A stretch of 33,515 nt of DNA. Source: a virus. Below the pieces are notes generated by a model. That model was not told the DNA's origin, searched no databases, and saw nothing but the letters and a program-made list of their open reading frames with translations. Position 1 is the stretch's first letter. Each line of letters opens with the position of its first letter. The translations under genes were made by a program, and so were the position numbers. The stretch lies in IMG/VR virus record IMGVR_UViG_3300020061_000018, positions 1-33,515 of that record; one strand, written 5' to 3'. Below are positions 1-33,515 of this stretch, in pieces.

Positions 1-1536
1 GCGCTCGAATAGGAAGACGGTCCCGATATCGAATGCCGTAGTCGAGTTCAACGGGATCGTTACTATGGCACTGGAGCCGTTGTTCATTATCGTGGTGTGA
101 CCCACATCAGCGAAGCCCAGGGTGATGCCGGCCGTATAGGTCACTGGCGCAATCACCAAGCTCCCGAAGGGGAACACTTGAACGGTTGAGCCGGCGGAAA
201 TAGCCCCCGGCGAATTGACCGACAGCTTTCCTGTGCCAGTGACCGCCATGGGCGTCGTCGGATCGGCACCACCGCCGTAATACTGGAAGCCGCAACCGTC
301 TATATTGAGGACCCCTCCCGACACCAGGAAGCATCGAATGCCGACAAGCTGGGGACCGTAGGTGCTGAATGTGCAATCCCGAATGTTCCCGAACCCGGCC
401 ATATTGATGCCGTACGGCGCGACGGCGGAGCCAACACCGTTGTTCTCGAAACCGCAGCCTCTGACTGCAGTGATGCCGTTGGCCGCACCGATGCCCGAGT
501 AGACGTTGAGAACGAAGTAGCAGTTCTCCACGTTCACATCGTAGGCGCCCCCCTGAATGTTCAGGCCGTAGTTGCCGTTCTGCCGGGCGCCACCGCCTTG
601 CCAATGGATGGCGCTGAGAATGCCGCCGCTGGCGTGCTCCATGTAGACGCCATCTTGGCCGCATTGCTCCGCCCAGCAGTTCTGGATGGTGCCCTCGAAC
701 ACATTGCCGGACAGCTCTATGCCGTTCGTGTTGGCACCAACCACATCGACATTATCGATAACGAAAGACCACAGGTTGCCCGTGCTGTTCGGGCATGAAA
801 GACGCAGACCGGAGCTTTCCCCGCCGGCCGGGCTGACCATGTTGGTGAGGCCGCCCAGGATGGTGAAGTTCCGAAACTGGACATAGCGCACCTGATGGGT
901 ACCGGCGTTGATCGCAATCACGGGCTGGTTGGTGCCGGTCGGGAGCGCGCTGACGATATTGCAGCCGTTGCCGTCGAAGCCGACCGGCCCGGTGATGTCA
1001 TCGGCGATGTTGATGACGATGGGCGCCGTGACCGTGTAGGTGGCGCCTGGGGTGCCGACGACTAGCACCTTGTTGGTGAAAGCGTAGGCCAGAATATCCG
1101 CCAAGCTGCGCGTATCTGGTGCCAAATAGTCGGTGCCAGCCACGGCTGCTGAGATAGCGGTGCCGTTGCTCTTGATGAGGCCTACAGGCGTAGCCGAGAG
1201 CGTGATTACGGGGGTCGTGGTCGGACTGGCTACCGAGCCGGCAAAGCCGTTCGCAGAGGCCACGGAGAGGCTTGTGACGGTGCCCGAGCCACTGCCGCCC
1301 GCGATGGCTGTGGAGACCGCGACGAGAATGCGACCCTTGGCGTCGATCGTGATCTGCGGGACATGGGTCGAATCGCCATAGGTCCCTGCCGTAACTCCAG
1401 TCGTGGAGAGACCAACCGTTCCTGTCGTGTGGATCGGGTTGGGCGTGAGGACGATATCGCTGTCAGACTGACTGATGCTGACGGCGGTTGTCTGCGTCCA
1501 GGTGCCGGCGGGAACGGGTACGGGGGCCCAAGTCAT
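1..1536 (-). CDS. Tailspike / tail fibre with parallel beta-helix (3' end cut by window)
   Basis: The reading frame is open from the ATG at 1536 to the window edge: 512 codons, no stop. The first ~150 residues are Thr/Ser/Val-rich fibre-type sequence (VTSLSVASANGFAGSVASP, then AAVAGTDYLAPDT), as in tail-attachment regions of phage fibres. From about residue 150 it becomes a series of short Gly/Asn/Val strands with NC and GCGF turns (IQNCWAEQCG, VRGCGFENNGVG, IDGCGFQYYGG), the look of a right-handed parallel beta-helix (pectate-lyase-3 fold). Such proteins bind and often cleave host surface polysaccharide. It starts 1 bp after the stop of the upstream ejection protein and is the last visible gene of the late operon. 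Fold confidence is good; substrate and enzymatic activity cannot be told. Confidence 0.85.
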   Translation of the reverse strand, partial: MTWAPVPVPAGTWTQTTAVSISQSDSDIVLTPNPIHTTGTVGLSTTGVTAGTYGDSTHVPQITIDAKGRILVAVSTAIAGGSGSGTVTSLSVASANGFAGSVASPTTTPVITLSATPVGLIKSNGTAISAAVAGTDYLAPDTRSLADILAYAFTNKVLVVGTPGATYTVTAPIVINIADDITGPVGFDGNGCNIVSALPTGTNQPVIAINAGTHQVRYVQFRNFTILGGLTNMVSPAGGESSGLRLSCPNSTGNLWSFVIDNVDVVGANTNGIELSGNVFEGTIQNCWAEQCGQDGVYMEHASGGILSAIHWQGGGARQNGNYGLNIQGGAYDVNVENCYFVLNVYSGIGAANGITAVRGCGFENNGVGSAVAPYGINMAGFGNIRDCTFSTYGPQLVGIRCFLVSGGVLNIDGCGFQYYGGGADPTTPMAVTGTGKLSVNSPGAISAGSTVQVFPFGSLVIAPVTYTAGITLGFADVGHTTIMNNGSSAIVTIPLNSTTAFDIGTVFLFER

Positions 1537-1537
1537 A

Positions 1538-3262
1538 CTATTGATCCAGTAAGCCGGGGATGCTTTGCAGGGCCTGCGAGCCGTACTGGGCGCGCATGTT
1601 CGTTCTGCCGGCTAGCTGGTTCGCCAGATAGGCGCGACCCGCTGCCGAGTTGTAGAAACGAGAGAGTGCATAGGGAGTAGCAGCAGCCGCAGCACCTACG
1701 CCGATGGCCGGCAATAAGCCCCCACCTGTCGCCGCCGTTCCTCCCGCCATGGCCGAGAACAAGCCGCCCCCGGTCAACAGCTTCTGCCACATGCCGCGCT
1801 CGGGTGTGCCGCTGTTCGGAACCTTGCCGGCAATGTAGTCGCCAACCCGAGACAGTTCATTCAACTGCCCGCGTCCGCGCCCATAGCCCTCTTTGTCGCC
1901 TTGCCGTACGGCGGTTCTCAGTGAACTGAAAGGAACGTCGCCGGCTGCACGAGCCGCTTGTGTTCCGCCACTAACCGCAGTGTCGATTGTCTTGAGGGCC
2001 TGATATTGCCGGCGAGCTTCCCGCCACTCCTGCCGGAGCGCGCCCGAGGTGCTGTTCTCCATGGCGTTATCGAACGCCTCGGCAACGCCACCTAGTGCGC
2101 GCCGGAGGTCTCCATTCTGTGCCTCGCGAATCCGGCGGGCCAAGCCGCTGCGAATGTTCTGATAGAACTCTCCAGTCAGCGCAGGGTTGGCGCCGGGCTG
2201 GCCAATCTGCTGGATGATCGGCGCGACATCCCGCATGTACGAATTGAACACTGGCGCTACGTCTGTCGGCAGCCGTCTGCCATATTCATTAGCAGCGTGA
2301 CCGATATCGCGCGCGAACTGGATGCCAGCGCGGCCGTTCAAATCAACGGTTGTCCGGCTAACCAAGTCCTCGAAGCGCTGCCCAATGTTGTCGAAGGCAT
2401 GGGCCATCGTGTCGGGCGATGCATCATTCGCCGTCACACCCGCACGGTCCAGCGTGGCTCGATTAAACGCCTGTCGCTGCTGCGTAAAGGTATCGCGCAT
2501 CGGGCCGTTGGCCAGCGGCATGCGGGCCATGACTTCCTCGGCCGCCTGCAAGTTGGGGCTGCCGGTGCGTTGCGCAGGCGTAAGAGGGATACCCTCGCGA
2601 TCCGCTGCCGCTACGATGTTCTGTTCTTGGGGCAGCAGGCGTGCTTGGACAGGGCTAATCACCCGCCTCGCAATGCTGGCCGCTATAGGCGTCGCTATAC
2701 TGGCCGCAGCGCCTAAATAAGGATTGCTCGTCGCTTCCGTGACGCCGCCACCAACACCGCCCGCAATGGCTTGTCCCACCGGCTGGGCGGCGAGTGTCTG
2801 AGAAACGCCCTGCAGCAAGCCACCTGGCGCCGCGAGGCGAGCCACACCAGCGGCCGGGAGTGCAACGGATAAGGCAGTTCCAGCGCCCTCCCCCACCCCG
2901 CGTGCGATCTTCTCGCCTCGCGTCGCCGGCTCAAAGCGGGAGGTGCGGTTATCCGTCAGTGTGCCGGCTTTGGGGCTGAGAATGTCGGTGAATTCGTGAA
3001 TACGGCCCGGCAGCGTGGCAACGTAGTCGATGCCCTTCTTGATGCTCTCCGATCCGCCTATAGGATCGGCCTGTATGGGGACGCCGATCTTGCGCAGACC
3101 CTTTGAGACAAGATCCACCGGCGCGCCGAACAGATCGGCCACCAGCGAGTCATTCACGCCCTGCGCGCCCTGCCCAACGATGCGCGCAACCTTGCGCGTC
3201 GTGTCGTCAGCCGGGACTTCTTCCCAGCCGTCCGATGCAGGCACGTCTTCCCAGTCACTCAC
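1538..3262 (-). CDS. Large internal virion / ejection protein
   Basis: 574 residues. The N-terminus is acidic (SDWEDVPASDGWEEVPADD), a layout often seen in podovirus ejection-related proteins. It is followed by Ala/Gly-rich, membrane-compatible stretches (GTALSVALPAAGVARLAAPGG, AIAGGVGGGV), a long charged helical middle (about 200-440) and an Ala/Gly-rich C-terminal hydrophobic stretch (LFSAMAGGTAATGGGLLPAIGVGAAAAATPYAL). The gene sits between another Gln-rich virion protein and the tailspike and overlaps the upstream gene by ATGA at 3259-3262. Inference: a protein packaged in the head or tail and injected with the DNA. No specific family name is recognised. Confidence 0.7.
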   Translation of the reverse strand: MSDWEDVPASDGWEEVPADDTTRKVARIVGQGAQGVNDSLVADLFGAPVDLVSKGLRKIGVPIQADPIGGSESIKKGIDYVATLPGRIHEFTDILSPKAGTLTDNRTSRFEPATRGEKIARGVGEGAGTALSVALPAAGVARLAAPGGLLQGVSQTLAAQPVGQAIAGGVGGGVTEATSNPYLGAAASIATPIAASIARRVISPVQARLLPQEQNIVAAADREGIPLTPAQRTGSPNLQAAEEVMARMPLANGPMRDTFTQQRQAFNRATLDRAGVTANDASPDTMAHAFDNIGQRFEDLVSRTTVDLNGRAGIQFARDIGHAANEYGRRLPTDVAPVFNSYMRDVAPIIQQIGQPGANPALTGEFYQNIRSGLARRIREAQNGDLRRALGGVAEAFDNAMENSTSGALRQEWREARRQYQALKTIDTAVSGGTQAARAAGDVPFSSLRTAVRQGDKEGYGRGRGQLNELSRVGDYIAGKVPNSGTPERGMWQKLLTGGGLFSAMAGGTAATGGGLLPAIGVGAAAAATPYALSRFYNSAAGRAYLANQLAGRTNMRAQYGSQALQSIPGLLDQ

Positions 3263-4965
3263 TGGACAAGCCTTCGCTGCTGCTTCCCGGTCTTGGGGTC
3301 GGTGCGGTATTCGTACTTGGGTTCAGCGGTCTTGGGCGCCTCGCCGGATTTCCCGGTTTTCCAGTCAGTGCCGATCGGGTTGCTCTGCACGAAGTTCAGC
3401 GTATCCAGTGACTTCTGGTTGAGCAGCTTGGCGCCCGGAACCGACGCACCCATGCCGCGGCTATACTGATCGCCGAGCGCACTGATGCGGCCATCCATCA
3501 GCTCGATCAGCGTCTGAATGGAAGCCTGAAGCTGTGCCGGCGATTGCGAGGAGCTGATCGTCTCCTTCCAGCCCTTGATTTCTGTGTCGCTGAGATTGGA
3601 GCCCTTGAAGACCTTGGCCACTTCGTCAGCCACCGCATTTCGAGCGGTGTTGAAGTTGTTGACCCGGGGATCGCCAGTCTCCTTGCCGGCCAGATTCAGC
3701 GCCGAGTTGACGATAGGAATGCCGCTGTTGTTCAGCTCCTGCGCCAGCTTGTGCATGGTGCCAAGATGCTGGATCGCGGTGTTCATCGACGTGACGTTCT
3801 TGGCCGAGGCACCGGCGGAGAAATCCTTCGCCGTCGCCAATCGAGACGCATAGCCCGTCTGATCGAAGGAGGGATCGTACTGGCCAGCGAGCGTGGTGAG
3901 CTTCGCGGAGATGGTGCTGTTGCGTGACAGGTTCGGCGGGATCTGCAGCCCGTTGACCATCCGCTTGACCAGCGTCTGATATTCCGGCGGCAGTGTCTTC
4001 AGGAACTCCTCATTGCGGCCCGGCGTCTCCGGCAGTCCGGCCGCGGTCTTGCTGTAATCCTCGCCACCACCCTGCCCACCGGCTGCCGGCGGCGTTGCCG
4101 TGCCGGGAGGAGCCGGGCGTGCGAGAGCCGACTGCGCGGGCGTGAGGGGTGTGGGGGCCTGCACCATCGGCGCGGCTGGCGGCGCGGGAACTTGCACCGG
4201 AGGAGTCGGCGGTGGCGTGAAGACACCCATGCCGGGACCGGCTTCGGACGGCATCGGGTTGATGCCAGCTCCGGGGTTGGCGGTAGGCGGTGGCGCTTGT
4301 GGGGCTGCTTGCGGCGGGGCTTGCGGCAACTGAGGAAGACCAGTGCCCCCATCCATCGGCTGCACGTTGACCTGTCCCGTGATCAGATCGGGCGTGTTGA
4401 CCGTGCGCTTGACCGGATCGATCCAGCCACCGCCTTGAATGGGGATGATCTTGCGGTCGTCGTGCGCCTGTTGCTGCTGGGCTCGAAGGCCGGCAAGCTT
4501 CTCCTGCTGGGTGAACAGCTTTTCCTGTCTGGTATCCGAAGAATGCTGGGCAAGCAGCTTCGTCACCGAACCGATATCACCGGCCTTGGCCGAGGCAATC
4601 GCCGCGGCCTGGAGCTCGGGAGGAAGGCCCTGCAGCTTGGACAGGAATTCCGGGTCAGACAGATACTTCTCCAGCGCGCCCTGCTTGGCGGCGTTCTGCT
4701 TGGCAATGACGCCCTGTTGGTTCATCAGCTTGGCCCGCGCCATTTCGCTGACCTGCTGCTGCGTCTGGCCGGGGACACCACCCAATTGGGCAAGGATCTG
4801 CGCCCGCTGTCCCGGAAGCTGATTTTCTCCCGCGGCAAGCAACAACGCTCCCGTGGAACCGAGGGCGCCGAAAGCCACCTGCCGGCGCTGGAAGTCGGTC
4901 AGGCCGTTATTCGCATCGGCGGTCGAGGGATCGTCGCTGCCGAGGATGGAGTCTAAAAAGCCCAT
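3259..4965 (-). CDS. Internal virion / ejection protein, Gln- and Pro-rich
   Basis: 568 residues, starting MGFLDSILGSDD, a common opening of phage structural proteins. About residues 25-175 are Ala/Gln/Leu-rich helix. Residues ~200-310 are a low-complexity Pro/Ala/Gln linker (PPQAAPQAPPPTANPG). The C-terminal ~250 residues are more globular, with helices such as MNTAIQHLGTMHKLAQELN and an RISALGDQYSRGMGASVPGAKLLNQKSLDTL segment. It lies in the cluster of proteins following the tail lysozyme, matching the ejectosome position of podophages. Function is inferred from position and composition. Confidence 0.65.
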   Translation of the reverse strand: MGFLDSILGSDDPSTADANNGLTDFQRRQVAFGALGSTGALLLAAGENQLPGQRAQILAQLGGVPGQTQQQVSEMARAKLMNQQGVIAKQNAAKQGALEKYLSDPEFLSKLQGLPPELQAAAIASAKAGDIGSVTKLLAQHSSDTRQEKLFTQQEKLAGLRAQQQQAHDDRKIIPIQGGGWIDPVKRTVNTPDLITGQVNVQPMDGGTGLPQLPQAPPQAAPQAPPPTANPGAGINPMPSEAGPGMGVFTPPPTPPVQVPAPPAAPMVQAPTPLTPAQSALARPAPPGTATPPAAGGQGGGEDYSKTAAGLPETPGRNEEFLKTLPPEYQTLVKRMVNGLQIPPNLSRNSTISAKLTTLAGQYDPSFDQTGYASRLATAKDFSAGASAKNVTSMNTAIQHLGTMHKLAQELNNSGIPIVNSALNLAGKETGDPRVNNFNTARNAVADEVAKVFKGSNLSDTEIKGWKETISSSQSPAQLQASIQTLIELMDGRISALGDQYSRGMGASVPGAKLLNQKSLDTLNFVQSNPIGTDWKTGKSGEAPKTAEPKYEYRTDPKTGKQQRRLVQ

Positions 4966-4974
4966 GGTTCTCTC

Positions 4975-5520
4975 CTAGGGCGAAGCCGAGCCGCCGCCGG
5001 CCCCACTCCCATCGCCGCCGCCACTCGCGCCAGCACCGTCCCCGCCACCGCTCACGCCACCGCCTTGGGCGTAGTAGGCCGCGACCTGTGCCCGGTATGC
5101 CGCATCCGCCTGTGCCTGCTGGTAGGCCAGAAATGCTTGCTGCTGGGCGGCTTGCTGATCGACGGGCGCCGCTCCCGGTGCTGCGGGCTGGCCGGGGACT
5201 TGGGGCGTTTGCGGCGTCGGCTGGCCGAGGCGATAGAAGTTCGATGCGAGGGGAATGCCCTGCCCCGGATTCGCCGCCAGCAGGCCGCCCTGCTGCTGCG
5301 CCATGGCGGGGTTTGCCTGGTACTGGGCAAGGAGGCCCGGCACGGCGTTTTGCTTCAGGTTGGCCGCGTGCAAGGCGTCGTAGAGCGCCTGGTTGGCCGG
5401 TCCGAACTTGGCAGCCGTCGCCTGTGCCTGAACGGGTTGAGTCGTCGGCTGTGGCGTCAGCGCCTGCTGAGCGTAGCTGTTGGGTGAAATGGTGTATGGC
5501 CAGAGAGGAGTGGTGGTCAT
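4975..5520 (-). CDS. Low-complexity Gln/Ala/Pro-rich virion-associated protein
   Basis: 181 residues. The middle is repeatedly Gln/Ala/Pro (PVDQQAAQQQAFLAYQQAQAD) and the C-terminus is a Gly/Ser/Ala tail (GGGVSGGGDGAGASGGGDG). No catalytic motif is seen. The start overlaps the stop of the upstream lysozyme by ATGA (5517-5520). A 9-bp gap separates it from the next ejection protein, so it is most likely a small virion or assembly component co-made with the ejection machinery. Composition alone cannot give a function. Confidence 0.6.
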   Translation of the reverse strand: MTTTPLWPYTISPNSYAQQALTPQPTTQPVQAQATAAKFGPANQALYDALHAANLKQNAVPGLLAQYQANPAMAQQQGGLLAANPGQGIPLASNFYRLGQPTPQTPQVPGQPAAPGAAPVDQQAAQQQAFLAYQQAQADAAYRAQVAAYYAQGGGVSGGGDGAGASGGGDGSGAGGGSASP

Positions 5521-6323
5521 GCGGGACCTCCCAGAAGGCCGTAAAGCTTCTTTTGGAGAAGGGGATCGATGAAGTTCGGCATGGCCGCTGCCTGCATTTG
5601 AGGTCGGTGGACCTGTGCCTGCGCCATCTGCATCTGCGGCGCCTGCTGCTGTTGCGGCTGGCTTGCGGCCAATAGGCCTAGCCCAGTCTGCGTCTGCTTG
5701 GCAGCATCACTCTTGCCCATGTCAGCCAAGGCCGAGAGAAGGCCGCCAGTAGGTTGTGTCGCCATCTGGGGTCCCTGCGCCGCTCCCCATGCCAGAAGGC
5801 CTGTAGAGGGGTCCTGCGCCATCGCTCCATTCGCACCGGCGCCGGCATCGACCATCTGCGTCGGAGGTGTCGCCAGCGTCTCCGTCATCGGCGTGGCGTT
5901 TATAAGATCGGCACCCGCGTTGTAGCGCCCGGCGTAGCCGTGAGAGCCGCCCGGGTTGTCGGGCGTGAAGCCGCTCGGACGCAGGTAGTTCAGGACCGCA
6001 TCGTTGGCTTGGGCGTAGGTCTTGGCGTTCGCGAGCTTGGTGCCGGCACCGGATTCGGAGTTGTTCAGTTCGTAGTCGGCAAACGCGAGTTGTGTATTGG
6101 TGTCGGTCGGGTCCATCCCGCTCTTCTTGGCGAAGTCGGTCAGGCCCGCTTGCCGGTCGGGATGCCACTGGAACGTCCCATAGGCCTTCCCGCCGTCGCC
6201 GCTGATCGTGGGATTGCCACCGCTCTCCCATACTGCGTTGCCGGCAAGCGCCGCCGCTTGGTGGGCCGGGTAGCCCTTCCCAACGAAGAAATCGTAGGCG
6301 CGCTTTTTGAAGTCGTCAGCCAT
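5517..6323 (-). CDS. Tail-associated lysozyme (phage tail lysozyme domain)
   Basis: 268 residues from ATG 6323 (MADDF); an upstream in-frame start would add only four residues. The first ~130 residues match the phage tail lysozyme pattern: YDFFVGKGYPAHQAAALAGN, then WESGGNP (probable catalytic Glu33), then GDGGKAYGTFQWHPDR and later GSHGYAGRY. This enzyme family cuts the peptidoglycan glycan chain so DNA can cross the cell wall. After about residue 140 it becomes Gln/Met/Ala-rich (QPQQQQAPQMQMAQAQ), like its two downstream neighbours, suggesting it is part of the ejected complex rather than a free endolysin. It overlaps the upstream gene by 8 bp. Confidence 0.85.
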   Translation of the reverse strand: MADDFKKRAYDFFVGKGYPAHQAAALAGNAVWESGGNPTISGDGGKAYGTFQWHPDRQAGLTDFAKKSGMDPTDTNTQLAFADYELNNSESGAGTKLANAKTYAQANDAVLNYLRPSGFTPDNPGGSHGYAGRYNAGADLINATPMTETLATPPTQMVDAGAGANGAMAQDPSTGLLAWGAAQGPQMATQPTGGLLSALADMGKSDAAKQTQTGLGLLAASQPQQQQAPQMQMAQAQVHRPQMQAAAMPNFIDPLLQKKLYGLLGGPA

Positions 6324-7512
6324 GGCCGAAACCAAGGTTGCTGATCACCAGCTTGCCGCCGATCTCTCGCGTCGAGCCGGGGTATTTGCTCTCCACGTCC
6401 TGCGCCATCGGGCCCACAACCTTGGGGTACGATTTGGGGTCGTCTTTGTAGCGATAGCTCCACATCTCAAGCCCGGTTTCCGGATCGAGCCCCAGCTTCT
6501 TCTTGTCTGTTTTCATGCGTTCGTCGGAGAGGAACGCAAGAGGTGCGGCTTTGGTGAACAAGCCACCAATTTGGCCCGCAAGCCCGATGCCGGCGCTGGC
6601 TGCACCCAAGCCGGACAGAAGGCCGTTGCTGCTTGTCGGCTGCGTCGAGGTCCCGGTGGTATTCGTCGTCTGGCCATAGGGTGTCTGGCCAAGAGCGCTC
6701 TGCAGGATGCCGAGCTGCTGGATGGGGAACTGTTGCTGTTCCTGATAGGCCTGCTGCTGAGCAAGCAACTGAGCCTGCTGCTGCGCCTGGATTGTGTCCT
6801 GTCCCGCCGAGGCCGCGCCAATGCCGGTGAGAAACGACTGCTGCCCCTGCCCCGCCAAGGTGCCGAGCGCGTTCGCGGCGTTCAATTGGGTGCTGGCCCC
6901 CGACAGGCCGGCCTGCTGGTTGTTCTGCTGCGCCGTCAGATTGCGGTTGATGTCGCCCGTCGCCGCCGCCTGTGCCTGCGTAAAGTTCGCGGCCTGCAAC
7001 TGGGATGCGAGATTGCCGGCTGCCGTCGCGGCACCCGCATTCGTCACACCCTCGGCAATGCCCTGCCGCGAGCCGCCGAAGGCCTTGGAAGAGATCGCCT
7101 GATCGCCCACCTGATTGAGCGACTGCTGCCGCTGAACATCCAGCGCCGAGAGCCCATTGTTGATCACGCTCTGTGTGTACGGGTTCATGTAGGCGGAGAG
7201 ATCGGTGTTCGAGAGCTGACCCGCATTCACCTGTGAAGGCTGATATCCGGTCAGCCCCGCAGCGGTGTCCTGCGCCAGGCTATAGGCTGGATTCGTGGAA
7301 CCGACGTTGCTCTGCAGGGCGGCGACGTTCGCCAACTGTCCGGATGTCTGATCGGCAACCCGCTGGCCCGTGTAAGGCCCCATGAGGTTCTGACTGACGC
7401 CCTGCGCGATGCCATAGTTATTCTGGCCGGTCGATTCGACCCAAGCCGGGAGCGAGGTCGTGCTGGTTTGCTGCTGGGTTGAAGTCGAGCCGCCGCCACT
7501 GGATTTACCCAT
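6316..7512 (-). CDS. Virion protein with C-terminal S74 intramolecular chaperone domain
   Basis: 398 residues. Residues 1-300 are Gln/Ala/Ser/Thr-rich, helical and without cysteines. From residue ~326 comes LAFLSDERMKTDKKKLG, followed by a W-S-Y-x-Y-K segment, the signature of the peptidase S74 / intramolecular chaperone auto-processing domain, in which a Ser (here S329) and a Lys (K334) drive self-cleavage after trimeric assembly. The remainder (GPMAQDVESKYPG) fits the short phage version of this domain. The family is common at the end of fibre proteins; here the body looks like an ejection or internal protein instead. It overlaps both neighbours by 8 bp. Confidence 0.75.
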   Translation of the reverse strand: MGKSSGGGSTSTQQQTSTTSLPAWVESTGQNNYGIAQGVSQNLMGPYTGQRVADQTSGQLANVAALQSNVGSTNPAYSLAQDTAAGLTGYQPSQVNAGQLSNTDLSAYMNPYTQSVINNGLSALDVQRQQSLNQVGDQAISSKAFGGSRQGIAEGVTNAGAATAAGNLASQLQAANFTQAQAAATGDINRNLTAQQNNQQAGLSGASTQLNAANALGTLAGQGQQSFLTGIGAASAGQDTIQAQQQAQLLAQQQAYQEQQQFPIQQLGILQSALGQTPYGQTTNTTGTSTQPTSSNGLLSGLGAASAGIGLAGQIGGLFTKAAPLAFLSDERMKTDKKKLGLDPETGLEMWSYRYKDDPKSYPKVVGPMAQDVESKYPGSTREIGGKLVISNLGFGHG

Positions 7513-7864
7513 GGGTCAATTCCTTGGTAAAAACCATGTCGGTCTTCTTCCATCCGTACTTCGGAAGGATCGCTTCCCAGCCGAAACGACCGATCGTCGT
7601 CATGAAGTCGCAGCCATGGTCGAGGGCGTGCTGCTCCACCCGCGAGGAGAGATCCATCACTCCGGGAAGCTCGCCTGCCGTGACCCAGCAATGCAGGTGC
7701 TTCTTGCGCGGGCTCTTGAGGATTTCCGTGAGGCAGACGCCGTGGTCGTTGTCGAAAAGCTGGAATGCCCCCGTACGCAGACCCGGCAGGAAATCCTCCC
7801 ATTCATGGGTACCGCCCCGCTCCAGCGACTTGCGAATGAGCGCAATCTTCTGTTCGGGCGTCAT
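7505..7864 (-). CDS. GNAT-like phage protein
   Basis: 119 residues from ATG 7864, which overlaps the upstream stop by ATGA. The arrangement FQLFDNDHGVCLTEI, then a basic strand ending HLHCWVTAGELPG, a helix SSRVEQHALDHGC and finally TTIGRFGWEAILPKYGWKK resembles the small acetyltransferase-like (GNAT-fold) proteins encoded in podophage tail clusters; the final R-x-G-W...GW is the typical last helix-strand of the fold. A clear acetyl-CoA loop (QxxGxG/A) is not seen, so catalysis is doubtful. Role in the virion is unknown. Confidence 0.6.
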   Translation of the reverse strand: MTPEQKIALIRKSLERGGTHEWEDFLPGLRTGAFQLFDNDHGVCLTEILKSPRKKHLHCWVTAGELPGVMDLSSRVEQHALDHGCDFMTTIGRFGWEAILPKYGWKKTDMVFTKELTHG

Positions 7865-8079
7865 ACCCGGTCCTTCCCGTCCACAAGCGTGGTCGTCATC
7901 ACGCCGGCATTGGAGATCGTGAGCGCGTAGATGGTAGGGGCCGTGGTCGCCGTTCCCGGTGATTGAAGGAGAATGCGCGGCGTCGCCTCGTTCGAAGCCA
8001 CCGCGGCACTCAAGGCCCGTTGAACGGCCGACGCGAAAACCTGCATCTGCGAAATCACCGGAGGAAGCTTCACGTTCAT
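7861..8079 (-). CDS. Small protein in tail cluster, unknown function
   Basis: 72 residues (MNVKLPPVISQMQVFASAVQ start). The ATG at 8079 overlaps the stop of the tail nozzle-like gene by ATGA, which decides against a longer upstream in-frame start. It has an amphipathic helix (residues 8-30), then a Thr/Ala-rich beta-type C-terminus (TATTAPTIYALTISNAGVM). It sits between the tail protein and the GNAT-like gene with overlaps at both ends, so it is clearly part of the structural operon. No family recognised. Confidence 0.65.
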   Translation of the reverse strand: MNVKLPPVISQMQVFASAVQRALSAAVASNEATPRILLQSPGTATTAPTIYALTISNAGVMTTTLVDGKDRV

Positions 8080-9587
8080 CGACGTGACCCTCCTCTTCCG
8101 TTGGCAACATCGGCGCGGACTTTCCCGACCGCCCACGGACCGTCCGCCACGGCATTGAAGCGCAACCGCGCCTCGCGGCCGTTAATGCGGGTGTCGGTGT
8201 AACCATCCGACCGGGGGGAATAGGGGCCGAACGTCCGCTCGGTTCCCTCCGGCGTCATCTGGGAAAAAGCCGTGACGCTGATGCTGTTGAAGCCAAAGCC
8301 CGTCGCGATCAGCATCTGGTTCACGTCGATGAAGCCGTCGCCATTGCCCAGACCAAGCGCGCCCGTTTCAGCGAAGGTATCCTGGAACATAGGCATGCCG
8401 GCAGCGCTGGTGCCGTTCTCATGCTCGTAGATGTTGCCGTCGGACGCCCCCATGTAGGGGTAGCGATAGACCTCGGCAGGGGACATCGCGGAGCGGGCGA
8501 GCATGCCCCATGCCCACCAGTTCTCTGCGTAGCTCCAGATCACGTACCGATTGGCCTCGGTCTCGCCAGTGGTCGCGTAGAAGAACCAGATTTCGGGATA
8601 GACGCCGTTGTGGCAGGCATGGATGCGGAACGGACCATAGACCGGGTCCATCTCCTGCATGATGTCGTCGAGGATCGGGCAATCGAGGGGAGAGACGACG
8701 CCTGCGTTGTAGACCTTGAAGCCCTCGCGATCCAACCACACCGCTTTGCCGTTGAAGGTCGCGATGGAATCGGGATGGAGAAGCTGCGTGTCCGATATCC
8801 GACTGGCGCCGTAGATATAGGGCAGACTCACATAGGTGACGAGGAACACGTCGGAGAGCGAGAAAACCAAGATGCCTTCACGCACCTTGACACCCTTCTG
8901 CAGCGGGCTCGTCGAGTTCAAATCGATGAAGCCGGCCGTGTTCGTCGTGCTGGCGAAGTTCCAGTCGGTGGTGTCCTCGCTTGAAGACCACGCGATCCGG
9001 CGATAGGTGCCGGAGCCGCCGGCCTGACCGATCGCCATGACGTGACGCTCGTCGGTGACGACGACGGCATTGTTCCCGGTGGGCGCGCCGACGATGGCGA
9101 CCGGAGCGACCGTAGGCGTGGCTGTGATGTAGTAGTAGAGAACCCCGTCGCTGTTCGCCGTCAGGATCACATCCTCGCCCCAGTTGGCGAATGTGTAAAA
9201 GAGATAGGGCGCGAACAGCGGAGACACCGCACGCGGGGTGCCGAATGTGCCCGCACCAAAGAGGCCTGTGCCAAAGCCGCCGGACACACCGCCACTCCCC
9301 GGCGGCGAGAAACCTACAGGCGTGATGTCCACGTAAGGCGACTGATCGGCGTAGATCTTGTTGTCCGTGCCGACGAGCGTGTTGCGCTGGTTGCTGTTGT
9401 CGCGATAGACGAAGAGCTTGCGGACAGCGCCATCCAGCACCGTCCCGGTCGTGCGCTGCCAGCCGCCGATAGGCAGGATTGACGACGACTGCCAGCGTAC
9501 CTGATTCATGTCCCAGAAGCGGCCGGGAGTGTCATAGGGCGTGTTGTTGCGCTCCATGCCGGGAGGAAGGGTGATAGGGATCAGCAT
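8076..9587 (-). CDS. Tail nozzle / stabilisation-type protein
   Basis: 503 residues. It opens with PITLPPGMERNNTPYDTPGRFWDMNQVRW, a pattern of podophage tail proteins that form the beta-propeller nozzle below the portal adaptor (P22 gp10 and its analogues). Repeated blades are visible: VRKLFVYRDNSNQRNTLVG, LYYYITATPTVAPV, RRIAWSSSEDTTDWNF, FSLSDVFLVTYVSLPYIYG, VIWSYAENWWAWG. The position, two genes after the adaptor, agrees. It overlaps its upstream neighbour by one base (TGATG-type junction) and its downstream neighbour by ATGA. Confidence 0.7.
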   Translation of the reverse strand: MLIPITLPPGMERNNTPYDTPGRFWDMNQVRWQSSSILPIGGWQRTTGTVLDGAVRKLFVYRDNSNQRNTLVGTDNKIYADQSPYVDITPVGFSPPGSGGVSGGFGTGLFGAGTFGTPRAVSPLFAPYLFYTFANWGEDVILTANSDGVLYYYITATPTVAPVAIVGAPTGNNAVVVTDERHVMAIGQAGGSGTYRRIAWSSSEDTTDWNFASTTNTAGFIDLNSTSPLQKGVKVREGILVFSLSDVFLVTYVSLPYIYGASRISDTQLLHPDSIATFNGKAVWLDREGFKVYNAGVVSPLDCPILDDIMQEMDPVYGPFRIHACHNGVYPEIWFFYATTGETEANRYVIWSYAENWWAWGMLARSAMSPAEVYRYPYMGASDGNIYEHENGTSAAGMPMFQDTFAETGALGLGNGDGFIDVNQMLIATGFGFNSISVTAFSQMTPEGTERTFGPYSPRSDGYTDTRINGREARLRFNAVADGPWAVGKVRADVANGRGGSRR

Positions 9588-10636
9588 CAGGCGATCCGAA
9601 TGGCGAACAAAGTGCTGTCTTTGCTCTCGCCGCTGGTATTGAACCGGATGAACCCATTGGTCCCGATCGTGTCGCGCACACTGATACGAATATTGCCGGC
9701 CGGAGTGGCGAGGTATCCAGCGAGCGTGACGGATGCGTTGCTGGCCGAACCAGCCGTGGTCACAACGCAGGAAGCAATGACCGTCGTGCCGTCCCAGAGC
9801 TTTACATAGAACGTCGAGGCACCACCCGTATCAATGACGGTGACAGTGCCGCTCGCAAACCACGTTCCGGTGGAACCTTGCGCTACGGTTGGGCCGGTGA
9901 AATAGTTGCTTATGTTGTTGAGGGCGACATCTGAACCAAGCGCGTTCGTGATCGGCGTCGGAGCCGTAATAGACGTGAACGGAATGTTAGAAAGAGTATT
10001 GACCGACCCGCTGATGGTCTTGTTCAGAAGAGTCTGAGTGGCAGTTGCCGCAACAAGAATGTCTGTCGTCAAGATTGTCGGAAACAACATCGTTCCCGTG
10101 GCCGTCGCCACGGCAAGCAGGCTCATCGTTCCCGTGGTCGTGCCGAGAAACTGAATGCCGGTCGTGGCAACGCTCAAGGTCGCCGTATTGATCACCGGAG
10201 AATTGATGATCGGCGCCGTCAGCGTCTTGTTGCTGATCGTCTGGGTGTTCGCTGCGCCCACAATCGTGATGTCCGCATCCACCATTGAAATGGTGCGCGT
10301 GCTTGCTGTCGTGATGGCTGCAACCGAGATACGGACGATCTTCGTCGAATCTGTCGCATCGTGGATGCCGAAGGTCGAGCCAGTCACGTCCACAGCAGCC
10401 ATGCCGAGCAGGTTGGCGGTGCCCGTGCCCGTCATCGTGCCGGCGATGTTCAGGATATAGCTGGTGGTCGTGCTCGGCGTGCCGATCTTGAGGCCGACAG
10501 GAAAGCCATTGCCCGCCGGATTGGCGATGCTGTCGATGATATCGAAAGCGCCATTCTGCTTGCCGCCCCACGTCGAATTGGAGGCGCCGACTTCGGGCTT
10601 GGTCAAATTTAAATTGGTCGTAAAACTGTCAGCCAT
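9587..10636 (-). CDS. Ser/Thr-rich tail fibre or virion surface protein
   Basis: 349 residues. The opening FTTNLNLTKPEVGASNSTWGG followed by NGAFDIIDSI is a recurring head-binding start of phage fibre proteins. The body is beta-type with no charged helices and repeats of the kind NTQTISNKTLTAPIINSP and ATQTLLNKTISGSVNTL, which form triple-stranded fibre shafts. The last ~110 residues (STFYVKLWDGTTVIASCVVTTAGSAS...) look like a small beta-sandwich tip. It could be a side fibre distinct from the tailspike at the window start. Start and stop overlap both neighbours by one base. Confidence 0.7.
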   Translation of the reverse strand: MADSFTTNLNLTKPEVGASNSTWGGKQNGAFDIIDSIANPAGNGFPVGLKIGTPSTTTSYILNIAGTMTGTGTANLLGMAAVDVTGSTFGIHDATDSTKIVRISVAAITTASTRTISMVDADITIVGAANTQTISNKTLTAPIINSPVINTATLSVATTGIQFLGTTTGTMSLLAVATATGTMLFPTILTTDILVAATATQTLLNKTISGSVNTLSNIPFTSITAPTPITNALGSDVALNNISNYFTGPTVAQGSTGTWFASGTVTVIDTGGASTFYVKLWDGTTVIASCVVTTAGSASNASVTLAGYLATPAGNIRISVRDTIGTNGFIRFNTSGESKDSTLFAIRIA

Positions 10637-11259
10637 TAGCCGAAGCTCCTGCGTCGCGCCGTGAGCTGGATTGCCGAGGCCTTGGCCCGCTGGCTCTCGA
10701 GCATCATGTCGTCGATGGTGCTCTGCCAGGCCGCGGACCAGATCGGCAGGCGCTCGTCGTTCTTCAGGTACGCCTCGGCCTCAAGCAGCGAGCCGTAGAG
10801 ATAGAGATCGGGGCTTTTCACCAGCAGCCAGTTGCTCGTATTGGTGACGGAAAGCGCGGGGATCTGGGCGTAGTAGTTGAGCTCGAAGATCGTCCCCGCA
10901 CCCGGAGCAGGAACAATGTCGAAGGCGCCGTTGACGATGGTGTAGAACTTGGAAAAGCCGGTTGGGATGCACGTCTTGATGGCGGCGATTTCCTCTTCTC
11001 CGACATACTGGAGATTGGGCAGCCACGACGAGCCCATTTGCAGCTTGAAGGAGCGCGTCTCCAGATAGTCGGTCGGAACGCTGGCGAACTCGGTCCCTAT
11101 GGTGCCGTTGGAGCGCGTCTCCATGTTGATGACGCGGAGCTTCCGATTGAACTTGGCCTCGGCAAGCGTGACGAAGTTGGGGATCACGTTCGTCAGATCG
11201 GCGCGGTTGAGATAATCGGCCACCGCCGTCTGGAGATCGGAGTAGGACGCGAGCGCCAT
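10636..11259 (-). CDS. Head-tail adaptor protein
   Basis: 207 residues. It starts MALASYSDLQTAVADYLNRADLTNVIPNFVTLAEAKFNRKLR, the usual opening of the podophage adaptor family (gp11-like ring that joins the portal to the tail). It goes on with VPTDYLETRSF and a central beta region ending in LEAEAYLKNDERLPIWSAAWQ. Length and order (after the capsid, before nozzle and fibre) fit. It probably forms a dodecameric ring under the portal. Confidence 0.75.
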   Translation of the reverse strand: MALASYSDLQTAVADYLNRADLTNVIPNFVTLAEAKFNRKLRVINMETRSNGTIGTEFASVPTDYLETRSFKLQMGSSWLPNLQYVGEEEIAAIKTCIPTGFSKFYTIVNGAFDIVPAPGAGTIFELNYYAQIPALSVTNTSNWLLVKSPDLYLYGSLLEAEAYLKNDERLPIWSAAWQSTIDDMMLESQRAKASAIQLTARRRSFG

Positions 11260-11260
11260 C

Positions 11261-11959
11261 TCAATCCGCCGCCATCTCTGCCGGCCGATTCATCTCAATG
11301 GTGCCGGAGACCTCCTCCATCACCGTCTGCGCGGTGTTGGCGACCATGACGTGATCGTGGATGAACTCGAAGCTGCCGATGTGCTTGATCTCTTTCGAGA
11401 TGTCGTGGTCTATGAGGGTCGGAAAGCCCTTCTCGGCGGCTTTCTGGCAGAAGAACATATCCTCGCCGTGGAAGGTCTTGTTGACCGTCGAATAGGCGAT
11501 GTGGAAATACGGCTCTTCCAATTCAGAGAAGACCCTGGTGCTGGTCAGCATGAAGCCCATGCCGGTGCCGGTGACCTGCTGCAGGCCCGTCGAGTGCTCG
11601 AAGGTGTGCTGGCGTTCCCAGGCCTTCCCGGTGAAGTTGAAGCTGATCGGCTCCACGGGGATCGAGCGCGTGACGTAGTTCGCCGCGACGATCGGGCGAT
11701 TGTGAGCCAGCAGGCGAAGCAAGCCGTCCTTGGGGAAGCGCATGTCGCTGTCGATCCAGAGAATGTAGTCGGCATGCTCCTTCATCGCTTCCTTCGCCAG
11801 ATTGCAGCGCTGGTCGATGATGAGAGTTCCTAGGCTGGTATAGATTCCGATCTGAATGTCGGGCCGATTGGCGCAGGTGTGGCCGATCAGGTTCATCGCG
11901 TCGAAGGCGAAGCCGGTCTCCACGATATTTCGTGCGGGGAAGCAGATGGCGACCTTCAT
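11261..11959 (-). CDS. Glycosyltransferase-like protein in the structural operon
   Basis: 232 residues from ATG 11959 (TGATG junction with the upstream stop). MKVAICFPARN, then LGTLIIDQRCNLAKEAMKEHADYILWIDSDMRFP, is a GT-A fold nucleotide-sugar binding core with a DxD metal motif at D70-S71-D72, followed by LLAHNRPIVAANYVTR and a late GEDMFFCQKAAEKGFPTLIDHDI, typical of glycosyltransferase family 2-like phage proteins. It probably transfers a sugar to a virion protein, DNA or host surface glycan. It sits between capsid and adaptor genes, so a virion target is attractive but unproven. Confidence 0.75.
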   Translation of the reverse strand: MKVAICFPARNIVETGFAFDAMNLIGHTCANRPDIQIGIYTSLGTLIIDQRCNLAKEAMKEHADYILWIDSDMRFPKDGLLRLLAHNRPIVAANYVTRSIPVEPISFNFTGKAWERQHTFEHSTGLQQVTGTGMGFMLTSTRVFSELEEPYFHIAYSTVNKTFHGEDMFFCQKAAEKGFPTLIDHDISKEIKHIGSFEFIHDHVMVANTAQTVMEEVSGTIEMNRPAEMAAD

Positions 11960-12261
11960 CAGATTTGCCCCGGTCGCGTACGGAAATGCCTGTTTTCCGA
12001 ATCGTTCAACCACCTCTTCAAAGCAGCCTGGTCGTTGACCATGCCGCTCTTCACGAAGTCGTTGTAGATCGTGAGCGGGATGCTCGCGACCTTGTCCCAC
12101 TCCGAATAGCGGGCGTTGTTCGTGTTGTTGTATTCCTGCTTGTTCAGTTCGACGATCGGCGCAAAATCCTGCTCGGCGGTGATCGTTGCCGTCCCATCCG
12201 CTTCCAGGTGGAAAACGTGGGAGATGCCGGTCGTCGGATCGTGGTCCATTACTTTGCGCAT
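11959..12261 (-). CDS. Small conserved-type protein downstream of the capsid gene
   Basis: 100 residues. MRKVMDHDPTTGISHVFHLE, then TITAEQDFAPIVELNKQEYNN, and a C-terminal DFVKSGMVNDQAALKRWLNDSENRHFRTRP. Small proteins with this opening and the D-F/V-x-x-I/V-E-x-N-K core occur next to capsid genes of podophages, where their job is not settled. A later Met at residue 5 is an alternative start. Its end forms a TGATG junction with the glycosyltransferase-like gene. Confidence 0.65.
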   Translation of the reverse strand: MRKVMDHDPTTGISHVFHLEADGTATITAEQDFAPIVELNKQEYNNTNNARYSEWDKVASIPLTIYNDFVKSGMVNDQAALKRWLNDSENRHFRTRPGQI

Positions 12262-12272
12262 GCGGGGTAGAA

Positions 12273-12317
12273 GGCCCAGGACCCAAGACGCTCTTGCGAG
12301 TGACTTGAGGCTGGGCC
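12273..12317 (-). terminator. Structured stem-loop between capsid gene and next gene
   Basis: In the 67-bp gap after the major capsid gene the leftward transcript can fold into stacked helices: outer arms GGCCCAG (12317-12311) with CTGGGCC (12279-12273), then CAAG (12307-12304) with CTTG (12287-12284), then CTC/GAG closed by a GCAA tetraloop (12300-12291). It lacks a U-run, so it may be a processing or stability element that raises capsid mRNA rather than a full terminator. Confidence 0.5.
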
Positions 12318-12328
12318 CTCCCTTCTGG

Positions 12329-13327
12329 TCAGGGATATGAAGTTTTCAGATCGGCTGTGTTCGCCATCGACTTCTCGGCGCGCACCTTGAGGGCGTATTC
12401 CACCAGGATCATTCGCTTCTGGGCGTCGCCCGTCTGCGCGAGGTTGATCGTCTGGAAGGGCCGGAGGTACGCCACCGAGGCATATTCCGGGTTCACGATG
12501 TAGCCGAACTTCTCCGGCTGGAAACGATTGGGAACCACGTTGATCGTGCCGAAGTCGGACACGTAGATGTCCGCGGCGCCGACGATCGAGGCTTGCTTGC
12601 CCGGCGCAACGTCACGGTAGCGCGTGGCGATGCCGGTGAAGGTCGAGACGAACTGCTTGTTCGCCGGACCAACCATGAGGAAGCAATCGCTGATGCTGCC
12701 GCCCTGCGTCCATACCTTCTGGATCGAGGCCTTCAGCAGGGTCTCGGTGAAGGTCTGCGTGGTGCCGGCAACCGCCGCGGTCGCGGGATAGCCATCGGAG
12801 CCCGAGGACATCGCCGGAGCCGCGCCAACCGTGCCCGTACCCGGGGTGTAGTTGGTGATGATCCAGGCGCCGAGACCGGCGGTCTGGCGAGCCACGGTCG
12901 TATTGCCGATGACTGCGATCTGACCGCCGGTAAGGGTGCTCTCCATGTCGCGCTTGAGCTCAGCAGCGGCCTTCGCCTGGAAGTAGGCGAGAGCGGAGCG
13001 CATGCCGGCCTTGTCGGTGGCCTCGACGGTGCCCGACACTTCGATCAGCTTGCGGCTGATCTGGGTGTAGTTGCCGACGCGGTTCGTCATGGTCTGCGCG
13101 CCCGACGTGGAAACCACGTCATCGCCTTCGAGCTGGGCATTCGCCGTGGTCGCGGCAGCAAGCGAATCGGTCTGCCACTCGGTGAAGGTGCTCTTGGCCT
13201 TGTCGCGTCCGATGTTGGACATGAATGGCACGTCCACCGGAGAGATGTTGTAGATGATGTCGGCGAGGTCTTCCCGGATGCTTCTATAAGCATCGTATCG
13301 GGTGACGGTGTTGGTAACGATGGCCAT
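12329..13327 (-). CDS. Major capsid protein (SU10-like HK97 fold)
   Basis: 332 residues. MAIVTNTVTRYDAYRSIREDLADIIYNISPVDVPFMSNIGR, then TEWQTDSLAAATTANAQLEGDDV, is the opening of the DUF5309/SU10-type major capsid family. Mid-protein helix LIEVSGTVEATDKAGMRSALAYFQAKAAAELKRDMESTL is the spine helix, and DIYVSDFGTINVVPNRF followed by YASVAYLRPFQTINLA is the typical C-terminal domain. It follows the scaffold gene by only 6 bp. No N-terminal prohead-cleavage domain is present, in keeping with a separate scaffold. Confidence 0.9.
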   Translation of the reverse strand: MAIVTNTVTRYDAYRSIREDLADIIYNISPVDVPFMSNIGRDKAKSTFTEWQTDSLAAATTANAQLEGDDVVSTSGAQTMTNRVGNYTQISRKLIEVSGTVEATDKAGMRSALAYFQAKAAAELKRDMESTLTGGQIAVIGNTTVARQTAGLGAWIITNYTPGTGTVGAAPAMSSGSDGYPATAAVAGTTQTFTETLLKASIQKVWTQGGSISDCFLMVGPANKQFVSTFTGIATRYRDVAPGKQASIVGAADIYVSDFGTINVVPNRFQPEKFGYIVNPEYASVAYLRPFQTINLAQTGDAQKRMILVEYALKVRAEKSMANTADLKTSYP

Positions 13328-13333
13328 TGAAGG

Positions 13334-14317
13334 CTACTCCATGGTTGCTTCGAAATAAGCAGCCGCATCACGCACGCTGCCGGTTTGAGCGAGACGGTTC
13401 TTCGCCTTCGACCCGGCAGAGGCATTTCTTGGAGTAGCGTTGCTGGAACCAGCGGGCAGGACCTGAGGGCCACGATTGGCGACGGGCTTGGGCTTGTTGG
13501 CCATCAGCTCGTCGTACTTCCTCGCCTTGTGAAGGGCGATCACGGCTCTCGGATCGTAGGTCTGACCTAGTTCCTCGTCGGTGAAGCCAAGCTTCTTGCC
13601 GTAGTTGAGGAGACCGACGCGATCAGCTTCCCACTTCTTGGCGTCCTTCCATTCGGGGACCAGCTCGACAAGCTTCTGCCTGCCTTCGTTGACCGCCTGA
13701 TAGAGCTTCGCCTGCTGTTCCTGGGCTTGTAGGGACTGGGTCCTCTGCAATTCGAACTGCGCCGCCGCAGCCCGGTCCTGCCGATCTCGCCAGATGTCCT
13801 TCTGCCGCAAATACTCCACCGGATCCGCGTCATGGAGCGCCTGCCAATTCGGTTCCGGTTGCTGAAGCTGAACCTGGAGTGCCGTTAGAAGCTGCGCGTA
13901 CTGGGCGCGTTCCTGTGCCACCTGCTGGCGTTCTCCTTCGAACGATTTCCGTTCGGTGGCGAGCGCCATGGTCTTGTGCGTGTAATCGGCTTGACGCTGG
14001 TAGCCCTTGGCGACTTCCTCGATCGGCAGGTGCTCGGTCTTACCGTCTACGGTGACGGCGACGAGCGCTGGCGACGGGGCAGCCTCCTCTTGCTCCTCAT
14101 CATTGGCCGACGCCTCTTCTCCCTCGCTACCCTCTTCGGATTGCTCCTCAGCGGGCGTCTCTTGCTCGGTTGATTCGGCCTCGTTCGCTTCTTTCGAAGC
14201 CTCCGCAGTTGATTCCGTCTCGGGGTTCTCGTTGTCCTCGCGGGCGAGAATGCCTTCGAAGGCAGTGGCTGCGCCTTGAAGGTCGGTGGCTTGCGCCGTA
14301 TCGACGGTGGTAGCCAT
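13334..14317 (-). CDS. Capsid scaffolding protein
   Basis: 327 residues. The first ~80 are strongly acidic (Glu/Ala/Ser runs). Then comes a short globular segment VAVTVDGKTEHLPIEEVAKGYQRQADYTHK (residues ~88-116), widely seen in podophage scaffolds, and a long Gln/Arg/Glu coiled coil to about residue 250. The basic C-terminal tail (KARKYDELMANKPKPVANRG ... SKAKNRLAQTG) is the sort that touches the capsid protein. Position immediately upstream of the major capsid gene supports the role of guiding procapsid assembly. Confidence 0.85.
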   Translation of the reverse strand: MATTVDTAQATDLQGAATAFEGILAREDNENPETESTAEASKEANEAESTEQETPAEEQSEEGSEGEEASANDEEQEEAAPSPALVAVTVDGKTEHLPIEEVAKGYQRQADYTHKTMALATERKSFEGERQQVAQERAQYAQLLTALQVQLQQPEPNWQALHDADPVEYLRQKDIWRDRQDRAAAAQFELQRTQSLQAQEQQAKLYQAVNEGRQKLVELVPEWKDAKKWEADRVGLLNYGKKLGFTDEELGQTYDPRAVIALHKARKYDELMANKPKPVANRGPQVLPAGSSNATPRNASAGSKAKNRLAQTGSVRDAAAYFEATME

Positions 14318-14323
14318 GTTACC

Positions 14324-14575
14324 TCAGTTTGTTGGCAACCGCAACGTGCGGCGCTTGTTGTAGGCGGTGAACTGCTTGTCTCGCGCGATCGACTCGATTT
14401 CCGTCCGGATGGCGCCGACCGCCAGCACCAGAGCATGGGTTTTCTCCCGCTCGTCGGTGGTCTTGTCCGTCTTCCACTTCTCGACGAAGTTGCTCTCCAG
14501 GCGCACAAGGATTTCCTCGAACGCTTCGCTGTGCGCCAAGTCCTCGACCTCGCGGATGAAATCAGCTTCAAGCAT
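14324..14575 (-). CDS. Small helical protein between portal and scaffold
   Basis: 83 residues, highly charged and helical (MLEADFIREVEDLAHSEAFEEILVRLESNF, then AVGAIRTEIESIARDKQFTAYNKRR). It overlaps the portal stop by 8 bp and ends 6 bp before the scaffold gene, so it is translated with them. Small genes at this position are common in podophages and are presumed head-assembly helpers; no function can be assigned. Confidence 0.65.
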   Translation of the reverse strand: MLEADFIREVEDLAHSEAFEEILVRLESNFVEKWKTDKTTDEREKTHALVLAVGAIRTEIESIARDKQFTAYNKRRTLRLPTN

Positions 14576-16865
14576 TGCCGGCCTGCGACTGGGGTTGCGG
14601 CGCGTTGGCCTTGATGTGCTCGCCGAGGACGTTGCTCAGCGCGCTGGCGAGGTTGCCGTGCTTGGTCACTTCCGCCTGTTGCTGCCCGGTCGCGATCGCC
14701 TCGTCGTGGGAGATGATCGACTCGATATGCGCGGTATCGATTTGGGTCTGGTACTTGGCTTCGATCTCCGCGAGCCGGATCATGGCATCCAGGCGCATTT
14801 GCTCCTGCTTGGTCTGGTTCTCCATGGTCATTTGCTCGCGCTTGATGGCCGCCTGCGACTCCATCTCGTCGCGTTTTAGCTGGGCGTCCTGCGCCATTTG
14901 GGCCTGCTTTTGGGCGGCATCGACCTGGTTCTTCTGGCCTTGAAGCTGGACCTTCTGCGCCTCGATCTGGGCAAGCATAGTGGTCGGATCGGGCGGCTTG
15001 GTCTGCTGCGCCATCTGCTGCTGGAGCTGCTCCATATTGATCTCGTTGAAGTATGTCGTGGTGTCCTTCACGCCTTGCAGGTTCAGGATCTTGGCGTAGG
15101 TCGCGCGGAGTTTGTCCACACCGCAGAGGGGGTTGACCGGTCCGACCTGCTGGATGACCGCGGACTGCTGCTGCGCCACCATCATGAAGAACTGCGTCTG
15201 CTCGGCATCAGTTCCTCTTCCAAGGGCGACGTTGACCATCACGTCGAGATCGGCATCCCAATAGCGCGGGTCCACCTCGATCCACTTGCCTGTGAGTCTT
15301 ACCGTGCGCGGCTTGTCCTGGTGCCTCACCACCATCTTCAGGAGACCCTTGAAGAGGTGCTTCATGCCGGATTCGGCCAGCAATCTCGCGATGAGTTCGT
15401 TTCGCTCCTGCGCGCCGTTCACGGTGGCATCGACGCCGGCCTTGGTGGTGCTCTGCAGGACATCGGGATCGAGGCCGGCGCTGGCAGGGGAAACGCCGGT
15501 GCGCTTGGAGCCGACCTGATCCATGTAGGAGAGGATCGGCAGCGACGCTTGGCCCACGAAGGTCGTGTTGAACTCGCCGGCCATGCCGACCTGGCGCATG
15601 CGAATTATGGAGCCAATCTCCGTGTTCATCATGTCGTCGGAATTCACCTGCCCCTCGACCATCCAGCTCCGTGGGGTGACGGAAAGCGCGAGGCTGTCGA
15701 GGGTACCGCGCAGGATGTTGGACTTGATGAGCTGGAGATCCATCGTCTGGTCGGCAACCGACTCGCCGATGGCCATGTGCGGCTCGGGCACCGCGCAGAA
15801 CAGGGCGAACGGCGCCTCGTCTATGATTTCGTCGTGCACGACCTTGTTGCCGATGGTGCAGGCACGATGAAGCTCGGCAATGCCGTCGCCGTCGCGATCG
15901 ATGCGGATATAGTTCTCGACGTAGAGGATGACCCTCATCGAGGGGTCGTCGCGTTCCTGCTGGGTGAAGGTATTGATCGCGGGATTACGAGCCTGCGCCT
16001 CGTAGTTCATGATGAAGGCCTCGCCGCCTCCGTCGTTCTCGTCGATGTCCTCCGGGTCGTAGCCCATGGCGATGAGATCGCTGCGTGTCTTCATCGCGCG
16101 ATGTCCGACATAGGACGCCGTGTAGATGTCGCGCGCGTCGCGGGCGATCAGGAACTCTTCTGGAGGAAGCGCTTCGATAACGACACGGTCTTTCGACTTC
16201 GAGCGCTTGATGGAAACATCGTAGACCGTTTCGGGAAGCTGCCCTGACATGTCGTCGGAGCCATCGGCCGTGCGGCCGCGAATCTTGGTGATCGTGACAT
16301 CTGGATCGCTCTTGAGGATTGCCAGCGCACCTTCGGTCAGGGCGGTGAAGTCAGCCGCGGTGATCGTGGTATCCTCGGACCAGCGCCACTTGATGATGCC
16401 GATCTTGCTCACCAGGGCGTCACGGATGGCGTTGTAGAGGATTTCGAAGCCGGGATTGTCGTTGTAGAAGACGTGGTTGATGTAATCGGTCTGCTGCTCG
16501 GCAAGCTCGACCGTCTCGGCATTGTTGGCGGCGAACTGGACGATCTGGTCCGACGAGGTGAAGATTCTCATCTGAGCCGGCATCATTGCGAGGACGGTAT
16601 CGCGCACCTCCGTGAGCACGATCGAGGAGCGTCCCTCTTCGCTGCCGAAATTGTCGCCCTTGTAGGCACAGAGTGCTCGCGCTCTCTCGGGGGCGACGAA
16701 GCCATCGATATAATCGACGGAGTTGCGCTGGGCAGAGACGACGGCGACGGCGAAGTCCTCGTCGCTCATCTCGTTACGCGAGCGGCGCGCCGTATAGTCG
16801 GCATTGTCCACGCCCGTATCGACAGGAATGGAGGGCGCGTCCAAGCCTATGCCGGTAAAAGCCAT
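14568..16865 (-). CDS. Portal protein
   Basis: 765 residues. Two adjacent ATGs (16868 and 16865) are possible; 16865 is better spaced from GGGAGG and gives a TGATG junction. The N-terminal domain includes RNEMSDEDFAVAVVSAQRNSVDYI and the portal-type GRSSIVLTEVRDTVLAMMPAQMRIF, then EQQTDYINHVFYNDNPGFEILYNAIRDAL (stem/clip region) and TAPRSWMVE-like core strands. From about residue 630 a Gln/Lys/Glu/Met coiled coil (VQLQGQKNQVDAAQKQAQMA, QLKRDEMESQAAIKREQMTM) resembles the barrel helix of P22-type portals. The length is that of P22-like portals. It forms the DNA gate and the docking site of the terminase. Confidence 0.9.
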   Translation of the reverse strand: MAFTGIGLDAPSIPVDTGVDNADYTARRSRNEMSDEDFAVAVVSAQRNSVDYIDGFVAPERARALCAYKGDNFGSEEGRSSIVLTEVRDTVLAMMPAQMRIFTSSDQIVQFAANNAETVELAEQQTDYINHVFYNDNPGFEILYNAIRDALVSKIGIIKWRWSEDTTITAADFTALTEGALAILKSDPDVTITKIRGRTADGSDDMSGQLPETVYDVSIKRSKSKDRVVIEALPPEEFLIARDARDIYTASYVGHRAMKTRSDLIAMGYDPEDIDENDGGGEAFIMNYEAQARNPAINTFTQQERDDPSMRVILYVENYIRIDRDGDGIAELHRACTIGNKVVHDEIIDEAPFALFCAVPEPHMAIGESVADQTMDLQLIKSNILRGTLDSLALSVTPRSWMVEGQVNSDDMMNTEIGSIIRMRQVGMAGEFNTTFVGQASLPILSYMDQVGSKRTGVSPASAGLDPDVLQSTTKAGVDATVNGAQERNELIARLLAESGMKHLFKGLLKMVVRHQDKPRTVRLTGKWIEVDPRYWDADLDVMVNVALGRGTDAEQTQFFMMVAQQQSAVIQQVGPVNPLCGVDKLRATYAKILNLQGVKDTTTYFNEINMEQLQQQMAQQTKPPDPTTMLAQIEAQKVQLQGQKNQVDAAQKQAQMAQDAQLKRDEMESQAAIKREQMTMENQTKQEQMRLDAMIRLAEIEAKYQTQIDTAHIESIISHDEAIATGQQQAEVTKHGNLASALSNVLGEHIKANAPQPQSQAGNA

Positions 16866-17260
16866 CATGGGCCTCCCAAGAGGCCGCCAGTCGGCTGCGT
16901 CTGTTGAATCTGCTGCTGGATGAACTGCTGCATTTCCGGGGTGAAACTGCCGAGCGTTGTTGGATCGACGCCGAACTTCTGCATGAAGAGCTGCATCCAC
17001 TCGGTGGGATGCGTGTCTGCCTTGCCCTCGGATCCCCAGTGCGGGATGTTGTCGCTTGCAACGGGAACCGGCCTATTGCCGGCCATGTAGGCCTTGCGAT
17101 AGTCGTAGGTCGGATCGTCCGTGAGATTCGGTTGCTCGCCATACTTGTTGCCGAACGCGGTTTTCCAATCACGGACCTGTGGGTTGAACGCCATGAACGT
17201 CTGAAACGCCGTCTCGTCAGCCGGCGCCAGAAGTCCTTTCACAGGGCCGCGGCGGTCCAT
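16865..17260 (-). CDS. Hypothetical protein upstream of portal
   Basis: 131 residues, with a globular start (APADETAFQTFMAFNPQVRDWKTAFGNKYGEQPNL), a Tyr-rich centre (TYDYRKAYMAG) and a Gln-rich end (EMQQFIQQQIQQTQPTGGLLGG). Such proteins lie directly before portal genes in related podophages, but their role is unknown. Junctions on both sides are one-base overlaps of the TGATG type. Confidence 0.6.
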   Translation of the reverse strand: MDRRGPVKGLLAPADETAFQTFMAFNPQVRDWKTAFGNKYGEQPNLTDDPTYDYRKAYMAGNRPVPVASDNIPHWGSEGKADTHPTEWMQLFMQKFGVDPTTLGSFTPEMQQFIQQQIQQTQPTGGLLGGP

Positions 17261-17514
17261 CAGAAGACTTTCTTGGTCCCGAACTTGGCGGGCGCCATGC
17301 CGGGCATCGTCGGAGGAGACGGCAGGCCGGAGTTGATCGTGCGCTTTGCCGCCGAGGCCTTGGCCGCCTTGACGACGGAATTATGCTGCGCAGGCGTCTG
17401 GGGTTTGCCGGGCATCAGGTTCTTGTCACCGAGCATGGTCTTGACGCCGGCGGCGTTTCCCACCGAGCTGTTGTGCCTGGCGAAGGCGTCGTGCATCTTA
17501 CCGAGGTTGTTCAT
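17260..17514 (-). CDS. Small basic protein with NNLGKMHD start (paralogue 2)
   Basis: 84 residues from ATG 17514. It opens NNLGKMHDAFARHNSS and is otherwise Ala/Lys/Pro-rich (NSVVKAAKASAAKRTINSG, PGMAPAKFGTKKVF). The same eight-residue start occurs in the gene just upstream, and the underlying DNA is nearly identical, indicating a partial duplication. The basic low-complexity body might bind DNA or the portal complex; function unknown. Confidence 0.6.
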   Translation of the reverse strand: MNNLGKMHDAFARHNSSVGNAAGVKTMLGDKNLMPGKPQTPAQHNSVVKAAKASAAKRTINSGLPSPPTMPGMAPAKFGTKKVF

Positions 17515-17659
17515 CTTTCTTCCTTTCCCACTCTTCGATCGCACGCAGCCGCATGGCTTTTGCTTCCTTGAATCCGCGCTCGCCGTCCGGATAAGGTCCT
17601 CTTTCCCTGACGTACTGGTTCACGAATTCGTCGTGCATCTTGCCGAGGTTGTTGCTCAT
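17498..17659 (-). CDS. Small charged protein with NNLGKMHD start (paralogue 1)
   Basis: 53 residues from ATG 17659, which forms a TGATG junction with the upstream stop. SNNLGKMHDEFVNQYVRERG is followed by DGERGFKEAKAMRLRAIEEWERKKDEQ, a single charged helix. It overlaps the next gene by 17 bp. The first ~8 residues are shared with that gene. Unknown function. Confidence 0.6.
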   Translation of the reverse strand: MSNNLGKMHDEFVNQYVRERGPYPDGERGFKEAKAMRLRAIEEWERKKDEQPR

Positions 17660-17889
17660 CAGATATCTCCCGTGAGGGTGTGCCAAGCGTCGCCAGGGTC
17701 CACAGCGGCGGCCGCGCATAAGATGATGTAATTCTTCGAGCCGGGGCCGAAGACCGGGCTTTCGTCACGTACCCATGCCGCATTGCACCGTCGAGCGCGC
17801 ACGTCGCCGTCGAGCACCGCGCGCCAGAGCCGGACGGAAGGCTCAACCGCCTGGTTGATAAGCCGGAGTTGTTTGCGGTCGCGGGTCAT
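17659..17889 (-). CDS. Small hypothetical protein after TerL
   Basis: 76 residues. The ATG at 17889 overlaps the TerL stop by ATGA, which fixes the start. Basic N-terminus (TRDRKQLRLINQAVEPSVRLWRAVL), then SKNYIILCAAAAVDPGDAWHTL. No known motif. It is co-translated with TerL. Confidence 0.6.
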   Translation of the reverse strand: MTRDRKQLRLINQAVEPSVRLWRAVLDGDVRARRCNAAWVRDESPVFGPGSKNYIILCAAAAVDPGDAWHTLTGDI

Positions 17890-19364
17890 ACAATGCCGCG
17901 AATTCCGCGCTTTAACGCGACTCCGGGAATCCAGCGCGAGACGCGGCCACCGACGACGGCGGCTTCTCCGGCAAAGGTGAGGCAGAGCGCATCGGCCAGA
18001 TCGGGGGACCGCAGTCCGCGCTTCTTCATCTCGGCCTTGGCTTCGACCTTGGTCTTTCCGTTGGAAAGGTAGGTGTAGGTCGGCGAGCAAAGCTCCTGCC
18101 GCAGATCGTCGTTCTTCGGGATCTTGACCGCCCGGGTCTTGAACCAGTCCCTTGCCGACAACCAAAGCTCGTCACGCAGCTTCGCGGCCTCCGGGTTCAT
18201 CGCGCTCGATTCGGAAACGTTGACATCGCGGACGTTGAACTTCAGTTCCCTCAACCGATCGGCAACGCCGCCGCCCATGCCAATGCTGTCCACGCAAATC
18301 TCGGTCGGCTTATCGATCCGGGCTTCCGCAGCAACACGCCCCGTCGTCTCCATCAAATCGTTGCCGTGCCACGACTTGATCTCCAGCACGACATTGCCCT
18401 GGCGCTTGACCAGGACCGAGCGATCGTCGCCAAAGCGCGCAACGTCGAGGCCGTACTTGAGAGGGTCCGCTACATTGTGAAAGACATCGCGGATCATCGC
18501 CGCATCGACAAGCTCGGCAGCGATCAGAACGTCATCTTCAGCCGTCGCGAATTCTCCGAGGACTCGCACTCGGTAACGATTTGAGTCAGGCCCGTAGGTG
18601 TTCGCGATTTGATTGATAAAGTCCGGGGTGACAAGAGGGTTGCCCACGCACGAAACGTGCATGGTATGCCAATGTGCTTTGAGATCATGGTGGGTACGGA
18701 AGAAGAGTCCGCTGTTTCGGGTCGGGTTGGAGATGAGGATGGTGCAGGCATTTGCGCCCGACATGGAACCGGAACCGTTTTCATAGACTTCCTCCGGGAT
18801 GGCCGAGGCCTCGTCGCAAATCAGGAGCACATTCTCCTCATGAACGCCCGACATCGCTTCGGGCTTCTCCTTCGAGGCCGTCTTGGCCGTCATGAACGAG
18901 CGCTCCGGCGCCTTCAGGTGGACAATGCGATCGGAAAACACTTCCATGGTGTCCCGCACCGGCTGGGGCAGCGAACCCACCCACTTCTTGACCTCGGAGA
19001 ACAGCGCATCGAAAAGCTGGCTGGCCGTCGGCGCCGTCAGCACGCTCTTCTGCGGAAACCGCGTCACGAAGAACCAGATCAGGATCCAGGAGCAAACCGC
19101 CGACTTCCCAACGCCATGCCCGGCCCTGATCGAGATGCGCCGCTTGCCAGTCGCAACCGCCCGCATGACCTGCCGCTGCCAAGGCTGGATGGTCTTCACC
19201 CCCAGCACATCCTCGACAAAGCCCTCAGGGTCCTTCTCGTAGACCTCGATGAACGAGGCATAGGCCTCTGCCGGGTCGCCAATCGGCTGCAGCCCGATGA
19301 CCGGCGGAGCCGGTTCGATTTCGCGGCTCCGGGTGGACGGCTTCACCGTGCGCGCCCTAGCCAT
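17886..19364 (-). CDS. terL: Terminase large subunit (ATPase and nuclease)
   Basis: 492 residues from ATG 19364, preceded by a G-run; longer in-frame starts lie in the preceding small gene and are rejected. The ATPase domain has Walker A GHGVGKS (residues 82-88) and Walker B LLICDEAS (D184-E185), with ISNPTRNSG as coupling motif. The RuvC-like nuclease domain has acidic residues in YGLDVARFGDD (D307), ICVDSIGMGGGV (D359) and LRSPDLADAL (D455/D458). It packages DNA into the procapsid through the portal and cuts concatemers. All catalytic motifs are present. Confidence 0.95.
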   Translation of the reverse strand: MARARTVKPSTRSREIEPAPPVIGLQPIGDPAEAYASFIEVYEKDPEGFVEDVLGVKTIQPWQRQVMRAVATGKRRISIRAGHGVGKSAVCSWILIWFFVTRFPQKSVLTAPTASQLFDALFSEVKKWVGSLPQPVRDTMEVFSDRIVHLKAPERSFMTAKTASKEKPEAMSGVHEENVLLICDEASAIPEEVYENGSGSMSGANACTILISNPTRNSGLFFRTHHDLKAHWHTMHVSCVGNPLVTPDFINQIANTYGPDSNRYRVRVLGEFATAEDDVLIAAELVDAAMIRDVFHNVADPLKYGLDVARFGDDRSVLVKRQGNVVLEIKSWHGNDLMETTGRVAAEARIDKPTEICVDSIGMGGGVADRLRELKFNVRDVNVSESSAMNPEAAKLRDELWLSARDWFKTRAVKIPKNDDLRQELCSPTYTYLSNGKTKVEAKAEMKKRGLRSPDLADALCLTFAGEAAVVGGRVSRWIPGVALKRGIRGIV

Positions 19365-19464
19365 GGAAAAATACCCCCCAGAACAGGAGAGCGCCCAGGG
19401 CCGCAGCGCACAGACCAGCCGAAGCGACAACGAACACCAGAAAGTATTCGATGACGTTCATCAT
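19357..19464 (-). CDS. One-helix membrane peptide upstream of TerL
   Basis: 35 residues: MMNVIEYFLVFVVASAGLC followed by ALGALLFWGVFFHG after two further Ala. It starts within the stop of the preceding gene (ATGATGA) and overlaps the TerL start by 8 bp, so it is embedded in the operon. Almost the whole length is one hydrophobic helix with an acidic N-terminal residue. A small holin-type role is possible but not supported by any lysis gene nearby; it could equally modulate a membrane target. Confidence 0.55.
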   Translation of the reverse strand: MMNVIEYFLVFVVASAGLCAAALGALLFWGVFFHG

Positions 19465-19742
19465 CGGGACGCCGCCTTCCGAGCCCGATAGGCCTTCTGG
19501 CGAGCCGCATGACGAACACGGAGCGTTGTGTCACGCTCGATTACATGAGTGATATCACTCGGATGCGTTGTGTCACTCTTGGCGCTCAATTCAGCAACGC
19601 GAGCCCTAAGCTCTCGATTCTCAGCCTCAAGATCAGCTATCCGCTTGATCAGCCCCGAAACATCAGTCTTCTCAGCCTTCTTCGGCGCAGGAACAGCAAA
19701 ACCTGTGCGGCCGTCGATGGGGTCCCCATTGATCCTGATCAC
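19461..19742 (-). CDS. Coiled-coil basic protein between TerS and TerL
   Basis: 93 residues, with a GTG start at 19742. A leucine-zipper-like segment (DVSGLIKRIADLEAENRELRARVAELSAK, residues ~28-55) precedes a strongly basic C-terminus (RVRHAARQKAYRARKAASR), so the layout is zipper then basic tail. It probably forms a dimer and may contact DNA or terminase. No known family. Confidence 0.6.
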   Translation of the reverse strand: MIRINGDPIDGRTGFAVPAPKKAEKTDVSGLIKRIADLEAENRELRARVAELSAKSDTTHPSDITHVIERDTTLRVRHAARQKAYRARKAASR

Positions 19743-20040
19743 AGCGAAAGCCCCATTTCATTGGGATTTTTCTGTGTTTTTTCACAGCGGGAAGCGAGTA
19801 GAGCGAGAGGGTGCCTATAACAATTCCGGCGCGACCACCTTCGACCCGGATAGGGGGGCCTAAAGCCGCCCAGATCCCCTACGTCCAGCCCTGCCAGGCC
19901 ACGCTCGATCCCACCCCGCGCGCTGCGTTGACCCACTACATGATGTGCCAAGCTGCGTTGACTCGATATGTTGCAGAGCCTGCGTGCACGTAACCCATTG
20001 ATATCATTGGGATATAACGTGTGCGATTGCATAATCGACA
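19743..20040. other. Repeat-bearing gap between TerS and TerL modules; candidate packaging site
   Basis: No convincing gene. The gap holds a perfect 11-bp direct repeat GCTGCGTTGAC at 19922-19932 and 19952-19962 (exactly 30 bp apart), a near-palindrome CCCATTGATATCATTGGG at 19994-20011, and a small hairpin CTGTG-T6-CACAG at 19772-19787. A terminase recognition site next to terS would look like this, but it may also be regulatory. Confidence 0.35.
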
Positions 20041-20520
20041 TTATGACAAATCGCTATCTGGGCCAGGCTCGTGCTCGATAACCTTGCTCTTCCTGCGCTC
20101 GGCCAATGCGAGGAGAGCGGCCAGATGTGACCCTGATGCATCTATGTTCAGGTTTACCTTGGTCTCTTGGAACAGGTTGAGGTGCTTGCCGAGTGCTACT
20201 TCGCATTGGGCTGCTGCACCGTATTGTCCAGCGTCTTCAGCTCTATCTGATAGATGTGCTAGTCTTTGGACTACGCGTTCGGCGGAGATCTCTTGGCGTC
20301 GAGCTATGCGAGCGAGGCCATATTCGATCTCTGCCTTCACGTTAGGATTGGTTAAGAGCACGGATGCTGTGACTTTGGCGCCCTCGGACTTGTCGGAATA
20401 GCCTGCCTGGCGTGCGGCTTCTGCTCCGATGCCGGTCTTTACGTACTCATCCACGAACTTGGCGCGGCGAGGTGATAGCGGTGCTTTACGCGGGCCGATC
20501 TTGGATGCGGGCTTGGCCAT
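20041..20520 (-). CDS. terS: Terminase small subunit
   Basis: 159 residues from ATG 20520 (TGATG junction). LSPRRAKFVDEYVKTGIGAEAARQAGYSDKSEGAKVTASVLLTNPNVKAEIEYGLAR is the Terminase_2 pattern: N-terminal helix-turn-helix for the packaging site, AGYS turn and LL-x-NPxV. A downstream helical oligomerisation region (SAERVVQRLAHLSDRAED) and a beta-strand/tail that would dock TerL follow. It recognises viral DNA and loads the large subunit. Confidence 0.9.
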   Translation of the reverse strand: MAKPASKIGPRKAPLSPRRAKFVDEYVKTGIGAEAARQAGYSDKSEGAKVTASVLLTNPNVKAEIEYGLARIARRQEISAERVVQRLAHLSDRAEDAGQYGAAAQCEVALGKHLNLFQETKVNLNIDASGSHLAALLALAERRKSKVIEHEPGPDSDLS

Positions 20521-20795
20521 CAGGCGTTTGCCTTGAGGTCTTTGGCGGTGATGAAGATCGGCTTGTCGCCGCGCGCTTCCATCTCTTTGAGAGACTTGGA
20601 TGCCCAATAAAGCTTGCGATCTCCGCGCAGCCCCGCTGTCTTGATCCAAAGAACAACATCCATCAGGTGGGGCTGCTTGCGCCCATAATCCTCAAGGCCG
20701 CATTGGCAGAAGCCATCACGGTCTAGTGTCTTTGCTGAGCAAACAGGACAGACGCGCAGCTTGCCTTTGGGTGTGTCGGATGCGGGCTTACTCAT
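20520..20795 (-). CDS. Small zinc-ribbon-like protein
   Basis: 91 residues. Cysteines at positions 16, 19, 30 and 32 (RVCPVCSAKT...GFCQCGLEDYG) form a CxxC-x10-CxC cluster likely to bind zinc. The rest, MDVVLWIKTAGLRGDRKLYWASKSLKEMEARG, is helical and basic. It overlaps the upstream gene by 8 bp and TerS by one base. A nucleic-acid or protein contact role is inferred only from the ribbon. Confidence 0.65.
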   Translation of the reverse strand: MSKPASDTPKGKLRVCPVCSAKTLDRDGFCQCGLEDYGRKQPHLMDVVLWIKTAGLRGDRKLYWASKSLKEMEARGDKPIFITAKDLKANA

Positions 20796-21018
20796 GCTGG
20801 CCGTGCATCGGGATCAACGATTGCCAATAACCTGGTGCAAATGCTCCGAGAATCAGCCCCTCTATGTCGATGATGATCAGGCAGCCATCATCTCTAACTG
20901 TCGCGCTCCACGCAGTCGGAAACGGGATCAGAAATGGCGCGCTTGTAACCACGCGGCAGGGGCGCAAGTCGGAGAGAGGGCGCGGTGTGTCGGATCCGTC
21001 AGGCATCGGATTGCTCAT
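20788..21018 (-). CDS. Hypothetical protein
   Basis: 76 residues from ATG 21018; ATG 21006 or a TTG at 21033 are alternatives. Sequence is beta-rich and hydrophobic (RVVTSAPFLIPFPTAWSATVRDDGCLIIIDIEGLILGAFAPGYW), without a motif I know. It overlaps the upstream gene by about 20 bp and the downstream one by 8 bp. Confidence 0.5.
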   Translation of the reverse strand: MSNPMPDGSDTPRPLSDLRPCRVVTSAPFLIPFPTAWSATVRDDGCLIIIDIEGLILGAFAPGYWQSLIPMHGQHE

Positions 21019-21163
21019 CCAGATGCTCGGCAAGCCACTGAATATCTACAGCTTCACGCTCAGTCAGGAGCCGCGGCTGAGGCAATGGCTCGAACCAATC
21101 GGGCAAGCGATCGACAGTCGATGTGCGGCTGAGGTCAGTCAGGCGCGATACCGGCAGGAACAT
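20999..21163 (-). CDS. Small hypothetical protein
   Basis: 54 residues from ATG 21163 in a TGATG junction. MFLPVSRLTDLSRTSTVDRL, then PDWFEPLPQPRLLTEREAVDIQWLAEHLDEQ: Pro-rich linker plus one acidic helix. No function assignable. Confidence 0.5.
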   Translation of the reverse strand: MFLPVSRLTDLSRTSTVDRLPDWFEPLPQPRLLTEREAVDIQWLAEHLDEQSDA

Positions 21164-21387
21164 CAGGTCTTGCCCTTCTTCGCCCAGCGCGGCTTGCCTT
21201 CGTCCTCCGGCCTGGTTTCCCATGCCTCATGCAGGAGGCTGCCGTCGTCTTTCTTCGTTACACGCTGCCAGCGGGCGCCTGCGTCAGTTGCGATGCGTGC
21301 TTGTGCCTCTATCCAGGCTTGGGCTTCCTTGCCCTTCAGTGGGCCTGTCTGCGTTACGGAGAAAGGCTCGGCAGCGACTGCGCTCAC
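21163..21387 (-). CDS. Small hypothetical protein
   Basis: 74 residues, ATGA overlap upstream. A central helix (KGKEAQAWIEAQARIATDAGARWQRVTKK) is followed by DGSLLHEAWETRPEDEGKPRWAKKGKT, reading like a small regulatory or nucleic-acid-associated protein. No family recognised. Confidence 0.55.
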   Translation of the reverse strand: MSAVAAEPFSVTQTGPLKGKEAQAWIEAQARIATDAGARWQRVTKKDDGSLLHEAWETRPEDEGKPRWAKKGKT

Positions 21388-21566
21388 AACGCAACTCCTT
21401 GATTGAACTCAAGGAATTCGCCAGTGGCCGCCATGTATGGATCGAGATAGCGCGTCGGCGCCTCAGCACGCTCTTGCTCGGCAAGCCATGCTGTGTATTG
21501 AGGATTGACGGCGTTATTGGCCGCCATCTGCTGGCCAGTCATCCATGCTGCGAGCCCGGATGTCAT
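21384..21566 (-). CDS. Small hypothetical protein
   Basis: 60 residues. TSGLAAWMTGQQMAANNAVNPQYTAWLAEQERAEAPTRYLDPYMAATGEFLEFNQG: mostly helical with many Ala/Gln. ATGA overlaps both upstream (21563) and downstream (21387), so it is a member of the coupled chain. Function unknown. Confidence 0.5.
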   Translation of the reverse strand: MTSGLAAWMTGQQMAANNAVNPQYTAWLAEQERAEAPTRYLDPYMAATGEFLEFNQGVAL

Positions 21567-21820
21567 ACCGGCGCGCCCTCTACATGGGCGTTTGGCTCGT
21601 CAGGCTTCCAATCCGGAGTGCTAACCTTGGACCAATCAATCTGCGCGTAGCTCTTGGCGTCGCTGTGGAATGCACGGTACGGAGCGAGTTCGTCCGTCAA
21701 TCCGTTGATGGCCGCGATCGCTTTGCGGAGGAGCGCAGCCTCGCGCGCAGCAGTAGGATCTGCCGCTAACTCAAGATGCCCCGCGAGATGGGCCAGTTCC
21801 GTAACGAGGGCCGAAGCCAT
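21563..21820 (-). CDS. Small hypothetical helical protein
   Basis: 85 residues. A long amphipathic start (ASALVTELAHLAGHLELAADPTAAREAALLRKAIAAINGL) is followed by an acidic/aromatic C-terminus (AQIDWSKVSTPDWKPDEPN). First gene after the 96-bp parS-bearing gap. No family recognised. Confidence 0.55.
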   Translation of the reverse strand: MASALVTELAHLAGHLELAADPTAAREAALLRKAIAAINGLTDELAPYRAFHSDAKSYAQIDWSKVSTPDWKPDEPNAHVEGAPV

Positions 21821-21902
21821 GTCGATGCCCGTAAATAGTGGCTATCGACAGCTAAGTGACCTTTTTTGGCTTTTGGATTGCAACCGAAATCGTTACGGCG
21901 AG

Positions 21903-21918
21903 TGTTTCACGTGAAACT
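21903..21918. other. parS-like ParB-binding palindrome
   Basis: TGTTTCACGTGAAACT matches the universal bacterial parS TGTTTCACGTGAAACA in 15 of 16 bases, and the inner 14-bp palindrome is perfect. It sits in the short gap after the secreted protein gene and overlaps its stop codon by two bases. Known ParB/Spo0J proteins nucleate on this sequence. No parA or parB is present in the window. Confidence 0.75.
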
Positions 21919-22144
21919 AATTGCAATAAACGATGTTGCCGATCACCTGGCATACCGTCCGCTGGGGTAGAGGCTGGTATTGCATCGGAGGATTGTATGG
22001 GGGCGTGTAGATCGGCTGCGGAGCCGGCGGCTGGTAGATCGGCTGCTGCATGTTGGGCAACGGCGTCGGCTGCGGGCGGTAGACCTGCGCCACAGCCGGG
22101 ACCGCGATGCACGCAACGATTGCTGATAGAATGAGCGTTTTCAT
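21917..22144 (-). CDS. Secreted Pro/Gln/Tyr-rich protein
   Basis: 75 residues from ATG 22144, with GGAG upstream. Residues 1-20 are a typical signal peptide: MKTLILSAIVACIAVPAVAQ with an AVAQ cleavage site. The mature part repeats Pro/Gln/Tyr units (QPTPLPNMQQPIYQPPAPQ, YTPPYNPPMQYQPLPQ) and ends with two Cys in VCQVIGNIVYCN, perhaps one disulfide. Probably exported to the periplasm or surface in an infected or lysogenic cell; exact role unknown. Confidence 0.65.
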   Translation of the reverse strand: MKTLILSAIVACIAVPAVAQVYRPQPTPLPNMQQPIYQPPAPQPIYTPPYNPPMQYQPLPQRTVCQVIGNIVYCN

Positions 22145-22160
22145 GAGTCTCTCCAAGGAC

Positions 22161-23036
22161 TTAAAGGATACGCCACACCCCAGACGCTACATACGCATCT
22201 GCCGATGATACAGGATCGCGCATGTAGGCGTCTATGTGCGCTTTTGCAGATCTGTAGGCATCATCGGGCGCCTTTGGGTTAGGCAGGTTCGCCACGATCT
22301 CCTCACTCGCCGGCAGGCCCATGCGATCGTGGTGTTGCCATTCTGCCACGATGCGCTTGAGGTCAGGTTCGGGTAGGCCGAGCTCGTCGCGGATCATCTT
22401 CGCAACCTGCAGTCGTTCGCGTCGGGAAGCACCATAAAATGCCCACCAGCTCGCCATGTCACGCATGCGCGGGTTGAAGTTGCCCGGCCGCGTCGTGACC
22501 CCTCCTCCGCCAATTATGGGCAGCCCCTTGCCGGTCACGAAAGAGAACGTCTCATTGATGGCAGTGTCAGCCCACCAAAATGCGTAACGTGAGTCGAAGA
22601 AACCCGCCAGCTTGATCCAGTCCTTGTGCGCCAGCAGGATCGTGGCCTGTCCCGGATTCGCGCTGTCGTGCATAGCCATCACGCCGAGGCGCGTATCAAT
22701 TTGCGCCATGTAACGGGCTATGTGCGCGTCCCAATTCGGGCAGCTCATCAGGCCATCGTCAGGCAGCGCCAGGATCACATCCGCCCCCCGCTCCACCGCG
22801 CTAGGTATGCAGCGGTTCCAGCATTCGGTTATGCCGGGAGGACGAGGACGTGAATCGATCACGGCGTCAATTGGACCTGCATCGATCCTATAGGCGCGCT
22901 CATTGTCGTCGTCGTCATCGATCGCGAAGACAATCTCAACCTCATGCTCCCCGCTCGCCAGCATCAGGCAGGCGCCGGCGACTGTCCTAGCCTGCTCTGG
23001 CTTGCCTCTGGAGGCGATGATCACTGAAAAGTGCAT
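22161..23036 (-). CDS. Glycosyltransferase family 2-like protein
   Basis: 291 residues. MHFSVIIASRGKPEQARTVAGACLMLAS is the GT-A nucleotide-binding start; VEIVFAIDDDDDNE gives an acidic metal-binding cluster (D40-D44), later VILALPDDGLMS, then AGFFDSRYAFWWADTAINETFS as acceptor-side region. It would transfer a sugar from a nucleotide donor; the target could be phage DNA, virion or the host surface (for example to block superinfection). It forms a TGATG junction with the preceding gene and is unusually long for this set of small early genes. Confidence 0.75.
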   Translation of the reverse strand: MHFSVIIASRGKPEQARTVAGACLMLASGEHEVEIVFAIDDDDDNERAYRIDAGPIDAVIDSRPRPPGITECWNRCIPSAVERGADVILALPDDGLMSCPNWDAHIARYMAQIDTRLGVMAMHDSANPGQATILLAHKDWIKLAGFFDSRYAFWWADTAINETFSFVTGKGLPIIGGGGVTTRPGNFNPRMRDMASWWAFYGASRRERLQVAKMIRDELGLPEPDLKRIVAEWQHHDRMGLPASEEIVANLPNPKAPDDAYRSAKAHIDAYMRDPVSSADAYVASGVWRIL

Positions 23037-23419
23037 CAGTGGGCCTCCGAGTCCGACTTAGCGCTTGGCAGGCCTCTAATGAACATGGCGAGCCCCTCCG
23101 ACGCATTGGCAGTCCCAGCCTCCAGAGCGGGCGCCACCTTTTTCTCCAGCCATGCGTCCATGCCATCCAGCGGCGGCTTGTCGGCCTCTGCCCAATGCGT
23201 CGGGCGAAAGGGGTGTGGCACCTGCGGCTCCCATGTCTCATCCAGCCGGATCACCTTTTTGGGCTCTTCAATGGTCGCCGCGGGCATCTCCCGCCAGTCG
23301 CGCCAGATAAAGCGCATCTCGGGATGCTCTGTGCCATCAGGCCATGTGGCAATGCCAAAGGCTTTGATTATGCGGCGGTCCATTGGCGCGAGGGCCATGC
23401 CCTTAATCCAGTTTGTCAT
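23036..23419 (-). CDS. Hypothetical protein
   Basis: 127 residues from ATG 23419, overlapping the upstream gene by 17 bp. TWPDGTEHPEMRFIWRDWREMPAAT and later RLDETWEPQVPHPFRPTHWAEADKPPLDGMDAWLEKKVAPALEAG are well-ordered segments. The C-terminal helix ends KSDSEAH. No known motif. Confidence 0.55.
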   Translation of the reverse strand: MTNWIKGMALAPMDRRIIKAFGIATWPDGTEHPEMRFIWRDWREMPAATIEEPKKVIRLDETWEPQVPHPFRPTHWAEADKPPLDGMDAWLEKKVAPALEAGTANASEGLAMFIRGLPSAKSDSEAH

Positions 23420-23561
23420 GCGCCCTCGCCAGCCCAAGCATGATGCGGATCGCTTCGAACAGGTCAGCGCATTCGATGCATTCAAGCGAGTCGTTCCAGT
23501 CGCCGGAAATCTCGGCAACGAGGATCTTCTCGCCCCACTCGATCGCTTGCTCCTTGGTCAT
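23403..23561 (-). CDS. Small acidic helical protein
   Basis: 52 residues, ATG 23561 in ATGA overlap. TKEQAIEWGEKILVAEISGDWNDSLECIECADLFEAIRIMLGLARAHDK: two helices with a CIEC pair that could hold a metal or be structural. Function unknown. Confidence 0.55.
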   Translation of the reverse strand: MTKEQAIEWGEKILVAEISGDWNDSLECIECADLFEAIRIMLGLARAHDKLD

Positions 23562-23755
23562 TTGTCGTTCTCCCGCCATCTCCGCTGGGTCCAGTCCTCG
23601 CGCTTGCCGGCCGGCAAGCCCAGCAAAACACGCCGCTTCCTCACCGTGTCGATACAATGTCCCGTCTGGCCCGCAATCTCCGCGTCGGTGTAATGCCCCG
23701 CCATTCTGGTCATCGTGTCGGTATGCTCCTGCGTCCAGATACGCCCGTTAGCCAT
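23558..23755 (-). CDS. Small HTH (SANT/Myb-like) DNA-binding protein
   Basis: 65 residues. WTQEHTDTMTRMAGHYTDAEIAGQTGHCIDTVRKRRVLLGLPAG matches the phage HTH pattern of a Trp-anchored helix, then TDAEIA and a recognition helix T-x-xT-V-xxRRxxLGL. Probably a DNA-binding accessory factor; the rest is a basic tail. ATGA overlap downstream. Confidence 0.6.
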   Translation of the reverse strand: MANGRIWTQEHTDTMTRMAGHYTDAEIAGQTGHCIDTVRKRRVLLGLPAGKREDWTQRRWRENDK

Positions 23756-23767
23756 TGGAATTGCTCG

Positions 23768-23968
23768 TCATTTGAAGCCACCCTCCTGCCGCATCGCGTC
23801 ACAAAGCATAGAGCTGAGATTCGCGATGTGCGCTTTGAGCAGGGAGATACGCAGCCGTAATTCAGCGTTGTGGGCGGCGAGTTCGTTGAACCGCGCTTCG
23901 CGGTCGCGCACTTTGATCATCTGCATCATCTCGTCAGCTTCGCGCGCAGCTTCTGCGTTGGTCTTCAT
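23768..23968 (-). CDS. Small coiled-coil protein
   Basis: 66 residues: AEAAREADEMMQMIKVRDREARFNELAAHNAELRLRISLLKAHIANLSSMLCDAMRQEGG, a continuous heptad-like helix. No motif besides coiled coil. A 12-bp gap separates it from the HTH gene downstream. Confidence 0.55.
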   Translation of the reverse strand: MKTNAEAAREADEMMQMIKVRDREARFNELAAHNAELRLRISLLKAHIANLSSMLCDAMRQEGGFK

Positions 23969-24023
23969 TCCGCTGCCCTCGGGGGTTGGGGGTGGCTTCG
24001 CACAGGTATTTGCTGCACGTCGA

Positions 24024-24395
24024 TTATTGCTCAGATATCTTGGTGGAATCGGGAGGGTCGGCGATGCGGTTCGCCCAACTGGTCAACCGCGCCGCAATTA
24101 GCAACGCGGTGGAACGCGCCATCACATGGAAATGTGCGATCTCAGTGCTATCATCGTCATCCGATGCATCTTCCCACAGCTGAAATCGCAGGCCATTGGA
24201 TAGACTATTGGAGAGGATAAGGTGCTCCGTTTCATATCCCGGGACGCCTTGCAATTGGAGAAGCTCGATCCCCGGGCGTAGTTCATCATAGATGATCACG
24301 GCGGCCTCATGCCATGGATCGTCCGGACGCGCCGTGGTTTGAGTTTCTCCAATTTGATCACCCGCCTTGCGGGGCTCAAGAACATTGCCAGTCAT
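24024..24395 (-). CDS. Hypothetical protein
   Basis: 123 residues from ATG 24395 in a TGATG junction. Contains DPWHEAAVIIYDELRPGIELLQLQGVPGYE and an acidic loop WEDASDDDDSTEIAHFHV, then ARSTALLIAARLTSWANRI. The mix of ordered strands with helices suggests a small globular domain; no family recognised. Stop lies 55 bp before the next gene. Confidence 0.55.
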   Translation of the reverse strand: MTGNVLEPRKAGDQIGETQTTARPDDPWHEAAVIIYDELRPGIELLQLQGVPGYETEHLILSNSLSNGLRFQLWEDASDDDDSTEIAHFHVMARSTALLIAARLTSWANRIADPPDSTKISEQ

Positions 24396-24568
24396 CAGTT
24401 TTCCCTCTCTGGTTTCGGTGGTTCGGGTTCCTCAAGATCGGGCAATTGCACCTTGCCCATCGCCACGTCTTCAAGAAGTTCCTGCATGCGCTTAAGCATT
24501 TCAGGCGACGGATTGCCGACATATGCGTGCTTCCTGCCAAAGACGTTGATGTGTTTTGGTTTGCTCAT
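24395..24568 (-). CDS. Small acidic protein
   Basis: 57 residues, ATG 24568 preceded by GGGAGAAAGAC. KPKHINVFGRKHAYVGNPSP, then EMLKRMQELLEDVAMGKV and an acidic Pro tail (DLEEPEPPKPEREN). TGATG junction to the next gene. It is the first gene after an 89-bp gap and may be a short regulatory protein; unknown. Confidence 0.5.
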   Translation of the reverse strand: MSKPKHINVFGRKHAYVGNPSPEMLKRMQELLEDVAMGKVQLPDLEEPEPPKPEREN

Positions 24569-24644
24569 GTCTTTCTCCCTAATGCCTTCACTGAACGCCC
24601 TTAAACCACGCGTATGCCCTCAATCTCCATCTGTTCAGACATAC

Positions 24645-24657
24645 CCCGCACCGCGGG
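24645..24657 (-). terminator. Short GC hairpin after helicase-loader-like gene
   Basis: CCCGC-ACC-GCGGG immediately follows the TAA stop at 24658. No U-run is present, so it may be a weak pause site or mRNA-end stabiliser rather than a true terminator. Confidence 0.25.
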
Positions 24658-25305
24658 TTATTCGGCGGCCTGCGATTGCTGCCCCATCTTTCGGATGCTG
24701 CCCTTGCGCTTGGGCCGCTCGCCTGATCTCACCGCGGCGCGGCACTCGGCCATCTGCGTTTCCCAAACTTCCCTGTCCGCCGGCGGTGGGCCGAATCGCA
24801 GCGAGCGCTCGGAACTGACAGCGCGGTCCTCGCACAGCTTGATTTGCTCGGCAGTCAGCAAGATATCGCTGGCACGTCCGCTCCAGCCGCGCTGTGAGGC
24901 AATCTGGTGAACTTCATGACCACAGGCCGCCGCGACCATCCACCCCCTCGCCTGCTCGATCTTCAGGCCTTGGCGCTGCGTCCACGCCTCGACCATCTCC
25001 GGGATAACCTTCGCTCGGGCGTCCATACGGCTGCGAATCGGCGGGCCCCAGCGGTCGAGGCTGTCGTCGGGCTTCGCATGCAGGGAACTGCTCGGCAGTT
25101 GCTCCTCGAAATCCTTGGCGATCGGGAACGGCTTGCGGGCGGTCGGGTTGAAGTTGGCCGCCACATGCGTGAACGCGTCTGCCAGATGCGGGCCCTCGAC
25201 CTTGCCGAGCCGCGCCCGATAGACCGAACTCAGCGCTTCCAGTGCAGCGGCCGTGAAGCCCGGATAGATGCTCGCCATGCGCTTGAGAAGCTCGGAGATG
25301 GTCAT
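24658..25305 (-). CDS. Putative helicase loader (replication protein)
   Basis: 215 residues, ATGA overlap with the replication initiator. The first ~75 residues, MTISELLKRMASIYPGFTAAALEALSSVYRARLGKV...HLADAFTHVAANFNPTARKPFPIAKDF, resemble the helical N-terminal domain of phage helicase loaders of the G39P type (YPxF, then a long helix and a late FP-x-x-x-D). The rest is charged and helical. Inference: it loads the host DnaB helicase, since no helicase is in the window. The match is by pattern only. Confidence 0.5.
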   Translation of the reverse strand: MTISELLKRMASIYPGFTAAALEALSSVYRARLGKVEGPHLADAFTHVAANFNPTARKPFPIAKDFEEQLPSSSLHAKPDDSLDRWGPPIRSRMDARAKVIPEMVEAWTQRQGLKIEQARGWMVAAACGHEVHQIASQRGWSGRASDILLTAEQIKLCEDRAVSSERSLRFGPPPADREVWETQMAECRAAVRSGERPKRKGSIRKMGQQSQAAE

Positions 25306-26246
25306 GCCGAGCCCCCTTCGCCGCGTGCAATGATCGCGTCTATCTCAGCCTCGTGCGCCTTCTCCCAACTCGGCTTGCCGCTTCCGTTCGGGCGATTGCT
25401 GCGGAACTCCGCGTCGCGCCGACACCAGCGTTGAAAGCGGGAATTCCAGTCACGAGCCTTCGAATCGGGACCAGCTTTCGCCCAGAAATGTTGCGAAAAA
25501 TCCAACGCTACTACAGCGGGGTCACATCCTTGGGCCCGGGCGTATTCGAGTTGCTCGGCACTCGCCGTCCAATCGGCTGGCAGGCAATGGCCGGCACTCC
25601 CAGCCTTTCGAGTTCGGCCAGGATCTCCTTCAGCCGGTTGGCCTTGATCGTCTCCCAGTGCGGTCTCCACACGTCGATCAGCTTTCGCATTGCTTGTCCT
25701 CTTCAAAAAATCCGGTATGGCTAGGTCAGGGGGTGCGGCGTTCGCGAAAGCGAGCGCGCCTCTCTCCTCAGTAAGATTCTCTCTAACTTCCTTTCCCTTC
25801 CCTTCCTCTTCCTTTCCCTTCCCCACAGTGTTGGTCGGTGTATGCATATGCATGTCGGTGCACGCACCCGTCTGCGCATCCTCTTGCACCGGCTCTTCAT
25901 TGCCATGCACGGTTGCGTCTTGCTTTTGCACGTGCGGGTCTGGTAATTTCGATGCCGACTCACGTGCATTCACAATCTGGTGCTTGCGAAAGGATGGAAT
26001 GTAGGCAAGTCCTTGACCGTAAATAATAATCACACCTTGCTTGACGAGCTCGCCGGCGACGGCATCGGGATCGACGATGTCGTCCGGCAGGTAAGAGCGC
26101 TTGAAGGTCCGCGGCTTCCACTCCATCCGGCCTTCTCGATCCGCCTCGCACCACAGACCGATGAACAAAAGCCGTGCGAGGGGGCTCAGAGCGCAAACGT
26201 CGTCGCTCGTGAAGAAGCCCGGCTTGATCGTCCTAATTCGTGCCAT
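25302..26246 (-). CDS. Replication initiator-like protein (replisome organiser type)
   Basis: 314 residues from ATG 26246 (MARIRTIKPGFF). The N-terminal ~105 residues, IKPGFFTSDDVCALSPLARLLFIGLWCEADREGRMEWKPRTFKRSYLPDDI...AYIPSFRKHQ, are the phage replication-initiator wHTH domain found upstream of helicase-loader genes. A linker (about 105-220) includes a Lys/Glu-rich stretch and low-complexity part. The C-terminal ~85 residues (LPADWTASAEQLEYARAQG...FSQHFWAKAGPDSKARDWNSRFQRWCRRD) are the usual tail domain. It likely binds the phage origin and recruits host helicase via the next gene. A nested frame (25511-25690) shows stronger coding features than the linker it overlaps. Confidence 0.75.
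   Translation of the reverse strand: MARIRTIKPGFFTSDDVCALSPLARLLFIGLWCEADREGRMEWKPRTFKRSYLPDDIVDPDAVAGELVKQGVIIIYGQGLAYIPSFRKHQIVNARESASKLPDPHVQKQDATVHGNEEPVQEDAQTGACTDMHMHTPTNTVGKGKEEEGKGKEVRENLTEERGALAFANAAPPDLAIPDFLKRTSNAKADRRVETALGDDQGQPAEGDPGRTRKAGSAGHCLPADWTASAEQLEYARAQGCDPAVVALDFSQHFWAKAGPDSKARDWNSRFQRWCRRDAEFRSNRPNGSGKPSWEKAHEAEIDAIIARGEGGSA
25511..25690 (-). CDS. Possible nested small gene inside initiator linker
   Basis: 59 residues in another frame of the initiator gene: MRKLIDVWRPHWETIKANR, then LKEILAELERLGVPAIACQP. ATG 25690 is preceded by an AGAGGAC ribosome-binding site at good spacing and directly by an in-frame stop. Its codons end mostly in G or C, as expected for real genes at this base composition, whereas the overlapping initiator linker here does not. 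Either a true overlapping gene or a trace of a shifted frame. Confidence 0.4.
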   Translation of the reverse strand: MRKLIDVWRPHWETIKANRLKEILAELERLGVPAIACQPIGRRVPSNSNTPGPKDVTPL

Positions 26247-26409
26247 TGTCCCTCGCACACGCTTCCAAGAATTCCTCGAAGGGCAGCACCGTCGTCCTGA
26301 TGCGCAGCGCGGGAAGCAGCGGGTCCTTCAGGCGCTCGTCGCCGTCCTCGAGGAACAAGGATACCCGCCTGTCCTCGCTGTAGAGGAGCCAGCCTGTTTT
26401 CTCGGTCAT
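26233..26409 (-). CDS. Small hypothetical protein before initiator
   Basis: 58 residues from ATG 26409 (TGATG junction). TEKTGWLLYSEDRRVSLFLEDGDERLKDPLLPALRIRTTVLPFEEFLEACARDN: compact, beta then helix. It overlaps the initiator by 14 bp. Function unknown; longer in-frame starts run through the upstream gene and are rejected. Confidence 0.55.
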   Translation of the reverse strand: MTEKTGWLLYSEDRRVSLFLEDGDERLKDPLLPALRIRTTVLPFEEFLEACARDNGTN

Positions 26410-26699
26410 CACATCAGCCCCAGCGAGAGCTGACCAAGCGGTAATTTGAGGCGGTATTGCCACAGCCCATTGTGCAGATAGCGGCGCTCGATCGTATGGG
26501 CGCCATTGCGCGTCTTCCTGAGATCGCGAATCCTGGCGCTGATGCTGGCTTGCGGGTGACCCGTGCGGGACTGGATGTCGTCCAACCCCCACCAGCACCC
26601 ATCACGAAGGCACGTGCGTACATCGGCAAGCTGGCTCGCCAGACGTGAGCCGTCCCTGGACTCGGAAAATGTGGCGCCGTCGAAGCTGGTGCTGGTCAT
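26409..26699 (-). CDS. Winged-helix DNA-binding protein
   Basis: 96 residues from ATG 26699 (ATGA overlap). After a Ser/Thr-rich start, the segment RDGCWWGLDDIQSRTGHPQASISARIRDLRKTRNGAHTIERRYLHNGLWQYRL shows the phage winged-helix design: helix DDIQ, turn, recognition helix ASISARIRDLRK and a two-strand wing. Possibly a repressor-like or replication accessory factor; exact site unknown. Confidence 0.65.
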   Translation of the reverse strand: MTSTSFDGATFSESRDGSRLASQLADVRTCLRDGCWWGLDDIQSRTGHPQASISARIRDLRKTRNGAHTIERRYLHNGLWQYRLKLPLGQLSLGLM

Positions 26700-26875
26700 G
26701 ATTTGCTCTCCAAGGCAGCGACGCGTCGGCAGAGCATCGCCAGCATCAACCATTCAGTCTTGGGATTTGCGCCGTTCTCGATCCGGTCAGCCAGCGCTAC
26801 GAGCGCCTCAGGCGTCGGATCAACATCGATAGAGACGCGTGAAACAGTGACCAACATGGCCGTCAAGATATCCAT
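26696..26875 (-). CDS. Small hypothetical protein
   Basis: 59 residues. ATG 26875 shares its bases with the upstream stop (TAATG). MDILTAMLVTVSRVSIDVD, then PEALVALADRIENGANPKTEWLMLAMLCRRVAALESK: two helices. Overlaps the winged-helix gene by ATGA. No family recognised. Confidence 0.6.
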   Translation of the reverse strand: MDILTAMLVTVSRVSIDVDPTPEALVALADRIENGANPKTEWLMLAMLCRRVAALESKS

Positions 26876-26973
26876 TACCCATCTCCCCCAGATCTTCCCC
26901 CAGGAGGCCAGATCATCAGGCACACGAAGCCCACCAGGAGTGCGGTGACGATCGCGTAGATCTGCCAGGCCAT
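26875..26973 (-). CDS. One-helix membrane peptide
   Basis: 32 residues: AWQIYAIVTALLVGFVCLMIW then PPGGRSGGDG. It is held between neighbours by TGATG at the start and TAATG at the end. One hydrophobic helix with a Gly/Pro tail suggests a tiny membrane protein. Function unknown. Confidence 0.6.
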   Translation of the reverse strand: MAWQIYAIVTALLVGFVCLMIWPPGGRSGGDG

Positions 26974-27275
26974 CACCCACCCCCGCTGAAGTCGTCAGGA
27001 TCTACGAGCGCCGCATTGTTCGGCACACCGTTGACGCCGGGTACGACACGGCCAGTTGAGTAACGATCGGCGTTGGCGAGGCGCTTGGATTCGACCTTGG
27101 CGTTGAGTTCGAGAACGAAATATTTGTCGAAACTCTGACTGAAGGCCGAGCGCTCCGTCCGGCGCTTAGCGCGGGCTTCGCATTCGCACACCTCCTCCAC
27201 GGTGAGATCGAGGGGGCGGGATGATTTGAGTTCATACTCCCGATGGCCGCTGGGCGGCGCAGAACGGCGCGTCAT
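26973..27275 (-). CDS. Hypothetical basic protein
   Basis: 100 residues. TRRSAPPSGHREYELKSSRP, then DLTVEEVCECEARAKRRTERSAFSQSFDKYFVLELNAKVESKRLANADRYST and a Gly/Val/Asn tail. Might bind nucleic acid through its basic helix; no family recognised. Starts 3 bp after the previous stop. Confidence 0.55.
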   Translation of the reverse strand: MTRRSAPPSGHREYELKSSRPLDLTVEEVCECEARAKRRTERSAFSQSFDKYFVLELNAKVESKRLANADRYSTGRVVPGVNGVPNNAALVDPDDFSGGG

Positions 27276-27278
27276 GAC

Positions 27279-27578
27279 CTAATCCATCATCTGGCGAGCC
27301 CACGAGGCGCGCTGTTGCTGAAGCATTTTTTCTTGCTGCTCTGGCGTCGCCGTCTCCCACCACTCGCGGGCCTTCACTAAAAGACGCTCAAGCTCGGGAT
27401 CTTTCTTGGGCCCCATAAGGCCTTCACGGACAGGTGTTGAGGCAGGAGTATGCTCCCCACTCTCCTCCTGATACTTGGCGAGGAGATCGAGGGCGGCTTT
27501 GAGGGCGTTGTAATGTTTGCGCCCGGAGTATGGGAAGAAATACGCCAGCGCTTCCTGCGCGTCGGTGAGGATGGTCAT
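27279..27578 (-). CDS. Hypothetical helical protein
   Basis: 99 residues from ATG 27578 in ATGA overlap. TILTDAQEALAYFFPYSGRKHYNALKAALDLLAKYQEESGEH, a disordered Pro/Thr joint, then KDPELERLLVKAREWWETATPEQQEKMLQQQRASWARQMM. Two helical halves; unknown. Confidence 0.55.
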   Translation of the reverse strand: MTILTDAQEALAYFFPYSGRKHYNALKAALDLLAKYQEESGEHTPASTPVREGLMGPKKDPELERLLVKAREWWETATPEQQEKMLQQQRASWARQMMD

Positions 27579-27763
27579 GGCATGGCACTCCCTTCCGACC
27601 AGTCCGTGGATTTGCTGTTGGTGGTCGGATCGTTCGCAGCCGCCAGCCGCTTGCGTAGGCGCCCAATTTCTTCGGCGGCCTCGCGCAAGATCGTTGCCGG
27701 CTTTCTGTCTTGGTGCCACCAGTCGTCGGCCTCTTTGAGAAGGCGTTCCACGATGTCGCTCAT
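27575..27763 (-). CDS. Small helical protein
   Basis: 62 residues, ATG 27763 in ATGA overlap. MSDIVERLLKEADDWWHQDR, then LREAAEEIGRLRKRLAAAN is a pattern often seen in small phage early proteins (SDIVERL, then AAEEIxRLRxRL). No catalytic motif; role unclear. Confidence 0.6.
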   Translation of the reverse strand: MSDIVERLLKEADDWWHQDRKPATILREAAEEIGRLRKRLAAANDPTTNSKSTDWSEGSAMP

Positions 27764-27960
27764 GGCCGCGCCCAATCGATAGACGGGGTTTTCTTGGTCT
27801 TCTCGGCGTTGATATCCATGCCGCTGCGGTAGGCGGAAGCTTCGATGCGCAGGCGGCCGATCATCTCGCGCAGGTGAACGGCATTTTTCTGACCGAAGTA
27901 ATCACGTTCGCACTCGAAATCGAGCCAAGCGAGAGCGTGGCCATCAGCGTCGTCGGTCAT
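27760..27960 (-). CDS. Small hypothetical protein
   Basis: 66 residues from ATG 27960, ATGA with upstream stop. TDDADGHALAWLDFECERDYFGQKNAVHLREMIGRLRIEASAYRSGMDINAEKTKKTP: a central helix with charged ends. No family recognised. Confidence 0.55.
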   Translation of the reverse strand: MTDDADGHALAWLDFECERDYFGQKNAVHLREMIGRLRIEASAYRSGMDINAEKTKKTPSIDWARP

Positions 27961-28361
27961 GAGATCCTCCATTCGATTTCCGAGTGCAGTGCCTTGGCGA
28001 GCTTGAATTTGATTTTGAAGTCGCGGGTTTGAAAACCTTTGCGATCCTCGGCAATCAGATGGCCCGGCTCGCCTGTTCCGAGTACAATCCGATAGCTCCA
28101 GTCGGAGATGTATATGCAGATGAGCTGGCCGTTCACGACGAGCGGAAAACGCGGCTGGCGCTTGAGGTCTACGATCTCCCCGCGCTTCTCCATGATGTGC
28201 AGGTCCCAGTCGCGCTTCTGCTCGGCCTTTGAAGCGTGGCGAACACCATCCACAACCTGCGGCTTGTTCCCGTACTTGGAGAGCGGCTTGGCCTTCAGCG
28301 CCGCGATATACTCATCGCTGAGAACCACCGGGATGGGGTTGATGGGGAGCTTGAGCTTCAT
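27957..28361 (-). CDS. DUF1064 / RusA-like nuclease-type protein
   Basis: 134 residues. SKYGNKPQVVDGVRHASKAEQKRDWDLHIMEKRGEIVDLKRQPRFPL, then YISDWSYRIV and EDRKGFQTRDFKIKFKLAKA match the DUF1064 family: SKxE near residues 44-47, D87, and E105-D106 with K108-G109 forming a PD-(D/E)xK-type acidic/Lys centre. Family members are viewed as Holliday-junction or structure-specific endonuclease relatives. ATGA overlap with both neighbours. It may resolve recombination or replication intermediates. Confidence 0.8.
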   Translation of the reverse strand: MKLKLPINPIPVVLSDEYIAALKAKPLSKYGNKPQVVDGVRHASKAEQKRDWDLHIMEKRGEIVDLKRQPRFPLVVNGQLICIYISDWSYRIVLGTGEPGHLIAEDRKGFQTRDFKIKFKLAKALHSEIEWRIS

Positions 28362-28552
28362 CGGTTGTCCTCCAGCGCGCGACGGCGAGCGTCAGCCTGC
28401 GAAAGAGTCATTCGGAACTGGAGGTAGTGGTCGTATTGCTTGAACGACATCCCGTGGCACACGACGGATGTTTCAAGATCACCCTTGTCGTTATGGTCAG
28501 TGCGCATCCATTGCCCGACACGGGCGATAGGGTTCTTTGCTGATTGGCTCAT
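28358..28552 (-). CDS. Small hypothetical protein
   Basis: 64 residues from ATG 28552 in ATGA overlap; a longer reading would run through the DnaA-like gene. PIARVGQWMRTDHNDKGDLETSVVCHGMSFKQYDHYLQFRMTLSQADARRRALED: beta centre and charged helix. Unknown. Confidence 0.55.
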   Translation of the reverse strand: MSQSAKNPIARVGQWMRTDHNDKGDLETSVVCHGMSFKQYDHYLQFRMTLSQADARRRALEDNR

Positions 28553-29046
28553 GATAGCGTTCCGGTCAGCAGCCTCTTCGTCTCGGCATAGCGCGCGATG
28601 TAAACCACGTCGGTCTTGGAAAGCTGGCCGTCCCGCACGCACCACTCGTAGGCGGATTTGCCATTCTGCCGGCCGAAGAAGTGGCTGATCTCCTTGTGAT
28701 GGGCGCCGGAAAATTCCCGGGCCAGCCGGCAGGCGGTGAACACGGCGAAGGCATTCACGCCCATCCGCCGGTTCTCCCGCATCGCCTCCAGCGTCGTGCC
28801 CCAGACCTGGGCCGCTGCCTGAGCTATCGCAGGAAGCCCGTAGATGCGGCCTAGGCGTCTTGCTGACCTGGGCCGGCGCGATGGAGCCAAGACGGCCGGT
28901 TTCGCTTGTACGTGTGCCTCCCAGCGCACAGGCAGCCCGGTGATGCGTGCCACCGCATAGGGACTCAGCCGATTGCTGGCCAAGATTGCATCGCGGCGGG
29001 TGACAATCTCGGCATGCACGCCGATAGGAATTTCCTGGCTAGACAT
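28549..29046 (-). CDS. DnaA domain IV-like DNA-binding protein
   Basis: 165 residues. Residues ~80-137, VWGTTLEAMRENRRMGVNAF with TACRLAREFSGAHHKEISHFFGRQ and NGKSAYEWC, follow the C-terminal DNA-binding domain of DnaA: long basic helix, then A-R-x-x-A, then I-S-x-FFGR-x-N/D in place of IGxxFGGRDH. There is no AAA+ ATPase part. The N-terminal half includes SPYAVARITGLPVRWEAH and a basic strip APSRRPRSARRLGRIYG. It may bind DnaA boxes, in phage or host origin, and so steer initiation. Confidence 0.7.
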   Translation of the reverse strand: MSSQEIPIGVHAEIVTRRDAILASNRLSPYAVARITGLPVRWEAHVQAKPAVLAPSRRPRSARRLGRIYGLPAIAQAAAQVWGTTLEAMRENRRMGVNAFAVFTACRLAREFSGAHHKEISHFFGRQNGKSAYEWCVRDGQLSKTDVVYIARYAETKRLLTGTLS

Positions 29047-29054
29047 GTCGCCTC

Positions 29055-29375
29055 CTACGGCAGCGACTTTTCGAGGCGTTGCAGGGCAACGGTGATGCGC
29101 TGCGTCGATGTCTGGATAGACCGCGCCGCCGCGTAGGCATCCCCGAACAGGCCACCAATCATCGGCTCGACAGGCTCTTTGCTGGCGTCTTGGGGGATCG
29201 CCCCGAGAAGGCGTTCCACGAGGTATTCGACGCCAGTGGCAACCCGCACTAGATCGTCTGCCCGCTGGACGATCGTGCCGAAGTATGAAGGGTTGGAGGG
29301 AGTAGTCTGGGCAGCGGTTTGCTCGCCGTATCCGATTGCCGAAGCCGCCACCGTCGTTTGCTGAGCGTAGTTCAT
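29055..29375 (-). CDS. Hypothetical helical protein
   Basis: 106 residues; AAGGAGAG lies upstream of ATG 29375. A Thr/Ala-rich first third (AQQTTVAASAIGYGEQTAAQTT) is followed by helices TIVQRADDLVRVATGVEYLVERLLGAI and GGLFGDAYAAARSIQTSTQRITVALQRLEKSL. Looks like a small coiled-coil protein; unknown role. Confidence 0.6.
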   Translation of the reverse strand: MNYAQQTTVAASAIGYGEQTAAQTTPSNPSYFGTIVQRADDLVRVATGVEYLVERLLGAIPQDASKEPVEPMIGGLFGDAYAAARSIQTSTQRITVALQRLEKSLP

Positions 29376-29402
29376 CTTCTCATCTCTCCTTGGTTGCGGC
29401 CG

Positions 29403-29618
29403 CTATTGGCCCTTGTCATTCAGGCGATCAAAGAGTGGTAAGGGCGCGAGGGAGTGCTTCACCGTCAGCGCGTTCGCCCGCGCAAAGAGCGCTTCCGCCT
29501 CGGGGGCCATCGAGGCCACCCGCGCGTACATCCGCTTGGCTCGCCAGATGTGAAAGAGATGCCAGAGCGCCAAAGGCGCGCTCATAGTGGGTTTGGATAA
29601 CGAGGTATTCATCGGCAT
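29403..29618 (-). CDS. Hypothetical protein in strong alternate frame
   Basis: 71 residues from ATG 29618, or shorter from ATG 29585. MSAPLALWHLFHIWRAKRMY followed by MAPEAEALFARANALTVKHS is protein-like and its codons nearly all end in G or C, unlike the overlapping 3' part of the gene at 29428-29790. It is probably translated either as a separate overlapping gene or as the frame-shifted C-terminus of that gene. One helix; no known domain. Confidence 0.5.
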   Translation of the reverse strand: MPMNTSLSKPTMSAPLALWHLFHIWRAKRMYARVASMAPEAEALFARANALTVKHSLAPLPLFDRLNDKGQ

Positions 29619-29790
29619 TGAGCCTTATCTTCTCGCGAGAAAGGATCGCTCGGACCCGGCGAGGATTGAACCGAACCAATCGGGCAAGACGCGCCCGCCA
29701 TGACTCTTTCGTGTCGCTCCACTGAAGCGGGCCACCCAACTCGATAAGCATGGCCCGCGCTTGATCACTTGCCGAAACTGCGGCTGACAT
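29428..29790 (-). CDS. Hypothetical protein with possible HTH; 3' part doubtful
   Basis: 120 residues from ATG 29790, with an excellent GGAGG site. SAAVSASDQARAMLIELGGPLQWSDTKES, then RARLARLVRFNPRRVRAILSREKIRLNADEYLVIQTHYERAF, reads like the small phage HTH protein in which a helix LARLVRF and RRVRAIL would contact DNA. After residue ~80 the sequence becomes Gly/Asp/Arg-rich with poor codon bias, exactly where the alternate frame (29403-29618) becomes strong, so a frameshift or a genuine long overlap is likely. Confidence 0.5.
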   Translation of the reverse strand: MSAAVSASDQARAMLIELGGPLQWSDTKESWRARLARLVRFNPRRVRAILSREKIRLNADEYLVIQTHYERAFGALASLSHLASQADVRAGGLDGPRGGSALCAGERADGEALPRALTTL

Positions 29791-29830
29791 TGCCTTACCT
29801 CCGGCACACTTTGACGACTTCTCGACCATC

Positions 29831-30112
29831 GGTTGCTCCATGCTGGTTGGCATGAAGGAGCAACCAAAGACGTTTGAGAGACTTGGAACCATCGCGCGCC
29901 GCGTGGCCGGGAAGCTTTCTGCAGCGCGAGAATTGAAGGAAAATCCGGCGGCGGCTACTTTGGGGGGACGCGCCGCCGCCGTAGGAGCCACTGCGGGGAG
30001 CAGTGGTTACGGGGGACCCCTCAGTCCCACGTCTGAAACAGAATTGCCGGCAGAGCTGCCCCCCGTGGCTCGGCAGGCATGGCCGGGCGCTTGTGCCCTC
30101 GGGCGTCCGGCC
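29831..30112 (-). ncRNA. Hairpin-rich intergenic region (possible structured leader RNA)
   Basis: On the leftward transcript four stem-loops follow one another: GGCCGG/CCGGCC arms at 30112-30107 and 30086-30081; CCACTGC-TCCCC-GCAGTGG at 30006-29988; GGCGGCGGC/GCCGCCGCC at 29980-29972 and 29955-29947 followed by GGATTTTCC; and GGTTGCTCC/GGAGCAACC with an inner ATGC/GCAT at 29865-29831. No convincing leftward gene is present here. Could be a put-like antiterminator RNA, attenuator or regulatory RNA; unproven. Confidence 0.4.
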
Positions 30113-30114
30113 GC

Positions 30115-30234
30115 TCACCATTGGAAAAGCCACCAAGCGATGCCCATCAGCACCCAGAGCGCGATGGTCAGGGCCACAGTTGTCCCGACGTACCGCAGCA
30201 CGGGCGCGTCAGGCTCTGGGTTGAGATCGGTCAT
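30115..30234 (-). CDS. One-helix membrane peptide
   Basis: 39 residues. TDLNPEPDAPVLRYVGTTVA, then TIALWVLMGIAWWLFQW: an acidic start and one hydrophobic helix at the C-terminus. ATG 30234 overlaps the previous stop by ATGA. A longer in-frame reading from 30339 exists, but it would cross the better-supported peptide upstream. Unknown function. Confidence 0.5.
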   Translation of the reverse strand: MTDLNPEPDAPVLRYVGTTVALTIALWVLMGIAWWLFQW

Positions 30235-30317
30235 TGGGCGAACGCTGCCATCAGGAGCCACCCAAAGAAAATGAAGACCCCGATTGCCGGAATGAGGAAA
30301 AAAGCTGTGCCGTTCAT
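30231..30317 (-). CDS. One-helix membrane peptide
   Basis: 28 residues: NGTAFFLIPAIGVFIFFGWL then LMAAFAQ. ATG 30317 has GGGAAGGAAAC upstream, a strong ribosome-binding site, and its stop overlaps the next start by ATGA. A small hydrophobic peptide with a helix-breaking Pro/Gly middle; likely inserted in the inner membrane. Role unknown. Confidence 0.55.
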   Translation of the reverse strand: MNGTAFFLIPAIGVFIFFGWLLMAAFAQ

Positions 30318-30335
30318 GCTGTTTCCTTCCCTTTG

Positions 30336-30569
30336 TCATGGCTTTAGACCCCCGATGACGAGCAGCTTCGCTTGCTGGGCAGACAGCGGCTTCTTGGGGT
30401 CGAATGCCGGCAGGAAAGCCTTGAGCGGGATGGCTTCACCGGGCGCGGCGTTGAGATAGGCCGTGTGATCCACGCACTGGGCGCCGATCTGACAGGCGGT
30501 TTGATTGCCGCCCAGCGTGTTCAGGCCAAGCGCAAGCGCCATGTCCCCGAGGGAGTTGCCTCTTTGCAT
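30336..30569 (-). CDS. Hypothetical protein
   Basis: 77 residues from ATG 30569 in a TGATG junction (GTG 30572 one codon earlier is possible). QRGNSLGDMALALGLNTLGGNQTACQIGAQCVDHTAYLNAAPGEAIPLKAFLPAFDPKKPLSAQQAKLLV: two Cys and a Pro-rich end. No family recognised. Confidence 0.5.
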   Translation of the reverse strand: MQRGNSLGDMALALGLNTLGGNQTACQIGAQCVDHTAYLNAAPGEAIPLKAFLPAFDPKKPLSAQQAKLLVIGGLKP

Positions 30570-30733
30570 CACGCCCTCCCCGCCCGCACGCGTTTCCGCC
30601 GCGCCTTGGTCCTGATCGTCTTGGCGATCGCAGCCGCCAGCGCAGCCCCGCTCTTGGATTGCGAGACCATGCGGTTGCGGAAAAGGTGGGCCTCTACCTT
30701 CGCCAACCGGAACTCGCGCTGGGCGGAGGTCAT
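30569..30733 (-). CDS. Small basic protein
   Basis: 54 residues from ATG 30733 in ATGA overlap with the Cro-like stop. TSAQREFRLAKVEAHLFRNRMVSQSKSGAALAAAIAKTIRTKARRKRVRAG: a helix with a very basic C-terminus suggesting nucleic-acid contact. Second gene of the early leftward operon. Unknown. Confidence 0.55.
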   Translation of the reverse strand: MTSAQREFRLAKVEAHLFRNRMVSQSKSGAALAAAIAKTIRTKARRKRVRAGRA

Positions 30734-30969
30734 GCGGCTCTCCGCCTCTCGGGGGGCTGCCAGTCGATAGGGATCAGCCGATAAATCTTCTCGACCGTCT
30801 CGACCGTGGGGTTCCAACTGGGCTTGAGCGCCAGCCGCAACGTCTTCTCGTCGATACCCGCCAGCGCTGCGATCTGGCGCCGGGGCCGCTCCCCATTGGA
30901 GGCAAGCCATGCCTGAACAAGAGAAACGGCCTTGGTGGCGGGAGACTGGGCGGCTTGGGCTCTGATCAT
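30730..30969 (-). CDS. Cro-like HTH regulator
   Basis: 79 residues from ATG 30969. The core RRQIAALAGIDEKTLRLALKPSWNPTVETVEKIYRLIP is a helix-turn-helix: helix RQIAALAG, turn, recognition helix EKTLRLAL, then a third helix. It is the first gene of the leftward operon, divergent from the repressor, with the operator directly between its -35 and -10. No Shine-Dalgarno is visible; the -10 predicts a start site at the ATG, so the mRNA may be leaderless. By position it is the Cro analogue; the longer ATG at 31011 would put the operator inside the gene and is rejected. Confidence 0.7.
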   Translation of the reverse strand: MIRAQAAQSPATKAVSLVQAWLASNGERPRRQIAALAGIDEKTLRLALKPSWNPTVETVEKIYRLIPIDWQPPERRRAA

Positions 30970-30975
30970 GCGGAT

Positions 30976-31004
30976 AATATGCGGAACACTTTCCGCGTCG
31001 TCAA
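30976..31004 (-). promoter_or_regulatory. Leftward early promoter with operator
   Basis: -35 TTGACG (31004-30999), 17-bp spacer, -10 CATATT (30981-30976). A perfect inverted repeat GCGGAA-N4-TTCCGC (30996-30981) fills the spacer, so a bound repressor would block RNA polymerase. Drives the Cro-like gene and the early operon. Confidence 0.7.
30981..30996. promoter_or_regulatory. Operator O1 (perfect)
   Basis: GCGGAACACTTTCCGC, a perfect 6-bp inverted repeat with a 4-bp centre, lying in the leftward promoter spacer. Confidence 0.75.
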
Positions 31005-31013
31005 GAGCCAAAA

Positions 31014-31029
31014 GCGGAAAAGGTGCCGT
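31014..31029. promoter_or_regulatory. Operator O2 (degenerate)
   Basis: GCGGAA followed by AAGGTGCCGT: left half identical to O1, right half 4 of 6. Centre-to-centre distance from O1 is 33 bp. It lies close to the proposed -35 of the repressor promoter. Confidence 0.5.
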
Positions 31030-31058
31030 TCGGATTAAAATCCTGCGTCGGGCATAAT
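31029..31058 (+). promoter_or_regulatory. Weak repressor-maintenance promoter
   Basis: -10 CATAAT at 31053-31058 lies 6 bp before the ATG at 31065, with a poor -35 (TTCGGA, 31029-31034). The spacing predicts a leaderless repressor mRNA. A weak -35 fits a promoter that needs activation, as with lambda PRM; that role is inferred. Confidence 0.5.
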
Positions 31059-31064
31059 GGTGCG

Positions 31065-31787
31065 ATGCAAATAACCGCCAATCACCGCCGCACTGCCTTG
31101 CGCGCGTTCATGGACCGCGAGGGGCTGAAGACGCGGACCTGGGAAGAGGCTGCCGGAATGAACGGCACCCTGCGCAAGTTCTTGGAGGGCAAGTCCAAGA
31201 CGATGAACGATGCGACCTACATCCGCCTGGCAGAGGCTGCATTCAAGTTTTGCGGCCGCCCTGTGACAACGACGGAGCTACAAGTGAGTCAAAAACCTGT
31301 AGAATTGCGGCTTACCTACGAAGGAGATCGCGATTCAGACGTGCGACAACTTGACCACCACCCGCAAGTGTCACATTCTGGGGAAAAGGAGAACACTCTG
31401 AAGGTGTTCGAATCGTCCCCCGGGGGCGATGCCGGGGGGTTTCTGATGGAACGCGTATCTGTTCACAGGGTCGGCAAACCAACACGGATTGCCGAGCGAG
31501 ACGACGTTTTTGCTTTCCATGTCGTGACCAATGATATGGCCGAGAAGTTCAGGCCCGGCGACATGGTTATTGTCGAGCAGCACCGGGCGCCCCGCGAAAC
31601 CGACTATGTATTGGTCGAGATGAAATCCGAGCCCCCTGCCCTGCGTCCGATGCTCCTCAAGAAGCTGATCACCGCCGGCGCCGACAAAATCACGCTCGCC
31701 CAGCTCAAGCCGCCCAAGGAATTCGACGTGGACCGGAAGAAGATCGAACGGATCTACCGGGTCATGGAAATCGTCGATCTGGTCTAA
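31065..31787 (+). CDS. CI-like repressor, S24 fold with Asp in place of nucleophile Ser
   Basis: 240 residues. The N-terminal ~65 residues (RTALRAFMDREGLKTRTWEEAAGMNGTLRKFLEG) form an HTH. The C-terminal half has the LexA/CI peptidase arrangement: Ala-Gly cleavage site at A123-G124, then FHVVTNDMAEKFRPGDMVIVEQ and a Lys pair K199-K200 in LLKKLI. The usual SM of VxGdSM is replaced by DM (D157), so the serine needed for self-cleavage is absent, while the cleavage site and Lys remain at the right spacing. It is rightward, flanked by operators, and has no Shine-Dalgarno; an upstream in-frame ATG at 31023 adds 14 residues but has no better support. Confidence 0.8.
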   Translation: MQITANHRRTALRAFMDREGLKTRTWEEAAGMNGTLRKFLEGKSKTMNDATYIRLAEAAFKFCGRPVTTTELQVSQKPVELRLTYEGDRDSDVRQLDHHPQVSHSGEKENTLKVFESSPGGDAGGFLMERVSVHRVGKPTRIAERDDVFAFHVVTNDMAEKFRPGDMVIVEQHRAPRETDYVLVEMKSEPPALRPMLLKKLITAGADKITLAQLKPPKEFDVDRKKIERIYRVMEIVDLV

Positions 31788-31924
31788 ACCTATATTCTAA
31801 AAGAGTAATTCGCGGATAATTCGCCGCTCCGCACCTGTGCAAGAAATCTGGAATACTTTCCGCATTAGCTATTGACGATTGCGGAATACAATCCCATACT
31901 CCCCTCACTAACCAAGGGGACAAC
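31788..31924 (+). promoter_or_regulatory. Rightward promoter region with operator pair
   Basis: -35 TTGACG (31872-31877), 17-bp spacer, -10 CATACT (31895-31900). Operator O3 CTGGAATACTTTCCGC (31848-31863) is upstream, O4 GCGGAATACAATCCCA (31881-31896) fills the spacer; their centres are 33 bp apart. A short repeat TAATTCGC occurs twice near 31806-31823. It drives the lipoprotein-to-Rad52 chain. Confidence 0.65.
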
Positions 31925-32344
31925 ATGCACAAGCCGCTCGCCATTCTCTCACTCCTCGCGCTCGGGGCCTGCGCCGGCCGCGCTCCGGCTCCGGTCTCGG
32001 TCGTCCAGGCACAGGACCGCTACTCGGACTGCGCTGCCATCCAGATCGAATCCGAGGCCAACGCCAAGAAGATATCGGCCCTTGGTGGCGAGGAAGGCGG
32101 CAAGACGGCTCAGAACGTCGCCGCTGGTGTCGCCGGGCTGTTCTTCTTCCCGCTCTGGTTCGCCATGGATTTTCAGGGTGCCGCCTCGAAGGAGGGAGCC
32201 GCCCTGCAGAGCCGCCAGCAGTACCTCGCGGTGATGTCCGAGCAGAAGCGCTGCGCCGGGGCAAGTTCCACCACTTGGCAGGTTCAGGGCGCGGGCGTTG
32301 AGCAGCCCGTTGTCGGACGCGACGACTACAAGGCGGTGAAGTGA
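31925..32344 (+). CDS. Lipoprotein
   Basis: 139 residues; AAGGGGA precedes the ATG. The signal MHKPLAILSLLALGACAG has a lipobox LGAC, with lipid attachment at Cys17. The mature part has helices (YSDCAAIQIESEANAKKISALGGEEG), a hydrophobic stretch GLFFFPLWFAMDF and then EGAALQSRQQYLAVMSEQKRC. This looks like alphaproteobacterial chromosomal lipoproteins, so it may be an acquired gene. As first gene of the rightward promoter it could be expressed early; cell-envelope modification or exclusion is inferred. Confidence 0.75.
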   Translation: MHKPLAILSLLALGACAGRAPAPVSVVQAQDRYSDCAAIQIESEANAKKISALGGEEGGKTAQNVAAGVAGLFFFPLWFAMDFQGAASKEGAALQSRQQYLAVMSEQKRCAGASSTTWQVQGAGVEQPVVGRDDYKAVK

Positions 32345-32628
32345 TGGACAGTATGATGGCCGAGTACGCCCGCGACGACGCAGAGAATGCGTTGGACGCG
32401 CTGGAGGCTTCCAAGGCTCGCTGTATGTTGGAAATCCAAGCCGCCGTCGATGGCCTCGCCTCCTTCTGCGGTGCCTCACAGAGCGTCCGTAGGGCCTGTC
32501 TGGATGCCATTGCTGACGAGCTGGGCGATCTCACGTGGGATCGCCGCGAGGAGCTGAAGGAGCTGATCTCCGATCTCTCGGACCAGATTTCACGGGCTGA
32601 CGCGCCCTACTCCACACGGGCCGCATGA
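32344..32628 (+). CDS. Small acidic helical protein
   Basis: 94 residues from ATG 32344 in a TGATG junction. DSMMAEYARDDAENALDALEASKARCMLEIQAAVDGLASFC, then CLDAIADELGDLTWDRREELKELISDLSDQIS: nearly all helix, acidic. No known motif. Confidence 0.6.
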   Translation: MDSMMAEYARDDAENALDALEASKARCMLEIQAAVDGLASFCGASQSVRRACLDAIADELGDLTWDRREELKELISDLSDQISRADAPYSTRAA

Positions 32629-32945
32629 TGGCGAAGGCAATAGCTCGCGCGCTTGATGCCGCGCGCCCAGCTCGTCCCGCATCAACGCCGGGACCTTGGG
32701 TTGCTATCCAGGGTCTTGCGGATAACGAATGGACGCTCTCCCGTTATGAAGATTCCCAATATATCGGACGCTTCACTGCGAGCAGTCGCACGCTCAAGGA
32801 CGGCAGGCACGACGCCAGTCTAATCGCCGCAGCGCCAGACATGCTGGCTGCCTTGAAAGCCATACAGTCGGAAACTGATCCGCCAATTGGTACGCCGCAT
32901 CACGCTGTTAATGCAGCCATCGCCAAAGCCGAGGGCCGGTCATGA
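32625..32945 (+). CDS. Early protein with LIAAAPDML motif
   Basis: 106 residues from ATG 32625 (ATGA overlap). A basic start (AKAIARALDAARPARPAS), PGPWVAIQGLADNEWTLSRYEDSQYIGRF, then GRHDASLIAAAPDMLAALKAIQSE and AVNAAIAKAEGRS. The D-A-x-LIAAAPD-x-L-x-ALK signature occurs in many uncharacterised phage early proteins; no activity is known to me. Confidence 0.65.
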   Translation: MMAKAIARALDAARPARPASTPGPWVAIQGLADNEWTLSRYEDSQYIGRFTASSRTLKDGRHDASLIAAAPDMLAALKAIQSETDPPIGTPHHAVNAAIAKAEGRS

Positions 32946-32989
32946 TCAAGAAGGGCCGCAGAAGGAATACCAAGAGGAAGGCACCATGA
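32942..32989 (+). CDS. Possible 15-residue basic micro-ORF
   Basis: MIKKGRRRNTKRKAP: starts in ATGA overlap with the previous stop and ends in ATGA overlap with the next start. Half of its residues are Lys/Arg. It may only act as a coupling leader for the next gene. Confidence 0.3.
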   Translation: MIKKGRRRNTKRKAP

Positions 32990-33159
32990 GCCCGGACACC
33001 CTCTCCTATCCCCGCGTTCGATATACCACTTGGTGGTGCCGAATGGATGCAAGGGGAGAACCTATCTCTGCAACGCATAATCAATCGACGGCAGAGAGAT
33101 GGCTTTCAGATGGTTATCGCGTGGAGAGCAAGCTGATCGAGGAGCGATTCGATGCCTGA
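32986..33159 (+). CDS. Small hypothetical protein
   Basis: 57 residues from ATG 32986, with AGAGGAAGG just upstream. SPDTLSYPRVRYTTWWCRMDARGEPISATHNQSTAERWLSDGYRVESKLIEERF: beta with a short helix. Overlaps the next gene by 8 bp. An upstream start would extend into the previous gene and is not needed. Confidence 0.55.
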   Translation: MSPDTLSYPRVRYTTWWCRMDARGEPISATHNQSTAERWLSDGYRVESKLIEERFDA

Positions 33160-33310
33160 CCATGTAGTCCTCGACGCGGTGCGCATGACGCCTGCGGAAA
33201 AAGCTTGGTCCATCAAATGGATGGCCGACAAGGGCGAGCCGCTGTGGCGCATCAGCGAGGCCGCAAGATTGCTCGCCATGCAGTTGGATGAGGAGAAGGC
33301 TCGTGATTGA
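33152..33310 (+). CDS. Small hypothetical protein before Rad52
   Basis: 52 residues from ATG 33152, with GAGGAG at good spacing. PDHVVLDAVRMTPAEKAWSIKWMADKGEPLWRISEAARLLAMQLDEEKARD: helical with an HTH-like WRISEAARLLAM segment. It overlaps the Rad52-like gene by 8 bp. Unknown role. Confidence 0.5.
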   Translation: MPDHVVLDAVRMTPAEKAWSIKWMADKGEPLWRISEAARLLAMQLDEEKARD

Positions 33311-33515
33311 TTTCAAAGCCTTGGCCGCGCCGTTCGAGCCGTCTGAAATAAGCTGGCGCGTCGGCTCCGTCACCAAGGACAAGCTGAAGGGCATGGCGCT
33401 CGCCTACCTCGACGCCCGCGCCGTGGCTGATCGGCTCGACGCTGTGTGCGGCCCGGATGGTTGGCAGTGCCGCTATAGTCACGCCGCGCAGAAAACCGTG
33501 TGCGATATCGGCATC
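33303..33515 (+). CDS. Rad52-like single-strand annealing protein (N-terminal part)
   Basis: Open to the window edge: 71 codons from GTG 33303, behind AGGAGAAGG. IDFKALAAPFEPSEISWRVGSV, then LKGMALAYLDARAVADRLDAVCGPDGWQCRYSHA matches the conserved start of the Rad52/Rad22 family (YLDARAVxDRLDxVCGPxxWQ). Such phage annealing proteins pair single DNA strands in recombination. The catalytic-like ring core lies beyond the edge. Confidence 0.8.
   Translation, partial: MIDFKALAAPFEPSEISWRVGSVTKDKLKGMALAYLDARAVADRLDAVCGPDGWQCRYSHAAQKTVCDIGI

Follow-up and report, generated by a model that had tools for sequence, protein, structure and literature searches.

Gene content of the control region

The stretch of DNA that we analyzed (the window, 33,515 bases) is the entire IMG/VR record IMGVR_UViG_3300020061_000018, which is classed as linear. 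Its minus strand carries terminase, portal, scaffold and SU10-type capsid genes, the relatives of the portal being found in the Manatee Spring phages and Sinorhizobium phage phiM5, together with a 57% match in one Reyranellaceae genome. A divergent pair of regulatory genes encodes the repressor P0001 and the small Cro-like protein P0002 (Table 1), and the genes on either side of this pair are transcribed outward, with replication and resolvase-like genes to the left and an Erf/Rad52-like gene to the right. By gene content, the left side (Cro-like, replication) corresponds to lambda OR and the right side (recombination) to OL. The lipoprotein-like product of P0003 (phrog_13472, function unknown) is unusual for the first early gene of a rightward lytic operon. 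No integrase was recognized among the window genes scanned and the contig may be incomplete, so that the case for a temperate lifestyle is drawn from the switch itself. Rfam and tRNA scans of the window gave no matches.

Table 1. Features of the control region and flanking early genes, with positions in the window
Feature	Position	Strand	Remarks
Replication initiation protein	25302-26258	-	Leftward (Cro-like) side of control region
DUF1064/Holliday junction resolvase-like protein	27957-28361	-	Leftward side
P0002, Cro-like small HTH protein, 79 aa	30730-30969	-	Divergent from repressor; predicted leaderless
Leftward lytic promoter, TTGACG-N17-CATATT	30976-31004	-	-35 at 31004-30999, -10 at 30981-30976
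O1	30982-30995		CGGAACACTTTCCG, perfect; spacer of leftward promoter; start -83 from repressor ATG
O2	31015-31028		CGGAAAAGGTGCCG, 1 mismatch; 33 bp from O1; start -50 from repressor ATG
Third left operator	31031-31044		CGGATTAAAATCCT, 1 mismatch; 16 bp from O2; start -34 from repressor ATG
Probable repressor promoter -10, CATAAT	31053-31058	+	6 nt before repressor ATG
Repressor P0001, 240 aa	31065-31787	+	N-terminal lambda/434-type HTH; C-terminal CI/LexA-like domain
Candidate extra right-hand operator	31813-31826		CGGATAATTCGCCG, 1 mismatch; position not conserved in relatives
O3	31849-31862		TGGAATACTTTCCG, 1 mismatch; upstream of rightward promoter
Rightward lytic promoter, TTGACG-N17-CATACT	31872-31900	+	
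O4	31882-31895		CGGAATACAATCCC, 1 mismatch; spacer of rightward promoter; 33 bp from O3
P0003, small lipoprotein-like; gene 1 of rightward operon	31925-32344	+	phrog_13472
Erf/Rad52-like single-strand annealing protein	33288-33515	+	Recombination side; contig end truncates gene

Operators and promoters in the window

The first-pass annotation had described two pairs of operators, O1/O2 and O3/O4, on the two sides of the repressor gene. All four are present (at 30981-30996, 31014-31029, 31848-31863 and 31881-31896), and the centre-to-centre spacing of 33 bp is found in both pairs. The consensus proposed for them, GCGGAA-N4-TTCCGC, did not stand: it is exact in O1 only, O1 to O4 having 0, 2, 2 and 3 mismatches of 12, and we dropped it as a motif because matches with up to three mismatches are not enriched in the window (22, against 28.6 expected from shuffles). 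The motif common to the relatives of the locus is CGGA-N6-TCCG, from which each of O1-O4 departs at no more than one of eight positions. With this form, one more site is recognized in each of the two intergenic stretches, at 31031-31044 and at 31813-31826, the first of which overlies the -35/spacer region of the repressor promoter and is conserved in relatives. The intergenic stretches (95 and 137 bp) hold three sites each, against expectations of 0.067 and 0.059; that is, six sites per 232 intergenic bases where about 0.13 would be expected, and two or more sites on both sides arose in none of 20,000 dinucleotide shuffles. A further perfect CGGA-N6-TCCG (32869-32882, CGGAAACTGATCCG) falls within a gene, the open reading frame 32625-32945, and is probably a chance occurrence.

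Both TTGACG-N17-CATAYT promoters were confirmed, and are the only promoter-like sites that the scanner returned between 30400 and 32700, where 0.7 would be expected. As had been proposed, each contains one operator in its spacer and has a second upstream of the -35, by 9 bp on the left and 8 bp on the right. The four sites, the 33-bp spacings and the two promoters are genuine features that far exceed chance expectation. A good -35 is lacking from the repressor promoter; the spacing between its CATAAT and the ATG recurs in L002-L004 and others. Since the P0002 start codon lies 6 nt past the -10 of the leftward promoter and the repressor start lies equally far beyond its own -10, both messages are predicted to be leaderless.

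Properties of the repressor

The repressor gene, given earlier as 0.9 kb, measures 723 bp. P0001 matches Peptidase_S24 (PF00717) barely above the cut-off (23.5 against 23.3 bits) and has a weak match to a repressor PHROG. AlphaFold2 predicts the N-terminal HTH with confidence and the C-terminal domain with low confidence (mean pLDDT 60), and a fold search returned HTH structures of the 434/P22/lambda type together with the C-domains of lambda CI and LexA (for 1f39, Z 8.4 over 87 residues, rmsd 2.9); the matches include the octamer entry 1kca, of the lambda CI C-domain type. Profile and fold together place P0001 in the S24/CI C-terminal domain superfamily, and in the predicted structure the helix at residues 35-40 (TLRKFL) is likely to be the recognition helix. 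A PDB sequence search with P0001 returned nothing useful, and IMG/VR searches with P0001 and with the repressor alignment revealed no close viral relatives.

In the alignment, Asp157 stands where the C repressor of Rhizobium phage 16-3 and the Reyranella homologues have the catalytic Ser, Lys199 being retained; P0001 thus lacks, as judged by alignment, the Ser and Lys combination of the self-cleaving (SOS-inducible) S24 repressors. The sequence around residue 157 is VVTNDM, against VVGDSM in relatives, and the linker still has an Ala-Gly (123-124). Self-cleavage of P0001 is unlikely on this reading of the sequence, and because the catalytic Ser is replaced by Asp, induction through RecA-stimulated self-cleavage is unlikely too, so that another trigger would be expected.

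Homologous switches in Reyranellaceae

Homologues of P0001 with 37-39% identity occur in ten Reyranellaceae loci (L002-L004 and L008-L014). Measured from the repressor start, the -34 site is present in 11 of 11 loci (the window and the ten from Reyranellaceae) and the -50 site is in register in all ten homologues, with 0-2 mismatches, whereas the outermost left site lies at -79/-80 as against -83 in the window. Right-hand operators are in view in nine of the ten loci, mostly as pairs 32-33 bp apart whose distance from the repressor varies and whose proximal site falls in the spacer that separates the -35 of the next promoter from its ATACT; in L002 one right-hand site only is clear, and the sequence of L012 ends too early for its right-hand pair to be judged. 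Three of the ten also have, transcribed away from the repressor, a Cro-like homologue with 50-52% identity. The Reyranellaceae locus therefore has in common with the window a homologous repressor, the CGGA-N6-TCCG operator, the operator positions and, in three genomes, the Cro-like gene; it differs in its right-hand gene, in the presence of the catalytic Ser and in a left spacing of 29-30 bp.

The flanking genes of this locus are common to several species, which points to a chromosomal and probably domesticated location; phage structural genes were not noticed there. It is possible that the Reyranellaceae switch is a domesticated immunity locus. The syntenic chromosomal copies with the same operator as the phage comprise L069-L073 in addition to the ten loci above. 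An Sf6-like small terminase gene is found near the switch, as is, in L002, a RhuM gene.

The same geometry with other half-sites

Further divergent pairs were found by searches with alignments of the Cro-like and repressor HTH regions. They were scored with a geometry test for three h-N6-rc(h) sites, in which the half-site is free, the spacings are 28-36 and 15-17 bp and the maximum is 24. Stretches of 101 bp from ordinary sequence reach 21/24 in about 0.6% of cases. The left stretch of the window scores 22/24, and is the sole part of the contig to exceed 20/24. Scores in a first round were 23 for L004, 21 for L075 (CGTC), 24 for L076 (CGCA), 23 for L079 (CGCA), 21 for L092 (TGCG) and 21 for L093 (CGCG/CGTG), each matched by 0 or 1 of 1,000 shuffles (0 for the window); a second round gave 22 for L169 (CGCG), 23 for L174 (CACA), 23 for L180 (TGCG) and 20 for L181 (TGCA), with 0 or 1 of 300 shuffles. 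L173 (CGCG, 21) passes but is doubtful, its best palindrome (CGCGATATATCGCG) being separated from the next site by 42 bp instead of 33 bp, and we set it aside.

At least nine other homologous divergent pairs, from bacterial or prophage switches, thus have the 30-35/16 bp geometry, with the half-sites CGCA, CGTC, CACA, CGCG, TGCG and TGCA, a recurrence that gives the layout the look of a design open to reuse. Relative to the repressor ATG, the third site starts at -33 to -35, and 13-16 nt separate the first site from the Cro-like ATG; for L079, L093 and L174 these positions assume a downstream in-frame ATG. Right-hand pairs of the locus's own operator were seen in L075 (30 bp apart), L076 (29 bp) and L079 (34 bp), those of L076 and L079 being 1.3-1.6 kb away. 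Our definition of the three-operator divergent Cro-like/repressor switch requires three operators of 14 bp with spacings of 29-35 bp and then about 16 bp, the last of them at -33 to -35 relative to the repressor start codon; the window, with sites at -83, -50 and -34, belongs to it.

L105 (18/24), L170 and L182 fail the geometry test, in which the array is likewise absent from a Cro-like subfamily (L171, L172, L175-L179 and L183). The members of this subfamily are conserved chromosomal divergent pairs (MHIDASIHRICAFA...) whose gap is longer, at about 132 bp. A phylum-wide sample searched with the repressor HTH yielded G001 only, and a search of the family of G350 yielded only G350 itself. The operator-in-spacer pattern was found in 60 IMG/VR contigs, in none of which did HMM searches find a homologue of the repressor or of the Cro-like gene.

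In one IMG/VR contig (L153, IMGVR_UViG_3300044788_000021, reverse-complement 6964-7980), three CGGA-N6-TCCG sites lie on one side of an unrelated HTH gene, and about 0.95 kb from them a TTGACG promoter contains two sites spaced by 32 bp. This may be a convergent or an exchanged switch.

Operator and recognition helices

The window and Reyranella have in common CGGA-N6-TCCG, the repressor helix GTLRKFL and the Cro-like helix EKTLRL. L075, with its CGTC operator, has ESSVRHFL in the repressor and ESVTRDL in the Cro-like protein. L076 and L079 have CGCA-N6-TGCG in common, and their Cro-like helices are DTTLRGF and DTTLRDF. Despite this identical operator, their repressor helices differ (ESTLRNFL in L076, AGALYNFL in L079), so the operator corresponds better with the Cro-like protein than with the repressor. 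Within these small numbers, a change of operator tends to be accompanied by changes in the recognition helices, a covariation which suggests that the repressor and the Cro-like protein probably share operators.

These comparisons bear on whether the palindromes belong to the adjacent repressor at all. They might be sites for a host factor, or repeats embedded in promoters; such a reading could draw on the array of L153 beside its unrelated HTH gene and on the frequency of one-mismatch CGGA-N6-TCCG elsewhere in the contig, which is at chance level. Against it, even in distant homologues the sites remain in register with the start of the repressor, and a different HTH is accompanied by a different operator at retained positions, whereas a host-factor site would not vary with the neighboring gene. 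We consider this explanation very improbable, and treat the sites as operators of the repressor.

A second question is whether P0002 is a Cro analogue. The protein has an HTH fold, and a homologue 52% identical occupies the same divergent place in L004. Its matches to a repressor PHROG and to other families are weak, and direct BLAST of P0002 against P0001 gave no significant similarity in the HTH region, so that we claim no kinship between them; an IMG/VR search with P0002 found no close viral relatives, and phage-record searches with P0002 and with P0003 gave no matches. The weak family matches and the BLAST result would be in keeping with a protein of the excision or antirepressor type that does not use the repressor's operators. 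The HTH fold and the closer tracking of the operator by the Cro-like helix in L076 and L079 argue otherwise, and make such a role unlikely for P0002, which we regard as Cro-like in what follows.

Discussion

Our findings indicate that this is very probably the region from which a temperate phage controls its immunity (lysis or lysogeny), with an arrangement of the OL/OR kind. We propose that repressor dimers would bind the CGGA-N6-TCCG operators, one dimer at each lytic promoter occupying the spacer between -35 and -10 (centred at about -19 relative to the predicted start) and another lying 33 bp, or roughly three turns, upstream (centre about -52). In a lysogen, the repressor would in this way keep the Cro-like/replication side silent, and the recombination side with it. 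The centre of O2 is at about -43 from the leaderless repressor start, near the position from which lambda OR2 activates PRM, and a comparable activation may be envisaged. At the third operator (-34 to -21), either the repressor or the Cro-like protein could shut the repressor promoter, as happens at lambda OR3. We assume that the Cro-like protein binds the same sites and so favors lysis. For cooperativity, looping and the preference of Cro we rely on the anatomy of the region and on lambda precedent.

Operators spaced by 33 bp are nearly in helical phase, and those spaced by 16 bp lie on nearly opposite faces, which would favor cooperation between O1 and O2. It may be, of course, that the operators are real and the spacing functionless, each promoter simply having two independent sites with no dependence on helical phase. 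The range among the systems, 29-35 bp for the first left spacing and 29-34 bp for the right, is compatible with this. Nevertheless, the spacings depart little from three helical turns, almost all systems have a second left spacing of 16 bp, and we think it rather doubtful that spacing plays no part.

It is tempting to speculate that the OL- and OR-like regions are brought together as in lambda, by looping of the DNA over about 0.87 kb, across the repressor gene. The window, the Reyranellaceae loci and L075 all have operator sets on both sides of the repressor, and the C-domain of P0001 resembles that of lambda CI, the octamer entry included. However, the distance to the right pair is not fixed, reaching 1.3-1.6 kb in L076 and L079 and varying among the Reyranellaceae loci, and we consider a loop quite conceivable while leaning slightly against it.

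In the searchable literature, the coverage of which is partial, we found no description of this array. On balance we favor, with some reserve, the view that it represents an undescribed and widespread alphaproteobacterial design, in which a Cro-like gene and a repressor gene diverge and have three operators of 14 bp at fixed places, with spacings of about 33 and 16 bp and the last at -34 from the repressor start. A right-hand pair about 32 bp apart would often accompany them, and the two proteins would change their specificity together. As part of this view, the chromosomal Reyranella repressor, since it shares operator and recognition helix with the phage, might confer immunity against such phages, and the operator common to phage and chromosome renders this cross-immunity hypothesis directly testable. 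One architecture with some seven half-sites and parallel changes in the helices offers a natural series for testing both the recognition code and the role of spacing, and touches the long-standing question of how immunity specificities diverge while the switch stays functional. A 2025 study of Sinorhizobium meliloti prophages found no lambda- or 16-3-type operators in phiLM21-like prophages (PMC12429752); a geometry search with a free half-site may help there.

Comparison with known systems

The resemblance to an OL/OR pair put forward in the first-pass annotation holds in its main lines, but was incomplete in having missed the third left operator. Operators overlap lytic promoters on both sides of the repressor; the gene divergent from the repressor is Cro-like (a predicted DNA-binding protein by its HTH fold and conserved position); and early replication and recombination genes lie on opposite, outward-transcribed sides. 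The position of the third operator over the repressor promoter would make repressor autoregulation part of the device.

The layout is that of Rhizobium phage 16-3, whose operators we took from the annotation of record DQ500118: OR1/OR2, PR, Pc, c, OL1/OL2 and PL have the same order and orientation. The C-domain of 16-3 C is homologous to that of P0001 (23% identity, E 2e-6), and -35 boxes of the TTGAC type are common to both. Unlike P0001, however, 16-3 C has the catalytic Ser, and 16-3 further differs in its ACAA/TTGT-type operator, its other HTH and its annotated operator pairs, which are 26 and 17 bp apart; used as a control, it gave no significant 33/16 triplet in the geometry test. The 16-3 C specificity group, united by the same operator and recognition helix, does not include the window.

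With lambda OL/OR, the window has in common a repressor set between multi-operator regions, a divergent Cro-like gene, opposing replication and recombination sides and a CI-like C-domain fold. The lambda operators are about 23-25 bp apart, three per side. The window differs from lambda in operator sequence, in having one conserved third-operator position and in a repressor that is predicted to be non-cleavable. Taken together, these comparisons identify the window, at the level of sequence, as an OL/OR-type switch outside the 16-3 specificity group. The kind of device is already known; what appears to be new is its three-plus-two array with interchangeable operators.
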